The position numbers were made by a program, and so were the translations under genes. From positions 1-64,000 of the forward strand of contig PBPC01000065.1 in NCBI GenBank assembly GCA_002724575.1: DNA of 64,000 nucleotides, given 5' to 3'. Of the stretch, positions 1 through 64,000 are shown one piece after another; within the stretch, counting starts at the first letter, position 1; each line of letters begins with the position of its first letter. The DNA comes from Gemmatimonadota bacterium (GTDB lineage Bacteria; Gemmatimonadota; Gemmatimonadetes; Longimicrobiales; Gaopeijiaceae). Below the pieces are notes generated by a model. It saw only the letters and a list, made by a program, of their open reading frames with translations. It was not told the DNA's origin and did no database searches.

Positions 1-1
1 A

Positions 2-1093
2 GAGCCGGATGAGGACGAAAAAGCAGAGCCGGATCCGCCCGCACCTCCACCGGTCAGATCTCTTTCAGGAAACGAACAGATTGGTAATCAGGGCGGCTTC
101 ACAGCACTCCATTTTGCCGCTCGAGAAGGACATATCGAGGCAGCTCGTCGACTCGTTGACGGTGGAGCGGAGATTGACCACGTCACCGCTGGGGATCAAT
201 CGAGTCCGCTGTTAGTGGCCGTGATCAATGGCAACTATGATTTGGCCAGAATGCTCCTAGAGCATGGTGCTGATCCAAACATACTAAGTGATGATGGTGC
301 CGGTCCGCTATTCGCCACTCTGAACATCGAGTGGTCCTTGAGAACTTGGTATCCACAACCTTCAATGTTCCGGCAGCAGGAGACGTCTTATCTGGAACTT
401 GCAGAATTGCTGATGAAGGCCGGAGCTGAGCCCAACCAGAGGGTTAGTACGCACATCTGGTATGCTGCGTATAACGCTGGGCGTATGGGTGTCGATTTTA
501 CTGGTGCGACGCCGTTTTGGAGAGCTTCATATGCTCATGATGTCAACGCCATGAAGCTCCTAGTAGCGTATGGAGCTGATCCGAACATCTGGACACAGAA
601 GCTTCCGAGCAGAAGACGCTATACCGCTCCCATGATGGAGCCAGATACGGCTGACCAAGACTCTAAGCCAGTCGATCCATCAGGACTGGATCCGGTACCG
701 GATGGTGGACCAGGAATTCACCCTCTCCATGCAGCAGCAGGTGTAGGGTTCGGGACTTCCCGGGTAGCGCAGCAGCATCGCGGTGTTCCGGATGGTTGGT
801 TGCCTGCCGTAAGGTATCTGATTGAAGAGCATGGTGTTGATCCCAATCTTAGGGACATGGATGGTTTTTCAGCTATCCATCATGCAGCTGCTCGAGGAGA
901 CAATGAGACCATTCTGTATCTTGTAAGAAATGGTGCAGATGTAACATTGATTAGCCGACGCGGACAAACCACAGCAGACTTGGCGAACAGTCCAGAACAG
1001 AGAGCACAGCCACATCCGAAGACAGTTGTGCTGCTGGAGAAACTGGGCTCGAAAAACAACCACCAGTGCAGGACATGCGGCGCGGGCGGATAA
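2..1093 (+). CDS. ankyrin-repeat protein, 5' end cut by window edge
   Basis: The reading frame is open from base 2 to the TAA at 1091, so the start lies before the window; an ATG at 215 is internal, because the codons before it already encode ankyrin repeats. About six repeats can be read, each with the TALHFAA / PLLVAV type opening and a GADPN or GAEID type turn, for example GFTALHFAAREGH near the start and GFSAIHHAAARGD near residue 290. The visible N-terminal part is acidic and proline-rich (EPDEDEKAEPDPPAPPP), probably a linker after a missing signal or anchor. Ankyrin repeats mediate protein binding, and no enzymatic domain is visible in this portion. The last residues contain a CRTCGAGG tail of unknown meaning. 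The partner is unknown. Confidence 0.85.
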   Translation, partial: EPDEDEKAEPDPPAPPPVRSLSGNEQIGNQGGFTALHFAAREGHIEAARRLVDGGAEIDHVTAGDQSSPLLVAVINGNYDLARMLLEHGADPNILSDDGAGPLFATLNIEWSLRTWYPQPSMFRQQETSYLELAELLMKAGAEPNQRVSTHIWYAAYNAGRMGVDFTGATPFWRASYAHDVNAMKLLVAYGADPNIWTQKLPSRRRYTAPMMEPDTADQDSKPVDPSGLDPVPDGGPGIHPLHAAAGVGFGTSRVAQQHRGVPDGWLPAVRYLIEEHGVDPNLRDMDGFSAIHHAAARGDNETILYLVRNGADVTLISRRGQTTADLANSPEQRAQPHPKTVVLLEKLGSKNNHQCRTCGAGG

Positions 1094-1143
1094 ATCAAGC
1101 CCACGTCCCCGCGAGCTCACTGAACGGATAACGGATTATCTCC

Positions 1144-1671
1144 ATGAAACGCTTGGCTTGCACTATCGTCGGATTAATGCTCGTTAGCGCCCCGGACATT
1201 TTGGATGCTCAGGACACTGAGTGGAACCGCTACACGCTTGAAGAGATTGGAGGTGTGCACGTCAGTGTTGTGGGTAACCCAACTTGCGAGAGTGTTGGTG
1301 TACTATCGTCAGAGGTTCAGGCAAATGCGGCGATCAAACTACTTGAGTCCGAAGTGGATTTGCTTACTGAAGACGAGATGCTTGAAAATCCCGGACTTCC
1401 TGAATTGAGGATCACACTCCAATGCGTTGTCGGAGATCAGAGTGATGTAGATGGGGCAATCGCGTACTCCATTGAAGTGAGAGTGAACCAAGCGGTTAAG
1501 ATGGTTCGGGATGAACAAGTGACCCTAGCAGAGGCTGTGACCTGGTATACTACGGCTGTGGGTGTTGCTAATGCTGATGACACCCAGCAAGCCCTCAGTG
1601 AGGCCATTGATGTAAAGCTAGAGGAATTTGCTAAAGCCTATGTGGAGGCCAACGCAGAAGACGTAGGCTGA
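1144..1671 (+). CDS. small secreted protein of unknown function
   Basis: A 175-residue protein starting at ATG 1144, 50 bases after the ankyrin gene on the same strand. Residues 1-22 form a typical signal peptide (basic MKR, hydrophobic core, cleavage near LDAQD), so the mature protein is probably periplasmic. The mature part is acidic and contains only two visible cysteines (in NPTCES and LQCVVG), which could form a disulfide. I do not recognise the family. Its closeness to the ankyrin gene suggests joint transcription but gives no function. A clear Shine-Dalgarno sequence is not obvious. Confidence 0.6.
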   Translation: MKRLACTIVGLMLVSAPDILDAQDTEWNRYTLEEIGGVHVSVVGNPTCESVGVLSSEVQANAAIKLLESEVDLLTEDEMLENPGLPELRITLQCVVGDQSDVDGAIAYSIEVRVNQAVKMVRDEQVTLAEAVTWYTTAVGVANADDTQQALSEAIDVKLEEFAKAYVEANAEDVG

Positions 1672-1903
1672 GTATATAGCAAGGGTTCTGTGTCGCATAT
1701 TTTACTGAAAGCCTGACCAGATTCTGTGCTATGAATGAGAATCCCTAGTCCCACTCACTGATTCTGGTCTTTAAGAGATCTCTTACTGGTTGGAGAGTGC
1801 TTTTTTGCGGAGTGCACAAAGTGTGCCCTACTCCCAAGCGCACTTCCATCAATCCTCGTAATTTAAGTTCTGTCCTCAGTTTCCTGCGCTTCGGGGGTTA
1901 TCC

Positions 1904-4705
1904 ATGTCTGCTTCGGCAGTCTTTCTCAGATTATCTAATTTTTCGAGCCGATCATTCGTAAAGCCATGTGTTTTGATGCTCGCTCTGTTAGCCAGTGGAG
2001 TATTGACATCAGAGACCTATGCCCAAGACGCTGCTGATAAACGACCACTCACGATCTCTGACTATCAATTGTGGCGGACGATTTCAGGATCCCGAATATC
2101 AGCAGACGGGCGTTGGGCAGCGTGGACCTATACTCGGGAGCGTTCAGATAATGTTGTCCATATCAAGAGCCTCGACAGCGACTCAGAACATGTTCTATCT
2201 CCGGCGACAGGCGTAGAGCTATCTGAGGACGGACAGTGGGCTGCTTACTTCGTTGACCTACCATTTGCAGAGGCGGAGAAGCTCCGCAGGGATGGTGAGG
2301 ATGTCTTGCGTGAGGCTGAACTTATCAATCTTGAGTCGGGAGAGAAATTAAAATGGGGTGACGTCATCTCATTCGAGTTTTCCTCGGGATCAAGTCATTT
2401 TTTTATCAAGAAAAGGCAGGTTGATGAGGACTCAGATCATGACGGAACAGACCTAATTCTTCGAAATCTGGACGAAGGATATGAGGAATTAATCGGGAGT
2501 GTAGATGAAGCGGAATTCAATAAACCGGGCACACTATTCGCGTACAGTGTTGATGCCGAAAACAAAGATGGAAATGGTCTTTACTACGTTAATCTGGAGA
2601 CCGGTTCGAGGAGGGTGCTAGACAATGCCAAGCAGAGGTATACCCGCTTGACCTGGTCGGAAGATGGTTTTGGTATCGCGGTATTACGTGGCGAGACCCC
2701 GGAAGAGAAGACCGAGCGTGTTAATACTCTAATCGCATTCGTAGAGATGGGTGGGGTTAACCCTCAGCGGCACGTCTTCGATCCCTCTAACCACCAGGGT
2801 CTCAGAGAAGGAAATGTCATCAGTGAGAAAGATGGACTTAGCTGGAGTGAAGGTCTTGGAATGATCTTTGTAGGCACGAAAGCGCAGCAGGACGAACTTG
2901 AAGACTGGCCTGAAGAGGGATTGCCTCTGGCCGATGTGAATATCTGGCACTGGGCCGACGACCGTATTCAAGCGGCCCAACAGAGACAGGCTTCCCAGGA
3001 TCAGGACCGGACTTATATCGCGGCAGTGCATCTGGAAGATCAACGACTCGTCCACCTAGCGGATGAGTCCATGCGTAGTATTGAAATCACCCGAGATGGA
3101 CGTTGGGGTATCGGCCAGGATGAGACCGATTACGTGTCGGACTGGAAGCCAGATCTCGCAGATTACTATCGGGTTGACACGGGTACCGGAGACCGTGTCC
3201 AAATTCTTCAAGGACACCTTCGGACTCTTGGACTTTCACCCAACGGTGAACACTTCCTGTATTGGAAGGATGGTGATGTCTGGGACTACGTCATCAGTGC
3301 TGACCGACATCAAAATCTGACAGCTTCCACGCCGGTCGACTTTACAAACCAAGAGTTCGACCGCTTCGGTGAGAAGCCTCCTTATGGCGTCGCGGGCTGG
3401 TCTGATGACGGAGAATCTGTGCTTCTGAATGGACGGTATGATCTATGGGCCCAGCCCCTCGACGGTACTGCAGCTAGGGTCCTTACGAGTGGTCGTGGTG
3501 CCGCGGACGAGATCCGTTTCCGGTACGTTGCTGAAGACTCCGATGAGAGATCCATCGATCTCTCTGAACCTTTGTTGCTTCATGCCTACGGACAGTGGAC
3601 CAAGAAGGAAGGCTTCTTTCGTCTCAACGGAGAAGATCTCACAGAGCTCACGTGGGAGGACAAGAAGTTCTCACTGCCCCAAAAAGCAGAAGATGCCAAT
3701 CGATATCTGTTTACAGTGCAATCTTGGGAGGATTTCCCAGATCTTTGGATGAGTGCTGGCGACTTTGATGTGCGAGAAAAAGTTAGTGATGCGAATCCGC
3801 AAAGCGCTGAGTTTAAGTGGGGACGTCGAATATTGTTCGACTACACGAATAGTGATGGAGTACCGTTACAGGGTACGCTTGCTATTCCGGACGACTATCA
3901 GGAAGGACAGAAGCTTCCGATGATAGTTCGGTTCTATGAGAAGTACTCGCAGAATCTCCACGTGCACCCGACTCCTGCGTATCGACATCAACCTAACTTT
4001 GCCGGCTACGTGAGTAATGGGTACTTGCTGATGCAACCCGATGTCCACTTCCGAATTGGCAGTTCGCACAGTGATATGCTGGAGTGTGTAGAAGCTGCAG
4101 TCCGAAAGGTCATCGAACTTGGATACGCTGACCCTGAAGCTGTTGGTCTGAGTGGGCATTCCTACAGTGGCGGCGGCGGCGCGTACATCGCCACACGCTC
4201 GGAGATGTTCTCGGCTATAGCTCACGGAGCAGCCCCAATCAATCTCGTGAGTGAGTTCAATCAACTCTTCGTCGGTAGTGGACAGAATAACCATTCCTAC
4301 GACATCTACGGCCAAGGCCGATATGCGACAAACCCTTACGATGACTTCGACCTCTACTGGGACCAGTCACCGATCTCCGGTGTGGAAACCATGAATACTC
4401 CGGTCTTGTATCTCCACGGAGAAGAAGATCCTACAGTCAATTGGGAACAGGGCCTTGAGTGGTACAATGCTCTCCGCTTCTTAGAGAAACCTGTCATCTG
4501 GCTTTCTTATCCTGACGAGGGTCACGGCCTCAGGAAATTGGAAAACCGGATAGACTTTCAGTACAGGCTTAGCCAGTTCTTTGGTCATCATCTCAAAGGT
4601 GAGCCTGCACCTGCTTGGATGACGGATGGGGTTCGGAACATCGATAAAGAGAGGCATCTCAGATCTACCGCACCCCGAATCTTTGACCGTAGGCTCATCG
4701 GATGA
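1904..4705 (+). CDS. exported S9 family (prolyl oligopeptidase-like) serine peptidase
   Basis: A 933-residue protein with a long N-terminal signal peptide ending near TYAQD (about residue 40), a beta-propeller-like middle (repeated DGRWAAW, EDGQWAAY and SPNGEHFLYW blades) and a C-terminal alpha/beta hydrolase domain. The nucleophile lies in GHSYSGGG with Ser753; the acid is likely the Asp in EEDPTVNWEQ and the base the His in DEGHGLR. These are the signature parts of S9 peptidases, which cut short peptides, often after proline or with dipeptidyl specificity. Length fits the larger exported S9 members. It is probably periplasmic and used in peptide scavenging. It stands alone, 230 bases after the previous gene and facing a convergent lipoprotein gene. 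Confidence 0.93.
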   Translation: MSASAVFLRLSNFSSRSFVKPCVLMLALLASGVLTSETYAQDAADKRPLTISDYQLWRTISGSRISADGRWAAWTYTRERSDNVVHIKSLDSDSEHVLSPATGVELSEDGQWAAYFVDLPFAEAEKLRRDGEDVLREAELINLESGEKLKWGDVISFEFSSGSSHFFIKKRQVDEDSDHDGTDLILRNLDEGYEELIGSVDEAEFNKPGTLFAYSVDAENKDGNGLYYVNLETGSRRVLDNAKQRYTRLTWSEDGFGIAVLRGETPEEKTERVNTLIAFVEMGGVNPQRHVFDPSNHQGLREGNVISEKDGLSWSEGLGMIFVGTKAQQDELEDWPEEGLPLADVNIWHWADDRIQAAQQRQASQDQDRTYIAAVHLEDQRLVHLADESMRSIEITRDGRWGIGQDETDYVSDWKPDLADYYRVDTGTGDRVQILQGHLRTLGLSPNGEHFLYWKDGDVWDYVISADRHQNLTASTPVDFTNQEFDRFGEKPPYGVAGWSDDGESVLLNGRYDLWAQPLDGTAARVLTSGRGAADEIRFRYVAEDSDERSIDLSEPLLLHAYGQWTKKEGFFRLNGEDLTELTWEDKKFSLPQKAEDANRYLFTVQSWEDFPDLWMSAGDFDVREKVSDANPQSAEFKWGRRILFDYTNSDGVPLQGTLAIPDDYQEGQKLPMIVRFYEKYSQNLHVHPTPAYRHQPNFAGYVSNGYLLMQPDVHFRIGSSHSDMLECVEAAVRKVIELGYADPEAVGLSGHSYSGGGGAYIATRSEMFSAIAHGAAPINLVSEFNQLFVGSGQNNHSYDIYGQGRYATNPYDDFDLYWDQSPISGVETMNTPVLYLHGEEDPTVNWEQGLEWYNALRFLEKPVIWLSYPDEGHGLRKLENRIDFQYRLSQFFGHHLKGEPAPAWMTDGVRNIDKERHLRSTAPRIFDRRLIG

Positions 4706-4819
4706 AGTGATTCAGGGGGGCACATTATGCAGAGGGGAAACGCGGAATATCTGAGTTTTCCGTGACCTAAAGAACCGATTAAATGTGTTCGCTCCCTACC
4801 TGATTTTGGGTCCCTTTAA

Positions 4820-5791
4820 TCAGTAAGCTGGTTTTTCAGGTCGTTTTTCACCAGCTGTCACTGCTAGATCCAAACGATTTTCGAGCGGTGGAAGTGAGCA
4901 AACAGAAAATGCGGTAAAGACACACGGCGCATTGTAAGACCTATTGAAGTCGATGGTTGTCCATCCGTCCTCATCCGCGGCTGGAACCCTCATATAACGT
5001 CCGGCCTGATAGGTTTCCGATATTGCTGTTGAGTCCCACATGCTTACGAAATAAGAGCGACTCTGTTCATTCCCGAAGGCGATCAAGCGGTGCTCACCAT
5101 CAGCTTTTCTGAAGACGAGTTCTCCAATTGCATCTTGCTCTATCATTCCGCCTGTGATGTCAGCAAGAGGAATTGATCTTAGCTCGGGGTATCGGTCTAG
5201 CCGAGCGGAGACACGCCACTCTGTACTCAAGGTGAAGTATTCCGGGAGTTGGAATGTCTCGCGCTCCGGAAGGTCGGTATCCCAGACACGCAGCCACAGA
5301 CGATCCGTTCCGGGCTCTGAATGGATCCGCATCCCCAGAGATCCCAAGGAAAGGTAAGTGGTGTTTCCTGAACGATCGTTTTCCAGAATCGTGGTCTCTT
5401 CGATCGGGGGTCCGTCCTGAAAGTGGACATTCCCGTCCGAAGCTGGCTCTAAGTGCACATCCTGTCCTTGGCGCACGAGTGTGCCAGCTAAGGCCGGAGA
5501 ATCTTCTGCAGGAAGAACAATAGGGAGCGCTGGGTCCGAGCCAAATGCTGTTTTACCTTGCGGCAAGCCAAACAGACCAGACCAAAGAACTGGACCGCCG
5601 GGGGGTGTGACGAGAGCCTGTTCCCGGTTGCTTCTCCAGTCCTCATGTTCCGCAAGGAATTCCTCTTGGCTGACCGGAAGCGGGTCACGCCATTCACTAC
5701 TGCAGGAGCTCGTGGCTATCAACACACTGATGATAAGAACTGTGAACCTGAAAGAGTAAACGGAGCTCCATTCCACTGCTGACTGAACCAT
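4820..5791 (-). CDS. DUF1684-domain lipoprotein
   Basis: I place the start at the ATG at 5791, because AAGGAGG lies five bases before it; an upstream in-frame ATG at 5827 has no such signal. The N-terminus carries a hydrophobic stretch ending in a lipobox (IATSSCSS), so it is a predicted lipoprotein. The C-terminal half has the DUF1684 hallmarks: a DFNRSYNAPC motif, a Phe-Thr-Ala-Phe segment, a second Cys-Ser-Leu-Pro-Pro and the terminal ENRLDL. The function of this family is not established. The N-terminal half has the expected DWRSNREQALVTPPGG lead-in. The gene converges with the peptidase gene and diverges from the cyclase gene. Confidence 0.85.
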   Translation of the reverse strand: MVQSAVEWSSVYSFRFTVLIISVLIATSSCSSEWRDPLPVSQEEFLAEHEDWRSNREQALVTPPGGPVLWSGLFGLPQGKTAFGSDPALPIVLPAEDSPALAGTLVRQGQDVHLEPASDGNVHFQDGPPIEETTILENDRSGNTTYLSLGSLGMRIHSEPGTDRLWLRVWDTDLPERETFQLPEYFTLSTEWRVSARLDRYPELRSIPLADITGGMIEQDAIGELVFRKADGEHRLIAFGNEQSRSYFVSMWDSTAISETYQAGRYMRVPAADEDGWTTIDFNRSYNAPCVFTAFSVCSLPPLENRLDLAVTAGEKRPEKPAY

Positions 5792-5931
5792 CTCGCCTCC
5801 TTCCAAGTCCCTAGGTCTTATGATCAAGTCTAATTCTACAGTCCCATCGTAAAGAATAGCGAGTTATTTCGAAAAGGAGGACGAACATCTGTTTCGAAGT
5901 CAGCGTCATCCGCCTAGAATTGCGGTTCTAG

Positions 5932-5940
5932 TGCTATCCT
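5932..5940 (+). promoter_or_regulatory. possible extended -10 element upstream of the cyclase gene
   Basis: TGC followed by TATCCT matches an extended -10 promoter core, 28 bases before the chosen ATG at 5968, leaving room for a leader with its own Shine-Dalgarno. No good -35 is visible. Just upstream, CTAGAA (5914-5919) and TTCTAG (5926-5931) form a perfect six-base inverted repeat that could be an operator. Both readings are inference from sequence only. Confidence 0.3.
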
Positions 5941-5967
5941 AAGTTTCGATAGTCTGAGGTGATCTTC

Positions 5968-7017
5968 ATGAAACTCATTACACTTATACTCGGCTTGAGT
6001 CTCTTCGCTGTTATGTCTCTCACCGAGTCATCCGCTACTGCTACCCAGCAAGTTCGGCCGACACCACACCCATCGACTCAAGATCCGGAAGTGCTTGTCA
6101 CACCAGATCAGATGAGTCTCTGGGAGGCTGATCTCTCGAACTGGGGGCGTTGGGGTCCCTCGGACCAGCGTGGCACCCTCAACCTAATTACACCTGAGAA
6201 AACACGAGCGGCAGCTTCCTTGGTGGAAGATGGTGTTACGGTTTCTTTGGGACATTTTGTAAGTGAAGAAGACGCGATTGACAGCCAGACATTCGCACCC
6301 ACCGAGCACTGGATGACCTCGGTGGATCCCAATACCGGAAGGGTACGTGCTGCACTAGATGCGATCAGCTTCTCTCTTCACGACGGACAGTTGTCACACC
6401 TGGACGCCCTATGCCACTACGCGACCACAAGGGACGGTGAGCGAATCATTTTCAATGGTTATCCCCAGAACCTGGATATGGAGGGGTGTAAAGACTTGGC
6501 CATTGATCGCATGGGTCCTGGCTTTGTGACCCGAGGGGTTCTTGTGGACATGCCCTTGCTGAGAGGGGTAGAGTGGCTTGAACCAAGTACACCTATCTAC
6601 GTGTCTGATCTAGAAGAGTGGGAAGATTTTGCAGGGGTCACCGTCGGGAGTGGTGATGTTTTATTGGTTCGTACAGGTCGGTGGGCTAAGAGGGAGGCAG
6701 ATGGTCCGTGGGCCTATGGTCGTGTAGGTGCAGGGTTACATGCTTCGGTGCTTCCGTGGCTAAAAGAAAGAGGTGTGGCTCTTTTGGTTGGCGATGCTGT
6801 GAATGACGTTCAACCCTCAGGCGTTCGTGGGCGGAATCGACCAGTCCATGACCTCACACAGGTCTTTCTGGGGTTGCCACTTGTCGATAACGGGTACTTG
6901 CTCGATGTGGCGAACGAGGCTGCTGAACGTCAGCGCTGGCAATTCATGGTCTCGTGGCAGATTTCCCGGGTACCGGGGGGGACCGCGAGCCCGTTCAACG
7001 CGCTGGCGACATTCTGA
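5968..7017 (+). CDS. exported cyclase-family (kynurenine formamidase-like) hydrolase
   Basis: The start at ATG 5968 is preferred over the in-frame GTG at 5959, because GAGGTGA at 5955-5961 is then a well-spaced ribosome site. Residues 1 to about 25 form a signal peptide (MKLITLILGLSLFAVMSL, cleavage near SSATA), so the enzyme is probably periplasmic. The core carries the metal-binding cyclase signature: the segment HDGQLSHLDALCH matches the HxGTHxDxxxH pattern of the PF04199 family (kynurenine formamidase, isatin hydrolase, certain cyclases), with the usual GT replaced by QL. A conserved later segment includes GDVLLVRTGRW. Family members hydrolyse amide or lactone bonds with a Mn or Zn ion. 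The substrate here is unknown. Confidence 0.87.
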   Translation: MKLITLILGLSLFAVMSLTESSATATQQVRPTPHPSTQDPEVLVTPDQMSLWEADLSNWGRWGPSDQRGTLNLITPEKTRAAASLVEDGVTVSLGHFVSEEDAIDSQTFAPTEHWMTSVDPNTGRVRAALDAISFSLHDGQLSHLDALCHYATTRDGERIIFNGYPQNLDMEGCKDLAIDRMGPGFVTRGVLVDMPLLRGVEWLEPSTPIYVSDLEEWEDFAGVTVGSGDVLLVRTGRWAKREADGPWAYGRVGAGLHASVLPWLKERGVALLVGDAVNDVQPSGVRGRNRPVHDLTQVFLGLPLVDNGYLLDVANEAAERQRWQFMVSWQISRVPGGTASPFNALATF

Positions 7018-7183
7018 GATGGGTATCGCGATCTCGCTTGATCGCATCAAGTGTCACAACGGCGAGGATCATTCTCGGACCGACCAGCTCTACTATATGA
7101 GTATGGTTGGGTGTGAGTTGGAGCCGGAAAGTACCTTATTACCAGAACTGATACCGGTAACCTAACGTCGTCCGCTTATCCAT

Positions 7184-7735
7184 GTGACACGAAAACGTGC
7201 CCTAGGCATGGTTGCAGGCGATGTTATCCGCTTTCCTCCAAGAGACCGGGTACTCTATCCCAACCCTTCAGTCCCAGCTCACGCGAGTGAGTGTGACCCA
7301 GATGCCTCAATTACTGGCCCAATCTATTTCTTCGAGGCTGATAACGAGTCTGCTGAACATTCACCGGAAGGCCAACTAGTGAGGGCGATTGTGTTTGGTC
7401 ACGTGTCTGGTGCGGTAGCTGTGGTGATGGGTTTGATGATCGGCGGGTTGGCAGGGGTACTAACCGCTTTATTGTTTTTTCTGAGCTCGATCATTGCCGG
7501 TGTGCTCACGCTGAAGCACATACTCTCGGTTGTTGAGGGGGATAACTATCTTGGTGGGTATCAAGTTTCGATACCGATCCAGGGTCCTCCCGATGAGGAA
7601 TTAGTGTTCAACTTGAATGGCTCTGAGGATGGGATCCTGACTGAAAAAGGTCATGAATTCAAAGCAACTGCAGGAACGGTTCTCTATGAAGTCATCTTGC
7701 AGGTCAATCGAGGTCGAGATGAAGGAATCACCTAA
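7184..7735 (+). CDS. small membrane protein of unknown function
   Basis: An open frame of 183 codons beginning at GTG 7184, with an alternative ATG at 7208; neither has a strong ribosome site. The middle (about residues 67-112) is strongly hydrophobic and gives two or three membrane spans rich in Gly, Val and Leu. A soluble C-terminal part follows, with a GGYQVSIPIQGPPDEEL segment. I do not recognise the family. It sits 34 bases before the Nramp-like transporter gene and may be cotranscribed with it. Confidence 0.6.
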   Translation: MTRKRALGMVAGDVIRFPPRDRVLYPNPSVPAHASECDPDASITGPIYFFEADNESAEHSPEGQLVRAIVFGHVSGAVAVVMGLMIGGLAGVLTALLFFLSSIIAGVLTLKHILSVVEGDNYLGGYQVSIPIQGPPDEELVFNLNGSEDGILTEKGHEFKATAGTVLYEVILQVNRGRDEGIT

Positions 7736-7769
7736 ACTCAAGACGAGATTTCAGGAATAGCTTATAGAC

Positions 7770-9299
7770 ATGGAAAATCCACAATCGCAGCCGCAGGGCT
7801 CTGAAGAATATCCTGAAGTGGAGTCCCGATTCAGAGATCTTGAGATGCCCGACATGACAGCAAGGGGATTAGTCGGTCACTTGGGTCCGGGGCTGATTCT
7901 GATGATGACCGGTATTGGGACGAGCCATCTCGTGACAGCACCGACTGCTGGTGGGCGATTCGCATACGCGCTGCTCTGGTGCATCCCAGTAGCGTATATC
8001 TTCAAATATTACGGGTTTGAGATGGCTTTCCGGTTCACGAACGCAACCGGCAAGAGCATGATCGAGGCCTACAGTACCGCAAAGTGGAAGTGGCCACTTT
8101 GGTATGTACTGATAACAAGTGTCTTCCAATGTGCTTTGGGCCAAGCCGGTCGCCTGATTGCTGCTGCTGCGGTGCTCTACTATGTGTTCACCGAAACGCT
8201 GGGTTTGCCCATATCGCTGACGATGTATGGGATAGTTCTAGGGATTGTTTGTGTAGCCATTATACTCCGAGGGAACTACAAGGCTGTCGAGCTCTCAACG
8301 AAAATTCTGGCTGCGATCCTCGTGGTCTCCACACTAGCCGTGTACTTCGCTGCACCCGCTCCACTCTCGGAAATGGGCAACTTCTTTATTTTTGAAATTC
8401 CCGACCCTGCGACCGGTGACAGTGGATCGTGGCTGATTATCGCAGCCTTCCTAGGCCTACTGCCTACAGGAATAGATGTTTCACTACAAGCGTCTGAATG
8501 GGGCAAGGCGAAGAAGAAAGGCATGAGCAAGATCCGAGGTCAACTCGAAGAGATGGGTCTTGCGAAACGGTTTGATCCCTTTGCTCCTAAGAGTGCTGAT
8601 CTTGCAGTCGATACTTCACGGCTTCCAGATCATGCCCTTCAGTACTGTAGGCGTTGGTTCCAAATCGGAGAATGGGATTTCCGCATTGGACATATTATTT
8701 CGTTCTTCCTTGCGACGATCTTTCTGTTGCTTGCTGCTGTATGGATGTACCCAAGCGAGGTCGAAGGTCGGGCGGTTATGGGAGAGATCGCCACCATCTT
8801 CACCGAAAGTATTGGCCCGTGGATGATGGTTATCTTCATGCTCGGGGCCTTCGCGGCAACATTCTCAACTGCCTTCAACTATTTTGATGGTCGACCACGA
8901 ATCGTAGGCGCGTGTTGCCGCAATCTGTTCCCTGAGACTGCGAGATTGAGCGGGCTTGACCCTGATGATCTGACTCCCGAACACCGGCGTACCTGGTACT
9001 CGGAGTACAACATCTATCGGGCCACGATGCTGTATTCGCTCGTCACTGCCTCAGTGATCATTGCTGGGGTACCGAGACCCGTACTCCTGGTCTTACTGGC
9101 CTCCGCCCTCGCTGCCTTCATCTCTCCTGTTCTATTCTATCTCAACTTGCACTATTGCTTGACGGTTATCCCGAAGTCCGACAGGGCTTTCTACCCGTCA
9201 CCGTTCGCACGCTGGTTTGGATGGTTTAGCCTTGCTGTGTTTACCGGCTTGACGCTGGTCCTCATCTACTGGACCATCTGGGTCCGCTACTTCGTCTGA
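7770..9299 (+). CDS. Nramp-related membrane transporter with altered metal-site motifs
   Basis: A 509-residue polytopic protein with about eleven membrane spans. The first span reads [15 protein letters not shown] and is followed by a [17 protein letters not shown] stretch, the layout of the Nramp (Mn2+/Fe2+ symporter) family. However, the canonical DPGN metal-binding motif of span 1 is replaced by GTSH, and the span-6 MPH motif region reads [10 protein letters not shown]. Loss of both motifs suggests a substrate other than Mn2+ or Fe2+, so I call it only Nramp-related. A hydrophilic insert (about residues 245-285) lies mid-protein. It is 19 bases before the formyl-CoA:oxalate CoA-transferase gene and probably heads that operon, so a role in carrying a substrate or cofactor of that pathway is conceivable. 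Confidence 0.8.
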
Positions 9300-9318
9300 T
9301 AAAGCAAAAAGGATTACG

Positions 9319-10566
9319 ATGTCAAAAGCACTCAACGGTGTGAGAATCCTAGATATGACCCATGTGCAGTCAGGACCGACCTGCACCCAGATTCTAGCTT
9401 GGTTTGGAGCTGACGTGATCAAGGTAGAGCGGCCGGGCTCAGGTGATATTACACGCAATCAATTACGCGACGTTGCTGATGCAGATAGCCTCTATTTCAC
9501 GATGCTAAACGCCAATAAGCGGAGTATCACACTGAACCCGAAGACGGATGCAGGGAAGGAGATCTTCACCAGGCTAATCGAAGAATGTGACGTCATGGTC
9601 GAGAACTTTGGACCAGGCGCTATTGATAGAATGGGATTTCCATGGGAGAAAATCCAAGAAATCAATCCTCGGTTGATCTATGCTTCAATCAAAGGGTTCG
9701 GACCTGGGCCCTATGACGATTGCAAGGTCTATGAGAACGTAGCGCAGTGCACGGGAGGAGCGGCATCGACGACTGGACAGATTGGAGGAGTTCCTACTGT
9801 TACAGGTGCTCAAATCGGGGATTCCGGTACTGGTCTCCACCTCGTAGTGGGTGTCTTAGCTGCTCTGTTTCAGCGTGAGGCGAGTGGAAAGGGTCAACGT
9901 GTAACCTGTGCGATGCAGGACTCTGTGCTCAATCTTTGTCGTGTAAAGTTGCGCGATCAACAAAGGTTGACGCATGGCCCACTAACAGAGTATCCACAAT
10001 ACCCTAACGGTGAGTTTGGTGATGCAGTTCCCCGTGCAGGGAACGCATCTGGTGGTGGACAACCTGGTTGGATTGTGAAGTGCAAGGGCTGGGAAACTGA
10101 TCCAGATGCTTACATCTATGTCATTGCTCAGGCTCAGGCCTTTTCTGGATTAGCGGAGGCCATCGGTCGTGCCGATTGGCTTGATGATCCAGAATGGAAT
10201 AGCCCAGGAGCCCGTCTCCCTAAGCTCGATGAGATGTTCGAGGAGATTGAGAAGTGGACAATGACTAAGGATAAGATGGAAGCCATGGCGATACTAAACC
10301 CATTGAATGTGCCGTGTGGTCCGATCTTGTCCATGGGTGAGCTAGCCCAGGAGGAGTCCCTGCGACAGACTGGGACTGTAGTGGAGGTTGACCACCCAGA
10401 GAGAGGAAAATACCTGACGGTTGGAAATCCGATTAAACTGTCTGACTCACCAGCTGAAGTAGAGCGGTCACCCCTTTTAGGTGAGCATACGGAAGAGATC
10501 CTTACAAATGTTGTTGGCCTTGACCCAGAAGGCATAGAAAGAGCTCGTGAGCAGGGTGCTATCTAA
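9319..10566 (+). CDS. frc: formyl-CoA:oxalate CoA-transferase (CaiB/BaiF family, class III)
   Basis: A 415-residue class III CoA-transferase that moves CoA from formyl-CoA to oxalate. From my memory of the Oxalobacter formigenes enzyme, many blocks match closely: [59 protein letters not shown] and the catalytic glycine loop GGGQPGW (about 245-251), followed by KCKGWETD. The catalytic aspartate that forms the acyl-anhydride is Asp168 in [11 protein letters not shown]. The start ATG 9319 has an AAGGATT ribosome site. Length fits the family (about 428). No oxalyl-CoA decarboxylase, its usual partner, is in the window, so the specificity rests on sequence resemblance alone. Confidence 0.85.
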
Positions 10567-10601
10567 CGGATTTCGCTTCAAAGAAAGTCCAGGAGGACTG
10601 T

Positions 10602-11672
10602 GTGAAACCCACATATAACGTGCTTATTCTGGGTGCTTCTTATGGCTCTTTGTTTGGCACTAAACTTTTGTTGGCCGGACACTCGGTTACCCTGGTTTGT
10701 ACTCCGCCTACGGCCGAGCTGATCAACCGTGAGGGAACCCTGGTGCGATTTCCAATCCGGGGTCGCGATAACCTCGTTGAAATTCACTCGAGTACTCTTA
10801 CGGGTCAGCTGTCCGCTAGTGCGCCTGAGGGAGTTGAACCGACAGAATTCGACCTGGTTGTGCTAGGAATGCAGGAGTCGCAATACAGCTCCGAGGGTGT
10901 TCGGGAAATGATGGCAAGGATTGCAGCTGCTCATTTACCGAGTCTGGCGATTATGAATATGCCTCCATTGCCGTACCTCGCTCGAATTCCAGGACTGGAG
11001 ACTGATGAACTTCAAGGTTGTTTCGTGGAACCAAGTGTTTGGGATGGGTTCGATCCGGGCCTCGTCTCACTAGCGAGTCCAGACCCTCAGGCTTTTCGTC
11101 CGCCGGAAGAACCTAAGAACGTTTTACAGGTTGGATTGCCTACGAATTTCAAGGCTGCACATTTTGAAAATGAAGAACACACCCAGATACTGCGCGATCT
11201 CCAAGCTGACATAGAAGCAAGCCTATATGATCCTGGTGACGGGGCCACAGAGATCCCAGTAAAGCTTAAAGTGCACGACTCTATCTTTGTGCCGTTAGCG
11301 AAATGGCCCATGTTGCTTGCAGGAAACTACCGGTGTGTCCAGCACGACGGCATGATCTCTATCCAGGAAGCGGTGCATGGGGACATCGAAATGGCTAAAG
11401 ACGCGTACGGTTGGGCAGGACAACTCTGCACAAATCTTGGAGCTGCGGAAACTGATCTGGTCCCGTTCGAAAAATATGCAAGAGCTGCTGAAGGACTTGC
11501 CAAACCATCGTCCGCTGCGAGGGCTCTATTCAGTGGAGCAAAATATATAGAGCGTGTTGACTGCTTGATTCAAAGAATAGCGAACCAACAAGGGCTTCAG
11601 TCCGATATTGTAGATAACATCGTAGACCTTGTAGATGAACGTTTAGGAAAAAATCGCGCGTTACTTGATTGA
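10602..11672 (+). CDS. ketopantoate reductase-like NAD(P)-dependent dehydrogenase
   Basis: The start is GTG 10602 with a strong AGGAGG eight bases upstream. The N-terminus VLILGASYGSLFG is a modified Rossmann dinucleotide motif in the pattern of PanE/ApbA reductases (2-dehydropantoate 2-reductase). The C-terminal helical domain contains LAKWPMLLAGN, resembling the family's Lys and Asn active-site block. At 356 residues it is longer than typical PanE (about 300). Lying between an oxalate CoA-transferase and a glyoxylate-type aminotransferase, it could act on a two- or three-carbon oxo-acid rather than ketopantoate; this is inference. The gene ends 44 bases before the next start. Confidence 0.7.
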   Translation: MKPTYNVLILGASYGSLFGTKLLLAGHSVTLVCTPPTAELINREGTLVRFPIRGRDNLVEIHSSTLTGQLSASAPEGVEPTEFDLVVLGMQESQYSSEGVREMMARIAAAHLPSLAIMNMPPLPYLARIPGLETDELQGCFVEPSVWDGFDPGLVSLASPDPQAFRPPEEPKNVLQVGLPTNFKAAHFENEEHTQILRDLQADIEASLYDPGDGATEIPVKLKVHDSIFVPLAKWPMLLAGNYRCVQHDGMISIQEAVHGDIEMAKDAYGWAGQLCTNLGAAETDLVPFEKYARAAEGLAKPSSAARALFSGAKYIERVDCLIQRIANQQGLQSDIVDNIVDLVDERLGKNRALLD

Positions 11673-11716
11673 GATACCACAAAGATCACTTCAACCATAT
11701 TTCGAACGGAGATAGC

Positions 11717-12847
11717 ATGACATCGAATGGACAGTCAATCGGACAGCTTCGCCACGAGCCGAGGGTGTTGCTTGGACCGGGACCGAGTAACGTCCATCCA
11801 CGTGTTTTTCAGGCGATGACTAGTCCGATACTTGGATATCTTGATCCTGATTTTCTTGCTGTCATGGATGATAGCATGGAGCTATTGAGGTATCTCTTTC
11901 AGACAAAAAATGAGGTTGCGATTACGCTCCCAGGTACCGGGATGTCAGGGATGGAGGCGTCGATTTGTAATGTCGTTGAACCTGGTGATGAAGTGATCGT
12001 CGGGATTCATGGCTTCTTTGGGCAAAGAATGGCCGAGATCGTTGAACGGCATGGGGGTACTGCAATCCGGGTGGAAGTGGACTTTGGCGATGTAGTTCAG
12101 GTTTCACAGATCGCGGATGCCTTAGATCAACATCCCGACGCCAAGATGGTCGGGGTGGTACACGGAGAGACATCTTCTGGTGTAGGGCAGCCGCTTTCAG
12201 AGCTAGGAGGCCTTGTCCGTAGTCGGGACAAACTCTTCCTAGTTGATACTGTGTGCTCCCTTGGGGGGAGTGACATTCGGGTAGACGAGTTCAACATCGA
12301 CATCTGCTATAGCGGTGGTCAGAAGTGTATCGGCGGTCCAGCGGGCATCTCATGCATTACCCTGAATGATCGAGCTATGTCCCTCATAGAGAGTCGTAGC
12401 AAGTCTGTCGACACTTGGTACCTCGATTTGGCCCTCATTTGTAAGTACTGGTTTGGTGACAGAGCCTATCATCACACTGCACCAGGCCCGATGGTCTTTG
12501 CACTTCGTGAAGCACTCCGAATGATTCAGGAAGAAGGATTGCAGGAACGCTTTGCTCGCCATCAAAGGTGTGGTGACCTGCTCAAGAAGGAATTAACGGG
12601 GATGGGTCTCGAATTATTCGGGGATCCGGAGCATCGATTGCCGATGTTAACCTGCGTTCTTATCCCGGACGGCGTAGAAGACGCTGTGGTAAGAAAACGG
12701 CTTTTAGACGAGTACCGGATAGAGATCGTAGGCGGGTTTGGTCCGCTGAAAGGGAAGGCGTGGCGCATTGGTCTCATGGGGTACAGTTCTCAGGAGCGTC
12801 ATGTCCATTATCTGATTGCGGCTCTTCGGGAAATTCTTGGCCGCTAA
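11717..12847 (+). CDS. class V PLP aminotransferase, alanine/serine-glyoxylate type
   Basis: I start the protein at ATG 11717, preceded by ACGGAGATAGC; an upstream in-frame TTG at 11669 overlaps the previous stop but has no ribosome site. The 376-residue protein has the fold-type I class V pattern: LLGPGPSNVHPRVFQAM at the N-terminus, LPGTGMSGMEASI, a VVHGETSSGV stretch, and the PLP lysine Lys203 in SGGQKCIGGPAG. Such enzymes convert glyoxylate to glycine using alanine or serine as amino donor. Together with the oxalate CoA-transferase and reductase-like genes upstream it suggests glyoxylate disposal. The exact donor cannot be read from sequence, and phosphonate or other amino donors are possible. 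Confidence 0.85.
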   Translation: MTSNGQSIGQLRHEPRVLLGPGPSNVHPRVFQAMTSPILGYLDPDFLAVMDDSMELLRYLFQTKNEVAITLPGTGMSGMEASICNVVEPGDEVIVGIHGFFGQRMAEIVERHGGTAIRVEVDFGDVVQVSQIADALDQHPDAKMVGVVHGETSSGVGQPLSELGGLVRSRDKLFLVDTVCSLGGSDIRVDEFNIDICYSGGQKCIGGPAGISCITLNDRAMSLIESRSKSVDTWYLDLALICKYWFGDRAYHHTAPGPMVFALREALRMIQEEGLQERFARHQRCGDLLKKELTGMGLELFGDPEHRLPMLTCVLIPDGVEDAVVRKRLLDEYRIEIVGGFGPLKGKAWRIGLMGYSSQERHVHYLIAALREILGR

Positions 12848-12950
12848 CCCGTATGGACCGCTTGAGGTAGGTAAGGAAGATCCAAGGCTTAGTATCTTCG
12901 TTATCCACCTTCATGTAAGATGCACGTGCAATATTCATAAGTGAGTTGAT

Positions 12951-14123
12951 ATGGACCGGCGCACACTCCTGAGAACTGGTAGTATGGGAATCTTGGGTCT
13001 CGGCTTGGGAGGCTGTTTCCGAGGTTCAGCATCACCTTTGTCGCCGCACAAGCCACTCCCCCTTCTCAAGGTTGCCTGGGATCGTGTGATACACACGACT
13101 GTAGGTCTTCGACCCCATAGGCCAGGGGGCTTTGTGCTTAGAGCGGAACGGTTCGGTGATAAGACCCTGATCCACAATTATGGACACGGTGGATCAGGTA
13201 TGTCGCTGTCCTGGGGTACAGGATCTATGGCTGCAGACCTTGCACTAGAGAGTGAGCTCCGCGAAGTGGCGGTGATTGGATGTGGGGTCGCTGGTTTGAC
13301 GACTGCGAGACAGCTACAACGTCGGGGTTTCTCGGTAACAATTTATGCACTCTCGGTCCCTCCAGATACTACGTCAAACATGTCTCTGGCTGCATGGACT
13401 CCGACTTCGGGCCTAGTCGATCAAAGACTTCGAACGTCCGCATGGGATCTTCAGCTAAGGCTGGCAGCGAGGATTGCTTACAGACAACTTCAGCTTCTTA
13501 CCGGGCCGGAATACGGAGTTTCATGGATTGATAGTTATGCTTTGAGTGACTCAGCTCCGAGGGAGCGTTCAACACAGGAGGACCAGGATCCATTGCTTCC
13601 CTCTGATTTGAGGCTCCCAACGATATCTCTGGGACCTGGGGAGCATCCCTTCCCGACGCGATACGCAAGTCAACGTGTCACCTTGCGGATTGAGCCGTCC
13701 ATTTATCTGGATGCTTTGGTGCGCGACGTCATGCGATTCGGTGGGCGCATAGTAATTAGGAAGTTTGATACTCCTAGAGACCTTATGACACTTGATGAGT
13801 CGATCATTATCAACTGCACGGGACTCGGATCACATGACCTGTTTGGAGATACAGAGCTGGTACCTCTGAAAGGGCAATTGACGCTTCTGGTACCGCAGCC
13901 GGAGGTGAACTATGCGACGTTCGGGGGCCTTCAGGGGACTGGTGGGTTCATCCACATGCAACCCCGCAGTGATGGGATTGCCTTGGGAGGCACTTCGGAA
14001 GAGGGTAATTGGTCGCTTGAGCCAGACGAGAATGCTCGGCAACGCATTGTTGAAGCACATCGTGCCTTGTTCGCAGCCATGAGGGGTAGTCCGAGCTTAG
14101 AGCCAGCGATATCGCTTTCGTAG
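12951..14123 (+). CDS. exported FAD-dependent oxidase, apparently a circularly permuted D-amino-acid oxidase
   Basis: A 390-residue flavoprotein with a twin-arginine-like signal that also has a lipobox (MDRRTLLRTG, then LGLGGC), so a Tat-exported lipoprotein is likely. Ordinary D-amino-acid oxidases begin with the FAD-binding GxGxxG strand and end with GFRPxRP and IHNYGHGG motifs. Here the order is reversed: VGLRPHRPGG (51-60) and IHNYGHGGSGMSLSWG (74-89) come first, then VIGCGVAGLTTAR (108-120), then the later FAD elements including INCTGLGS near residue 288 and LGGTSEEGNWS near the C-terminus. The protein then stops shortly after, without a second NYGHGG copy. The arginine that binds the substrate carboxylate in DAO would be Arg54. 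The substrate is unknown; D-amino acids or a related amine are plausible. Confidence 0.85.
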   Translation: MDRRTLLRTGSMGILGLGLGGCFRGSASPLSPHKPLPLLKVAWDRVIHTTVGLRPHRPGGFVLRAERFGDKTLIHNYGHGGSGMSLSWGTGSMAADLALESELREVAVIGCGVAGLTTARQLQRRGFSVTIYALSVPPDTTSNMSLAAWTPTSGLVDQRLRTSAWDLQLRLAARIAYRQLQLLTGPEYGVSWIDSYALSDSAPRERSTQEDQDPLLPSDLRLPTISLGPGEHPFPTRYASQRVTLRIEPSIYLDALVRDVMRFGGRIVIRKFDTPRDLMTLDESIIINCTGLGSHDLFGDTELVPLKGQLTLLVPQPEVNYATFGGLQGTGGFIHMQPRSDGIALGGTSEEGNWSLEPDENARQRIVEAHRALFAAMRGSPSLEPAISLS

Positions 14124-14149
14124 CCTTGTGAAGTACTGAGGTCGTCAAG

Positions 14150-15286
14150 TTGACTCTTCGAATAAAGCAAGTGGATGGGCGGAGCGGTACAGCGCGCTTT
14201 GTCGATGTATCATGGAAGGTCCATGATCGGGAGAGCTCTGCCTGGGTCCCCCCTCTCCGTGCGGTAGTGCGTGGTGCATTAGATCGGGTAAAGAACCCCT
14301 TTTATAAGTCTGCCGAGAGAGGCTTGTTCATCGCGGAACGAGCAGGTCGTCCTATCGGCCGAGTCGCGGCGATACGGAATGGTTGGCATAACGAATATCA
14401 TGAAGATCGGGTTGGCTTCTTTGGTTTTTTTGAGTGTAGGAATGACCAAGAAGCAGCCGGTGCGCTCATGGAGAGAGTTGGACAGTGGTTGCGAGAAAGA
14501 GGTCTCGAAACAGCGAGAGGTCCGGTAAGTCCTTCTATGAACCACGAATGTGGACTTCTGGTAGATGGGTTTGATCGCGAAGCCGTGATCATGACACCGT
14601 GGACGCCACCGTACTATGAGCGTTTGCTTGAGAGTACTGGCTATATGGGAGCCAAAGATCTACTTGGCTACCGTCTCATCCAGGGATCGGAGTTCGGTTT
14701 TCCGGATCGCATGAAGAAGGTGGTTGAGCGGAAACTTACCCGGACGAAGTTGGTATTTCGCGAATGGGATTTTGGCCGCTTTGAACAGGAAGTCAGGGTT
14801 TTCCATAAGTTGTACTGCGATGCTTGGGCAGATAACTGGGGCTTCGTACCACCTTCTTGGGCGGAATTTTGGTACCTTGCGAAGGATCTTCGTTCAGTCT
14901 TGCATCCTCGGTTCGCGTGCATCGCTGAAGTCGATGGTGAAGCAGTCGGATTTGTCGTAGTTGCTCGAGATATCAATCGCGTGCTCCGCCGTATCCCCTC
15001 AGGGCGCCTGTGGCCATGGAACATGGTTCGTCTTCTCTTAACCCTACCGAGAGTACTCAGCGGACGCATTATTTTATTAGGGCTTAGGCGTGACTACCGG
15101 AACCGTGGCTTTTTCTCGTTACTGATGCATGAGGTAGCGCGCCGAGCTGTCGAAATAGGAGCTGAAGAAGCAGAAGCCTCATGGATCCTTGAAGAGAATG
15201 AGGCACTAGTTTCTCCGTTGAGGTCACTTGGGCTTGCTCCACACAAACGATGGCGCATTTATGAGAAACCACTGAGAGATTATTGA
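14150..15286 (+). CDS. GNAT-fold acyltransferase, YghO-like
   Basis: The start is TTG 14150 with GAGG eight bases upstream. The 378-residue protein resembles the YghO-type family by features such as WVPPLRAVVRG, NPFYKSAERGLFIAERAGRPIGRVAAI and SPSMNHECGLLV in the N-terminal half, and a second acetyltransferase-like half in which LRRDYRNRGFFSLLMHEV resembles the CoA-binding Q/RxxGxG/A element. Function within this family is unsettled. It is followed 25 bases later by a glycosyltransferase gene, so a role in envelope or lipid decoration is plausible. It follows the permuted oxidase gene by only 26 bases. Confidence 0.65.
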   Translation: MTLRIKQVDGRSGTARFVDVSWKVHDRESSAWVPPLRAVVRGALDRVKNPFYKSAERGLFIAERAGRPIGRVAAIRNGWHNEYHEDRVGFFGFFECRNDQEAAGALMERVGQWLRERGLETARGPVSPSMNHECGLLVDGFDREAVIMTPWTPPYYERLLESTGYMGAKDLLGYRLIQGSEFGFPDRMKKVVERKLTRTKLVFREWDFGRFEQEVRVFHKLYCDAWADNWGFVPPSWAEFWYLAKDLRSVLHPRFACIAEVDGEAVGFVVVARDINRVLRRIPSGRLWPWNMVRLLLTLPRVLSGRIILLGLRRDYRNRGFFSLLMHEVARRAVEIGAEEAEASWILEENEALVSPLRSLGLAPHKRWRIYEKPLRDY

Positions 15287-15311
15287 ACGTGAGTGGGCCA
15301 CGGAGGTTCAG

Positions 15312-16454
15312 CTGAAGATTACACTGTTGGCTGAATACTACCTTCCAAGACTCGGAGGGGTTGAGCATCTAATCGATGATCTGGCTCATACGCTTGCTGA
15401 TCGCCGGCATGAGGTTCGGATTTTGACTATGACGCCCGAGAGTGCCTCAGAACAAGGGGTTCGCGTACCATCGGTGCCCACTTCGCAAGCTAGAAACTTC
15501 CAAGCTGTCAGGATTCCTTCTCTCAGGGTCCCAATGGTGGGAGTACCGATATCTCCTCTGCTTCCGAAGCGCCTTCGAGAGGATCTCATTGAGTGGTCAC
15601 CTGATGTAGTACACGTGCATGCATCGATTGCTTCGGCTGGTGCTCTCGCCGGTGGCTGGGCCGCCCACTCACTGGGCTTACCACTCGTTGTCACATTCCA
15701 CTCGACGTTAGGAGGACATGAATGGGTTTATAAGCTGTCCAATGCTCTAACCAGGTGGGGATCCTGGCCACAGGTGGTCGCTGGCGTTAGCCCAACGGTC
15801 GCGGACGGAGTGTCTAAAGTTCTCGGTCGCCCGACATCAGTATTGGCAAACGGTGTAGATATTGGATGGTGGAGTGAGGGATGTTCTGTCTCGGCGCCCG
15901 CAAGAAACTCTGTAGAGCTGGTTACCGTTCAGCGTCTTAAGAACCGAAAGAGGGGCTCGGCTTTACTTGAAGTCGTAGCCGCGGCTCAAAAACATATTCC
16001 AGATGGGCACACGTTTAGGGTCACATTCGTAGGAGATGGCCCACGTCGATCTTCCCTTGAGAGGAAGGCAGCTCGCTTGGGTGTGGAAGCAAGATTTCTG
16101 GGAGCGATACCCCGTAAAGATGTTCGGGAAGTGTTAGGTGATTCTGATGTGTTCATCCTCCCCAGTACTCGAGAGTCTTTTGGAATCTCGGCTTTAGAGG
16201 CTCGTGCGGTTGGTTTGCCTGTTGTGGCGTTCAGGACTGGTAGCTTACCGGAGATCGTGCCAGATGGGTTAGCAGGGCTTCTGGTCGATTCGGATCAGGG
16301 AATGGTAGATGCTCTGACACAACTTGCTTGCGATCGTGGGTTACTTGTGAGGCTATGCGAGGGGAGTATTAGGAATCCCCCTCCATTTGATTGGCCGCTT
16401 GTTGTGGAGGAACATGAGCGTATCTACAGAGAAGCTTTGGGATGCCGAGGCTGA
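15312..16454 (+). CDS. GT4 family glycosyltransferase, possible CTG start
   Basis: The family N-terminus is MKITLLAEYYLPRLGGVE. This is matched here only if translation begins at CTG 15312, which has CGGAGG six bases upstream. The first conventional start in frame is TTG 15327, four codons later, which would remove KITL. The body has the GT-B pattern of GT4 enzymes: LPLVVTFHSTLGG, VLANGVD, the donor-site block FVGDGPRRSSLERKA and the EX7E signature ESFGISALEARAVGLPVVAF (residues about 291-310). Such enzymes transfer a sugar from an NDP-sugar to a lipid or glycan acceptor in the cytoplasm. Length of about 380 is normal. Confidence 0.85.
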   Translation: MKITLLAEYYLPRLGGVEHLIDDLAHTLADRRHEVRILTMTPESASEQGVRVPSVPTSQARNFQAVRIPSLRVPMVGVPISPLLPKRLREDLIEWSPDVVHVHASIASAGALAGGWAAHSLGLPLVVTFHSTLGGHEWVYKLSNALTRWGSWPQVVAGVSPTVADGVSKVLGRPTSVLANGVDIGWWSEGCSVSAPARNSVELVTVQRLKNRKRGSALLEVVAAAQKHIPDGHTFRVTFVGDGPRRSSLERKAARLGVEARFLGAIPRKDVREVLGDSDVFILPSTRESFGISALEARAVGLPVVAFRTGSLPEIVPDGLAGLLVDSDQGMVDALTQLACDRGLLVRLCEGSIRNPPPFDWPLVVEEHERIYREALGCRG

Positions 16455-16457
16455 CTG

Positions 16458-17252
16458 CTAACGATCGAGTTGCTTTATCCTTTCGATCATTTGCTCTTTC
16501 CACATAGGGTCTGAAGGGTACTGGTCTGGTGCTGCCAGGCCTTCCTGATATGCAGTCCGCGCTAGGTCTAGTTTGCCTTGAATACGGTAGGTGTCTCCCA
16601 GGTCTTTGTAGAAAAGTATAGTGCCTGGTTCACTCTCAAGCGCCCTGAGGATGTGTTCTTCAGCAGCTTCCCAAGAGCTGGACTTCATTGGGTCCCCACC
16701 ACCCATAAAAGTTCGTGCGATGAAACGCTCGAAACCCGATAGGCCTCGAACTTCTTGATTGAGCTTGCCGAAGACACTGTTAGCTAATGCGTGGTTGGGG
16801 TCGATTGCCAGTGCCTCTTGGGTCAAAGCCCACACCTCCTGTGCCAGTCGGACCTGTTCTCGGACCCCTGCGATGTCTTGGGCTAGCCGGCCCTTCGCTG
16901 CAGCAAACCATGCTATTGCATCTACATTCTCAGGTTGTAAGCCCTGTGCTTCCGAAGCGAGTTGGACAGCTATTCTGAGCCAATAATCCGTTAGTTCCCT
17001 GTCTTCTTCGATAACTCCCAGAATAAGCGCAGCGCGTGCGGCTCTCCAACGGGCTTCGTAGTCACTTGGAGCTATGTCCATCCGTGCTTCGAGGCGCCTG
17101 AACGCAGCAAGGGGCTCCATTGCGAAGAAAAGTGAATCGGCCGTGGCTATTGCTGTCGGGACTAGAGGTTTGACGTCTTGTACAGTAAGTGGAGTTTGAG
17201 CCAAGACCGACATAGAGCTATTGGCCAGTCCTAGACTGAGAAACATCGACAA
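16458..17252 (-). CDS. exported TPR-repeat protein
   Basis: A 264-residue frame starting at TTG 17252, convergent with the glycosyltransferase gene with a 3-base gap. The N-terminus carries a signal-peptide-like core ending near SVLAQT. Helical repeats of TPR type follow: ALAIDPNHALANSVFGKL and, near the end, ILFYKDLGDTYRIQGKLDLARTAYQEGL. A conserved block (IARTFMGGGDPMKSSSWEAAE) resembles the RMD1-type TPR family. The start is uncertain: GGAG at 17294-17297 points to an in-frame ATA at 17285, which would give a fuller signal peptide (ANLIHVRILSLSMF). The protein is probably periplasmic and its partner is unknown. Confidence 0.7.
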   Translation of the reverse strand: MSMFLSLGLANSSMSVLAQTPLTVQDVKPLVPTAIATADSLFFAMEPLAAFRRLEARMDIAPSDYEARWRAARAALILGVIEEDRELTDYWLRIAVQLASEAQGLQPENVDAIAWFAAAKGRLAQDIAGVREQVRLAQEVWALTQEALAIDPNHALANSVFGKLNQEVRGLSGFERFIARTFMGGGDPMKSSSWEAAEEHILRALESEPGTILFYKDLGDTYRIQGKLDLARTAYQEGLAAPDQYPSDPMWKEQMIERIKQLDR

Positions 17253-17391
17253 ACTGAGAATTCTTACATGGATCAGATTAGCTATTGTTAGTGCTCCTGT
17301 ATCACGATACTCACATCCTCGGCTCTGCTGGGAACTCTCCTACTTGATCTCAGGATTTATGGATCCCTGAATATCGTCGGGATTGAAAATA

Positions 17392-18636
17392 TTAGTACCC
17401 ACGTTCGATATCGATCAGATTAAGTAACTTTTCGCCGGCCATATAGCGCCTCAAATTCTCGCGATAAAACACGTACTGATTGTCCCTGTAGCGAGGAGAA
17501 TAATCCGATACGTGTGGAGTCATGATCACTCGCGGAAGATCCCATAGTTCAAAGTCATCCTGAGGCAGATCATCAGTCCCGAAGCCAGCGATCTTTTCTG
17601 ATTTGAGAGCCGTCTTAAGATCTTCCCAGTCGATAACTCCAAGACGGGTTATACTCACAAAATACGCCGACTCTTTCATAGCTTCGAAAAACTTCATATC
17701 AAATAATCCAAGCGTAGCCGGCGTCGGCGGCACTGCAGCAAACACTATATCTGCTTGCTTTGCTAGATCGAACATCTCATCTGACAAACCGACATAATCT
17801 ACGAAATCCGGCCCAGAACGACTGGTATTTCGTGTTGCGATTACTCTCATGCCCAAAGCATGTGCGAGCCTCCCCACTTCTGTACCGAGACTCCCTAGTC
17901 CCACAACAAGCAAAGTCAGGTCCTGAAACTCAACATCAAGATTCTTGTCTCGTACTACATCTGTAGTGGTTCTTCCCCATATATGTTGGCGCTGTCTTTC
18001 CGCATGAATATCCATGCCTCCGATCAGAGAAAGCATTATGGTGAGGGTATGCTGTGCGATGGCATGCTTTGTCATGTCACGGATGGAGCTGACAAGGATA
18101 TTTCTCTCTCGAAAAATATTCTGCATTCTTTCAGCTTCTTCGCCGATCGTATTGAAACAGCGATCTAGTCCTACACTACCTGACTGAATCCACCTCACGT
18201 CAGGACCGATGGCGTCCACGGTGCTAGGACTACAGCCGAGACCTATGGTGGCTTGTGCATCTGCTAGCACGCCCCTTTCTATCGCATCTGAAAGATTCTT
18301 GACTGGAACGAACTCTATTCCTGGAACTCCTTCCCTAAGAAACTCCAATCGCTCAAAACGATTTTCCCAAGGTTCATTCCCGGGCATCTCTACCACGACC
18401 TTCTTAAGTGGCGCCCAGCCGGGAAGATCACGAACAGCTACATCAGATTCCCGCAGATTGAACTTCTGGACGAGGTCTTCTGACGATAAATCGGCATAGT
18501 CTTCTATACGATAGTCGTCCAAGCCAAGTGTTATTTGCTCTTCATTGGAGCAGGCAACCAAACATGTAACACCGGCTAGCGACAATACGCCTATCACGGA
18601 ACGAGTTCGGATCATGAATGTCTTTGCGGTTGCCAT
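17392..18636 (-). CDS. lipoprotein with D-2-hydroxyacid dehydrogenase fold
   Basis: The start ATG 18636 has GGAGAAAAC just upstream; an earlier in-frame start at 18663 lacks a ribosome site. The N-terminus is a lipoprotein signal (VIGVLSLAGVTCLVACS). The rest is a full D-2-hydroxyacid dehydrogenase of the NAD-binding domain type: VVGLGSLGTEVGRLAHALGM for the Rossmann fold, ITRLGVIDWEDL for the catalytic Arg region, and MTPHVSDYSPRY with the His near the end. These enzymes reduce 2-oxoacids with NADH and are normally cytoplasmic, so a lipid anchor is odd. Length of about 414 fits enzyme plus signal. Whether it is really exported or a pseudo-enzyme is open. Confidence 0.78.
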   Translation of the reverse strand: MATAKTFMIRTRSVIGVLSLAGVTCLVACSNEEQITLGLDDYRIEDYADLSSEDLVQKFNLRESDVAVRDLPGWAPLKKVVVEMPGNEPWENRFERLEFLREGVPGIEFVPVKNLSDAIERGVLADAQATIGLGCSPSTVDAIGPDVRWIQSGSVGLDRCFNTIGEEAERMQNIFRERNILVSSIRDMTKHAIAQHTLTIMLSLIGGMDIHAERQRQHIWGRTTTDVVRDKNLDVEFQDLTLLVVGLGSLGTEVGRLAHALGMRVIATRNTSRSGPDFVDYVGLSDEMFDLAKQADIVFAAVPPTPATLGLFDMKFFEAMKESAYFVSITRLGVIDWEDLKTALKSEKIAGFGTDDLPQDDFELWDLPRVIMTPHVSDYSPRYRDNQYVFYRENLRRYMAGEKLLNLIDIERGY

Positions 18637-18700
18637 GTTTTCTCCAAGCTGGTCACGCACCAAGAGGTTCCGTAATCCTGGCCCCAGCTTGAATCTCGTG

Positions 18701-18768
18701 TCAACACAGAAGCTGATATCCTAGTTCACTCCAATTTCAAAGCCTTTAGTAGAGTGAAACTGTGTTGA
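18701..18768. promoter_or_regulatory. nested inverted repeat in a divergent intergenic region
   Basis: TCAACACAG (18701-18709) and CTGTGTTGA (18760-18768) are perfect nine-base complements. Inside them AGTTCACTC (18723-18731) and GAGTGAAACT (ending at 18761) are complementary apart from one extra base. The pair lies between the dehydrogenase gene (minus) and the ACP gene (plus), so it could be an operator or a structured leader. This is a sequence observation; no regulator is known. Confidence 0.35.
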
Positions 18769-18860
18769 GTGCTCTGGGCGTGATACCTTTCGCATCGATT
18801 TATGGAACTGCTCGCTAGCGCGGGCTCACTTTGTTTTCTCCTGGATGGAGAAGCGTCGGT

Positions 18861-19100
18861 ATGAGGGCCTACCCTTATCTAGCAGAAGTACTAGCCGACA
18901 AGTACGACGTCGATGAGGATAAAATTCGGCCTGAGGCTACCCTAGCTGACCTCGGCCTTGATTCTCTTATGGTGGTAGAATTCCTCTTTGACGTCGAAGA
19001 TGAGTTTGATATTGAGGTTCCAGACGACCGAGCTGAATTCGAAACGCTTGACGAGGCTGCAACGCTGATCGACGAGCTTATCGAGGCTAAGGGCGACTGA
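18861..19100 (+). CDS. acyl carrier protein
   Basis: A 79-residue acyl carrier protein. I place the start at ATG 18861 (GGAGAAGCG upstream), which gives the normal ACP length; an upstream TTG at 18831 would add ten residues. The phosphopantetheine attachment serine is Ser35 in GLDSLMVVE, and acidic residues are abundant around helices 2 and 3 (DVEDEFDIEVPDD), the usual surface for contact with partner enzymes. It is eight bases before a ketoacyl synthase gene. Since the canonical fatty-acid genes are not here, it may serve a dedicated lipid or secondary-metabolite pathway rather than general fatty acid synthesis. Confidence 0.9.
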   Translation: MRAYPYLAEVLADKYDVDEDKIRPEATLADLGLDSLMVVEFLFDVEDEFDIEVPDDRAEFETLDEAATLIDELIEAKGD

Positions 19101-19108
19101 CACGGCCC

Positions 19109-20350
19109 GTGGGGCGGCGCGTTTTTATCACGGGGCTTGGCTTGATTGCTCCCCACGGAGAAGATCCTGAATCGGTATTCGACCGGATCTACCAAGGAGA
19201 TTCGGCAGTACGGATGGTCAGGTCTGGCACGGTGGACTTCGGTTCAGACCTTCCACTTGCGACTGCGGATTTCACACCAAAAGATCGGATTCCCAAGACC
19301 CAGCAACTCTTCATGGCGCGCGCCTCACAGATGGCAGTTGTAGCAGCAGAAGGGGCCTTACAATCGTCTGGGTTGTTTGGGGTGGGGCAGGAGGGCCCAG
19401 AGGACGGGGAGATTGGGGTCTACATGGGGTGTGGACTTGGTGGTGCGGAGATTCTACAGGAGGGCTATCGAACATATTTTGTGCGCCAGAGCCGAAGGGG
19501 AAGGCCTAGCACTGTACCGATGATCATGGCAAGTGGGCCGGCTTCACACATCTCTATGCGATTTGGACTCCATGGGCCGACGCATACCTACTCGATTGCC
19601 TGTGCATCTTCAACAGTAGCCATTGGTGAGGCATTTCGAGCGATTCGTGATGGTTATCTGGACACCGCTCTAAGTGGCGGAGCTGAGGCCATGCTCAATG
19701 ATGGCTCGATCGCCGCATGGGAACGACTAGGTGTTCTTGCAAGCTCGCACACGGATGGTCCTGAGGCATCCAGTCGACCTTTCGACCTTGAGCGGACTGG
19801 GTTTGTGCTAGGTGAAGGAGCTGCCTTACTCGTCCTCGAAGCTGAATCGGCACTCCAGGAACGAGCTGTAGATCCAATTGCAGAAATCATCGGTTATGGT
19901 GTTTCAAGTGATGCGTTCAGTTTGACGGAACCGCACGCTGCAGGTCAGGAGGCAGCAATGAGATCGGCGATTACTGACGCAGATATCGAACGGGAGGAAG
20001 TCCAGTACGTGAATGCTCACGCGACCGGCACTCCGTCTGGAGATCCGATAGAGATCGAAGCTATTAAGAGTATTTTTGAAGATCATGCTTCAAATCTCGC
20101 AGTTAGTTCTACTAAGTCCGTTCATGGCCACTTGGTTGGCGCTTCCGGGGCGCTTGAGACAGCGATTAGTGCGATTGCACTGCAGAAGGGGCGGATACCT
20201 CCGACGGCGAATCTCACAGATCCAGATCCAAGCTGTGACCTTGATTGTGTACCGGAATATGGGAGAGAGGCACCCGAACTCACTGTTGCCATCTCTAATT
20301 CATTCGCGTTTGGTGGCTCGAACGCTACTCTGGTTCTTAGGAAAGTCTGA
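19109..20350 (+). CDS. beta-ketoacyl-ACP synthase, FabF type
   Basis: A 413-residue condensing enzyme starting at GTG 19109, eight bases after the ACP stop. The N-terminal RRVFITGLGLIAPHG, catalytic Cys165 in SIACASSTVA, His304 in VNAHATGTPSGD, the STKSVHGH block (Lys336, His339) and the terminal NSFAFGGSNATLVL are all present, so all of Cys-His-His plus Lys of FabF-type synthases are kept. It condenses malonyl-ACP with an acyl chain carried on an ACP, presumably the one encoded just upstream. The pairing with glycosyltransferase and PAP2 genes nearby suggests a specialised lipid. Confidence 0.92.
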   Translation: MGRRVFITGLGLIAPHGEDPESVFDRIYQGDSAVRMVRSGTVDFGSDLPLATADFTPKDRIPKTQQLFMARASQMAVVAAEGALQSSGLFGVGQEGPEDGEIGVYMGCGLGGAEILQEGYRTYFVRQSRRGRPSTVPMIMASGPASHISMRFGLHGPTHTYSIACASSTVAIGEAFRAIRDGYLDTALSGGAEAMLNDGSIAAWERLGVLASSHTDGPEASSRPFDLERTGFVLGEGAALLVLEAESALQERAVDPIAEIIGYGVSSDAFSLTEPHAAGQEAAMRSAITDADIEREEVQYVNAHATGTPSGDPIEIEAIKSIFEDHASNLAVSSTKSVHGHLVGASGALETAISAIALQKGRIPPTANLTDPDPSCDLDCVPEYGREAPELTVAISNSFAFGGSNATLVLRKV

Positions 20351-20452
20351 GATTGACTCGGAGACAAATCCATCTTGTAGTTGATACGCTATGACTCAGA
20401 CCGCCGGATTAATGCCCATGTTCTGCTACGGATCTATTCAGAGGACCTTGGC

Positions 20453-21904
20453 ATGAACCGGCCATGGGCAGAACTGGCTGGGCGAGCCCAACTGGCTTGG
20501 CTGATCACTATCTGTCTGTTTTGGTCAATTTCATTGGCACTTCATCCACTGGACTCCGGCTATACGGCAGGGGAACTCTTAGATCATTTGCAGGGGTGGA
20601 TGGAGACGGGCAGGCTCTATCCTTCAATCGAAGGGGATGGATCACTTCGTGTTCTGAACTATCCCCCAATAGTGCTGGTCCTAGCTCGATTCTTGGCATC
20701 GCTTGGGATACAGCCCTTACTAGCTGGGCGTTTGGTGAATGGGCTGGGAGTGATCCTGGTCTTAGGAGCGATCGGCTGGTGGGTTCAAGCTCGAAGCAGA
20801 GATTGGGCAGTATCAATCGGCAGCTTAGGACTTCTCGGTGCAAGTGTGCCCTTTGTATATGGAACTGGACAGTTCCGCATTGAGACGTGGGCTGTGCTCG
20901 GTACGGTGATGGGATGGGCATTGATGGATCGCGGGAGAACTGGACGCGCAGTGTTTTGGGCAGGTGTTCTGCTAGCTATGAGTTGCTTCGTGAAGCAAAC
21001 CCAAGTTGTTCCGTCACTGGTCGCCCTTATCTGGGCTTGGAAGTATCGGCCCACCGAACTTCGTTCAATCCTATTGGGGTATCTGGGTACGGGTATCGCA
21101 GGCGTTGCTGCCATCACTCTCGTGTGGGGGCTTGAGCCGTGGCGACATATGCTGATATACACTACTGGTACCTATTCGCTTATGAACTTGGGTTGGCAGC
21201 TTCTTTGCCATGTGGCACCCTGGACGCCCCTCCTTTCATTAGCAGCTTATAGCGTTCTTCGAGGTCGTCCAGAATCTCGTAGTGATCCAGCCTGGTGGTA
21301 CTGGTGTAGTGCGCTCGTCTGGTCGTTTTCTGCGGTTCGGTCAGGGTCATCTTCCGCGTATTTTCTTGATTTACACCTAGCGACAGTGATGCTCGCGGGT
21401 CCCGCGCTGTTTAGTTCAGGAGGTGTGTTCGCTAGTGGGGACCAAGCGTCCCTGGAAACTCCCAAGCCCGGACGTCATCGGTTGCTTCCTTGGATTCTAG
21501 CGTTTCAAGTGATCGCAGCTGATATCGCTGTGGGGACTGTTGCGTGGATCAATCTTTCCAGGGTTTCAGCAATTACAGGAGATCTCGCTTCGATATGCTC
21601 TGAATTTCCAAGGCCAGGGCCTGTACTTACGGAAGAGGCCAGTATCGCTCGGGCATGTGGACGCTCTCCACTGATTCATCCCTTCATTATGACCTCTCTA
21701 GCACAGCGGGGTCTTTGGGATGCAAGCGATTTTGAGACAGCGGTTGCTTCAGGCGAAATTGGCACAGCGGTAATCGGTTTTGATCCGAGGAAACCTGTCA
21801 CTGGCGCGCACGCAGATAGATGGACATTACCAGTCTTATATGCGCTCAGGGTAGCACCTAAGCATACTGCATATCACGGCGGGGTTTGGGCAGTATCATG
21901 GTGA
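20453..21904 (+). CDS. membrane glycosyltransferase, GT39/ArnT-like
   Basis: Start at ATG 20453 (GAGG eight bases upstream) rather than at an in-frame TTG at 20381, which would add 24 hydrophilic residues. The 483-residue protein has about ten membrane spans and an N-terminal soluble loop with DSGYTAGELLDH and LNYPPIVLVLARF, the arrangement of GT-C enzymes that use polyprenyl-phosphate sugar donors. The acidic first loop after the first span fits the family's catalytic Asp/Glu region. It would act at the periplasmic face of the inner membrane. Acceptor and sugar cannot be told. It follows the ketoacyl synthase by about 100 bases. Confidence 0.7.
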   Translation: MNRPWAELAGRAQLAWLITICLFWSISLALHPLDSGYTAGELLDHLQGWMETGRLYPSIEGDGSLRVLNYPPIVLVLARFLASLGIQPLLAGRLVNGLGVILVLGAIGWWVQARSRDWAVSIGSLGLLGASVPFVYGTGQFRIETWAVLGTVMGWALMDRGRTGRAVFWAGVLLAMSCFVKQTQVVPSLVALIWAWKYRPTELRSILLGYLGTGIAGVAAITLVWGLEPWRHMLIYTTGTYSLMNLGWQLLCHVAPWTPLLSLAAYSVLRGRPESRSDPAWWYWCSALVWSFSAVRSGSSSAYFLDLHLATVMLAGPALFSSGGVFASGDQASLETPKPGRHRLLPWILAFQVIAADIAVGTVAWINLSRVSAITGDLASICSEFPRPGPVLTEEASIARACGRSPLIHPFIMTSLAQRGLWDASDFETAVASGEIGTAVIGFDPRKPVTGAHADRWTLPVLYALRVAPKHTAYHGGVWAVSW

Positions 21905-21935
21905 ATACTGATGTAGGTTATCCCACTAACCTGCA

Positions 21936-22910
21936 TTAAGGTTCTGACTTAACACCATTAATATTCAACGGTCTTACGGAAGAGGTGACCCAGCCGATTC
22001 CCGCGAGCGGGATCAGGTAAGCAGCATGCTGAACAATTGCTAATGCCATTGCGGTTTCACTGCTGATCCCAAGAGTTATATAAATGAGGAAGGCCGCACC
22101 CTCAAAGACCCCCAGGTTAGCAGGTGTAACCGATACTACCGTTGAGAGATTCACAGCGACCAGTACGGCAAGGATCCCCCACCAGGGGATGACTATCCCG
22201 AACGCTATGAGCACACACATAATCGCTAGTGCCGCCACCAGTTTTTGTAGCAATCCAAGCGCAAATGTTATAAAGAGTTTCTTCGGTTGCCTTAGTGCTT
22301 CAAGGTTCACAGCAACACGGTTTAGTCTTCTGAGAATCCACCCCAAGAACCCTGTGGTTTGTTCCGATATTGATTGTAGGGCAGGAGTTCGGTGAGCTAT
22401 AACCGTTAGGAAGGAAAAAAGCGTGGGTACCCCTATAATGATCGTAGCGCTGACCGCTTTGTATTCAACTCCGATAGGGACTACCACGATTGCGAGAAGC
22501 ACAATCGCCATTTTTACCAATCCCTCAACCAATTGATCAAGAAGCAGGACCGATAATCCGACTGAGTGACCCACTCCTCCTCGTGTGGCCAGGAGATGAA
22601 CTCCAACAGCTGCACCCCCCCCAGCCGGACCACTGTTTGCGACCGTACTGACTATCGCCATAATCTTGAACATCTTCGATCTCGCTACTGAGACTCCATC
22701 TGGTAAAAAAAGCAGCCACTGAGCTGTAGCGAATACTAGAATCATTGCGTTAAGCACGACCGCTAGGATAAGCGGTAAGGGCTTCGCTTTGGTGATGGCT
22801 GCAATCGCGAGGGTCCAATCGACCCGACCGATTGTTGCTACTAAGAGTACCGTGAGTAGAAGCCAGCTTACGAGGTAGGAAACTCGCGTCCTCAGCGGAG
22901 AGCCTCCCAA
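21936..22910 (-). CDS. LPG-synthase-type membrane protein (UPF0104 family)
   Basis: A 324-residue integral membrane protein of about eight spans, resembling the flippase-like domain of lysylphosphatidylglycerol synthase (PF03706), with the NSGPAGGGAAVG segment and the TPANLGVFEGAAFLIY block near the end. Its role is usually lipid or polyprenol transport or transferase partner, but is not settled. The first in-frame codon is TTG 22910, but the GGGAGG after it would fit a CTG start at 22895, removing five residues. It converges with the GT39-like gene and is in the same direction as the PAP2 gene, 38 bases downstream of it. Confidence 0.78.
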   Translation of the reverse strand: MGGSPLRTRVSYLVSWLLLTVLLVATIGRVDWTLAIAAITKAKPLPLILAVVLNAMILVFATAQWLLFLPDGVSVARSKMFKIMAIVSTVANSGPAGGGAAVGVHLLATRGGVGHSVGLSVLLLDQLVEGLVKMAIVLLAIVVVPIGVEYKAVSATIIIGVPTLFSFLTVIAHRTPALQSISEQTTGFLGWILRRLNRVAVNLEALRQPKKLFITFALGLLQKLVAALAIMCVLIAFGIVIPWWGILAVLVAVNLSTVVSVTPANLGVFEGAAFLIYITLGISSETAMALAIVQHAAYLIPLAGIGWVTSSVRPLNINGVKSEP

Positions 22911-22948
22911 GTGCTATAGCCAGCTGGGGTGAGTGACATGTGTTATCA

Positions 22949-23791
22949 CTATACCACCGCTGGAAGGCTATCAGAACGTCTTATGTAGGTGAGCGTAATC
23001 CCGCCTACGACTAACCCGACTACTGCTCCGGTGAGCATATCGATCGCGTAGTGAAATCCTCCGTATACAGCTCCGACCCCGACCCCAACTGAGATGAGTG
23101 TTACGAGTATTCCAATTGGAGGTTGATAACGAAGCTGTGCCATAGCCTGGCATACTGTCATTGCCATGTGTGAACTGGGAAATGCAGCCCCACGGGAGGA
23201 GCCATTCTCCAAAATTGAGAGCGTCAATGCTCTAATCGGACCCTCTGGTATTGATTCAGGAGGGCCAAAATACCGAGGACCCTGCACTGGGAAATAGACA
23301 AAGAACACGAAACAGACACTGGCAGTTGCGATCAGTGTCAGTACAGTTGTTTGAAATGCTTCACGTCTCCTGGAGAGAAAGAGTAGTAGTGGGGGAACGT
23401 AGATAGTTGGGTAATAGGAGAAGTAAGCCAGGTGGAGGGACTCGCTGAGTAGAGGGTATGGGTATCTGCCTGCTAACTCGGTTGCTGGTGATCCAAACAG
23501 AAACGCCTCCCACGATAGAACGATACTATCGTAATAGCCCACACCGAATGACTGGTTAAGAAGTGCAATTTCAGCGTAAAAGAGCGGTATCAGAATTAAC
23601 GCAACCCAATTCGGTAGCCAGCCGAGATCTTCAGGAACGCGTGCCTGTCGGAGGCACAAGAGGCAACCACCTAAATGCAGGCCAGCAAGAACAACGTGCC
23701 CTATTGTCCACGGCCCTGGTAGCAATGTCGGTGCCGTTACTAGCAGATAGAGTCCGGCGAGACCCAACGGACGGTGAAGCATATCAGGCAT
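22949..23791 (-). CDS. PAP2 superfamily membrane phosphatase/phosphotransferase
   Basis: A 280-residue protein with about six or seven membrane spans. The PAP2 signatures AFPSSHMA (with His) and FHYAIDMLTG (His and Asp, HxxxD) are visible near residues 201-208 and 248-257. The first canonical motif, KxxxxxxRP, is not obvious; the FPVQGPRYF stretch may hold its place. The pattern is closest to the inositolphosphotransferase-like (PF14378) branch, which moves phosphoryl-head groups on lipids, so lipid phosphate removal or head-group exchange is plausible. The start ATG 23791 has no clear ribosome site. It reads away from the molybdenum operon across 293 bases in which I see no further gene. Confidence 0.75.
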   Translation of the reverse strand: MPDMLHRPLGLAGLYLLVTAPTLLPGPWTIGHVVLAGLHLGGCLLCLRQARVPEDLGWLPNWVALILIPLFYAEIALLNQSFGVGYYDSIVLSWEAFLFGSPATELAGRYPYPLLSESLHLAYFSYYPTIYVPPLLLFLSRRREAFQTTVLTLIATASVCFVFFVYFPVQGPRYFGPPESIPEGPIRALTLSILENGSSRGAAFPSSHMAMTVCQAMAQLRYQPPIGILVTLISVGVGVGAVYGGFHYAIDMLTGAVVGLVVGGITLTYIRRSDSLPAVV

Positions 23792-24084
23792 AAAGGAGTT
23801 GTAACCCTAGGTCAGCGCTCGACGCCTCTTCTGGAAATTAGTAGAGCTAATATATCCAGCCCACAGCACATCTCCCACCATCTTTGGATTAGATTCGCAA
23901 GTTCAGCTTGCTTGAGTTGATGGCTAAAGGGGGATTCTCTCGACCAGAGCGCAGGTCACAAACCCGCTTCCGAGGATGACGAGATCAAAGAAAACGCTCG
24001 CGGTACAGTGCTTTAATACCTATTATTCACGCGGGTTCGCGCTGAATATGCGCGGGTAACTGTCCCTCGCGATGGAGCAGTTCG

Positions 24085-24717
24085 ATGGGCGAAGTAGAAT
24101 CGGCAGGTCTCTTGGAGACAAAATACTCCAGACGAAAGTTCATCAAAGGTGTTATAGCCGCAGGTGCTACAGCATCTTCGGCAGGGTACTTCATAGGGGG
24201 TTCCGGCCTCTTGGGTGCGCAGGCTGTTCCTGGGGCTGCGGAGCGTCTTATAACCCTCACCATCAATGGTCAGCAGCGGCGGGTGGACGTACTACCGAAC
24301 GAAACGCTCGCGATGACACTCCGATACCGACTTAATTTAACTGGCACCAAGCTTGGTTGTGATCGAGCGGAATGCGGAGCCTGTACGGTGTTAGTCGATG
24401 GGGTTAGCCAGTACGGGTGCTCAATGCTGACAAACCAAGTGCGAGGCAGTTCGATTACAACGATTGAGGGGCTCGAAAATCCGGATACGGGAGAGCTTAG
24501 CCCTGTGCAGCAGGCGGTTATCGACGAAGGTGGCTTCCAGTGCGCGTTTTGCGCACCGGGCTTCATCATGAGTATGACTGCTATGGTAAATGAGAATCCG
24601 AATCCCACCCGGGCAGAGGCTGCACATGCGCTTTCTGGCAACCTTTGCCGATGTGGTGACTATGACAAAATCCTCAACTGCGCGATGCGGGCCGCTGAGC
24701 TCGCACGCAGCGTGTAG
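24085..24717 (+). CDS. Tat-targeted [2Fe-2S] subunit of a molybdenum hydroxylase
   Basis: A 210-residue xanthine-oxidase-family small subunit. It begins with a twin-arginine signal (YSRRKFIKG, Arg16-Arg17) and a hydrophobic stretch, so the holoenzyme is expected to be carried folded to the periplasm. Cysteines 92, 97, 100 and 112 form the plant-ferredoxin type cluster, and Cys153, 156, 188 and 190 the second cluster (QCAFCAPGF, NLCRCGDY). The three-gene set with a Moco subunit and an FAD subunit follows directly, with 9 and 12 base gaps. The layout is that of E. coli PaoABC, whose small subunit also carries the Tat signal. Start ATG 24085 has AGCAG upstream only. Confidence 0.92.
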   Translation: MGEVESAGLLETKYSRRKFIKGVIAAGATASSAGYFIGGSGLLGAQAVPGAAERLITLTINGQQRRVDVLPNETLAMTLRYRLNLTGTKLGCDRAECGACTVLVDGVSQYGCSMLTNQVRGSSITTIEGLENPDTGELSPVQQAVIDEGGFQCAFCAPGFIMSMTAMVNENPNPTRAEAAHALSGNLCRCGDYDKILNCAMRAAELARSV

Positions 24718-24726
24718 GGGGGTCTT

Positions 24727-27120
24727 ATGGCTGAGAAAATAATTGGAACCGATATCGCGCCTCAGGATCTCGTTGCAAAGATCACAGGTCGTGCGAAATA
24801 TGCTGAAGATTTCAGAGCAGATGGTATGGTGTTCGCCAAGTTATTATTGAGCCCCATGCCACATGCCCGAGTACGTGGAGTTGATGCGACAAGGGCGCTC
24901 GCTATGCCCGGTGTCATAGACATCCTTCGTGCTGATGAAGTCCGCCAGATAGAGGGTCGCCCAGGAGAGGCTAGTCTGACGGATGAGCCCCTCTATGAGG
25001 GCCAACCGATTCTTGCGGTCGCAGCTGAAACTGAGGAACAGGCTGCAGCAGCGATTGAGGCGATCGAGGTAGATTTTGAGCCATTGCCGTTCGTGCTTGA
25101 TCCGTTAGACAGCCTTAGGCCTAACGGACCGAACGCCTATACTGGTGGCAACCGCTTCGGAGGTGGAGAGTTCAGCGAACTTAAGTGGACCGAAGCCGAT
25201 TTTGAGGAAATAGAGGCTGGGCGTATGCCGAATGGTGAGGCCGCCGTTGAATGGACGAAGGGAGATATTGATGCGGCATTCTCGGAATCGGACTTGGTTC
25301 TAGAGGAATCAATCGTACACCAATCTCTGACCCACCATCCGATGGAACCGCGTTCCGCGATGATGTACTGGGAGAATGGGAAACTTCATGCATTCGTGTC
25401 CACGCAGAGTGCGCAGCGTACGAAGTATGCCATCGCTGGTACGCTGAACATAGATCCTGAGGATGTGATTCTTGTAGCTGAGTATTGCGGTGGTGGCTTC
25501 GGCTCCAAGATCAGTGGGAATACCCATATGGAAGTTCCGGCCGTCTTCTCACGTAAGATCGGTCGGCCGGTTATGCTGCGTATCACCCGCTACGAGGAAA
25601 ACTATATCGGTAGGGCACGTCCGGGTTTCCAATCGTGGCTGAAGATGGGTTTTCTGGCTGATGGCACCTGTAACGCGATCGACCTTTATATCGTTCAGGA
25701 AAGTGGCCCATTCGGGGCTAGTGACTTTAACACCGCGGGTATGATTGCAGATCTCGTCTACACACCCCAGAACATGCGCTTCAGGGGAATCGCGATGTAC
25801 ACGAATACTCCCCCGAAGGCGGCACAACGGGGTCCGGGTGGCGCTCAAATCGTCATTATGATGGAGCCCATCCTCGAGAAGGCAGCCAGGCAATTGGGCC
25901 TCGATCGACTAGAGGTTCATCTGAAGAATGCGCCAGATCCGGACGTGGGGTTTGGACCGCGTAATTCAACGCTCACGAGTGTGCACGCAAAGGAAGCTCT
26001 AGAGAAAGGAGCTGAAATCTTTGATTGGGCGGGCAAGCAGGAATTGTCCGGTAGAGTGGAAGGCTCGAAATCGACAGGAATCGGTATCGGGCTTTCACCT
26101 TACACTGCTGGTTCCCGTGGGTATGACGGCCTGATGGTCATTCGGCCGGACGGAAAACTTTATGTCCATCAAGGCCTCGGTAACCTCGGCACGCACTCAA
26201 TTATGGATACTGCGAGGCCGGCAGCTGAGATACTCAATCTCAACTGGGACCAAGTAGAACTGGTGTGGGGTGACTCAAGCCGAGGCATGCCTCGTAGCTC
26301 AGTCCAGGCAGGGAGTCAGACAACGCATGCTCACTCCCGAGCAAACCATGCAGCGGGTATGGACGCGCGTGCCAAAGTACTAGAAGTAGCAGCGCAAACG
26401 CTTGGTGGCTCGCCCAGCAATTACGATATGGACAATGGAAGAGTGTTCCGCCGTGGAGGGGGGGCGAGCATGACTTTCGCTCAGGTTGCGGAACGCGCTA
26501 TAGAGCTTGGTGGCAAGTATGATGGTCATGAGCTTCCTGACAATATCCACGCTACGACTGTTCCGGCAGCGAATATGCTGGCTGGGCAGGGGTTAATGGG
26601 AGTAGCTAGAGATAACTACGGTGGTAGCGGAGGAGTCTACTCTTGGGTGGCTGGTTTCGCGCTGGTCGAGCTCGATCGAGAGACTGGTGTGGTAGATATC
26701 AAGGAATATGTTGCCGTGACTGACTGCGGAACGGTACTCCACCCACGTAGCTTGGAGGCTCAGGTCCTTGGAGGAAGTGTTCAAGGTATAGGACAGGCGA
26801 TGACCCAGCGTTGGGTCTTCGACCCCAAGTGGGGTGTTCCTTTTGCAAATAGGCTCTACACCGCGAGACCTCCAGGTATTCTGGATGTGCCGTTAGACAT
26901 GAAAGCAGATGCATTAGGTATTCCTGATCCACAGACGCCTGTTGGTGCGAAGGGCATTGGTGAACCGCCAGTTGGTGCAGGTGGAGCAGCACTTACATCC
27001 GCAGTCGCTGACGCGATGGGCGGTCATTGCCTATGCCGTACTCCGCTGACGCCTGACATCATTCTCGCGGAGCTCGAAGGGCTATCGCAACCGTTCACCC
27101 TCGAACAGCACATCGGCTAA
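24727..27120 (+). CDS. molybdopterin-binding subunit of a molybdenum hydroxylase
   Basis: A 797-residue large subunit of the xanthine dehydrogenase family, which hydroxylates aldehydes or heterocycles. Moco-contacting elements are seen: GGGFGSK (255-261), the PMEPRSAMMYWE block, AAQRGPGGAQ, and the base Glu746 in GAKGIGEPPVGAG. It lacks the AYXCSFR loop of form I CO dehydrogenase, so it is not a CO oxidase. It has no signal of its own and presumably travels with the Tat-tagged small subunit. It begins 9 bases after the small subunit and is followed 12 bases later by the FAD subunit. The substrate is unknown; an aldehyde is the likely class. Confidence 0.92.
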   Translation: MAEKIIGTDIAPQDLVAKITGRAKYAEDFRADGMVFAKLLLSPMPHARVRGVDATRALAMPGVIDILRADEVRQIEGRPGEASLTDEPLYEGQPILAVAAETEEQAAAAIEAIEVDFEPLPFVLDPLDSLRPNGPNAYTGGNRFGGGEFSELKWTEADFEEIEAGRMPNGEAAVEWTKGDIDAAFSESDLVLEESIVHQSLTHHPMEPRSAMMYWENGKLHAFVSTQSAQRTKYAIAGTLNIDPEDVILVAEYCGGGFGSKISGNTHMEVPAVFSRKIGRPVMLRITRYEENYIGRARPGFQSWLKMGFLADGTCNAIDLYIVQESGPFGASDFNTAGMIADLVYTPQNMRFRGIAMYTNTPPKAAQRGPGGAQIVIMMEPILEKAARQLGLDRLEVHLKNAPDPDVGFGPRNSTLTSVHAKEALEKGAEIFDWAGKQELSGRVEGSKSTGIGIGLSPYTAGSRGYDGLMVIRPDGKLYVHQGLGNLGTHSIMDTARPAAEILNLNWDQVELVWGDSSRGMPRSSVQAGSQTTHAHSRANHAAGMDARAKVLEVAAQTLGGSPSNYDMDNGRVFRRGGGASMTFAQVAERAIELGGKYDGHELPDNIHATTVPAANMLAGQGLMGVARDNYGGSGGVYSWVAGFALVELDRETGVVDIKEYVAVTDCGTVLHPRSLEAQVLGGSVQGIGQAMTQRWVFDPKWGVPFANRLYTARPPGILDVPLDMKADALGIPDPQTPVGAKGIGEPPVGAGGAALTSAVADAMGGHCLCRTPLTPDIILAELEGLSQPFTLEQHIG

Positions 27121-27132
27121 GGGGAAAGAGAA

Positions 27133-28131
27133 ATGGCGATCATTAGAGACATGATTCCGGCCTTTGAACTCTTCCAGCCGACGACGGTGGAAGATGCCCT
27201 AGCCTTAATGGCTGAACATGGAGAGGCAGGTTGGGTACTCGCTGGCGGACTCGATTCGTACGACTGGTTCAAAGACCGCATAAAGCGGCCTGAGGCAGTG
27301 ATTGACCTCGGCGGTATTGATGAGCTCAATGGTATCAGTGACGGTCAAGATGGGTTAGAAATCGGTGCAATGACCACGCTTACCGAAATCGTTCGACATG
27401 AGCGGGTACGCTCAGAGTACATGCTCTTGGCTGATGCTGCCGAGCATGTAGCGACTCCTCAGATTCGCAATCAGGGCACGCTCGGTGGAAACATTAGCCA
27501 GGATACCCGTTGCTGGTACTATCGTAGCGGTTGGGCTTGTTACCGCGCGGGAGGCAATACCTGCTATGCGGCCGCTCCTCAAGCTATGAACCGTGAGCAC
27601 GCGATTACGGGAACCAGCCGATGTGTGGCGGTGAACCCATCCGATACAGCTCCTGCGCTAGTCGCTCTCGATGCAAAGATGACCGTGCGCGGTCGACGTA
27701 GTTCTAGTGTCTACGATGCTGAGGACTTCTTTATTGGTCCGGCGACTGATATCACACGAATGACAATTCTCGAAGCAGGCGATCTACTTACTCAGATTGA
27801 TATTCCGAGCGAGTGGGCAAATGCGCACTTCTATTATGAGAAGGTTCGTGATCGGGGATCGTGGGATTTTCAACTGGTCAGTGTAGCAGCGGCTTTTAAG
27901 ACATCTGGCAATACGATTGAAGACGCTCGTATCGCTGTGAACGGTATAGCACCGTTCCCGGTGAGGCTTGATGCTGTCGAGCGGTTAGTGATAGGCGCAG
28001 CGGTCGACGAAGCGTTAGCGGTTGAGGCTGGTGAAATCGCGATCGATGGCTCTCGTCCCCTAAAGCATAATGAGTATAAACAGCCAATGACGAGTAATCT
28101 CGTGCGCCGTGCGGTCAGGAGTGTTGCATAA
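27133..28131 (+). CDS. FAD subunit of a molybdenum hydroxylase with extra 4Fe-4S motif
   Basis: A 332-residue medium subunit (CoxM-type FAD fold, AGGLDSYDWFKDRI N-terminal site and RNQGTLGGNISQD). Between residues 127 and 164 are four cysteines (Cys127, 136, 144, 164) in an inserted loop. The same loop is found, with similar spacing, in 4-hydroxybenzoyl-CoA reductase beta and in E. coli PaoB, where it binds an additional [4Fe-4S] cluster. This supports grouping with the aldehyde oxidoreductase/benzoyl-CoA reductase branch. It ends in TAATG, its stop overlapping the start of the cytochrome gene by one base, indicating coupled translation. Confidence 0.9.
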   Translation: MAIIRDMIPAFELFQPTTVEDALALMAEHGEAGWVLAGGLDSYDWFKDRIKRPEAVIDLGGIDELNGISDGQDGLEIGAMTTLTEIVRHERVRSEYMLLADAAEHVATPQIRNQGTLGGNISQDTRCWYYRSGWACYRAGGNTCYAAAPQAMNREHAITGTSRCVAVNPSDTAPALVALDAKMTVRGRRSSSVYDAEDFFIGPATDITRMTILEAGDLLTQIDIPSEWANAHFYYEKVRDRGSWDFQLVSVAAAFKTSGNTIEDARIAVNGIAPFPVRLDAVERLVIGAAVDEALAVEAGEIAIDGSRPLKHNEYKQPMTSNLVRRAVRSVA

Positions 28132-29084
28132 TGGGCCGATGGCTAGATGTCGAGTTAAATCCTTGGGGCCAAGAGGTACTGCAAGGGGTTTCATTGGAGT
28201 TGATGTACCTGGCGATTCTGCTGGCAGTGTTATTCGTGGTTGGCCATATGCTCTGGTATCGCTCTCGAGGGTTCTCTGAACATGAGGAGACAGTTGATGT
28301 CCAGGAGTCGGTGGCTGGCATTCCGGAGCGAATTGTCAGACACACCCTGCCTTCACGTATCTTCCATTGGACGATGGGAGCATCGATGCTCGTGCTACTC
28401 ATCACTGCGTTCGTTCCATTGCTCGGACTAGAGTTTGCGTGGGTGACAATCCACTGGATTGCTGGTGCTGTGTTAATTCTCACGATCATCTACCATGTAA
28501 TCCACTCCATTGTCTGGCAGGACTTTTGGTCGATGATGAGTATGGGAGCCAAGGATGTTCGAGAAGCCGTGGGTCATTTCCGGCATCTACTCTCTTCAAA
28601 GTCACCTGAGCCAGAAAAGCCAGGAAAATATCCGTTTGATCACCGGATGTATCATCAGGGTATCGTTGTGGTATCACTTGCAGCGATCGTGACCGGTGTC
28701 CTTATGACGTTGAGAATAAAGACACCATTCTGGGAACCAAACGCATATTATCCTTTTGTGGATCAAGCTGTCGCAGGAATGAATGAAATGGGTGAGCCAG
28801 TGATATCGCTCATGCCCGGAGCTGCGACAGGGCTTGTATTTGTCATCCATGGGATCGCAGGTGTTGCGTTAATCATTATGGTTGCCGCGCATATCTACTT
28901 TGCGATCAGGCCAGACAAACGCTACTACCTGTGGGGAATGATTCGGGGTTGGATCGATCGCGAGCAGTACCTGGCACACTTTGACCCTGATAAATGGTCT
29001 GTTGTAGATGGGAGCATTCAGGAGAGCCCGCCTGGTGGAGCAATTGCAGACTCGACAGTGAGTGCTCCACGCGCAGACGACTAG
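28131..29084 (+). CDS. di-heme b membrane subunit, formate dehydrogenase gamma/cytochrome b561-like
   Basis: A 317-residue membrane protein with five or six spans and histidines that could bind two b hemes: RIFHWTMG, VTIHWIAG, IYHVIHS, HQGIVVV, VIHGIAG and AAHIYF. The histidine in the first span with RxFHW and the later AAHIYF are typical of the formate dehydrogenase gamma and nickel-dependent hydrogenase cytochrome b families. Coupled by a one-base overlap to the FAD subunit, it most likely draws electrons from the periplasmic molybdenum enzyme into the quinone pool. A cytochrome b partner is not part of PaoABC, so the respiratory link is noteworthy. Confidence 0.85.
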   Translation: MGRWLDVELNPWGQEVLQGVSLELMYLAILLAVLFVVGHMLWYRSRGFSEHEETVDVQESVAGIPERIVRHTLPSRIFHWTMGASMLVLLITAFVPLLGLEFAWVTIHWIAGAVLILTIIYHVIHSIVWQDFWSMMSMGAKDVREAVGHFRHLLSSKSPEPEKPGKYPFDHRMYHQGIVVVSLAAIVTGVLMTLRIKTPFWEPNAYYPFVDQAVAGMNEMGEPVISLMPGAATGLVFVIHGIAGVALIIMVAAHIYFAIRPDKRYYLWGMIRGWIDREQYLAHFDPDKWSVVDGSIQESPPGGAIADSTVSAPRADD

Positions 29085-29148
29085 AGGCTGTGCTTCCAGA
29101 GAAGATCAACGAAATCCTAAGCCATCACACCCACTACTGAGGCCTGCC

Positions 29149-29547
29149 GTGCCCTCCTCCCGCGAAGACGTCAAGACACGTATCGATGCCATTGAGGAGA
29201 GCTATGAGTTTTTCCTTGCTTATGCCGCTCAGGGGTTAACCAGTGACCAGGGCTCGAAAGCCGGGGGCCAGCTTCGGGGCTTTCTAGAGAAGACAGAGTC
29301 AGCCCTCGATGGTTTGCGTTCGGCGTTTGACTCACTTGTGGATGAAGAGTCTATGACGCCACGAGACAATTGGTCAGAAGCGCTTGATGTACTCGAGAGC
29401 GATGCTTCTGCTACACTCGCGGCAGTTCGGCTCGTTTCAAGCCAGGAAGGGATTAGCTCCCAGCTCATCGATAACCTCAACGCGAACATACACTTTCGAG
29501 CGTTGCTAACAGATCTCTTTCTGATGGATGAGTTGATCGGAGCATAA
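29149..29547 (+). CDS. small helical protein of the molybdenum operon, unknown function
   Basis: The best start is GTG 29149 (GAGG seven bases upstream), giving about 132 residues; the frame can be extended to 29062. The sequence is all-helical and soluble, beginning SSREDVKTRIDAIEESYEF, with low cysteine content and no recognised motif. It lies 64 bases after the cytochrome gene and may be an assembly or accessory protein. I do not recognise the family. Confidence 0.55.
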   Translation: MPSSREDVKTRIDAIEESYEFFLAYAAQGLTSDQGSKAGGQLRGFLEKTESALDGLRSAFDSLVDEESMTPRDNWSEALDVLESDASATLAAVRLVSSQEGISSQLIDNLNANIHFRALLTDLFLMDELIGA

Positions 29548-29641
29548 TGGGGTCTGGGCTCTCTGCTCAACTGAGGTAGCTTTCTAGCTGGTCCGATTCT
29601 TCTGGATCGGAATGTGACCCTTTCAGGGAATAGCTTCTGCG

Positions 29642-30130
29642 ATGTTCTCACTCCCAGCACTGGGCAATATTGGAGAATTCGTTAGCGGGATTGCGGTCAT
29701 TGTTTCGCTGATATATCTAGCCCGTCAAACCATTCACAACACCCGTTCTGTGCAGGCAGCTTCGTTCAATTCAATGGTACAGAACAGTATCCGGCTTCTA
29801 GAGCACTCCTTCCGCGACTCCGAATTTGCCTCCTTCTATGAGCGGGCAGAGCGGGATCCTGATGCTTTGTCTCCTGACGAGAAGGTTCGTTGGGATTCCT
29901 ATATGACCTCAGTATTTCGGCATTTTGGCAATCTCATGTACCAGCACCGCGTCGGCGCACTTGATGACCAGATGTGGGAGGCGTACCGGGAGACGTTAAA
30001 GGAGCATCTTCGAGCACCTTCTTGGGGTATTTGGTACCGCAAGCACTCCCAAATCTTCAGCAAGGCGCTCACCGAACAAGTTGAGCGATCTCTCAAGGAA
30101 ATCGAAGCAGAGGTGGCCGATCAGGCTTGA
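29642..30130 (+). CDS. single-span membrane-anchored protein of unknown function
   Basis: A 162-residue protein from ATG 29642. One N-terminal membrane span (GEFVSGIAVIVSLIYLARQTIHNT) is followed by a soluble helical region with an EFASFYERAERDPDALSPDEK stretch. This layout, with a GxIGEFVxGIAVxxSLIYLA opening, recurs in many marine proteobacterial proteins I have seen, but its function is unknown. It is placed between the two molybdenum systems; a preceding hairpin, TCCGAT (29592-29597) and ATCGGA (29606-29611), may end the upstream operon but has no T run. Confidence 0.6.
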   Translation: MFSLPALGNIGEFVSGIAVIVSLIYLARQTIHNTRSVQAASFNSMVQNSIRLLEHSFRDSEFASFYERAERDPDALSPDEKVRWDSYMTSVFRHFGNLMYQHRVGALDDQMWEAYRETLKEHLRAPSWGIWYRKHSQIFSKALTEQVERSLKEIEAEVADQA

Positions 30131-30303
30131 ATTACGATTTGTTACACAAGTTTTTGAATGTGACCTGCCTGGCCTAAGTGTCCTTGGGTAACCATTAGTA
30201 GCTAACGAGTACTAAGCCCTAGGAAGTAGCCTGTGGAACTTAGGTCTTTCCTTAAGTAGCTTGCCTAGCACGCTACCCGACTTTCCTAATTGAGATCTGC
30301 CGG

Positions 30304-31833
30304 ATGCCGACAACTCAGGTTCCTACAGCAACTCGCGAACCGCTCTGGGCTAAGGTCATCGATCATACACGCTGTATCGGGTGCCACGCTTGTACGACCG
30401 CATGTAAATCTGAAAACGAAGTTCCTCTTTCGGTGACTCGTACATATGTGAAGTACGTGGACACTGGGATATTCCCACAGGCCCGTCGCTCATTTCAGGT
30501 TACGCGGTGTAACCAGTGCGATGATGCGCCTTGTGTAGAAGCTTGTCCGACGACAGCGATGTTTCGACGAGCTGATGGTATTGTGGATTTTGATAAGTCG
30601 ATCTGTGTAGGGTGTAAAGCATGTATCGCAGCTTGCCCATACGATGCGATCTTCATTAATCCTGAAGACAAATCTGCTGAGAAGTGCAACTTTTGCGCTC
30701 ACCGTCTAGATGTTGGTCTCGAACCAGCTTGTGTGATTGTTTGTCCGACTGAGGCGATTCTCGTAGGCGACATGAATGACCCACTGTCGGCTGTGAGTGG
30801 AATTATTAACAGGGAAGCTGTTGCGGTCCGGAGGCCTGAGAAGGAGACCCGTCCGAAGCTTTACTACAAGGGTGCCGATCAAGCTACACTTGATCCATTG
30901 GCTGCACGCCGCCCAGATGGCGGAATTTTTATGTGGAGTGAGCAAGGAGACGTCAAGCACCAGGTGCCTTCTGGCCATTCTGGTCCATCAAACAGTTCGG
31001 CCGCTGCTCTACTAAGCTACGATATCCCTCACCGTGCACCGTGGGATTGGCGAGTAAGTCTGTACACGTTTACCAAGTCGATATCGTCGGGGGCCTACCT
31101 GGTGCCGCTTCTACTTGGCTTAAGTGGGATGATTACGTGGACAAACCCAGTTTGGACTCTACTGGGGCCGATAGTAGCAATGATCTTCCTGATGTTTACT
31201 GGTGCGCTATTGGTCTGGGACCTTGATCATCCTGAGCGTTTCTGGATGGTGCTTACCAGGCCGCAGTGGCGAAGTTGGCTTGTGAGGGGAGGCTTTATCA
31301 TTACTGCTTATGGGGGAATCCTTGCACTGCATTTGGGGGCAGTTATAGGAGGGCGTCCTGAAATTCCACAAAGCCTGGCTTGGTTGGGTGGCCCTCTTGC
31401 TGCTATGACCGCGATTTATACTGCTTATCTCTTTGCTCAGGCTAAGGCGCGGGATCTTTGGCAAAGCCCACTGCTTCCTCCCCATCTGCTGGTCCAAGCC
31501 CTTCTAGCCGGTTCTGCAAGCCTGATTCTTTTGAATCCCATCGAGCTAGGGGTTGGTGCGATCTGGACTCTCCAAGCTTCTTTGGTGGTTCATCTCATTC
31601 TGGCTCTAGGTGAGGTAAGCATGCCCCATCCGACGGCGCACGCAGCCCTCGCTGCCAGGAATATGACCAAAGGGGCATACGCCACTTTTTATTGGGGGGG
31701 AATAGTGCTGACTGCAAGTGCTCTTCTCTTGATGAGTGCTAGTATCACTATTGGAGCGCTAGCGGGTTTAGTAGGCCTCTTTTTACACGAACATGCCTAC
31801 GTTCAGGCTGGCCAGTCAGTACCGCTCGCATGA
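30304..31833 (+). CDS. FeS-NrfD fusion: 4x[4Fe-4S] ferredoxin domain joined to a membrane quinone subunit
   Basis: Residues 24-147 carry sixteen cysteines in four ferredoxin sets: Cys24/27/30/34, 69/72/77/81, 101/104/107/111 and 128/131/143/147, as in DmsB/PsrB/HybA electron-transfer subunits. From about residue 235 the protein continues as a NrfD/PsrC-type membrane domain of about eight spans, opening with YDIPHRAPWDWRVSLYTF and including GAYLVPLLLG. So one polypeptide combines the usual B and C subunits of a CISM enzyme. It overlaps the catalytic subunit by four bases (ATGA), so the two are made together. It should move electrons between the Mo enzyme and quinone. There is no signal peptide, so the FeS part is cytoplasmic. 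Confidence 0.9.
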   Translation: MPTTQVPTATREPLWAKVIDHTRCIGCHACTTACKSENEVPLSVTRTYVKYVDTGIFPQARRSFQVTRCNQCDDAPCVEACPTTAMFRRADGIVDFDKSICVGCKACIAACPYDAIFINPEDKSAEKCNFCAHRLDVGLEPACVIVCPTEAILVGDMNDPLSAVSGIINREAVAVRRPEKETRPKLYYKGADQATLDPLAARRPDGGIFMWSEQGDVKHQVPSGHSGPSNSSAAALLSYDIPHRAPWDWRVSLYTFTKSISSGAYLVPLLLGLSGMITWTNPVWTLLGPIVAMIFLMFTGALLVWDLDHPERFWMVLTRPQWRSWLVRGGFIITAYGGILALHLGAVIGGRPEIPQSLAWLGGPLAAMTAIYTAYLFAQAKARDLWQSPLLPPHLLVQALLAGSASLILLNPIELGVGAIWTLQASLVVHLILALGEVSMPHPTAHAALAARNMTKGAYATFYWGGIVLTASALLLMSASITIGALAGLVGLFLHEHAYVQAGQSVPLA

Positions 31834-34766
31834 ATGACTCGACCCATCTTAGTGAGCTGAATCAAAGAGTTTCAGCTGCGAAAGCTGAAGTTGAAGGTCG
31901 GGGTGAAACGTTCTATCCAGGTGCTAGCCGGATTCATCTCGCGTCGTTTCCACCGAGGGAACGTTGGAATGATTGGGTGGAACTGGACTCAAAGTCGTGG
32001 CCGGATAAAGTCGAGAAGCGGTACATGCTGGTACCGACTACGTGCTTTAACTGTGAGTCGGCTTGTGGACTGCTAGCATACGTTGATAGAGAAACTCTTC
32101 AGGTCAGGAAGTTCGAAGGGAATCCTGAACATCCAGGCTCAAGAGGCAGGAACTGTGGTAAGGGGCCTGCGACACTCAACCAGATTACAGATCCAGACCG
32201 AATTCTTTACCCATTGAAGCGGAGCGGACGCCGTGGCGAAGGGAAATGGGAACAGATTTCATGGGATGAAGCACTCGATGCAATCGCCGGGCGAATCCGA
32301 ACTGCAATGCAGGAGGAGCGTCACGAAGAGGTGATCTATCATGTCGGGCGTCCGGGAGAGGATGGATACACTGAACGCATGCTCGCAGCATGGGGGGTCG
32401 ACGGTCATAACTCGCATACGAATGTATGCTCAAGCGGTGCACGATCTGGATATCATTGGTGGATGGGAATGGACAGGCCCAGTCCCGATTACAGCAATGC
32501 TAAAGTTATCCTGCTTGTCAGTAGTCACTTAGAGACGGGCCACTACTTCAATCCTCATGCTCAGAGGATTATCGAGGGTAAGAAGAATGGTGCGAAGCTC
32601 ATAGTCTTTGATACCCGTCTGTCCAACACAGCTACCCATGCTGATCACTGGTTGTCTCCTTATCCAGGCTCGGAGGCATTGATCTTTCTTGCGATTGCAA
32701 GCTGGATGATCCGCGAAGGCAAATACGACCGAGAATTTGTTCGGCGTTGGTGGAACTGGCAGGAGTACATGGAGGTCGTGAATGACAAGCCCGGTGCCTC
32801 TTTTGAGAATTTTGAGGAGCACCTTCGTGAGATATACTCTGAATTTACCTTCGAATACGCATCGACAGAGTCTGGTATCGATGCTACGACACTTCTAGAG
32901 GTAGCGAATGTAGTGTCGACGGCGGGTACTCGTTTTGCGACTCATAATTGGAGGAGTGCTGGCTCAGGGAATCTGGGAGGGTGGCAGGTCGCTCGCACAC
33001 TGACTTTGCTGAATGCACTACTAGGAGCGCTAGCTACTGAGGGTGGGACATTTCCTAATTCCTGGAATAAGTTCACGCCTAGGCCTCCTCGTTTGCCACA
33101 TCAACATCCGAAGAGATGGAACGAAGTGACATGGCCCCGTGAGTATCCATTATCACTTATGGAGATGTCGTTCCTCATGCCGCATCTAATGAAGGATCAG
33201 GATGCCCATCTCGATGTTTACTTTACTCGTGTCTACAACCCGGTATGGACCAACCCAGATGGGTTCAGTTGGATAGAGATGTTGAGTGATGAGGAACGGA
33301 TTGGACTGCATGTTGCAATGACACCTACATGGAATGAGACTGCATACTTTGCTGACTACATCCTGCCGATGGGGCATGCTTCGGAACGCCATGATCTCAC
33401 TTCTTATGAGCAGTATAACGGCCAATGGATTGCCTTCCGGCAGCCGGTGCTGCGCGCAGCTCGGGAGCGTTTGGACGAGAAAATCACTGACACGCGTCAG
33501 GTAAATCCTGGAGAAGTTTGGGAAGAGAATGAGTTCTGGATTGATCTTACGTGGCGAATTGATCCAGACGGATCACTCGGGATCCGAGAATTCTTTGAAT
33601 CCAAGAAGGTTCCCGGTGAAAAAATGACGATCGACGAGTATTACAGTTGGATCTTTGATAACTCGGTACCAGGTCTTCCTGAGGCTTCAGCAGCAGAGGG
33701 ATTGACCCCTCTTGAGTACATGCGTCGATATGGGGCATTCGAGATTTCGAATAAGGTTGGCAGGGTGCATGAGCAGTCGGTTCCTGATAATGAGCTAGAG
33801 GATGTGCGGGTGGATGAAATGGGTCGAGTGTTCAGTCGGGCACCGACACCTCCCAGTCCTAAAGCTCCGGGAGGAACCAAGATTGACGACGATGAGGATG
33901 GGAGGCGCAGAGTCGGGATCAGGGTAGATGGGGAGATCCTTAAAGGGTGGCCCACGCCGACTGGGAAACTCGAATTTTGGTCACGTACACTGTATGACTG
34001 GGGTTGGCCTGAACTTGCGATACCTACATACATAAAGAGCCATATTCACCCGGAAAATCTTGAGGATGATCAGATTCCTTTGATCACCACATTCCGTGTG
34101 CCTGTCCAGATTCATACACGCAGTGCGAACTCGAAATGGCTGGATGAGATCGCTCATACAAACCCGCTTTGGATCCATCCAACAGATGCCGATAGAATCG
34201 GAATTTCAAAGACGGGTGATCTCGTGAGAGTTGAGACGGAGCTCGGTTACTTTGTTATTAAGTCTTGGATTACCGAAGGTATCCGGCCTGGAGTTGCCGC
34301 GTGCAGCCATCATATGGGTCGGTGGAAGCCGGAGGGGCATAAAGGGCAGCGACTGGGGATAAGTACTGTGGCGTTGAACCAAGAAGGTTCTGAGTGGTCA
34401 CTCACGCCTCGTAAGGGTGGTGAGCCATTTGCTTCATCAGATCCTGATACCATGCGCATTTGGTGGACAGACCTAGGCGTGCACCAAAATCTCACTCATG
34501 CAGTACATCCCGACCCAATTTCCGGGATGCACTGCTGGCATCAAGCTGTACGAATTTGTCCGGCTAAAGAGGGGGATCAAGCTGGCGATGTCTCAGTAGA
34601 TACGGGTAAGTCTCAAGCAGCCTACGAGAAGTGGCTGGCAATGACTCGTTCAGCGGATCGCTATTCTCCCGATGGAATGAGGCGTCCATACTGGATGTTA
34701 AGACCTGTGCGCCCTGAACGTGAAGCATACCGTCTTCCTCTAGAAACTGAGCCTGCTAAAGTATGA
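31830..34766 (+). CDS. bis-MGD molybdoenzyme catalytic subunit (CISM family), no Tat signal
   Basis: A 978-residue molybdopterin oxidoreductase of the DMSO reductase superfamily. The FeS0 cluster motif CFNCESACG (followed by a fourth Cys in RNCGKG) is near residues 72-110, and the MoCo domains follow, with KWEQISWDEALDAIAGRI and THTNVCSSGARSGYHWW, where the Cys is a candidate Mo ligand. The C-terminal domain has the WIHPTDADRIGI and VRVETELGYFV dinucleotide-binding block. The N-terminus (MNDSTHLSELNQR) has no twin-arginine motif, so the enzyme probably stays in the cytoplasm, as in cytoplasmic sulfite dehydrogenase SoeABC. The substrate is not shown; a sulfur oxyanion is suggested by the SulP gene in the same operon. 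Confidence 0.88.
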   Translation: MNDSTHLSELNQRVSAAKAEVEGRGETFYPGASRIHLASFPPRERWNDWVELDSKSWPDKVEKRYMLVPTTCFNCESACGLLAYVDRETLQVRKFEGNPEHPGSRGRNCGKGPATLNQITDPDRILYPLKRSGRRGEGKWEQISWDEALDAIAGRIRTAMQEERHEEVIYHVGRPGEDGYTERMLAAWGVDGHNSHTNVCSSGARSGYHWWMGMDRPSPDYSNAKVILLVSSHLETGHYFNPHAQRIIEGKKNGAKLIVFDTRLSNTATHADHWLSPYPGSEALIFLAIASWMIREGKYDREFVRRWWNWQEYMEVVNDKPGASFENFEEHLREIYSEFTFEYASTESGIDATTLLEVANVVSTAGTRFATHNWRSAGSGNLGGWQVARTLTLLNALLGALATEGGTFPNSWNKFTPRPPRLPHQHPKRWNEVTWPREYPLSLMEMSFLMPHLMKDQDAHLDVYFTRVYNPVWTNPDGFSWIEMLSDEERIGLHVAMTPTWNETAYFADYILPMGHASERHDLTSYEQYNGQWIAFRQPVLRAARERLDEKITDTRQVNPGEVWEENEFWIDLTWRIDPDGSLGIREFFESKKVPGEKMTIDEYYSWIFDNSVPGLPEASAAEGLTPLEYMRRYGAFEISNKVGRVHEQSVPDNELEDVRVDEMGRVFSRAPTPPSPKAPGGTKIDDDEDGRRRVGIRVDGEILKGWPTPTGKLEFWSRTLYDWGWPELAIPTYIKSHIHPENLEDDQIPLITTFRVPVQIHTRSANSKWLDEIAHTNPLWIHPTDADRIGISKTGDLVRVETELGYFVIKSWITEGIRPGVAACSHHMGRWKPEGHKGQRLGISTVALNQEGSEWSLTPRKGGEPFASSDPDTMRIWWTDLGVHQNLTHAVHPDPISGMHCWHQAVRICPAKEGDQAGDVSVDTGKSQAAYEKWLAMTRSADRYSPDGMRRPYWMLRPVRPEREAYRLPLETEPAKV

Positions 34767-34773
34767 CGCTCAC

Positions 34774-35745
34774 GTGAGGAATCAGGGATTAGACCTGTAT
34801 CTTACACCTGATCCCTTGAAGGAATCGGGGCAGGCTTCCGTTGACCTGATTCGCACCCTAGCAGTTTTCGCAGAGGCACCTGCTTCAGAGCACATTCACC
34901 TTTGGAAAACTCTGGGAATCGAGGATTCACCTAGTGCTTCGGACTACGCCGATGTTTTTCTTTTCCAGCTTTATCCTTATGCATCGGTGCACCTTGGCTC
35001 AGAAGGTATGTTGGGAGGAGAGGCACAAAACCGCGTGGCCGGATTTTGGGGGGCATTAGGAAGGAATCCTCCTCCGGAGCCGGACCATCTTGCAGCCCTA
35101 CTAGGTTTGTATGCGACATTGAGCGAGCAGATCGGTCTCGTAGGGAACAGTTCAGGAAAACCTCCTCGTTTTTCAGAAGCTGAGACGCTGATGATTCATC
35201 GGGGCAGGGACGCTCTTCTTCAGGAGCACATAGCTCCTTGGGTCCCAGCCTACCTGGAGCGTGTGATTGAGATTGCTGCGGGACCCTATCGCAGCTGGGC
35301 ACTTCTTCTTGATAAAGTCTTACGGGTTGAACTTGTCCGAGCAGGTTGCCCAAAACAGTTACCCTTACACCTTCGTGAGTCATCGCCACTTGCGGATCCG
35401 CGGACTGATGGAGCGGATGCGTTCATCTCTGGCCTTCTCGCACCCGTACGGGCTGGAATCATTCTGGCCAGGGCTGATCTTGCTCGTCTCTCTTCTGAGC
35501 TCGACCTGGGATTGAGAGCTGGTGAACGTCGGTACGCTCTAGAGCACCTTCTCAGTCAGGACTCCAGTAGATTTCTGCAGTCACTTGCTACCGAAGCAGA
35601 TAGACAGGCGGCGGGCCACGAGCATCGTCGGGAATTACTCGGAATTACCGCTGATTTTTTCTTAGATCAAGCTCAGACAACCTCGAAACTACTGAGACAA
35701 CTTTCAGAAGGAGGAGCAAAAATAACCGCTGAAACTGTGTCTTGA
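34774..35745 (+). CDS. TorD/DmsD-family molybdoenzyme chaperone
   Basis: A 323-residue helical protein starting at GTG 34774, seven bases after the catalytic subunit. The ADVFLFQLYPYASVHLG stretch and EPDHLAALLGLYATL near residue 106 resemble the E-x-x-D-H region of TorD-type chaperones that bind the N-terminal part of Mo enzymes during cofactor insertion. It is about 100 residues longer than usual TorD (about 200). It overlaps the next start by four bases. Because the Mo enzyme has no Tat signal here, the chaperone probably serves cofactor loading rather than export proofreading. Confidence 0.8.
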   Translation: MRNQGLDLYLTPDPLKESGQASVDLIRTLAVFAEAPASEHIHLWKTLGIEDSPSASDYADVFLFQLYPYASVHLGSEGMLGGEAQNRVAGFWGALGRNPPPEPDHLAALLGLYATLSEQIGLVGNSSGKPPRFSEAETLMIHRGRDALLQEHIAPWVPAYLERVIEIAAGPYRSWALLLDKVLRVELVRAGCPKQLPLHLRESSPLADPRTDGADAFISGLLAPVRAGIILARADLARLSSELDLGLRAGERRYALEHLLSQDSSRFLQSLATEADRQAAGHEHRRELLGITADFFLDQAQTTSKLLRQLSEGGAKITAETVS

Positions 35746-37292
35746 CCAACTTTATGTTCGCTGAACCTACTCACCAGTTTTCACTCAGAGATGTCTTAGC
35801 CGGACTCGGGGTTGCACTCATGTTAATCCCAGGGTCTATGGCATACGCTGAGCTAGCTGGTCTACCGAGCCACCATGGCTTATATGCTGCTGCTGCTGCA
35901 CCAATTGCGGCGGCACTGTACGCTTCGTCTCCCTATCTTCAAACTGGGCCTGTAGCAATGACTGCCTTGCTCACGCTCGGTGCGTTACTCCCTCTGGCTG
36001 AACCGGGTACGGCTGAATTCGCGACCTTAGCAGCCTTGCTGGCTGTGGTATGTGGGCTTGTACGTGCTGCGGTAGGATTACTGAAAGCGGGATGGGTCAG
36101 CTACTTGATGTCTCGCGCAGTCATGACTGGATTTACCTCAGCAGTTGCTATCCTGATTGTCTGTGCACGGCTTCCTTCAACATTCGGTGTTGATATATCT
36201 GAAGCCAATGTCGGCGTGGTTAGGGGGGCGTTCTTAACCCTATCAGATCCAGGTTTATGGGAATTATCAGCCTTAGCACTTACGACGACATCAGTAATAA
36301 TCATTGTCATTGGAAGAGCTATACACACTTTGGTACCAGGGGTTTTGATCGCCGCTCTAGTAGGTCTCCTCTTTTCAATCATATCTGGATATAACGGTTC
36401 AGTAGTTGGTGACATACCAGTAGGCCTACCAGCAGTTTCGATTGATTTGCCGTGGAGCAGTTTGTCGGCGCTCATTCTGCCAGGAGCAGTAATCGCAGTT
36501 GTAGGCTTTGCGGATTCTGCATCGATTGCCCGGGTCTTTGCCAATGAGGATCGTCAGCGCTGGAATCCGAGTCGAGAGTTTCTTAGTCAAGGAATGGCTA
36601 ATATTGCTGCCGGATTTGTAGGGGGATTACCGGTTGGGGGTTCCTTCGCCCGTAGCAGCGTAAATCGCTTTTCCGGTGCCCGTAGCCGTTGGAGTGGTCT
36701 CATTGCGGGTCTTGTGGTTTTGGCTTTCCTGCCTTTCGCGTATGTCTTGGCTCCGCTTCCGCAGGCGATCCTGTCGGGGATTGTGATTGCTGCGATTTGG
36801 CCGCTTTTCCGTGTGAAAGAGCTGATGAGTCTGTGGGCAATATCGGGACCTCAAGCTGTGGTTGGGTGGGGCACTTTCGGGTTCACGCTGATTCTAGCAC
36901 CGCGAATTGAGCAGGCGGTTGTACTCGGGGTACTCATGGCGACAGCGGCACATATGTGGCGTGAACTGCAGCCAGGTGTCAAGACTCAGATTGAAGGAGA
37001 GGAGCTTCATTTCGAGCCGAAGGGAGTGCTCTGGTTTGGATCGGCTCCAGCACTTGAGGACTCACTATTATCGAGTTTGGCTCAAGAGCCTAACGTGAAA
37101 CGAATCGTAGTACACTGCGCTGGTTTGGGAAGAATTGATCTGACTGCAGCACAGGGTATCGCTAGAATTGCTGAACAAGCACAGGTGGCTGGGCTAGAGA
37201 TGGAGATAAGGGAAGCCCCAGAGCATGCATATCGGGTGCTGCAAGCTGTAGGTCTTGAGTCGATACAGCATCCAAACCCGAATGGGAATTGA
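35742..37292 (+). CDS. SulP family anion transporter with STAS domain
   Basis: A 516-residue membrane protein with about eleven spans in the SulP pattern: LGVALMLIPGSMAYAELAGLP, GLYAAAAAPIAAAL, VGGLPVGGSFARSSVN and a C-terminal STAS domain (about 430-510) that includes GRIDLTAAQGI. SulP proteins carry sulfate, bicarbonate or organic anions. The 4-base TTGA overlap (start TTG 35742, alternative ATG 35754) ties it to the TorD-type gene, so it belongs to the Mo operon. Import of a sulfur oxyanion, or export of sulfate made by the enzyme, are both possible; the direction is inference. Confidence 0.87.
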   Translation: MTNFMFAEPTHQFSLRDVLAGLGVALMLIPGSMAYAELAGLPSHHGLYAAAAAPIAAALYASSPYLQTGPVAMTALLTLGALLPLAEPGTAEFATLAALLAVVCGLVRAAVGLLKAGWVSYLMSRAVMTGFTSAVAILIVCARLPSTFGVDISEANVGVVRGAFLTLSDPGLWELSALALTTTSVIIIVIGRAIHTLVPGVLIAALVGLLFSIISGYNGSVVGDIPVGLPAVSIDLPWSSLSALILPGAVIAVVGFADSASIARVFANEDRQRWNPSREFLSQGMANIAAGFVGGLPVGGSFARSSVNRFSGARSRWSGLIAGLVVLAFLPFAYVLAPLPQAILSGIVIAAIWPLFRVKELMSLWAISGPQAVVGWGTFGFTLILAPRIEQAVVLGVLMATAAHMWRELQPGVKTQIEGEELHFEPKGVLWFGSAPALEDSLLSSLAQEPNVKRIVVHCAGLGRIDLTAAQGIARIAEQAQVAGLEMEIREAPEHAYRVLQAVGLESIQHPNPNGN

Positions 37293-37324
37293 GTAAGAGA
37301 TCACCTTCTTCTCGTCTTGTACGT

Positions 37325-39619
37325 TTACCCGAATGCTCGTTTTAGGAGAGATCTCATCCGGCCTTCATAGCGGCGGACTACAAGCACGGATGCCGGAGAG
37401 TAGCGGGCCACCTTCGTCGGTATTTCGCCAAACATGAGTTGCCTTATAAAACGATCTCGGGTTGAGCCTAGAACGACTAAGTCGTATTCAACGCTCTCTT
37501 TTGCAATACCGCCAGGGATAGATGGAGACTCAATCACCTTTCGATTTACTGGCAGGTCTAACTCAAGACGGTCCAGCGTTTTACCGAGCCGCTTATCTGC
37601 TCGTGCAAGCTGTGCTTTGGAGGCATTAGGCTTCACGACATAACATGCTGTGACAGACATACCGAATGCTGGTGCGAGCACATTTAAAACCTCAGCTGCC
37701 AGTCGATTGTGTGGACCCCCTGTGGTGGGAAAGAGACACCGCTTCGGACGTTCGTGATTCTCAACCTTCAACATAGCGAGGTCACAGGGGGAGTTCCTGA
37801 TGACCTGATCTGCAACCTCTCCAAAAATTCGATCTCGGGTATCCGTGTAACCTTTCCACCCCATAACCATGAAGTCAGCTCCGTATCGGCTTGCCCCCGA
37901 TAGAATCCCATCTGACGCTTGATGGGCCACCATTAGATCAGTCTCGATCTCGATATTTCGATCTCTGGCCTCTTGACGTGCCGCTCTCAAAAGGCCTTCC
38001 CGATGATGTGTGAAGCGCAGGCCTTGGTGAATTGGTAGTTGACGCGGTACTTCAACAACTGAAAATCCTACTAAGGCTTTCTCTCTCGCGTCAGCGATTA
38101 CTTCCGCATAGTCAAGTAGAATGCCGATGTGGTCTGGATTATGGAGTGGTACAACCACCGTGTCCTGTACAGCTGCAACAGGTGGCAAAGATGTTTCTAG
38201 GACCTGAGGTTTGTCCATTGCAGCTTGTTTCTCGGAATAGGCATAGTAAAGCACCAGACCTATGAGAACCCAGCCAATGGTCACATACCAAGCGAGCGGT
38301 TGGAAATTGAATTGGTATACCGCTAGAAAAACATTGAGAACGATGCCGAGGAGAGGTACAACCGGATAGAGGGGAACCTTGTATCGCCTTGGCAGGTCTG
38401 GTGCCTTTCGGCGTAGCACTATGACCGAGAGGTTCACCATAGCAAAAGTCAGCAAGAAAATCAGACTTGCGGCGGAGCCAACTGCCTCAATGGGAAGAGT
38501 CAGTGCCATTAAGAGCAGAACTGCACCGCTTAAGAGAATCGCAATATGAGGTGTGCGCCGAACTGGGTGGATTGTCCCTACGGCTTTTGGTAGCCAACGG
38601 TCCCGGCCCATCGAGAATGCAACTCGGGACGATGCCAAGATTGTAGCATTGAGGGCTGACATCGTGCTCAGTAGACCGCCAAAAACGATTACTCCCACAC
38701 CAAACGCGGGCATAAAGCCTTCGGCAGCGCGCACGATAGCTGTTTCACCATAGTCTCCGAGGAAACGCCATGAAGGCTCACCGCTCTCTGGAGTCACTGC
38801 CGTGAGTGCCACGAAGAGAATCAGCAAGTACATGACCACTGTGATTCCTAGAGAGATGAACGTAGCCCGGGGGATGTTCTTTTCAGGTTCCTTGATCTCT
38901 TCGGCGACCGTAGCGATAAGGTCATAGCCCTCAAATGCGATAAAAGTGAGACCCATCGCGACAATTACTCCGCCCATACCCTCAGGGAAGAATGGATTGA
39001 AAGAGTTTGTTACCTGTTGCGGTGGTGCATCGAACACAGCTCCGAGACCGTATGCAATGAACACCGAGAGTATGAGGAGCTTGGTAACGGTCAGGACATT
39101 TTCTGCCATCCCGGTGACTTCAGCGCCTCGCACGTTAAGGCGGATGAAAAATCCCCCAATGACAAGGGTTACAAATAGACCTGCGGCATGTTCTCCCATG
39201 AGGGCAAACGATGCATCGGCGAAGCCGGGTATATACTTAAGGAAGAATTCCCAGAAGTATCCGGCGAATCCCAGAGCGTATAGTGAACACGCGACCGTAT
39301 AAGCAAACCACAACATCCAACCGGCAGTGAATCCAACTGCGCCAGGGAATGCTCTCCGTACGAAAGCATAGCCTCCTCCAGCCTCTGGAATTGCAGCAGC
39401 CAGTTCGGCATAAGCAAAGGCCGTGAGAAGTGTTACTAGACCATTCAGTGCGAACGCGAGAATAGAAGCTGGTCCGGACTCGCCCGCGGCAATCCCAGTA
39501 AGTACGAATATCCCGGCTCCAATCATCGCACCAACACCGATCATTGTAGCGTCAAATAGCCCAAGATTACGGGCAAACGTTGGCTCACCTACTGATGAGC
39601 GCACAGCTTCTGGATTCAC
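37325..39619 (-). CDS. APC superfamily amino-acid permease fused to two universal stress domains
   Basis: A 764-residue fusion. Residues about 20-465 form a 12-span APC amino-acid permease (MIGVGAMIGAGIFVLTGIAAG, ELAAAIPEAGGGYAFVRRAF). The C-terminal third contains two UspA-type domains: one with MGWKGYTDTRDRIFGEV and one with the ATP-site pattern GSTRDRFIRQLMFGEIPTK and PASVLVV. The second domain keeps the GxxG-(S/T) nucleotide pattern; the first is more divergent. Such fusions are thought to sense energy state and tune amino-acid uptake. The start ATG 39619 overlaps the end of the upstream serine-hydrolase gene by four bases (ATGA), so the two are cotranslated. Confidence 0.9.
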   Translation of the reverse strand: MNPEAVRSSVGEPTFARNLGLFDATMIGVGAMIGAGIFVLTGIAAGESGPASILAFALNGLVTLLTAFAYAELAAAIPEAGGGYAFVRRAFPGAVGFTAGWMLWFAYTVACSLYALGFAGYFWEFFLKYIPGFADASFALMGEHAAGLFVTLVIGGFFIRLNVRGAEVTGMAENVLTVTKLLILSVFIAYGLGAVFDAPPQQVTNSFNPFFPEGMGGVIVAMGLTFIAFEGYDLIATVAEEIKEPEKNIPRATFISLGITVVMYLLILFVALTAVTPESGEPSWRFLGDYGETAIVRAAEGFMPAFGVGVIVFGGLLSTMSALNATILASSRVAFSMGRDRWLPKAVGTIHPVRRTPHIAILLSGAVLLLMALTLPIEAVGSAASLIFLLTFAMVNLSVIVLRRKAPDLPRRYKVPLYPVVPLLGIVLNVFLAVYQFNFQPLAWYVTIGWVLIGLVLYYAYSEKQAAMDKPQVLETSLPPVAAVQDTVVVPLHNPDHIGILLDYAEVIADAREKALVGFSVVEVPRQLPIHQGLRFTHHREGLLRAARQEARDRNIEIETDLMVAHQASDGILSGASRYGADFMVMGWKGYTDTRDRIFGEVADQVIRNSPCDLAMLKVENHERPKRCLFPTTGGPHNRLAAEVLNVLAPAFGMSVTACYVVKPNASKAQLARADKRLGKTLDRLELDLPVNRKVIESPSIPGGIAKESVEYDLVVLGSTRDRFIRQLMFGEIPTKVARYSPASVLVVRRYEGRMRSLLKRAFG

Positions 39620-40914
39620 GAGGCTGGAAGAGATCGTGCGCGATCCGTGATCGCTGAATAAATCAACCTTCGTATATTAGAGTGGTCGTCGAGTCCCGAC
39701 GCTGGGATTACTTGGGTCAAATACACTACGACGAGTTGTTCTAAGGGGTCCACCCAGTATGTGGAGTGGTATGCGCCACCCCAACCAAATTCCCCGATGG
39801 AGCCAGGGGCCCCAGAGGCGGCCACGTCTTCCCGAACTGAAAATCCCAGCCCGAATCCCATGCCGGGTGCTCGATATAAGTCTCCCACATGATTCACCGT
39901 CATAAGGTTGACTGAAACTGCCGATAACAACTGGGTTCCGTTAAGTGAGCCTCCATTGAGCAGCATCTGGAGGAAGCGAGTATAGTCTCGAGTGGTTGAG
40001 AGGAGGCCCGCTCCACCTGAGAAGCTCTGACGAGGACCTTCGACGTACTGACCTTGAGTCTCCATACCAGGGCCTTCGGGTGCCCTCATCAGCGTTTCTC
40101 CACGGCGGAGATTGTAGACGGCTGCCAGACGGTGAGTCTTTGATGGTGGAAGATAGAAATGTGTATCGTGCATCCCCAGTGGATCTGTGATTCGATCCTT
40201 AATGAACTGGTCAAGTGGCGTACCGGAAACTTCTTCGATAAGTGCACCTAGGATATCAGTGCTGTACCCGTAAACCCAAGCCTGTCCGGGGTGTGTCGTG
40301 AATGGAAGATCAGCCATCCGGTCAATAGTGATGCGGATCGGTTCTGCACGATGTGCGAAGTACCAGCCAGTGATTTCTGCTGCAGCCCAAGCGCTACCAG
40401 CCGGTCCTGTTCCATAGGAGACGCCTGCGGTGTGAGTGAGTAGATCTTGAATAGTGATCGGTCGATTGGACCCAACGATGTCATATCCTGTTCCTTCACG
40501 CGCGACAGCGACTTTGGTTTCCGCGAACGCAGGCAGATAGCTTGCCACGGGATCAGAAATATGGAGCAACCCGTCCTCCTGGAGCATTATGATACCTACG
40601 CTGACCAGTGCCTTAGTCTGAGACGCGATCCGGAAAATCGCATTAGACTGCATTGCATCGCTTGCTTCACGATCTCTATATCCTACGGCCTCATTATAGA
40701 CGACCTGCCCTCGACGTATGACAGTGGCAACAGCTCCTGCTAGCCGTCCTTCAGCCACATACTCTTCCAGCGCTGTCGTCAGATCTCCCAGCCCCTCTGA
40801 CGACATTCCAACCTCTTCGGGTATCGCCCTTGAAAACTCTTGGGCCGATAGTAGGCCAGTCGCCAGAAAAAGGGATATGGCGATAGTTAGGCATCGGATT
40901 CTGCATTGGTTCAT
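39616..40914 (-). CDS. exported serine hydrolase, beta-lactamase/penicillin-binding fold (PF00144)
   Basis: A 432-residue protein with a cleavable signal (ending near LLSAQE). The active-site SxxK is SQTK in FRIASQTKALVS, the second site is the Tyr of the YGYSTD stretch, and a later EFGWGGAYHS block fits the third motif region. Family members act as D,D-carboxypeptidases, esterases or hydrolases of peptides, so the substrate is open. It starts at ATG 40914, where TAAAGA lies 7 bases upstream of the ATG. It leads the permease gene, perhaps supplying D-amino acids or peptides to it, but that is inference. Confidence 0.87.
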   Translation of the reverse strand: MNQCRIRCLTIAISLFLATGLLSAQEFSRAIPEEVGMSSEGLGDLTTALEEYVAEGRLAGAVATVIRRGQVVYNEAVGYRDREASDAMQSNAIFRIASQTKALVSVGIIMLQEDGLLHISDPVASYLPAFAETKVAVAREGTGYDIVGSNRPITIQDLLTHTAGVSYGTGPAGSAWAAAEITGWYFAHRAEPIRITIDRMADLPFTTHPGQAWVYGYSTDILGALIEEVSGTPLDQFIKDRITDPLGMHDTHFYLPPSKTHRLAAVYNLRRGETLMRAPEGPGMETQGQYVEGPRQSFSGGAGLLSTTRDYTRFLQMLLNGGSLNGTQLLSAVSVNLMTVNHVGDLYRAPGMGFGLGFSVREDVAASGAPGSIGEFGWGGAYHSTYWVDPLEQLVVVYLTQVIPASGLDDHSNIRRLIYSAITDRARSLPAS

Positions 40915-41074
40915 GAAGGATTCTTTAGTCTGGGGGAGTACTCAGGTAATTTAATTGGCGGCCTGAGAGGGTATTGCGCTACTGTCAGTTATAGGCTGGC
41001 TGGCCTTGAGCTGTGCCAGAGCACCATCCAATTTGCTGAGTACTACTTAGCAAGTCCCAAAAGTCAGGTTGATA

Positions 41075-42466
41075 ATGAGTAATCCCCATAATTTAGATTT
41101 TCTCGGTCGACGCGAACTCCTCAAGCTTGGTGCCGCTGGTCTTGGAATTGGCGCGACTTCCGGACTTTCTCCTACACCGGCTTCAGCAGATCTTGATCAC
41201 CAACAACAGCGCCCTGATATGGGTCCGGCTCCCGCTAAGCCATTCGCCGCAGATCCTATTGATATAGTGCGCGTTGGCTTTGTAGGTGTGGGGGGAATGG
41301 GGGGAGCTCATGTTAGGAATTTTCTAGGGCTTGAAGGTATTGAGATTGTAGCTCTTTGTGATATTGACTCGGCACGCAATGAGGAAGTCTCGAGTTGGGT
41401 GACTGACGATGGTCGAGCACCGCCGACGATGTACGGGCGTCACGAGACAGATTTTGTTCGCATGTGCGAGACTGAAGACCTAGATCTTGTGTTCACTGCT
41501 ACACCGTGGGAATGGCATGTGCCAGTGTGCCTATCAGCGATGGAAAACGAAAAGCATGCTGCTACCGAGGTCCCGGCCGCATACACGACCGATGACTGTT
41601 GGAAACTTGTCGAGTATGCTGAAAAGTACCGCAAGCACTGCGTTATGATGGAAAATTGTAACTATGACCGTCCTGAAATGATGGTTTTCCATATGGCTCG
41701 CTTGGGCCTATTGGGAGATATACTTCACGCCGAATGCGGATACCTGCACGACCTTAGAGAGATCAAGTTCTCTGACGTTGGGGAAGGCCTCTGGCGGCGT
41801 GCTCACTCCATGGTACGAGATGGCAACCTCTACCCAACTCATGGCCTGGGTCCAGTAGCCAATGTGATGGATATCAATCGTGGAGATCAGTTCGAATATC
41901 TCGTATCGATGAGCTCGCCATCACAGGGATTACAGGAATGGGCGAAGGCTAACTACCCGGAGAATCACCTGAAGCGCACAGAGCGTTATGTCCTTGGTGA
42001 TGTGAACACGACAATGATCAAAACAGTACGGGGACGAACGATTTATCTCAGTCATGACACAAACCTTCCCCGGCCATATTCGCGGATTCACATGGTCCAA
42101 GGGACTAAGGGGTTATTTCAGGGATATCCTCACCGAGTGCATATCGAAGGCCTGAGTCCCGGACATGAGTGGCAGGATTGGATGGATTTACGAGACGAGT
42201 ATGATCACCCATTGTGGAAAGATCTGGAGGAGCAGTCAGCAGGAGCCGGGCATGGAGGTATGGATTTCATAGAGGATTACCGGTTGGTGAAATGCCTACG
42301 GGAGGGTAACCCCACCGATATGAATGTCTACGATGCAGCCGCAATGTCAGTGATCACCCCATTGTCAGAGTGGTCAGTCGCTAATCGTAGTCGCCCAATC
42401 GATGTGCCAGATTTTACACGAGGTCGGTGGGCGCAGTGGCCGAAACTGGAAATTCTTAGAGCGTAG
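41075..42466 (+). CDS. GH109-type NAD-dependent alpha-N-acetylgalactosaminidase, Tat-exported
   Basis: Starts at ATG 41075 (an in-frame TTG lies six bases earlier). The N-terminus has a twin-arginine pattern (FLGRRELLKLGAAG). The body is a Gfo/Idh/MocA oxidoreductase: VGFVGVGGMGGAHVRN binds NAD, and the later blocks ENCNYDRPEMMVFHM and NLYPTHGLGPVANVMDINRGD match, from memory, the GH109 alpha-N-acetylgalactosaminidases, with Tyr253 and His256 in the catalytic YPTHG block. GH109 enzymes keep a tightly bound NAD and cut terminal alpha-GalNAc by transient oxidation. The adjacent kinase resembles GalNAc kinase, which fits. It is 16 bases before the CapA gene. Confidence 0.82.
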   Translation: MSNPHNLDFLGRRELLKLGAAGLGIGATSGLSPTPASADLDHQQQRPDMGPAPAKPFAADPIDIVRVGFVGVGGMGGAHVRNFLGLEGIEIVALCDIDSARNEEVSSWVTDDGRAPPTMYGRHETDFVRMCETEDLDLVFTATPWEWHVPVCLSAMENEKHAATEVPAAYTTDDCWKLVEYAEKYRKHCVMMENCNYDRPEMMVFHMARLGLLGDILHAECGYLHDLREIKFSDVGEGLWRRAHSMVRDGNLYPTHGLGPVANVMDINRGDQFEYLVSMSSPSQGLQEWAKANYPENHLKRTERYVLGDVNTTMIKTVRGRTIYLSHDTNLPRPYSRIHMVQGTKGLFQGYPHRVHIEGLSPGHEWQDWMDLRDEYDHPLWKDLEEQSAGAGHGGMDFIEDYRLVKCLREGNPTDMNVYDAAAMSVITPLSEWSVANRSRPIDVPDFTRGRWAQWPKLEILRA

Positions 42467-42482
42467 AAAGAGGAGGATTGTG

Positions 42483-43817
42483 ATGAAACGATTTCGTGTC
42501 ACCGGGCTAACCAGCTTCGCGATAGGTTGGTTGGTGGTCTCGGCGCCGGCCCAAGAGATTACACTTGCTTTGACGGGAGACGCGATCATCACCAGGAGAT
42601 TATCTGTCTACGAGGAACCAGATTTTCTCGAGCTGATTGATTTGATTCGTGGGGCAGATGCCGCTTTTACGAATCTCGAAGTCCTATTTCATGATTATGA
42701 GCCGTATCCAGCTCACCAGAGCGGAGGAACTTGGATGCGCGCTGAACCAATACTTGCTAAGGAGCTTGTCTGGGCAGGTATTGATATGGTATCGCGTGCA
42801 AATAACCATACAGGTGATTACGGGGTTGAGGGTCTTCGCTTGACCACCAAATACGTAGATGAAGCAGGGTTAGTGCACGCAGGAGCAGGTGAGAGTCTTG
42901 CCGAAGCCCGAGAGGCCCGCTTCTTGGAGACCGCACGTGGTCGAGTAGCTCTAATCTCTATGGCGTCGACCTTCCCTGATCATTCTCGCGCTGGAAATGC
43001 ACGTGGGAGCATGAAATCTCGGCCCGGTTTAAGTCCGCTTCGTTACACAACCGAACGTGTCGCAACCGCAGAACAGCTTGATCGTTTCCAAGTGCTAGCA
43101 GAAGAAATGGGGTTGAACTTCAATCGCAGTGATCGGGGGGCACGTACACTCTCGACCAATTTCATCGAAGGTTCAGAAATAGGTGTGGTGACTCGACCGA
43201 ATCCGGAAGATGTGGCTGAAATTGCGGCAGTAGTGCAAAGTGCCAGCCGACTCGCTGACCAAGTAATTGTTACCATTCACGCACACGAAAGTGGCGGAGC
43301 TCGCTCCGTTCCAGCCGGTTTTCTGGTAGAGTTCGCGAGGGCAATGGTGGATGCGGGCGCTACGATGTTCGTGGGACACGGACCTCACGTACTTCGTGGT
43401 ATAGAGATCTATAAAGGCAAGCCGATCTTCTACTCTTTGGGTGACTTTGTATTTCAGAATGAGACCCTACTCCGACTACCCGAAGAGAATTACCAGGCGT
43501 ACGATCTCGGTGTGAATGACCATGTAGCGGACTTCAATGCCAGGCGCTATCAGAATGAGACAGTCGGATTCCCAGCAAATCCCGAGATTTGGGAGGCCGT
43601 CGTTGCTATGCCGACGTTCACTGGGGGTGAGTTGACCGAACTAGCACTTCACCCGATAACCTTGGGTTATGGGGAGCCAGCTTGGGTTCGGGGACGGCCT
43701 ATGTTGGCACATGGCGTTCTTGCGGAAAAAATTCTGAATGACCTTGTCGAGCGCTCGAAACCTTTCGGAACGGATATCGACATTAGAGAAGGAGTCGGTT
43801 ACGTACGAGTGCGGTAA
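42483..43817 (+). CDS. CapA family (poly-gamma-glutamate type) calcineurin-like phosphoesterase, exported
   Basis: The start at ATG 42483 has GAGGAGG upstream; an earlier in-frame start at 42402 lies inside the preceding gene and is rejected. A signal peptide (ending near APAQE) precedes a PF09587 metal-dependent domain: LTGDAIITRRL, TNLEVLFHD, ANNHTGDYGVEGLRL, VTIHAHESG and FVGHGPHVLRGIE. CapA members are linked with poly-gamma-glutamate or with other polymer export, but most lack a defined substrate. Its position between the GH109 and kinase genes suggests that the operon is about glycan or polymer turnover. Confidence 0.85.
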   Translation: MKRFRVTGLTSFAIGWLVVSAPAQEITLALTGDAIITRRLSVYEEPDFLELIDLIRGADAAFTNLEVLFHDYEPYPAHQSGGTWMRAEPILAKELVWAGIDMVSRANNHTGDYGVEGLRLTTKYVDEAGLVHAGAGESLAEAREARFLETARGRVALISMASTFPDHSRAGNARGSMKSRPGLSPLRYTTERVATAEQLDRFQVLAEEMGLNFNRSDRGARTLSTNFIEGSEIGVVTRPNPEDVAEIAAVVQSASRLADQVIVTIHAHESGGARSVPAGFLVEFARAMVDAGATMFVGHGPHVLRGIEIYKGKPIFYSLGDFVFQNETLLRLPEENYQAYDLGVNDHVADFNARRYQNETVGFPANPEIWEAVVAMPTFTGGELTELALHPITLGYGEPAWVRGRPMLAHGVLAEKILNDLVERSKPFGTDIDIREGVGYVRVR

Positions 43818-45068
43818 GTGAATTGGCCCAATCCGCGTCAAGTGGACCGGTCACCTCTGGAACTCATATCCGGAGATGCGTTTTTCAAAGAGTTCGGGGT
43901 GCAGCCGACTCATTTTGCCCGGGCTCCGGGGCGTGTGAACCTAATTGGTGAGCACATTGACTATCATGACCTGCCAGTATTCCCGATGGCTATTCAGCGC
44001 CAAGTATATTTGGCTTTCCGGTGTCGGGATGATGGATTTGTCCGGATTCGTAGTGTTAGTGAGGACTTTGAAGAAGTCGAGTTCGAGATCGGTCGAGAGA
44101 TAACTGCCAATCTGCAAGGTCATTGGGGAAACTACCTGAAGGCTCCGGCCAATGAGTTAGCGAGGCGATTTGCTGTCTCACACGGCTTTGATGGTGTTCT
44201 TGTCTCTGATATCCCTATCGCAGCAGGGCTTTCATCGTCCTCTGCGCTTGTTAACGTAGTTGGGCTGGCTCTTGCCGAAGTCAATGGACTTGAGCTGGAA
44301 ACACTGCCCTTTGCGGACATGATGGCTGATGCAGAACGCTATACAGGGACCCGTGGAGGTGGGATGGATCAGGCAGTATCCATTGGTGGCCAAGCCCGCT
44401 ATGCGGCGCAGATCGAGTTTGGTCCCCTAAAGATCAGACATATTCTGGTTCCAGAGAAATGGCGGTTCGTAATCGCTAATTCTGGGGTGCGAGTTGAGAA
44501 ATCAGGCTATGCGATGAGCGCATATAATGCGCGTCGCGATGAATCTGAACATGCTTTGAGGATTATCACGAAGACTGCATCAGAACGTGGTCTAATTCAC
44601 TCTCAAGTCACTGGGTATAGGGACGTTCTTGAGATTCTTGGAGAAGACATAGCGATCGAAATCGCAGAGGCTGAGCTCGAAGGAACTCTCTTACGGCGTT
44701 TTCGACATGTGGTTACGGAAGCTGTTCGAGTAGGAAAAGCTATTGGCCTTATGGTTAGCGAGGACATTCAAGCATTTGGTTCGTTGATGGATGCTTCACA
44801 TAGGAGTCTTCGTGTGGACTACGAAGTCAGTTCAGTAGAACTCGATGAACTCGTTGTAGCTTGTCGTGAAGCTGGAGCAGCAGGTGCGCGACTCACTGGG
44901 GCTGGTTTTGGTGGATCCGTCATCATGATTACTGAGCAGGAGAAGGTAGATGAGGTTCTAGAAGGCTTGTCGCAAGGGTATTATGGGCCTCGGGGTATAA
45001 GGACAGATACCGATCAAAGCCATTTTGTAGCCAAACCTTCTGCGGGGGCTTCGATAATCACCCTGTAG
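43818..45068 (+). CDS. GHMP sugar kinase, galactokinase/GalNAc kinase type
   Basis: A 416-residue GHMP kinase starting at GTG 43818, directly after the CapA stop. Motifs: the sugar-binding GRVNLIGEHIDYHD (38-51), phosphate-loop GLSSSSALV (137-145), catalytic Asp in GTRGGGMDQ (177-185) and LTGAGFGGSV near the end. Bacterial galactokinases usually have GEHTDY and a GCGIMDQ segment; GEHIDY and GGGMDQ resemble, by eye, animal GALK2, which phosphorylates GalNAc. This and the adjacent GH109 enzyme make GalNAc-1-phosphate formation the more attractive assignment, but galactose cannot be excluded. Confidence 0.85.
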   Translation: MNWPNPRQVDRSPLELISGDAFFKEFGVQPTHFARAPGRVNLIGEHIDYHDLPVFPMAIQRQVYLAFRCRDDGFVRIRSVSEDFEEVEFEIGREITANLQGHWGNYLKAPANELARRFAVSHGFDGVLVSDIPIAAGLSSSSALVNVVGLALAEVNGLELETLPFADMMADAERYTGTRGGGMDQAVSIGGQARYAAQIEFGPLKIRHILVPEKWRFVIANSGVRVEKSGYAMSAYNARRDESEHALRIITKTASERGLIHSQVTGYRDVLEILGEDIAIEIAEAELEGTLLRRFRHVVTEAVRVGKAIGLMVSEDIQAFGSLMDASHRSLRVDYEVSSVELDELVVACREAGAAGARLTGAGFGGSVIMITEQEKVDEVLEGLSQGYYGPRGIRTDTDQSHFVAKPSAGASIITL

Positions 45069-45186
45069 TCTTGAGTATTGGGTTGACTCTACTCGATGAC
45101 CTGGCCTTCTTCACCTTTCCGCATTCTACCAAGGCACCTTCTTGAATACATATTTACCAATTCTAGTAAGAAATGGCCGTTCTCTT

Positions 45187-46089
45187 ATGAATGTCAAGAA
45201 AAACAGAATGTGGGCCCTATCTACTTTTTGTCCTGTGGTTTCCTCCATTGCTTTAGCAATCACTTTACCCGGATTAGCGATCGCTCAAGTACCCATTGGT
45301 ACGGATCGTCCTGACTTTGTTGAATCGAGTTCAACAGTAGGTGCGGGTGCTATTCAGGTTGAAGGCTCTTTCGCATTTGATACGGAAACAACAGGTGTCG
45401 GTAACATTGATACTTGGGCTACCCCTTTTCTCTTCCGAGTTGGGATAGCCAACTCTTGGGAGCTAAGGTTAGAGTCGGACTGGTTTACTCAGTATCGAGT
45501 TACTGAGCAGACTCTCTCGAATTCGACATCCGAACTCAATTCAAGACAGATCACTACTAACGGAATTTCGGACTTCTCGGTTGGTGTTAAGTGGTCTTTT
45601 CTTCCTTCGGATGAATCCAGCAGACCTGCGATGGCCGCCTTGGTTCACGCAGATCTGCCAATCGGGTCTGCTGAGTTACGGGGATTTGGGATACGCCCAT
45701 CCTTTCGCGTAGTAGCGGAATGGAGTTTTCACATACCTTGGATTGACGGGGACTACCTCGATCAAGGTGATTTCAGAGGTGACTGGGGGATCGCTATAAT
45801 GCCTGGGTTTCAGTTAGATCGGGACGAGTTCAGTCGGTACCCATCAGGTGTGTTAGGGTTAGTGATAAGCCGCGGCCTTTTTTCCCCTCGGTTCAGAGTG
45901 TTTTCTGAGATGGCTTTTAAACAAATCACAAAAGATGAATACGGAGGTGATATCGGTTTAATACAAACCGGGGGCACATTCTTGTTGAATGATTGGTGGC
46001 AAATTGATTCAGCGGTCTCCTTCGGGCTTACGGATAATGCACCGAACTTTGGCATGACCTTTGGTTTGTCCGGATTGTTCCTTAGATGA
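45187..46089 (+). CDS. outer-membrane protein, transporter-like beta-barrel
   Basis: Start at ATG 45187, because it gives a full signal peptide (MNVKKNRMWAL to AIAQV); an in-frame TTG at 45142 would put hydrophilic residues before it. The mature part has alternating-hydrophobicity strands, GTDRPDFVESSSTVG at the start, and a terminal phenylalanine-glycine barrel pattern ending GLSGLFLR. It resembles the MetA-pathway (PF13557) outer-membrane proteins. No specific substrate can be assigned. It is 24 bases before the cytochrome c gene but may belong to another unit. Confidence 0.75.
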   Translation: MNVKKNRMWALSTFCPVVSSIALAITLPGLAIAQVPIGTDRPDFVESSSTVGAGAIQVEGSFAFDTETTGVGNIDTWATPFLFRVGIANSWELRLESDWFTQYRVTEQTLSNSTSELNSRQITTNGISDFSVGVKWSFLPSDESSRPAMAALVHADLPIGSAELRGFGIRPSFRVVAEWSFHIPWIDGDYLDQGDFRGDWGIAIMPGFQLDRDEFSRYPSGVLGLVISRGLFSPRFRVFSEMAFKQITKDEYGGDIGLIQTGGTFLLNDWWQIDSAVSFGLTDNAPNFGMTFGLSGLFLR

Positions 46090-46113
46090 TGAGTAATATC
46101 AACTCAAGAGTAG

Positions 46114-46881
46114 ATGCTTAACCCATCGTCAAAAAAGAGACTACTAGCGGTCTTGGTCCTTTGTTTCTTGGCCCAGTCGATCTTCGTCTACAGGGATGGC
46201 GTGGATCTAGAACTCTCTTCGGAAGCGATTGAAGGTCGTCAAATCTACCATGAGTCGGCTTGCCAAGTCTGTCATCAACTCTGGGGCCAGGGAGGGTTCC
46301 TTGGCCCTGATCTAACGAATGCCGCAAGCCGCGTTGACGAGACCCGGCTTGTCTCGCTTCTGACTGTTGGGAGTGGTCAGATGCCAGCCTTCAATTTTAG
46401 CTCAAGACAGATTGATCAATTAAAGACCTTTATGAATGAAATTGATCGTCCGGATCTCGGCAGAGGTGAACTGAGGATGGGTGACCCCAGTACGGGTACA
46501 AGTTTACAGGAAGCATTTGAGTCCGCGATCAGCGATTTTGTACTTCCAACTAATACTGCTGCAGGATTTGAAACATTTCGAACTGGGCTGTGCAAAGCGT
46601 GTCATTTCCCCTTTCAGACCTCAATTGTGGGAGCACCTGATCTTTCGACCACTGTCGAGAGGCTTAGTGAACCTGACCTAGTCGACATACTTACCAGTGG
46701 CAAGCCAGAGACTGGCATGCCACCGCCAGTCCCTGAACTCTCACCCTCACAGATTAGTGATCTGATCTCTTATTTCTTCTGGCTAAATGAGCATAGAGGG
46801 GAGTTAGAAGATGATACGCGAACCAGACAGGTGGATCGAAATGTGAATTGGAGATTGCTGCCTTGGTGGGAGTACAGGTAA
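46114..46881 (+). CDS. diheme cytochrome c, NorC-like with a second heme domain
   Basis: A 255-residue protein with one N-terminal membrane span (LLAVLVLCFLAQSIFVY) and two c-type heme sites: CQVCH at 50-54 with Met90 (SGQMPAF) and CKACH at 160-164 with Met202 (GMPPPVP). The first domain, opening GRQIYHESACQVCH and with the GPDLTNAA block, is like NorC, the small subunit of nitric oxide reductase; the second heme domain is an addition. Start ATG 46114 has no strong ribosome site. The gene precedes the NorB-like gene by 50 bases. It probably feeds electrons from a periplasmic donor to that subunit. Confidence 0.85.
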   Translation: MLNPSSKKRLLAVLVLCFLAQSIFVYRDGVDLELSSEAIEGRQIYHESACQVCHQLWGQGGFLGPDLTNAASRVDETRLVSLLTVGSGQMPAFNFSSRQIDQLKTFMNEIDRPDLGRGELRMGDPSTGTSLQEAFESAISDFVLPTNTAAGFETFRTGLCKACHFPFQTSIVGAPDLSTTVERLSEPDLVDILTSGKPETGMPPPVPELSPSQISDLISYFFWLNEHRGELEDDTRTRQVDRNVNWRLLPWWEYR

Positions 46882-46931
46882 GTGAGAGCTATGACACTGT
46901 TCATCACCTATTCGCTCCTCGCGTTGCAGTC

Positions 46932-48389
46932 ATGAATCATACCAATCTGGAGCGCGAGTTAGTGCCTAATGAAGCCAGCAGTCGCTTGCTTTCCTTCGCG
47001 CAGGGTCATCCAGTCCGGCAGTTCGCAACGATCATGTTTATCCGGGGTGGTCTAATTGCAATTGCGGTTACGCTAATTGGAGGAATACTCGCTGCGCTGT
47101 ATTCAGTGCCTGCTCTAGCTCCCAGCTTTCAATCAGTCGGTCTCGACCTTCGCCAGTTACGGCCTATTCACACAGCTTTCGCATCTGCCTGGATTTTTCT
47201 TGGGGGAGTCGCAGTCGTTCATCGGTGGCTGCAGGATCATGGTGGTGACGTGACTCGGGGAGATCGTTGGCGGCTGAGAGTACAGGTGGTGTCATGGGCA
47301 GCCGCTGGAATTGGAATTCTCTTCACCCTTAGCCTGGGTGTGGGATCAGGACGGGAATACGTTGGGTTCCATCCAATGTTTAGTGTACTGATACTGGTTG
47401 GTTGGCTCTGTTACCTATGGAATTTCTTTCGTATCGCCGGGCCAAACTTCTTTCAGCGGCCGGTATACATAACAATGTGGGGCGTGGGAATGTTGTTTTT
47501 TGTTGTCACGTTCATAGAGCAGCACTTGTATCTGATTCCGAGTTTTTTCGCGAATCCCGTGCAAGATCTCCAGGTGCAGTGGAAGGCAACAGGCACACTC
47601 GTGGGAAGCTTTAATCTCTTTGTCTACGGCTCGGTTATTTACATCGGGGAACGCATCAGCCGCAATCCTAGCTATGGCCACTCGAAGATCGCATATGCTC
47701 TATTTGCAGTTGGTCTACTCAATTCGTTCACAAATTTTGCACACCATACATACCATTTGCCGCAGGATCACTTGGTGAAGTGGATATCGTTTGTGGTTTC
47801 GATGGCTGAGATTACGGTTTTGTGCAGAGCCATCTACGACGTCTGGGGGTTGGTGAGCGTAACTGAACGTGGGGAGTTTTGTGCGACCCGAGAAAGCTTC
47901 ACAGCATCAAAATACTGGACAGTCTTCGTTCTTTTTTCAGCAATCCTGATTTCGATTCCTCCACTTAACGCGATAATACACGGGACATATGCGGTCACCG
48001 GACACGCGATGGGTGCTACTATCGGTATCGATACCATGATTCTGATAGGCGCAATTATCTGGATTCTGGGAGAACACCTTCGTGTGAGAGAGGGGGATTC
48101 CGCTGCAGAGAGTCTTAACACAGTGGGAATGCGCAGGATTGTGGTTTGGCTGAACTTAAGTGTGGCCGCGTTGGTTCTATGGCTACATGTCTCAGGGACC
48201 GTAACAGGGGTAACGCGAGCGATCCTTAGTCCGGGTGAAACCTATGTACCTCCGGCATGGTTAGCAGGCTCGAATGGAGTCCTTTTCGCAGGCACTGGCG
48301 TTGTTGCCGCAGTGTTTTTCGGTGCTCTTTTATGGCGCCTCTGTCCGATCGCTTTCCGTTATTGGTGGGTCAGTGAAAAACGTGCTTAG
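46932..48389 (+). CDS. NorB-like heme-copper oxidase superfamily subunit with altered active site
   Basis: A membrane protein of about twelve spans, starting at ATG 46932 (the frame can extend to TTG 46848). It aligns by eye with P. aeruginosa NorB: His80 in RPIHTAF for the low-spin heme, His271-His272 in FAHHTYHL for the binuclear metal, and HGTYAVTGHAMGATIG for the heme b3 region, where His358 matches the b3 ligand. Other canonical ligands are missing. The WVVHLWVEGVWEL segment is replaced by QWKATGTLVGSFNL, with no His or Glu, and the second low-spin histidine position is Met360. So either the site is remodelled or the protein is not a standard NO reductase. It is paired with the diheme cytochrome. 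Confidence 0.75.
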   Translation: MNHTNLERELVPNEASSRLLSFAQGHPVRQFATIMFIRGGLIAIAVTLIGGILAALYSVPALAPSFQSVGLDLRQLRPIHTAFASAWIFLGGVAVVHRWLQDHGGDVTRGDRWRLRVQVVSWAAAGIGILFTLSLGVGSGREYVGFHPMFSVLILVGWLCYLWNFFRIAGPNFFQRPVYITMWGVGMLFFVVTFIEQHLYLIPSFFANPVQDLQVQWKATGTLVGSFNLFVYGSVIYIGERISRNPSYGHSKIAYALFAVGLLNSFTNFAHHTYHLPQDHLVKWISFVVSMAEITVLCRAIYDVWGLVSVTERGEFCATRESFTASKYWTVFVLFSAILISIPPLNAIIHGTYAVTGHAMGATIGIDTMILIGAIIWILGEHLRVREGDSAAESLNTVGMRRIVVWLNLSVAALVLWLHVSGTVTGVTRAILSPGETYVPPAWLAGSNGVLFAGTGVVAAVFFGALLWRLCPIAFRYWWVSEKRA

Positions 48390-48410
48390 TCGATATGCAA
48401 AGTGGTTTGA

Positions 48411-50183
48411 CTAACGAAGCTCAATTTTCGGGAGTAGCCGGAAAAGCCAAAGAATTGCTAAGGCTGCTGTTGTAATGCAGAGAAGCGATAAAGTGTGCCG
48501 TCCGTAGAGGGCATAACCAGTCCCGAACAGTGCACCATAGATTGCTATACAACCCAGGAACCATGCCAGAAATGCTGCAGTTGGACTCGAGCCGTTTGGA
48601 TCAGGTTCTAGGCCAAGCCCAGCCCCTCTCCATCCTCCACCCATGGGTCGTATGAGTTGGTGAAAGCTCTTTAAAGTTTCCGGACTCGCTGGAGGCGTCA
48701 GTAGTGTTACGGTGACCCATCCGATGGACGTTAAGAGCACCCCAAAGACGAGCTGAAATGAGGGCTCTAAGGCCTCTCGCCCCAGCGTGTTTGTGTGAAT
48801 GAACTCGAAGTACACAGCGATGAGAAATGATATGATCATCGCGGAGATTTCACTCCAGGCATTAATGCGCCACCAGAACCATCGAAGAAGGAATACCAAG
48901 CCCGTCCCAGCTCCAATTTGGAGAAGAATCTGGAACGCCTGCAACGCATTTTCGAGCCAAAGTGAAACGATTCCGGCGAGTATAATCAGCCCGATTGTTG
49001 CTAGCCGAGCTAGCCGGAGATAGTGGCGATCCTCACGATCAGGTGATACGAAACGACGATACCAGTCATCGATAATATAGGATGCTCCCCAGTTGAGGTG
49101 GGTGCTGATTGTGGACATATATGCTGCTGCCAGAGAAGCCACGACCAGCCCTAGAAGTCCAGAGGGCAAGAAGACCAGCATCGCCGGATATGCTAAATCA
49201 TGTCGCACGATAGAAGGGTCGACTGTCGGGAAAGCTGCTTGGATAGAATCGAGTGTCGGATAAACGATCAAAGAAGCAAGCGCCACAATGATCCACGGCC
49301 ATGGTCTCAGGGCGTAGTGGGCTAGGTTAAACCAAAGGGTAGCCTTGAGGGCATGGGACTCATCTTTCGCCGCAAGCATCCGCTGTGCTACATAGCCGCC
49401 CCCTCCCGGCTCGGCACCTGGGTACCAAGTACTCCACCATTGAACTGCGATTGGGATAATAAAGATCGCAGCCGCGCTATGCAGGTCTGTGAAGTCAGGA
49501 AGTAGTGCAAGTTTTCCTGCTAGTTCCGGGTTCGTGAATAGACCATTTAGTCCACCCACCGCAGGTTGTTGCACCGCATAGTACGCAGCCGCAAGAGATC
49601 CAGTCATTGCGACGATGAATAACAGTAGGTCCGTGACTACAACTCCCCAAAGCCCAGATGTAGCTGAGTATAGGGCTGTTACAGTCCCTGCGATTAGTAT
49701 GACTTCATACTTGGATACACCCAAAAGGATGCCACCGATCTTGATCGCGGCCAGAGTCACCGTAGCCATGATCATCACATTGAAGAAGATGCCCAGGTAC
49801 AGAGCACGGAAGCCACGCAGAAAGGCTGCCGGACGTCCGGAGTAACGAAGTTCGTAAAAACCGACATCCGTAAGGATATTTGATCGGCGCCAGAGTTGTG
49901 CATAAAAGAACACTGTACACATCCCACTGATTCCCATCGCCCACCAGATCCAGTTTTCACTAACACCTCCTGTTCGTACTAGATCTGTTACCAAGTTTGG
50001 GGTGTCAGTAGAAAAAGTGGTTGCGACCATGGAGGTACCGAGAAGCCACCAGGGCATAGAGCGTCCACCAAGGAAAAATTCATCAGTCTGGCGGCTTGCA
50101 CGACGTGCAAAGTATAGACCGGTTACAAGCGTTACAGTGATGTACAGGCAGACGACGATCCAATCCAACTGGGTCAACTGCAT
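48411..50183 (-). CDS. sodium:solute symporter (SSS family)
   Basis: A 590-residue membrane transporter with about thirteen to fourteen spans, opening LDWIVVCLYITVTLVTGLYFARR and the ADEFFLGGRSMPWW-like block (here QTDEFFLGGRSMPWW) typical of the SSS family, followed by LVATTFSTDTPNLVTDL. SSS proteins use Na+ to import sugars, amino acids or vitamins. It is the last gene of a minus-strand unit with the nucleotidyltransferase and dienelactone-hydrolase genes (32-base gap), and may import their substrate. The start ATG 50183 has no clear ribosome site. The substrate is unknown. Confidence 0.88.
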   Translation of the reverse strand: MQLTQLDWIVVCLYITVTLVTGLYFARRASRQTDEFFLGGRSMPWWLLGTSMVATTFSTDTPNLVTDLVRTGGVSENWIWWAMGISGMCTVFFYAQLWRRSNILTDVGFYELRYSGRPAAFLRGFRALYLGIFFNVMIMATVTLAAIKIGGILLGVSKYEVILIAGTVTALYSATSGLWGVVVTDLLLFIVAMTGSLAAAYYAVQQPAVGGLNGLFTNPELAGKLALLPDFTDLHSAAAIFIIPIAVQWWSTWYPGAEPGGGGYVAQRMLAAKDESHALKATLWFNLAHYALRPWPWIIVALASLIVYPTLDSIQAAFPTVDPSIVRHDLAYPAMLVFLPSGLLGLVVASLAAAYMSTISTHLNWGASYIIDDWYRRFVSPDREDRHYLRLARLATIGLIILAGIVSLWLENALQAFQILLQIGAGTGLVFLLRWFWWRINAWSEISAMIISFLIAVYFEFIHTNTLGREALEPSFQLVFGVLLTSIGWVTVTLLTPPASPETLKSFHQLIRPMGGGWRGAGLGLEPDPNGSSPTAAFLAWFLGCIAIYGALFGTGYALYGRHTLSLLCITTAALAILWLFRLLPKIELR

Positions 50184-50215
50184 GTACTAGACGCCCCCAT
50201 GTCTTCTTGAGTGCA

Positions 50216-51163
50216 CTATGAAACTAGCTCTGCAAAGCCATCGGTAAGCGACCGGGGGTAGATGCCTTGATCAATTTGATTCAGAAGCATGGTTTGGGCT
50301 TGGTCTTTATCCGAGGCGTGCGTTACTCCAAACCACCGATCCTTTGTATGAAGTACTTGCATAGAAGTCGAACCAGCTTGAATCTGGCCATTCAGAGCAG
50401 TGGACAGTAGGAACTCTTGCGATGTGCTCGAGGCATTGTATTCAAGGAAATTACTGAACTGTGAACGCATTTGGTTCATTGTTGATTGGGTGAATCCCCA
50501 CAAATTCATAGATACGATGGAATCTCCTGAAAGCTCCACATGGTTTTCCCCTGGATGTAAACCATGGATTCCCTCCAGGTGTTTCCCAGTGATACACCCA
50601 TCAGCAAGGCGAACATCCTGAGTTTCCTCAATATGAGATAAAAGGCCGTCTTTACTCAGTACACAAATACCTCTTGAGACCGATCCACTCCCTGACAGGG
50701 TATCTGAGAGAGTATATCCAACCAGAGCTCCATCTGAGGTTCGCTGATTGGAATACATATGAGAGTGAAGTATCGAGAAGGCGCCCGGTCCATAAAGGTC
50801 ATCGGCATTGCAAACTGCAAAGGGTCCCTCAATAAAGTCAGCTGCGCAGAGCACGGCGTGACCGGTTCCCCAAGGCCGAGATCTGTCAGGAGGGGGGTGA
50901 AATCCTTCAGGAAGTTGGTCTAGGCTTTGTTGTACATAGTCTATCGGCAGAACTCCGCCAATGATTGTGGACAGGTGAGCCCTGATTTCGTCCTCGATCT
51001 CAGAGCGCGTAACCATAATAATGCGGTTGAATCCGGCTTGGGCAGCGTCATAGATATTGTAATCCATGATAGCTTCCCCATCAGGACCCAGCGGGTCCAG
51101 CTGCTTTAGTCCTCCGTAGCGAGTTGAGAGCCCTGCAGCGAGCACCACAAGTGGCAAGGTCAT
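50216..51163 (-). CDS. NTP-transferase-type nucleotidyltransferase
   Basis: A 315-residue protein with the N-terminal Rossmann-like signature VVLAAGLSTRYGG and a later CNADDLYG metal-binding block, as in sugar-phosphate nucleotidyltransferases. The middle reads RPWGTGHAVLCAAD. Such proteins join an NTP to a sugar or amino-alcohol phosphate. It starts at ATG 51163 and overlaps the end of the dienelactone hydrolase gene by four bases (ATGA), so both are cotranslated; the SSS gene follows. Its substrate cannot be told. A link with the GalNAc-1-phosphate kinase across the window is possible but it lies on the other strand. Confidence 0.83.
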   Translation of the reverse strand: MTLPLVVLAAGLSTRYGGLKQLDPLGPDGEAIMDYNIYDAAQAGFNRIIMVTRSEIEDEIRAHLSTIIGGVLPIDYVQQSLDQLPEGFHPPPDRSRPWGTGHAVLCAADFIEGPFAVCNADDLYGPGAFSILHSHMYSNQRTSDGALVGYTLSDTLSGSGSVSRGICVLSKDGLLSHIEETQDVRLADGCITGKHLEGIHGLHPGENHVELSGDSIVSMNLWGFTQSTMNQMRSQFSNFLEYNASSTSQEFLLSTALNGQIQAGSTSMQVLHTKDRWFGVTHASDKDQAQTMLLNQIDQGIYPRSLTDGFAELVS

Positions 51164-51993
51164 GAGCCGAGCTGTTTTTTAAAAAAGTCGACTGTTAATG
51201 GCCAAGCCTGCTCAGTAGCGCTCATGTTCGCTCCTTGTTGTCCAGATTGTGCACGAAGGAATCCGTGTCCTGCTCCATCGAAAATATGAGCTTTGAAGTT
51301 TCGTTCTCCGCTTGACATCGCTTGTTCCGCTCGTGGTATAGTGGAATTCACACGATTATCATTGCCTCCATAAAGGCCAAGCACTGGTGCCTGGATCTGG
51401 TCAAAGCCTCTTTCAGGCGAAGTACCGTAGTACACAACAGCGGCATCCAGGTCAGCGTAGTCGACTGCAAAGCCGAAGCTTGTGCTTCCACCCCAGCAGT
51501 ATCCCACCGCACCCACTTGATCTCTGGCAGAAGGGAGAGCGGTCGCGTAGGCTGCCATTGCTCGGAGTCGTCGGTTGACGTCAATCGGATCAAGTGTACG
51601 AATCGCTGCCACCGAAGCCTGTCTGTCCATTGACTCTGAGCCTCCACCGTTCGGCCCTGATCCAGATAGTAAATCTGGCGCAACAGCTATAAAGCCATCA
51701 GCTGCAAGTTGGTCAGCAACGGCCCTTATCCAATCTGTTAGGCCATAGATTTCATGAATCACAATGACCACTGGAGCTTCGTCGCTGCGCTCGGGATAGG
51801 TAACCCAAGCCCTCACCATGTCCCCTTCTCCCGCATCATAAGTGACCCATTCACCATGCCTTGGTGATGAGTCCAGCCTCGCAAGTGCGCCTTCTTCGTC
51901 TGGTGGAAGGGACTGGGCTGCAGCAGTTCCATAGAGACTCGTGGCCATTGCCACACTTGTGATTATCGTGAGTTGCCTCAGGCTCAAAATCAT
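51160..51993 (-). CDS. exported dienelactone hydrolase family protein
   Basis: A 277-residue protein with a signal peptide (ending near TAAAQS), starting at ATG 51993 with AAGGAG eight bases upstream. The alpha/beta hydrolase core has VIVIHEIYGLTDW, the nucleophile Cys in GYCWGGS, an Asp in GGNDNRVN and a His in GAGHGFLR, so the full Cys-Asp-His triad is present as in dienelactone hydrolases. Family members cut cyclic or other esters, and in exported relatives the substrate is usually unknown. It heads the minus-strand unit with nucleotidyltransferase and symporter. Confidence 0.88.
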   Translation of the reverse strand: MILSLRQLTIITSVAMATSLYGTAAAQSLPPDEEGALARLDSSPRHGEWVTYDAGEGDMVRAWVTYPERSDEAPVVIVIHEIYGLTDWIRAVADQLAADGFIAVAPDLLSGSGPNGGGSESMDRQASVAAIRTLDPIDVNRRLRAMAAYATALPSARDQVGAVGYCWGGSTSFGFAVDYADLDAAVVYYGTSPERGFDQIQAPVLGLYGGNDNRVNSTIPRAEQAMSSGERNFKAHIFDGAGHGFLRAQSGQQGANMSATEQAWPLTVDFFKKQLGS

Positions 51994-52244
51994 GATGGAC
52001 TCCTTCGTGGCTCAGGTCCTCGTATGATGACCCGCTTGTATCGTGATTCAGTACTCTACTGTCTTCAGAGTCTAGCGATTGCGGGTTAATCATTGTAGAA
52101 AGATGAAGACGAGCATGTTCATACGCGAGTACCTTAGAGTGTTCAGTAGTTGTAACAACCCTGGGCACTTCTGAACTCTTCAGATGTCTCACCGAATATG
52201 AAACTTCTCCATCTAACGTACTGGCATATCTCTGAGTGAAAGAA
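51994..52244. other. intergenic stretch without visible gene
   Basis: Between the dienelactone hydrolase start and the terminator at 52245 I see no gene. A 135-codon minus-strand frame crosses this stretch into the hydrolase gene in another frame, but it has no ribosome site and no recognisable domain. The hydrolase promoter should lie here; no clear -35/-10 pair could be picked by eye. Confidence 0.4.
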
Positions 52245-52276
52245 AACCCCCGCGCCAATTATTTGGCGCGGGGGTT
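52245..52276 (-). terminator. strong intrinsic terminator after the small minus-strand gene
   Basis: AACCCCCGCGCCAA (52245-52258) and TTGGCGCGGGGGTT (52263-52276) are perfect complements, a 14-base stem with a four-base loop. Read on the minus strand, the stem is followed by TTTTCTTT. It lies 31 bases after the stop of the gene at 52308, so it ends that transcript and isolates it from the hydrolase unit. Confidence 0.92.
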
Positions 52277-52307
52277 AAGAAGGTGATTGAAGGGCTACCT
52301 AGGATAA

Positions 52308-52727
52308 TCAGGCAGATTCAATGTCGTAACAGATACGCCAGTCACTCATGTTTTCAGGATCACCTACGCCCTCATCCGTTGGCTGATGACGGCCAAGCCA
52401 CCCAGAGGAATCTCCACTGAATGATTTAGAATAGTGCTCCAAATGATCATTAGCAGTCATTTTATCCAGTTCAACCCCAGATAACTCGACCGTAAGTGAA
52501 TCTCCTGCGTGACCCTCAAAAAGTACTTTGTCGATTTTATCGACCTTATTCCTTTTCGGATGATCAGAAATCGACCAATAGCCCTCCTCAGGGAATGCTA
52601 GCTCGTGACTTACCCCTTGAGTCGTGACTTTAGATTGAAAGCGGAATTCCCCCTCATCATCCCATGCCGCCTCTTTATTGTCCTTAATTTGAATCCAGCG
52701 CAGGACGATTCGAATCTTCTCCGACAT
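52308..52727 (-). CDS. small soluble protein of unknown function
   Basis: A 139-residue protein from ATG 52727, with AGGAGTAAG directly upstream. No signal peptide or membrane span is seen. It is acidic and rich in Asp, Glu, Lys and Ser, begins SEKIRIVLRWIQIKDNKEAAWDDEGE, and ends with a WRICYDIES tail. It has its own strong terminator 31 bases downstream, so it is probably a single-gene transcript. I recognise no family. The upstream 218 bases to the M24 peptidase gene hold a GAGCCG/CGGCTC hairpin (52775-52791) but no other clear feature. Confidence 0.75.
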   Translation of the reverse strand: MSEKIRIVLRWIQIKDNKEAAWDDEGEFRFQSKVTTQGVSHELAFPEEGYWSISDHPKRNKVDKIDKVLFEGHAGDSLTVELSGVELDKMTANDHLEHYSKSFSGDSSGWLGRHQPTDEGVGDPENMSDWRICYDIESA

Positions 52728-52945
52728 TCTTACTCCTGTTTTCGTTCCAACCTTTTTACTAGAGGCGACAAATAGAGCCGTTGTGCGGCTCGGGTCAAGT
52801 GCAGATTCAACCTGAGGTTCGTAGCCTTGTTCACCAAGGACACCTTTCTGGAAAGACCATAAGGTGTCGAGCTTGTGACTGGTTTCCCATGTCCTGACCT
52901 AAAACCAGATTACAGACTCGATCCCAAACAGAATTTGGAGAAACC

Positions 52946-54256
52946 ATGAGCCGCTGGAACACCCGTGTATTGATTGCGCTATTGCTCACCCTATTCGTAG
53001 TTGAGCCCAGAGAAGGGCAGGAGTCTCGGGCACGTTGGGAGAGGATGTGTCAGATCCGAGCTGAAAAGTTTGATCTCATACTCCCAAAGGCGATGCGCGA
53101 TAACGAGCTCGATATGTGGATCGTGGTAATGAGAGAAGGATTGCTTGACCCAATGTGGGATGCGCTCGGTAGGGGATATGTCGGTGATTGGGCTTATTAC
53201 GTGTTTACAGCTCAAGAAGCACGAGTTGAACGTTCAGCTCTTGGGGTTGGCGGGTACATGCTAGAACAGTGCGGGGTCTACGACTATTTCGGCAGTGCAG
53301 AGGAGCTAACAGACTTTGTTACTGAGAGAAACCCTGACCGTATTGGTGTGAATATTGCTGAATCAATCGGCGGAGCAGATGGGCTTTCTCACACATCTTA
53401 TCTCCACTTGAAAGAAAGGTTGGGCCCCTACGGTGATCGTCTTGTTTCTGCAGAGCGTTTCGTTTCCGACTTTCGTTCTAATAGGGTAGCTAGCGAGATC
53501 GCAGCTTTTGCTGAAGCAGGAGAGATCTCGCGAGAGATTGCCGAGCGCGCCCTATCGAACCAGGTCATAACTCCGAGTGTGACGACACTTGAGGATGTTG
53601 CATGGTGGATTTGGGACCAACTCTTAGAAAAAGGTCTAGAGTCCTCATTTGATATGCCCTCTGTTTACATCACGGGTCCAGAAGGGATAGTAGCAACATC
53701 GTCTGACCGAATTATCCAGAGAGGCGACCTTCTCATGATCGATTGGGGTGTAGGGTTCCTCGACTTTTACACAGATATGAAGCGCATTGCCTATGTATTG
53801 CATGAAGGTGAGACAGAGGTGCCAGCAGGAATCCAAAATGCTTTTGACCAAGCACTCAAAGTGCGTGATCTAATGAAATCAACCATCAAACCTGCTAATA
53901 CTGCTCAACAGGCACTCGACATAACGTGGGATGTTATTGAAGCTGCCGGTTTTAATCGAATTGAATTCAATCAACCTTCTACTGACTCGGCGATAACGGA
54001 CGTTGTGCTTGGACCTCACTCAGTAGGTAACTGGGGACATGGCCTTGGTCCGTCACTCGCTTTTTTCAATCCCACCAGATTGACCTATGAGTTAAGGCCA
54101 GGAACGTTGATATCTGTCGAACTGTTTGCGTACACATCTAATCCAGAGTGGGGTGGGGCGAAGGTTCGCATTCCACTTGAGGATGACGCAGTGGTGACCG
54201 AACGAGGGATCGAGTGGCTGTACCCTGTTAATAATCGCATCCTTCTTATCAAGTAA
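52946..54256 (+). CDS. exported M24 family metallopeptidase (Xaa-Pro aminopeptidase-like)
   Basis: A 436-residue protein with a signal peptide (ending near REGQE) and start ATG 52946 with TTGGAGAAACC. The N-terminal domain is a creatinase-like fold and the C-terminal domain is the pita-bread M24 fold. Metal ligands appear as Asp in LMIDWGVGF, Asp in YTDMKRIAY, His in GHGLGPSLA, Glu in ISVELFAYT and Glu in IPLEDDAVV. Such enzymes remove an N-terminal residue before proline or cut related substrates with two divalent metals. The exported form may scavenge peptides, as the other S9 and amidohydrolase genes do. It is three bases before the HAD gene. Confidence 0.88.
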   Translation: MSRWNTRVLIALLLTLFVVEPREGQESRARWERMCQIRAEKFDLILPKAMRDNELDMWIVVMREGLLDPMWDALGRGYVGDWAYYVFTAQEARVERSALGVGGYMLEQCGVYDYFGSAEELTDFVTERNPDRIGVNIAESIGGADGLSHTSYLHLKERLGPYGDRLVSAERFVSDFRSNRVASEIAAFAEAGEISREIAERALSNQVITPSVTTLEDVAWWIWDQLLEKGLESSFDMPSVYITGPEGIVATSSDRIIQRGDLLMIDWGVGFLDFYTDMKRIAYVLHEGETEVPAGIQNAFDQALKVRDLMKSTIKPANTAQQALDITWDVIEAAGFNRIEFNQPSTDSAITDVVLGPHSVGNWGHGLGPSLAFFNPTRLTYELRPGTLISVELFAYTSNPEWGGAKVRIPLEDDAVVTERGIEWLYPVNNRILLIK

Positions 54257-54259
54257 TTT

Positions 54260-54994
54260 ATGAAATCTGAGTCCCTGAACTTTGAACAATTCGAAGCGCT
54301 TACCTTCGATTGCTATGGAACAATCATTGATTGGGAATCTGGTATTCTTGCGGGCGTCCGCATTATTCTTGAAGCCCACGATGCGGATGACCAGGACGAC
54401 AATCGGGTTCTTGAACAATTCGGACTCCTAGAGGCAGTTGCAGAGACCGGAGCTTTCCGTCCCTACCGATCTGTTTTGGAAGAGGTAGCATTTGGCTTTG
54501 GAGAGGTATTCGGATTCGCTACCAGTAGGGAAGAGGCAAGAAACTTTGCGGAATCGGTTTCTTGCTGGCCTCCGTTCTCCGACAGCGTCACAGCTCTTCA
54601 ATTGCTATCATCAAGATACCGCTTGGCTATCGTATCGAATGTTGACGACGACCTCTTCGCTAAGTCAGCTCAAAAGATTGGTGTAGTATTTGAGCAAGTC
54701 GTCACAGCAGAGCAAGTCCGAAGCTATAAACCTAACCTTACTCATTTCCATGAAGTTTTCAGGCGTCTCAACCTTCCTCCAGAGCGAGTTCTGCACGTTG
54801 CTCAAAGCCTGTATCATGATATCGGTCCGGCTGCAGAACTCGGACTCAAGTCTGTTTGGGTAAATAGACGGGCAGGAAAAGACGGCGGAGGTGCGACAAA
54901 GCCGTCCAGCGCGATTCCTGATCTTGAAGTCCCAGACTTGATGGCTTTAGTGAACGTAGTTGGGATCAAAACAGGGTTGCTCACACCAGAGTAG
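54260..54994 (+). CDS. HAD superfamily hydrolase, haloacid-dehalogenase type II-like
   Basis: A 244-residue protein with the HAD core: motif I LTFDCYGTIIDW with the catalytic Asp, motif II LAIVSNVDDD, motif III Lys in RSYKPNLTHFHEV and motif IV with LYHDIGPAAELGL. It is closest to the type II haloacid dehalogenase/phosphatase group with a four-helix cap. The likely reaction is phosphate or halide removal from a small molecule; the substrate is unknown. It starts three bases after the M24 gene stop without a clear ribosome site, so it may be translationally coupled. It lies just before the G+C-rich block. Confidence 0.87.
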   Translation: MKSESLNFEQFEALTFDCYGTIIDWESGILAGVRIILEAHDADDQDDNRVLEQFGLLEAVAETGAFRPYRSVLEEVAFGFGEVFGFATSREEARNFAESVSCWPPFSDSVTALQLLSSRYRLAIVSNVDDDLFAKSAQKIGVVFEQVVTAEQVRSYKPNLTHFHEVFRRLNLPPERVLHVAQSLYHDIGPAAELGLKSVWVNRRAGKDGGGATKPSSAIPDLEVPDLMALVNVVGIKTGLLTPE

Positions 54995-55128
54995 CCGTAA
55001 GGACTATCACTGGGGCTGTGAAGCAGCCGAGAGCCAGCTTCTGGCAGGGCTCGGAGTGCCAGTCTATTCTACTGCCCCCCGAAACGGGGATCTGCAGCGA
55101 TTCACCCTACATTCTTACGGAGGCTGTC

Positions 55129-58104
55129 GTGAGAGCAATCCTCTCCTTACTTGGGATTACCCTCCTGCTGACAGGCGGAGTTGAAGCCCAACAGGCGACC
55201 CGGACCGAGCCAGTGGCTGGTATCCGAGACAACGGCACCGGATTCCATGCGCTAGTGGGCGCTCGGGTTGTGACGGCTCCGGGGCAGGTCCTGGATGGCG
55301 CCACGATAGTAATCCGGAACGGACTCATCAAAGGGGTTGGTGGCAACATGCAGCCCCCGGCGGGCGCACGCGTTTGGGACCTGGACGGTCTAACGGTCTA
55401 TCCGGGGTTTATTGATGCCCATGCGGACCTGGGGATGGACGCAGTTCCTGAAGGTGGCGATGTGGGACCGACCCATTGGAACCCGCAGGTTCGAGCTTGG
55501 TTTAGCACCACAATGAACCTTCAAGATGATACTGATCGGCGAGCGGCACTCCGCTCACAGGGGTTTGGAACCGCCTTGGTCGTGCCCAAGCAGGGTATCT
55601 TTCGAGGTACAGCTTCGGTCGTGAACCTGGGTGATACCGGGGTCCGAGATCGTGTGCTCAGACCCGACCTAGCCCAAGCTGTAGGCTTCCAGCGGTCCTT
55701 TCAATTAGGTGGAGCGTACCCCAACTCGGCCATGGGGACCATCGCTCTCATGAAGCAGACGTTCATGGATGCTGACTGGTATGTGAGGGCTTGGGGTGCC
55801 TACGAGGCCAGTGGTCGTGCATTTCTGCCGCCTGAGACCAGCGAAGCTTTGGCAGCTCTTGAGGACGCGGTACAGGGAGATCAGCCGATCGTGTTCGAGA
55901 CTGGTAGTGAGGAGGAGTACCTTCGGGCGTACAAGCTTGCCGCGGAGTACGGTGTGGATGCCTGGTATCGGGGAAGTGGTCAGGAATATCGGATTCTCGA
56001 TGTGCTCAGGGGACGCAACGATCCGCTCATCATACCTCTGAGTTTTCCTGACGCGCCTAATGTCGATGACCCTGAGTCAGCGTTGAATGCCAGTTTAGCG
56101 GACCTGCGAGATTGGTATCTAGCACCCACGAGCCCATCCCAATTGGCCGGGGCCGGCATCCGCTTTGCCATTACCTCCGACGGGCTTTCGTCACTGAACG
56201 AATTCCTGCCCAATCTTAGGATTGCGGTGGCACGGGGTCTCTCTACTACTGACGCCCTGGCCGCACTGACCACTACTCCGGCAGCTTGGCTGGGACTCGA
56301 TAACACCCACGGCACCATTGAAGAGGGCAAGGTCGCGAACCTCGTTGTAAGTGAAGGAGACCTTTTCACGGAAGAGGCCACCGTCCGAGACGTCTGGGTA
56401 CACGGGCAGGTCTACGGGGTTACTCGCTCACCCCAGATCGATCCGAGAGGTACTTGGCGCATCTCATCTGACGACGAGTGGGGCTTTGAAGCGGCGCTCC
56501 GTCTTGAGGGCCCCCTGAACCGCCTGCGTGGATCCATTGATATCGCAGGCCCTGATGGTGCCAGTATAAATCTGGCCTCGGCAGAGGTCGTGGCCGAGAC
56601 CGGCCGTATCGAGGTGCGCTTTGACGGGGAGGACCTCGGGTATGAGGGAGTTGCACTCCTGGCAGGTTCGGTGCTGGGGGAGGAATTTTACGGATGGACC
56701 TCCCTCCCTAACGGGGCAGATCCGTCTTTCCGAGGGGCTCGCACAGAGGCATATGAGGGAGCCACACGCGGAACTGTGGCTATGAATGTCCCCGAGATAG
56801 ACCTGCCGTTTATCCGACCCATGATGGAGTTCGGGCGGAGTTCGATTCCTGAGCAGCCAGCTGCTGTGGTGGTGCGTAATGCCACCGTCTGGAGCCAGGG
56901 TCCACTGGGACAGATGGAAAACGCTGATCTCTTGGTCCAGGCAGGGAAGGTGGTGGCAGTGGGTCCTGATCTCGACGCCCCTGGGGGCGCGATGGAAATC
57001 GACGCTACCGGAAAGCATGTGACGCCTGGGCTAATCGACCCCCATATCCATGCCGGCGTCAGCGCAGTCAACGAAAGCGGTTTTGCCATCGTTCCTGAGG
57101 TGCGTATGGGTGATGTGGTGACACACAACAACATCTGGATGTATCGCCAGTTAGCCGGTGGCCTCACAACTGCTCATATCAAGCATGGCTCCGCGAATCC
57201 GATCGGAGGAGAAAATGTCTTTGTGAAGCTCCGGTGGGGTTCTTTACCGGATGACCTCAAGCTAGAGGGCGCCCCCCGGACGGTGAAGTTTGCGTTGGGG
57301 GAGAACCCTAAGCGGCGTCAGGGTCGTTATCCGGACACCCGAATGGGAACGCAGGAGATCATCCGCGACCACTTTCTTGCTGCTCGTGACTACGAGCGGG
57401 AGTGGCAACGCTGGGAGGCCAGCGGGGAGGGGATACCCCCACGCCGCGACCTGCGAATGGAGTCAATCCTCGATATCCTAAACCAGGAACTGCTTATCTC
57501 GTCGCACGGTTACCGTGCTGACGAATTTTTGGCTCTAGTCCGTCTGGCCGAAGAGTTTGGCTTTCGGGTTCAGACCTTACAGCACGGGATTGAGGCCTAC
57601 AAGATTGCTCCTGAACTGGCTGCCTCTGGTGTGGCAGCAGTCGTATGGAGTGACTGGGGCGGGTTTAAAATGGAGGCGTACGATGCTTCCGTGTACAATG
57701 CCCGTATCCTGATTGAAGCAGGTGTAGTGACGTCACTCCACTCCGACAATAATGAAATCGCCAGCCGCATGAATTGGGAGGCGGGGAAACTGCTGCGCAC
57801 CGGTCTCACGCAGGAGCAGGCGCTTTCAACGGTGACCAATCAGGCTGCGAAGGCTGTAGCTATCGATGCCCGCGTGGGCTCACTCGAGGCAGAGAAGGAT
57901 GCTGATTTTGTTATCTGGAGTGGTAACCCCCTATCTCAGTTCACAAGGGCTGAGCAGACCTGGGTAGACGGCCGACGGTACTTCTCTCTCGAGGAGGATG
58001 CTGCTATACGGCAGCAGATAGATCGCGAGCGCACTCAGCTCATACAAGCCATTCTTTCTATCGCGGGGAACGGAAACATGCGCGACCAGCGCGGGAGTAA
58101 CTGA
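55129..58104 (+). CDS. exported tandem amidohydrolase, first domain degenerate
   Basis: Start at GTG 55129, preceded by CGGAGG, giving a 991-residue protein with a signal peptide (MRAILSLLGITLLLTGG to EAQQ). There are two amidohydrolase domains. The first opens PGFIDAHADLG (His-x-Asp instead of the usual His-x-His) and ends with HGTIEEGKVANLVV. The second, from about residue 620, has LIDPHIHAG (full HxH), a later SSHGYR, LQHGIEAY and SLHSDN, so it keeps the metal-binding histidines and Asp. The second half probably carries activity; the first may be structural. The substrate is unknown, and peptide-like amide cleavage is typical of such exported members. The coding region is markedly more G+C-rich than its neighbours. 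Confidence 0.88.
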   Translation: MRAILSLLGITLLLTGGVEAQQATRTEPVAGIRDNGTGFHALVGARVVTAPGQVLDGATIVIRNGLIKGVGGNMQPPAGARVWDLDGLTVYPGFIDAHADLGMDAVPEGGDVGPTHWNPQVRAWFSTTMNLQDDTDRRAALRSQGFGTALVVPKQGIFRGTASVVNLGDTGVRDRVLRPDLAQAVGFQRSFQLGGAYPNSAMGTIALMKQTFMDADWYVRAWGAYEASGRAFLPPETSEALAALEDAVQGDQPIVFETGSEEEYLRAYKLAAEYGVDAWYRGSGQEYRILDVLRGRNDPLIIPLSFPDAPNVDDPESALNASLADLRDWYLAPTSPSQLAGAGIRFAITSDGLSSLNEFLPNLRIAVARGLSTTDALAALTTTPAAWLGLDNTHGTIEEGKVANLVVSEGDLFTEEATVRDVWVHGQVYGVTRSPQIDPRGTWRISSDDEWGFEAALRLEGPLNRLRGSIDIAGPDGASINLASAEVVAETGRIEVRFDGEDLGYEGVALLAGSVLGEEFYGWTSLPNGADPSFRGARTEAYEGATRGTVAMNVPEIDLPFIRPMMEFGRSSIPEQPAAVVVRNATVWSQGPLGQMENADLLVQAGKVVAVGPDLDAPGGAMEIDATGKHVTPGLIDPHIHAGVSAVNESGFAIVPEVRMGDVVTHNNIWMYRQLAGGLTTAHIKHGSANPIGGENVFVKLRWGSLPDDLKLEGAPRTVKFALGENPKRRQGRYPDTRMGTQEIIRDHFLAARDYEREWQRWEASGEGIPPRRDLRMESILDILNQELLISSHGYRADEFLALVRLAEEFGFRVQTLQHGIEAYKIAPELAASGVAAVVWSDWGGFKMEAYDASVYNARILIEAGVVTSLHSDNNEIASRMNWEAGKLLRTGLTQEQALSTVTNQAAKAVAIDARVGSLEAEKDADFVIWSGNPLSQFTRAEQTWVDGRRYFSLEEDAAIRQQIDRERTQLIQAILSIAGNGNMRDQRGSN

Positions 58105-58106
58105 TC

Positions 58107-59525
58107 ATGACCACGACGATAAAGAAGCGAGGAGCCAAGATGGGCTATCTTTCTAGGACTGCTGGTCTGGCCACAGTAACCCTTATTCTAGCAATGGTAG
58201 CTGTGGTGACAGCGGTTGGCCCTCTGCTATCACCAATAGCGGTGAAGGCGCAGGTTCGGATGACTGTTCCGCCTCAATCGGAAGCAGTTGCGTTAATAGG
58301 GGCCACCATCCACACCGTGACAAACGGCGTGATTGAAAACGGTACGATCTTGTTTGAGAATGGGGTAATCAGGGACATTGGCACAGACGTAGAGATTCCT
58401 ATGGGGACTCGAGTTGTAGACGTCTCTGGCAAGTACATCTACCCGGGCCTCATTGACGCATACAGCACGGTGGGGATCAGTGAGATCGGCTCTGTGGATG
58501 TCTCGAGTGACGTCAATGAACTGGGCGACTTTAACCCCAACGTACGAGCTGATGTGGCGGTCAATGCGGAGAGCCGCCATATCGGTACCACACGCTCCGC
58601 TGGCGTACTTGTGACCCTTACAACACCGGGGGGTGGCCTCATCTCGGGTATGTCGTCAGCAATGAGCCTCGAGGGTTGGGATTGGGAGGAGATGTCAATT
58701 GAGTCGGCAGCTGCATTAAACGTGAATTGGCCCAACCCCAATTCGAGGGGTGGTAGGGGCGGTAGGGGCGGTCGAGGCCGAGGCTTCGGGCCTGGACCAC
58801 AGGAGTCCCCCCCCACTTACGCTGAGCAAGTCCAGCAGCTCAAGGACTTTTTTGCTGAGGCTCGGGCATATCGTGATGCTACCAACGCGGGTGCAGAAGT
58901 GCGGTCCGATTCTCGTTATGCTGCGATGATTCCAGCGCTTGATGGGGATATTCCGGTAGTTGTCTCGGCGGACGGCGCCGCTCAGATAAACGATGCGATC
59001 ACTTGGGCCCAGGAAGAGGGAGTGCGGCTAGTAATCCGCGGAGGGGGCGACGCTATTCATGTCGCTGATCGGTTAGCGGCGAACAATATCCCTGTGATCC
59101 TTACCTCGACTATGGCTGCACCTGGTCGGGCTTATGAAGGGTACGACGGAGCCTACACCATGCCCGCCCGTCTTCATGCAGCAGGAGTAAGGTTCGCCAT
59201 TTCAGGTGGCTCGGGAGCTCTTTACACGAACCGACTACCCTGGGAGGCAGGTGTGGCTGTTGCCTTTGGGCTTCCGGAAGAAGAAGCCCTGAAAGCCGTG
59301 ACGATCAACGCTGCGGAGTTCATGGGGATCGGTGATCAGGTGGGTTCTCTGGAGCCAGGAAAGCAGGCGACATTCCTTATCACCACCGGAACCCCACTGG
59401 ACATGACTAGTGATATAGAGCAGTCCTACATCCAGGGTCGTGAGATCGACATGAATGACATTCAAAAGCATTTCTTCGAGAAGTACATGGAGAAGGTGAG
59501 GCAAAACAGGCGGGTGGTGAGCTAG
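58107..59525 (+). CDS. exported amidohydrolase-like protein lacking the HxH motif
   Basis: A 472-residue protein starting at ATG 58107, two bases after the previous gene. A signal-like hydrophobic N-terminus ends near AVKAQVR. The amidohydrolase core starts GKYIYPGLIDAYSTVG, where the metal-binding HxH of the family is replaced by YST, and the later AGGSGALYTNR-type region also lacks the usual His. The end (GSLEPGKQATFLITTG) is the normal metal-free wall of the fold. It could be a non-catalytic partner of the upstream protein. A linker at residues 213-227 is an Arg-Gly-Gly run. The block resembles the G+C of its upstream neighbour. Confidence 0.82.
   Translation: MTTTIKKRGAKMGYLSRTAGLATVTLILAMVAVVTAVGPLLSPIAVKAQVRMTVPPQSEAVALIGATIHTVTNGVIENGTILFENGVIRDIGTDVEIPMGTRVVDVSGKYIYPGLIDAYSTVGISEIGSVDVSSDVNELGDFNPNVRADVAVNAESRHIGTTRSAGVLVTLTTPGGGLISGMSSAMSLEGWDWEEMSIESAAALNVNWPNPNSRGGRGGRGGRGRGFGPGPQESPPTYAEQVQQLKDFFAEARAYRDATNAGAEVRSDSRYAAMIPALDGDIPVVVSADGAAQINDAITWAQEEGVRLVIRGGGDAIHVADRLAANNIPVILTSTMAAPGRAYEGYDGAYTMPARLHAAGVRFAISGGSGALYTNRLPWEAGVAVAFGLPEEEALKAVTINAAEFMGIGDQVGSLEPGKQATFLITTGTPLDMTSDIEQSYIQGREIDMNDIQKHFFEKYMEKVRQNRRVVS
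58752..58784 (+). repeat. short tandem repeat encoding an Arg-Gly-Gly linker
   Basis: GGTAGGGGC occurs at 58752-58760 and 58761-58769, followed by the variant GGTCGAGGC at 58770-58778 and CGAGGC. In frame this encodes a Gly-Arg-Gly run between two halves of the amidohydrolase fold. Repeats like this expand or contract by slippage, and similar RGG linkers appear in many Gemmatimonadota-like exported proteins (from memory). Confidence 0.7.
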
Positions 59526-59568
59526 AAGGCGCTGAACAGCCCTCTCTTACTTTGCTGCCTGAGTCCTA

Positions 59569-59602
59569 ACGGGCTCCTAGCCCTCAAGGGTTAGGGGCCC
59601 GT
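59569..59602. terminator. likely bidirectional hairpin between convergent genes
   Basis: ACGGGCTCCTAGCCC (59569-59583) pairs with GGGTTAGGGGCCCGT (59588-59602) through a four-base loop, with two G-T type pairs. It sits 44 bases after the amidohydrolase stop and about 90 bases after the NfuA stop on the opposite strand. The stem is strong, but no T run follows in either direction, so termination efficiency is uncertain. Confidence 0.55.
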
Positions 59603-59692
59603 GTGTATACAAGCGTACAACTTAGGAACAATGAAATACCGTCCTTGACGTGGCTAGTCAGATTTGTCTACAACCAGCTACTCAAAACTGAA

Positions 59693-60280
59693 CTAGAGAT
59701 AGGGGTTTTCCCCTGATGAGTGATCGGTAATATCATGGACGCCTGTGAGCTCTGGGATAGCTTCTCGCAGCATGCGTTCCACACCCTGCCGGAGAGTCGC
59801 AGTGGAAAGCGCACAACCTTGGCAACCACCACTCATCTCAACATAGATGTCTGTCTCTTCAACGTTCACCAGAGAGATCATCCCCCCATGTGCTGCGATT
59901 GCGGGGTTCACCTGAACCTCAAGGACTTCACGAACTCGCTCCGCAATCTCACCCTGTGGTGGATCTTGAGATTTCTTGGGTTCATCCGGCTCTAGGGTGC
60001 GAACTTCAAAACCGCTCTCGTTAATACGCTGCACGTAGTCGACGGTCGCACCGTCGAGTTGGTTCACTAGAGATTGCTCAACCAAGATTGAGAATCCGCC
60101 TACATCTTCCTCTTGGTCATCCGGTGAACGCTCATTAGCTCCAACCAGCGTAAGGTCAAAGTGTGGCTTCAAGCCGCCACCGACATCTCGCATAGCGATT
60201 CGCAATGCTTCTAATTCCCCCCCACTCTCATCAAGCAGTGAGAGGACAACCTCTCGAGCACGGTCTGTAAAAGTGATCAT
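59693..60280 (-). CDS. nfuA: Fe-S cluster carrier NfuA
   Basis: A 195-residue protein with two domains: an N-terminal degenerate A-type (IscA-like) fold (residues about 1-100, without the A-type cysteines) and a C-terminal NifU domain whose GGCQGCALSTATLRQGVE segment holds the CxxC that binds a bridging [4Fe-4S] cluster. This is the arrangement and length of E. coli NfuA (191 residues). NfuA delivers [4Fe-4S] clusters to target enzymes, which fits a window rich in FeS proteins. The promoter just upstream suggests a leaderless transcript. Confidence 0.93.
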   Translation of the reverse strand: MITFTDRAREVVLSLLDESGGELEALRIAMRDVGGGLKPHFDLTLVGANERSPDDQEEDVGGFSILVEQSLVNQLDGATVDYVQRINESGFEVRTLEPDEPKKSQDPPQGEIAERVREVLEVQVNPAIAAHGGMISLVNVEETDIYVEMSGGCQGCALSTATLRQGVERMLREAIPELTGVHDITDHSSGENPYL

Positions 60281-60286
60281 ACCCCA

Positions 60287-60315
60287 ATTTTAATCACTTA
60301 TAATTCTGGTTGCAA
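60287..60315 (-). promoter_or_regulatory. candidate sigma-70 promoter placed for a leaderless nfuA transcript
   Basis: On the minus strand, TTGCAA (60315-60310) and TAAAAT (60292-60287) are separated by exactly 17 bases, matching four and five of six consensus positions. Only six bases separate the -10 from the ATG at 60280, so transcription would start at or next to the first codon. No Shine-Dalgarno is seen. Confidence 0.55.
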
Positions 60316-60436
60316 TTAATGCTTGATTAGAGATATCTGGATTTGCTACACGGATGACGTTGATCAGGCTAGGTGCCTCCGGTACCTTTTCCGACCGACC
60401 CACTCCTGTCATAAGTCCTTGAAAATAAAGGGATTA

Positions 60437-61753
60437 ATGGTGACTGCGGACCTGATGGAGAAGCTTGTATCACTTGCCAAGCGGCGAGGGTATGTCTTCC
60501 AATCATCCGAGATCTATGGTGGGACAGGATCAGTCTGGGACTATGGATCTCTAGGAGTTGAACTCAAGCGCAACGTCAAGGAGTTGTGGTGGTCCTCGAT
60601 GGTACATCAGCGTGAAGACGTCGAGGGTGTGGATGCGTCGATCCTAATGCATCCCCGCGTCTGGGAAGCTTCTGGTCACGTAGAAAGTTTCACTGACCCG
60701 CTAGTTGAGTGTACTAACTGTCATCGTCGCTTTCGGACGGACTTGCCTAAGGTAAAGGATGGGCAATGTCCAGTATGTGGCACAAAAGAGGCTTTTACTG
60801 AACCTCGGCTCTTCAACCTGATGTTTAAGACATTCATGGGACCAGTTGAAGATTCGTCCGCGACTGTGTATTTACGACCTGAGACAGCTCAGGGGATTTT
60901 TGTCAATTTCTTGAACGTTCAGGGTACGACAAGACAGAAAGTCCCCTTCGGGATCGCCCAGATCGGGAAGGCCTTTCGGAACGAGATTACGCCTGGGAAC
61001 TTCATTTTCCGCACGCGTGAGTTTGAACAGGCTGAAATGCAGTTTTTTGTGAAGCCTGGAGATGATGAGGTTGTTTTTGAAGAATGGAAGGACCTTCGTA
61101 TGCAATGGCACCTCGGGCTCGGGATTCGTCCAGAGAAGTTGAGGTTTCACGAGCACGGGGCAGATGAACTAGCACATTATTGTAAGAAAGCGTTTGATAT
61201 AGAGTACGAATTTCCCTTTGGGTGGAAGGAATTCGAAGGCATCCACAACCGCACAGATTACGATCTCGCTCGCCATCAGGAGTACTCTGGAAAACGTCTT
61301 GAATACATCGATCCGACTTCGAATGAACGCTATATCCCTTACGTAGTAGAGACATCAATGGGGGTAGACCGCACAGTGCTTGTTCTATTGGCGGATGCGT
61401 ACCGGGAGGAAGAAGTCGAGGGCGAAAAAAGGGTTTTACTGTCACTACAGCCACAGTTAGCACCTCTTAAAGCTGCGGTATTCCCTCTGGTGAAAAAGGA
61501 CGGGATGCCGGAGATCGCGATGAAGCTGATGGGTGATCTGCGGTCGTCAGGAATCCCATCATTCTATGATCAATCGGGTGCGATCGGTCGACGATATCGT
61601 CGCCAGGATGAGATTGGAACGCCATGGTGCATCACAGTCGACGGACAAAGCACAGAGGATGGCACGGTGACAGTCCGAGATCGGGATAGCCTAGGACAGG
61701 AACGAGTAGGGGTAGATAAGGTTGTAACCTGGATCACCAACCAGCTTTCTTGA
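60437..61753 (+). CDS. glyQS: glycyl-tRNA synthetase, alpha2 single-chain type
   Basis: The start is ATG 60437 (AAAGGGATTA upstream); the frame extends further back to 60323 but that part carries no conserved sequence. The 438-residue protein is the single-chain class II enzyme of the alpha2 type, which charges tRNA-Gly. It opens GYVFQSSEIYGG and has a class II motif 2 block FRNEITPGNFIFRTREFEQAEMQFF (about 187-211), and the motif 3 region TSMGVDRTVL. A zinc-like CTNCHRRF/CPVCGT cysteine set (about 94-118) is present. The anticodon-binding domain follows. Intergenic bases 60316-60436 hold no riboswitch I can recognise. Confidence 0.93.
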   Translation: MVTADLMEKLVSLAKRRGYVFQSSEIYGGTGSVWDYGSLGVELKRNVKELWWSSMVHQREDVEGVDASILMHPRVWEASGHVESFTDPLVECTNCHRRFRTDLPKVKDGQCPVCGTKEAFTEPRLFNLMFKTFMGPVEDSSATVYLRPETAQGIFVNFLNVQGTTRQKVPFGIAQIGKAFRNEITPGNFIFRTREFEQAEMQFFVKPGDDEVVFEEWKDLRMQWHLGLGIRPEKLRFHEHGADELAHYCKKAFDIEYEFPFGWKEFEGIHNRTDYDLARHQEYSGKRLEYIDPTSNERYIPYVVETSMGVDRTVLVLLADAYREEEVEGEKRVLLSLQPQLAPLKAAVFPLVKKDGMPEIAMKLMGDLRSSGIPSFYDQSGAIGRRYRRQDEIGTPWCITVDGQSTEDGTVTVRDRDSLGQERVGVDKVVTWITNQLS

Positions 61754-61870
61754 CTGATCCCCTCAAGCGGAACGAGTTCCGGTTAGATAATAGTTAAGTA
61801 CCCAAGGGGTCGCCTCGACCCTATACTCACTTGCGGTCAAGTAGCTTAGCCATGCGACCGCGCTTTGTTC

Positions 61871-61879
61871 TGCTAAGAT
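61871..61879 (+). promoter_or_regulatory. candidate extended -10 promoter with near-leaderless spacing for the NSS gene
   Basis: TGC followed by TAAGAT (61874-61879, five of six consensus) forms an extended -10. The ATG at 61886 comes six bases later. CGGAG directly abuts the ATG, which is too close for normal ribosome binding. The spacing matches that at nfuA. Confidence 0.45.
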
Positions 61880-61885
61880 CCGGAG

Positions 61886-63376
61886 ATGTCTGTGGCGTCG
61901 AAATCTGAAGTCTTCAGTTCCCGTTGGGGCATGCTGCTTGCTATGCTCGGCATGGCTGTTGGCACTGGAAATATTTGGCGTTTTCCCCGGATTGCAGCAA
62001 GCAATGGTGGAGGATCTTTCCTTGTGGCCTGGGTGGTTTTTCTCCTCGCTTGGTCGGTGCCGCTCCTGATCCTCGAGTTTGGTATGGGGAAGGGAACTCG
62101 CAGTGGTTCGATCGGGGCCTTCGTTAAGACACTCGGACCAAAATTTGCTTGGATGGGCGCATGGATCGCCTTTGTAGCGACGGCGATCATGTTCTACTAC
62201 AGCGTGGTAATGGGGTGGACGATTCGTTTTTTTGTCGGAACCCTGACGGGTGAAGTTCCGGGGGCAACACCGAGTGCGTTTTGGGACTCTTTTCATTCTA
62301 CAAGCGGGGCTCTCATTACCCATGTAGTCGCCATGGCACTGGGGCTCTTCGTAGTCTCAAGGGGAGTGAAGGGGATTGAAGCTGCTGCAAAATTTCTAAT
62401 CCCTAGCCTCATCATTCTTGTTATGGTACTCGCAGTTCGGGCTGTCACGCTGCCGGGTGCCAGCGCAGGCCTTGAGTTTCTGTTCACGCCTGACTGGGCT
62501 GCATTAGGAAATTACGAGATCTGGATCGAGGCCCTCACGCAAAATGCTTGGGATACCGGAGCGGGTTGGGGCTTGGTACTCACCTACGCCCTGTATATGA
62601 GAGCGGATGAGGACACTGCACTGAACGCATTCGTGATTGGTTTTGGGAATAACTCGATGTCTCTTCTGGCCGGCATCATGGTTTTATGTACGGTGTTCTC
62701 GGTTATGCCAGAAGCTGCCAGTGAAATCGTGGGAGCAGGTAATGAGGGACTAACCTTCATATGGGTTCCTCAACTATTCCAACAGATCCCGGGTGGGCGG
62801 TTATTCCAAGGGCTCTTCTTCCTGGCTCTTGTATTTGCGGCCTGGACCAGTTTGGTCGCGATGATTGAGCTTGCGAGCAGGATTCTCATAGATCTTGGGA
62901 TGGCGCGGAGTCGAGCGATTATGGTTGTCGGTCTAGCGGGAATTCTCTTTGGAATCCCAAGTGCCTTGAAGTTGGGGATCTTCCAGAACCAAGATTGGGT
63001 TTGGGGTGTGGGTCTAATGGTTTCTGGTTTCTTCTTCGCTTTTGCCGTGCTCCGTTATGGGGTTACAAAGTGGAGAGAGAAATTCATTAACCAGGAAGGT
63101 TCGGATATCCGTATTGGTGCGTGGTGGGACTGGGCAATGCGACTTGTTGCAGTCGAAGCGATTGTTCTTGCCCTCTGGTGGCTGTGGGAAGCTCGTTCGG
63201 ACGATGTTGCTGCAACGTGGACACTGTTTAGTCCCTATAATATTGGTACAGTGCTGATCCAGTTTGTGATCGTTGTGGTCATACTCCGGTTAGCAAACAA
63301 CTGGTTAGCTAAGACCGTCCAAGCCAGATGGCATGACGATGCCGCCATGCTTGAGTTAAGTACAAGAGAGAGGTAG
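61886..63376 (+). CDS. sodium-dependent transporter, NSS (SNF) family
   Basis: A 496-residue membrane protein with about twelve spans. The first span GMLLAMLGMAVGTGNIWRFPRIA and the following GGGSFLVAWVVFLLAWSVPLLILEFGMGKGTRSG match the NSS family Na+-binding region, and a GAGWGLVLTYALYM block holds the span-6 unwound site. NSS members import amino acids or similar solutes with Na+. It is preceded by its own promoter-like element and stands alone between glyQS and the next gene. The substrate is not determined by sequence. Confidence 0.9.
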   Translation: MSVASKSEVFSSRWGMLLAMLGMAVGTGNIWRFPRIAASNGGGSFLVAWVVFLLAWSVPLLILEFGMGKGTRSGSIGAFVKTLGPKFAWMGAWIAFVATAIMFYYSVVMGWTIRFFVGTLTGEVPGATPSAFWDSFHSTSGALITHVVAMALGLFVVSRGVKGIEAAAKFLIPSLIILVMVLAVRAVTLPGASAGLEFLFTPDWAALGNYEIWIEALTQNAWDTGAGWGLVLTYALYMRADEDTALNAFVIGFGNNSMSLLAGIMVLCTVFSVMPEAASEIVGAGNEGLTFIWVPQLFQQIPGGRLFQGLFFLALVFAAWTSLVAMIELASRILIDLGMARSRAIMVVGLAGILFGIPSALKLGIFQNQDWVWGVGLMVSGFFFAFAVLRYGVTKWREKFINQEGSDIRIGAWWDWAMRLVAVEAIVLALWWLWEARSDDVAATWTLFSPYNIGTVLIQFVIVVVILRLANNWLAKTVQARWHDDAAMLELSTRER

Positions 63377-63444
63377 GTGGGTAGCAGATAAGTATTGGTT
63401 GTCAATTTCTTGGTAGGGCCTATGCCGTCTCTAACTTTCCTCCT

Positions 63445-64000
63445 ATGACCCTCCACGACTCATACGCCCGATTTACTCCATACGAAATTGCGTTTCCCGA
63501 CCAAGATCTTCTTGATGAATTGATTGTCGGAATTGATGAAGAAGCGAAGAGCCGAGATATGGACCTCTCAGACCCGAACGCTTTCTTCACGATGGGGCGG
63601 GTGAACGCGTTTGTAAGAGAGATTCAAGGTCCTGATGCGCTACCGGAGAGCATCCATCAATACGTCATGCTGGTCTTCCATGCTGTGCATTTTAATCAGG
63701 CTGGATGTCCCACCTATTTGCTCAGCGAAAAGGTGACCCGCGATCTGGTTGACAATTATCAGGGCGGACAACCAATACCACCGGAATCTTCAGGGTATAT
63801 GCAACTTCCACAGCACCTCCTTTGGATGTCTGGTGCAAATTCAGATGCTCCTGAGTCGATTGACGGTGTGTTTTGGATACTTTCAAGTCGCGGAACCTTC
63901 CACTCGCTCTTGATTGCAGGTCTTCGACCCGATCGTCCGGGTTTTGTTATCGCACCGCTTCCTGATGCGCCGGTATCGGAGACTAGTAAATGGGTTAAGG
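63445..64000 (+). CDS. hypothetical protein, cut by the window edge
   Basis: An open frame from ATG 63445 with no stop before the window ends, so at least 185 residues. It begins MTLHDSYARFTPYEIAFPD and reads through FFTMGRVNAFVREIQG, HQYVMLVFHAVHFNQAGC and GYMQLPQHLLWMSG, with no membrane span or signal. It is read continuously in one frame with normal codon use, which supports a real gene. The bases before the ATG (CTTTCCTCCT) resemble the complement of a Shine-Dalgarno, so the start may be elsewhere. No family is recognised. Confidence 0.7.
   Translation, partial: MTLHDSYARFTPYEIAFPDQDLLDELIVGIDEEAKSRDMDLSDPNAFFTMGRVNAFVREIQGPDALPESIHQYVMLVFHAVHFNQAGCPTYLLSEKVTRDLVDNYQGGQPIPPESSGYMQLPQHLLWMSGANSDAPESIDGVFWILSSRGTFHSLLIAGLRPDRPGFVIAPLPDAPVSETSKWVK

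Follow-up and report, generated by a model that had tools for sequence, protein, structure and literature searches.

A natural circular permutant in the D-amino-acid oxidase family of flavoproteins, predicted to be exported and lipid-anchored

Can a flavoprotein of the D-amino-acid oxidase (DAAO) family have its chain cut and rejoined elsewhere while retaining its fold, and what might such a protein do? The question is raised by an open reading frame (ORF) in contig PBPC01000065.1 of a Gemmatimonadota bacterium; the window, i.e. the whole stretch of DNA analysed, is 64,000 nucleotides long. A preliminary description, made from the sequence alone, placed the ORF at 12951-14123 and quoted motifs in the reverse of the order of normal family members, proposing a circular permutation. 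Both coordinates and motifs are correct on re-reading the sequence. VGLRPHRPGG and IHNYGHGGSG lie near the start (residues 51-60 and 74-83), GCGVAG at 110-115, INCTGLGS (placed near 288) at 287-294 and LGGTSEEGNWS near the end at 345-355; a second NYGHGG is absent from the ORF. The features of the gene are as follows.

12951-14123, + strand: complete gene of 390 amino acids plus stop, a circularly permuted DAO-family FAD oxidoreductase (ORF, Pfam, phmmer)
12951-13016, + strand: putative Tat lipoprotein signal peptide, residues 1-22, MDRRTLLRTGSMGILGLGLGGC (MDRRTLLRTG...LGGC), with RR at 3-4, then a short run of hydrophobic residues and an LGGC lipobox ending at Cys22
13017-13079, + strand: linker from leader to fold, residues 23-43, in part of low model confidence
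13080-13256, + strand: permuted segment, residues 44-102, equivalent to the canonical C-terminus (about 270-330 in pig DAAO); it contains GLRPHRP (Arg54, equivalent to pig Arg283) and IHNYGHGGSG, followed by a helix
13257-14093, + strand: residues 103-381, equivalent to canonical residues 1 to about 265 (Pfam, phmmer, alignment, model); it holds the GCGVAG dinucleotide motif, the substrate domain, INCTGLGS, LGGTSEEGNWS and His335 (at the position of pig Tyr228)
13239-13280, + strand: joint between the old C-terminus and the old N-terminus, residues 97-110, LALESELREVAVIG, with a predicted helix at 80-98 and strand at 105-109

In a phmmer comparison with the PDB, residues 104-380 match 13-277 of the D-aspartate oxidase 6rkf (i-E 8e-19), which we take to be a Chaetomium protein, and residues 48-100 match 281-336 of the same protein (i-E 1e-5). 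The former correspond to the N-terminal 80% of D-amino-acid and D-aspartate oxidases, and the latter to their C-terminal motif region. The same reverse-order pair of matches is given by pig DAAO and by Rasamsonia DAAO. The Pfam DAO profile (PF01266) matches with 111.2 bits against a cut-off of 27.9, split into two stretches; in the host genome profile positions 301-353 fall at C51:13080-13241, upstream of positions 2-299 at 13266-14078. The canonical linear order of PF01266 does not occur in the native sequence but is regained by relinearising, i.e. by moving residues 44-102 behind 103-381. This gives one match covering positions 2-353 of the 353 in the profile, and the score rises from the native value to 124.9 bits. 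It had been expected that a duplicated copy of the sequence would give one contiguous full-length Pfam match. No contiguous match was obtained, probably because roughly 60 residues of C-terminal tail, leader and linker lie between the copies.

Relatives that were fetched and classified comprise 103 distinct ORFs, of which 80 are permuted and 23 canonical. A second test of the order used an HMM built solely from canonical relatives. This gave two matches in swapped order in every one of the 80 permuted ORFs, and once these had been relinearised a single match extended over >90% of the HMM in 63. In 76 of the 80 the joint between the old termini takes up 0-10 residues, and the new termini map to a region that spans 4-20 residues in the canonical relatives. 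The proposed permutation is thus upheld by the pairwise matches, by Pfam and by the canonical-only HMM on 80 homologues, as well as by a confident model and by conservation across five phyla (see below). On the sequence evidence the swapped order lies well outside what chance would give, and circular permutation is as good as certain.

We propose that the protein arose by natural circular permutation within the D-amino-acid-oxidase branch of the PF01266 flavoproteins and is exported and lipid-anchored, with a mechanism based on Arg54, and we put the probability of this complete reading at roughly 0.82. The cut in the canonical chain would lie at about pig residue 265-270, in the loop past the helix next after LGGTxxxGxW, with a few residues bridging the old C-terminus and the old N-terminus. 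This would place at the front a strand-strand-strand-helix piece of 55 residues, which carries the carboxylate-binding Arg and the YGHGG loop, the order being given by the sequence and the fold being predicted, and the new N-terminus would carry the twin-arginine leader with its lipobox. The protein is expected to fold with FAD in the cytoplasm, to be exported in folded form by Tat and to be held outside the cytoplasm by its lipid anchor. In the expected mechanism an amino or imino acid would be bound at its carboxylate by Arg54 and would pass a hydride from its alpha carbon to FAD. Hydrolysis of the imino acid would yield a 2-oxo acid and ammonia, with either O2 or a periplasmic electron carrier reoxidising FADH2.

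Nearly all of the permuted proteins carry such a leader. By pattern a Tat-type RR (or KR) motif is present in 71 of the 80, and RRxW was read in four more, so that about 75 have an RR-type leader; a lipobox-like motif is present in 51. These calls are based on pattern and reading. Four leaderless proteins (L048, L050, L052 and L071) cluster in the tree, and a fifth (L070) is cut by a stop. No RR-type leader was read in the 23 canonical relatives, most of which start directly at the FAD motif. The Tat-type lipoprotein signal noted in the preliminary description is supported by its motif and by its conservation in relatives, and the host genome encodes TatC (two PF00902 matches over the cut-off). 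Export and lipid anchoring outside the cytoplasm are predicted on this basis.

The active site was compared in a relinearised alignment of 79 permuted and 23 canonical rows, using pig DAAO numbering. The carboxylate-binding Arg283 (Arg54 here) is invariant in both groups (79/79 and 23/23), as are the GxGxxG glycines that bind FAD in all 79 permuted rows (GCGVAG in the query). His307, Tyr309, Gly310, His311 and Gly312 are retained in nearly all rows. By contrast the position of Tyr228, which is Tyr in 22 of the 23 canonical rows, is His in 32, Tyr in 28 and Ser in 7 of the 79 permuted rows; in the query it is His335. The positions of Gln53 and Tyr55 are both Thr in the query, and the latter is mostly Thr or Ser in the permuted rows. 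It is likely that carboxylate binding is retained and that the pocket is altered. The presence of His335 in place of Tyr228, with Thr at both Gln53 and Tyr55, suggests that the substrate is probably not that of mammalian DAAO, and since the Tyr228 equivalent is so varied the substrate may differ widely within the permuted family. The reaction would be the FAD-dependent oxidation of a carboxylate-bearing substrate. The name D-amino-acid oxidase denotes relationship, and as an activity it is putative.

Within the genus the gene lies in a fixed order of neighbours, i.e. Nramp-like transporter, formyl-CoA transferase, Rossmann-type protein, class-V aminotransferase, permuted gene, GNAT and glycosyltransferase. 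The formyl-CoA transferase is over the NCBIfam oxalate_frc cut-off, while the Rossmann-type (ApbA-like) protein has no Pfam match. We note that the class-V aminotransferase is close to the pyridoxamine-pyruvate, AEP and BhcA types, under their cut-offs. The region 9319-12847 is a possible glyoxylate/oxalate module adjoining the permuted enzyme in this genus. A conserved operon was considered and rejected, there being no common neighbourhood outside the genus and its near kin. In rhizobia the leaderless permuted gene is flanked by one gene for a ThDP enzyme and one for a berberine-bridge-like FAD enzyme. This arrangement would suit a pathway in which an amino acid is first converted to a 2-oxo acid, the expected product, and a ThDP enzyme that acts on 2-oxo acids then yields an aldehyde. 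Peptidase or amidase genes lie near other permuted genes (L146 at -1, L009:6158-7354, L051:266-1708, L139:4722-5909, L143:4181-5929 and L160:3959-5923), their families being beta-lactamase, S58, gamma-glutamyltranspeptidase, S15 and, on reading of the sequence, one resembling N-acyl-D-amino-acid deacylase. Exported peptidase and amidase neighbours may hint at peptide or D-amino-acid scavenging.

It is conceivable that the protein is instead a permuted dehydrogenase of the DAO fold that feeds cytochrome c or quinone and acts on a substrate other than an amino acid, for example a hydroxy acid. Hydroxy-acid oxidases belong to the DAO-fold enzymes, and the predicted export and the replacement of Tyr228 would both suit such a role. 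The permuted homologue of Kozakia has a cytochrome c gene immediately after it, giving a hint of a respiratory acceptor. However, this neighbour is found in one locus only, the closest relatives by sequence and by fold are all D-amino-acid oxidases, and the carboxylate-binding Arg is invariant. We consider a dehydrogenase of this kind to be possible, if on balance unlikely.

The fold of the permutant was predicted using AlphaFold, from an input of 55 sequences of one family, with plasmid-derived rows left out. The model has a pLDDT of 89.5 and a pTM of 0.88. Most of residues 41-380 lie at 90-99, and the permuted block at 96-98; values below 50 are confined to the leader region (1-26), with 47 for residues 21-30 and 83 for residues 31-40. 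Strands are predicted at 46-56, 62-68 and 71-77, then the helix at 80-98, which leads directly into the FAD-domain strand at 105-109. In a fold search of the PDB with this model, matches 1-33 are all DAAO or DASPO, with E down to 3e-15. They mostly comprise about 290 aligned columns, with TM up to 0.68 by target length in an order-dependent alignment. Such partial alignment is expected of an order-dependent aligner, which omits the permuted piece. As modelled, the fold is that of a D-amino-acid/D-aspartate oxidase.

The sequence would also be compatible with domain swapping, whereby the N-terminal block would be a separate domain resembling the C-terminus of DAAO, and the true C-terminal element would come from another subunit or from a domain-swapped dimer. 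Yet a second YGHGG block is present in none of the 80 ORFs, the existing block is confidently predicted within a monomer model, and Arg283 and the YGHGG residues are conserved to the same degree as in the canonical enzymes. We regard such an arrangement as highly improbable.

Permuted ORFs are present in at least five bacterial phyla, cultured strains included, and no ORF with both arrangements is found among the 103 classified. Profile searches matched the family in 57 of 249 genomes of Gemmatimonadota (at least four of these being canonical) and in 20 of 398 of Pseudomonadota (all permuted). They gave 16 permuted and 3 canonical among 199 genomes of Acidobacteriota, and 2 permuted and 16 canonical among 296 of Bacteroidota. 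Records of plasmids and other replicons add Niveispirillum, Rhizobium, Kozakia, Bradyrhizobium and the actinomycete Nonomuraea. Intermediates of tandem duplication, having a YGHGG block at both ends, were not found among the 103 ORFs.

The host genome is a MAG of 100 contigs that is 88.7% complete, and the preliminary description had allowed that fragments of two neighbouring genes might have been joined. A wrong join, by assembly or by local rearrangement, is ruled out by independent genomes, the same order being found in 80 distinct ORFs of five phyla and in complete replicons of Kozakia baliensis, Rhizobium ruizarguesonis and Bradyrhizobium elkanii, with a joint between the old termini that is short and consistent.

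Some individual loci may be noted. One permuted homologue (G1141:C8, L124/L130) has about 42 extra residues at the joint of the old termini. Genome G985, from the Acidobacteriota search, has four permuted paralogues (L114, L129, L131 and L132), of which two lie on one contig at a distance of about 14 kb. At L110 (G017:C1:1967924-1968232) the leader and the permuted C-terminal-type segment alone were detected, with the FAD part absent; this is possibly a remnant or a frameshift. On plasmid pOM4 of Mesorhizobium onobrychidis (L053:3735-4798) the permuted gene is split at the FAD motif into two overlapping ORFs, the first ending ...VLGAGVMG and the second starting LTAATLL. A frameshifted pseudogene is one possibility, and two chains encoding one fold another.

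An unrooted tree was built from 86 relinearised proteins, 66 of them permuted and 20 canonical. One branch with an SH-aLRT of 99 divides the two groups, so that a single permutation event suffices. The canonical order occurs in other enzymes of the DAO superfamily, which also fits the list from the fold search, and it follows that this order is ancestral. Rooting was attempted with two far DAO proteins of the host genome. Their terminal branches were 3.5 and 5.2 changes per column, five permuted rows were shifted to the canonical side and the split was unsupported (83/25). This root was rejected on account of the very long branches and the unsupported split, and the unrooted separation stands.

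Why might the permutation have been kept? A one-time event could have been retained because the chain no longer starts in the first FAD-domain strand, which is buried, and so can bear an N-terminal Tat/lipid anchor; it would have founded a group of exported, membrane-anchored amino-acid oxidoreductases that pass electrons to the respiratory chain and not to O2. Taken as a whole we think this speculative and rather improbable. The association of permutation with export is correlative. Moreover the L-amino-acid deaminase of Proteus is a membrane-anchored enzyme with the DAO fold in canonical order, showing that export does not in general call for permutation.

Few flavoenzymes have been studied as much as DAAO, and the permuted proteins are a real and widespread structural variant of this classic enzyme family that is apparently unrecorded. 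A natural permutant in at least five phyla provides a ready experiment on the tolerance of a Rossmann-type FAD enzyme to cutting and rejoining, and should inform on which selection maintains such a rearrangement. A further implication is an oxidoreductase of amino-acid type located outside the cytoplasm, where peptidoglycan and peptides release D-amino acids. The Pfam match still passes its threshold, so that automatic annotation hides the permutation. It had been suspected that similar proteins might lie in databases with the permutation unremarked, and this is so; those annotated are called only 'FAD-dependent oxidoreductase'. Nothing relevant to a permuted DAAO or a permuted FAD-dependent oxidoreductase was found in 5.39 million open-access papers, a collection with few subscription papers and no bioRxiv preprints. 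A proteome paper on Asaia names D-amino acid oxidase among the proteins detected, not linked to the permuted family (PMC12502724).

Among known proteins, WP_070404188.1 of Kozakia and WP_304495191.1 of Bradyrhizobium elkanii belong to the same permuted family, and are annotated without mention of permutation. The rhizobial branch differs in having no export leader and in adjoining ThDP and berberine-bridge-like enzymes. Glycine oxidase ThiO, the C-domain of MnmC and the DadA-type D-amino-acid dehydrogenase are of the same superfamily and give weak NCBIfam matches to the permuted protein. However, they have the canonical order, and the permuted protein scores far under their curated cut-offs (50.5 bits against an equivalog cut-off of 250.8 for ThiO, TIGR02352). 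The nearest non-permuted relatives by profile are canonical bacterial DAO-family proteins of the same phyla (e.g. L126, L127, L092 and L094), which are alike in motifs and in the Arg, but are unpermuted, with no exported leader seen and with Tyr228 kept. The D-aspartate and D-amino-acid oxidases (6rkf, pig and human DAAO, and Rasamsonia DAAO 7ct4) have the PF01266 fold in common with the permuted protein, with 24-27% identity in fold alignment, and the GxGxxG, GLRP-R-RP Arg, HNYGHGG loop, CTG and LGGT motifs are common to both. The permuted protein differs from them in the order of its segments, in its RR/lipoprotein leader, in the His at Tyr228 and in the Thr at pig Gln53 and Tyr55.
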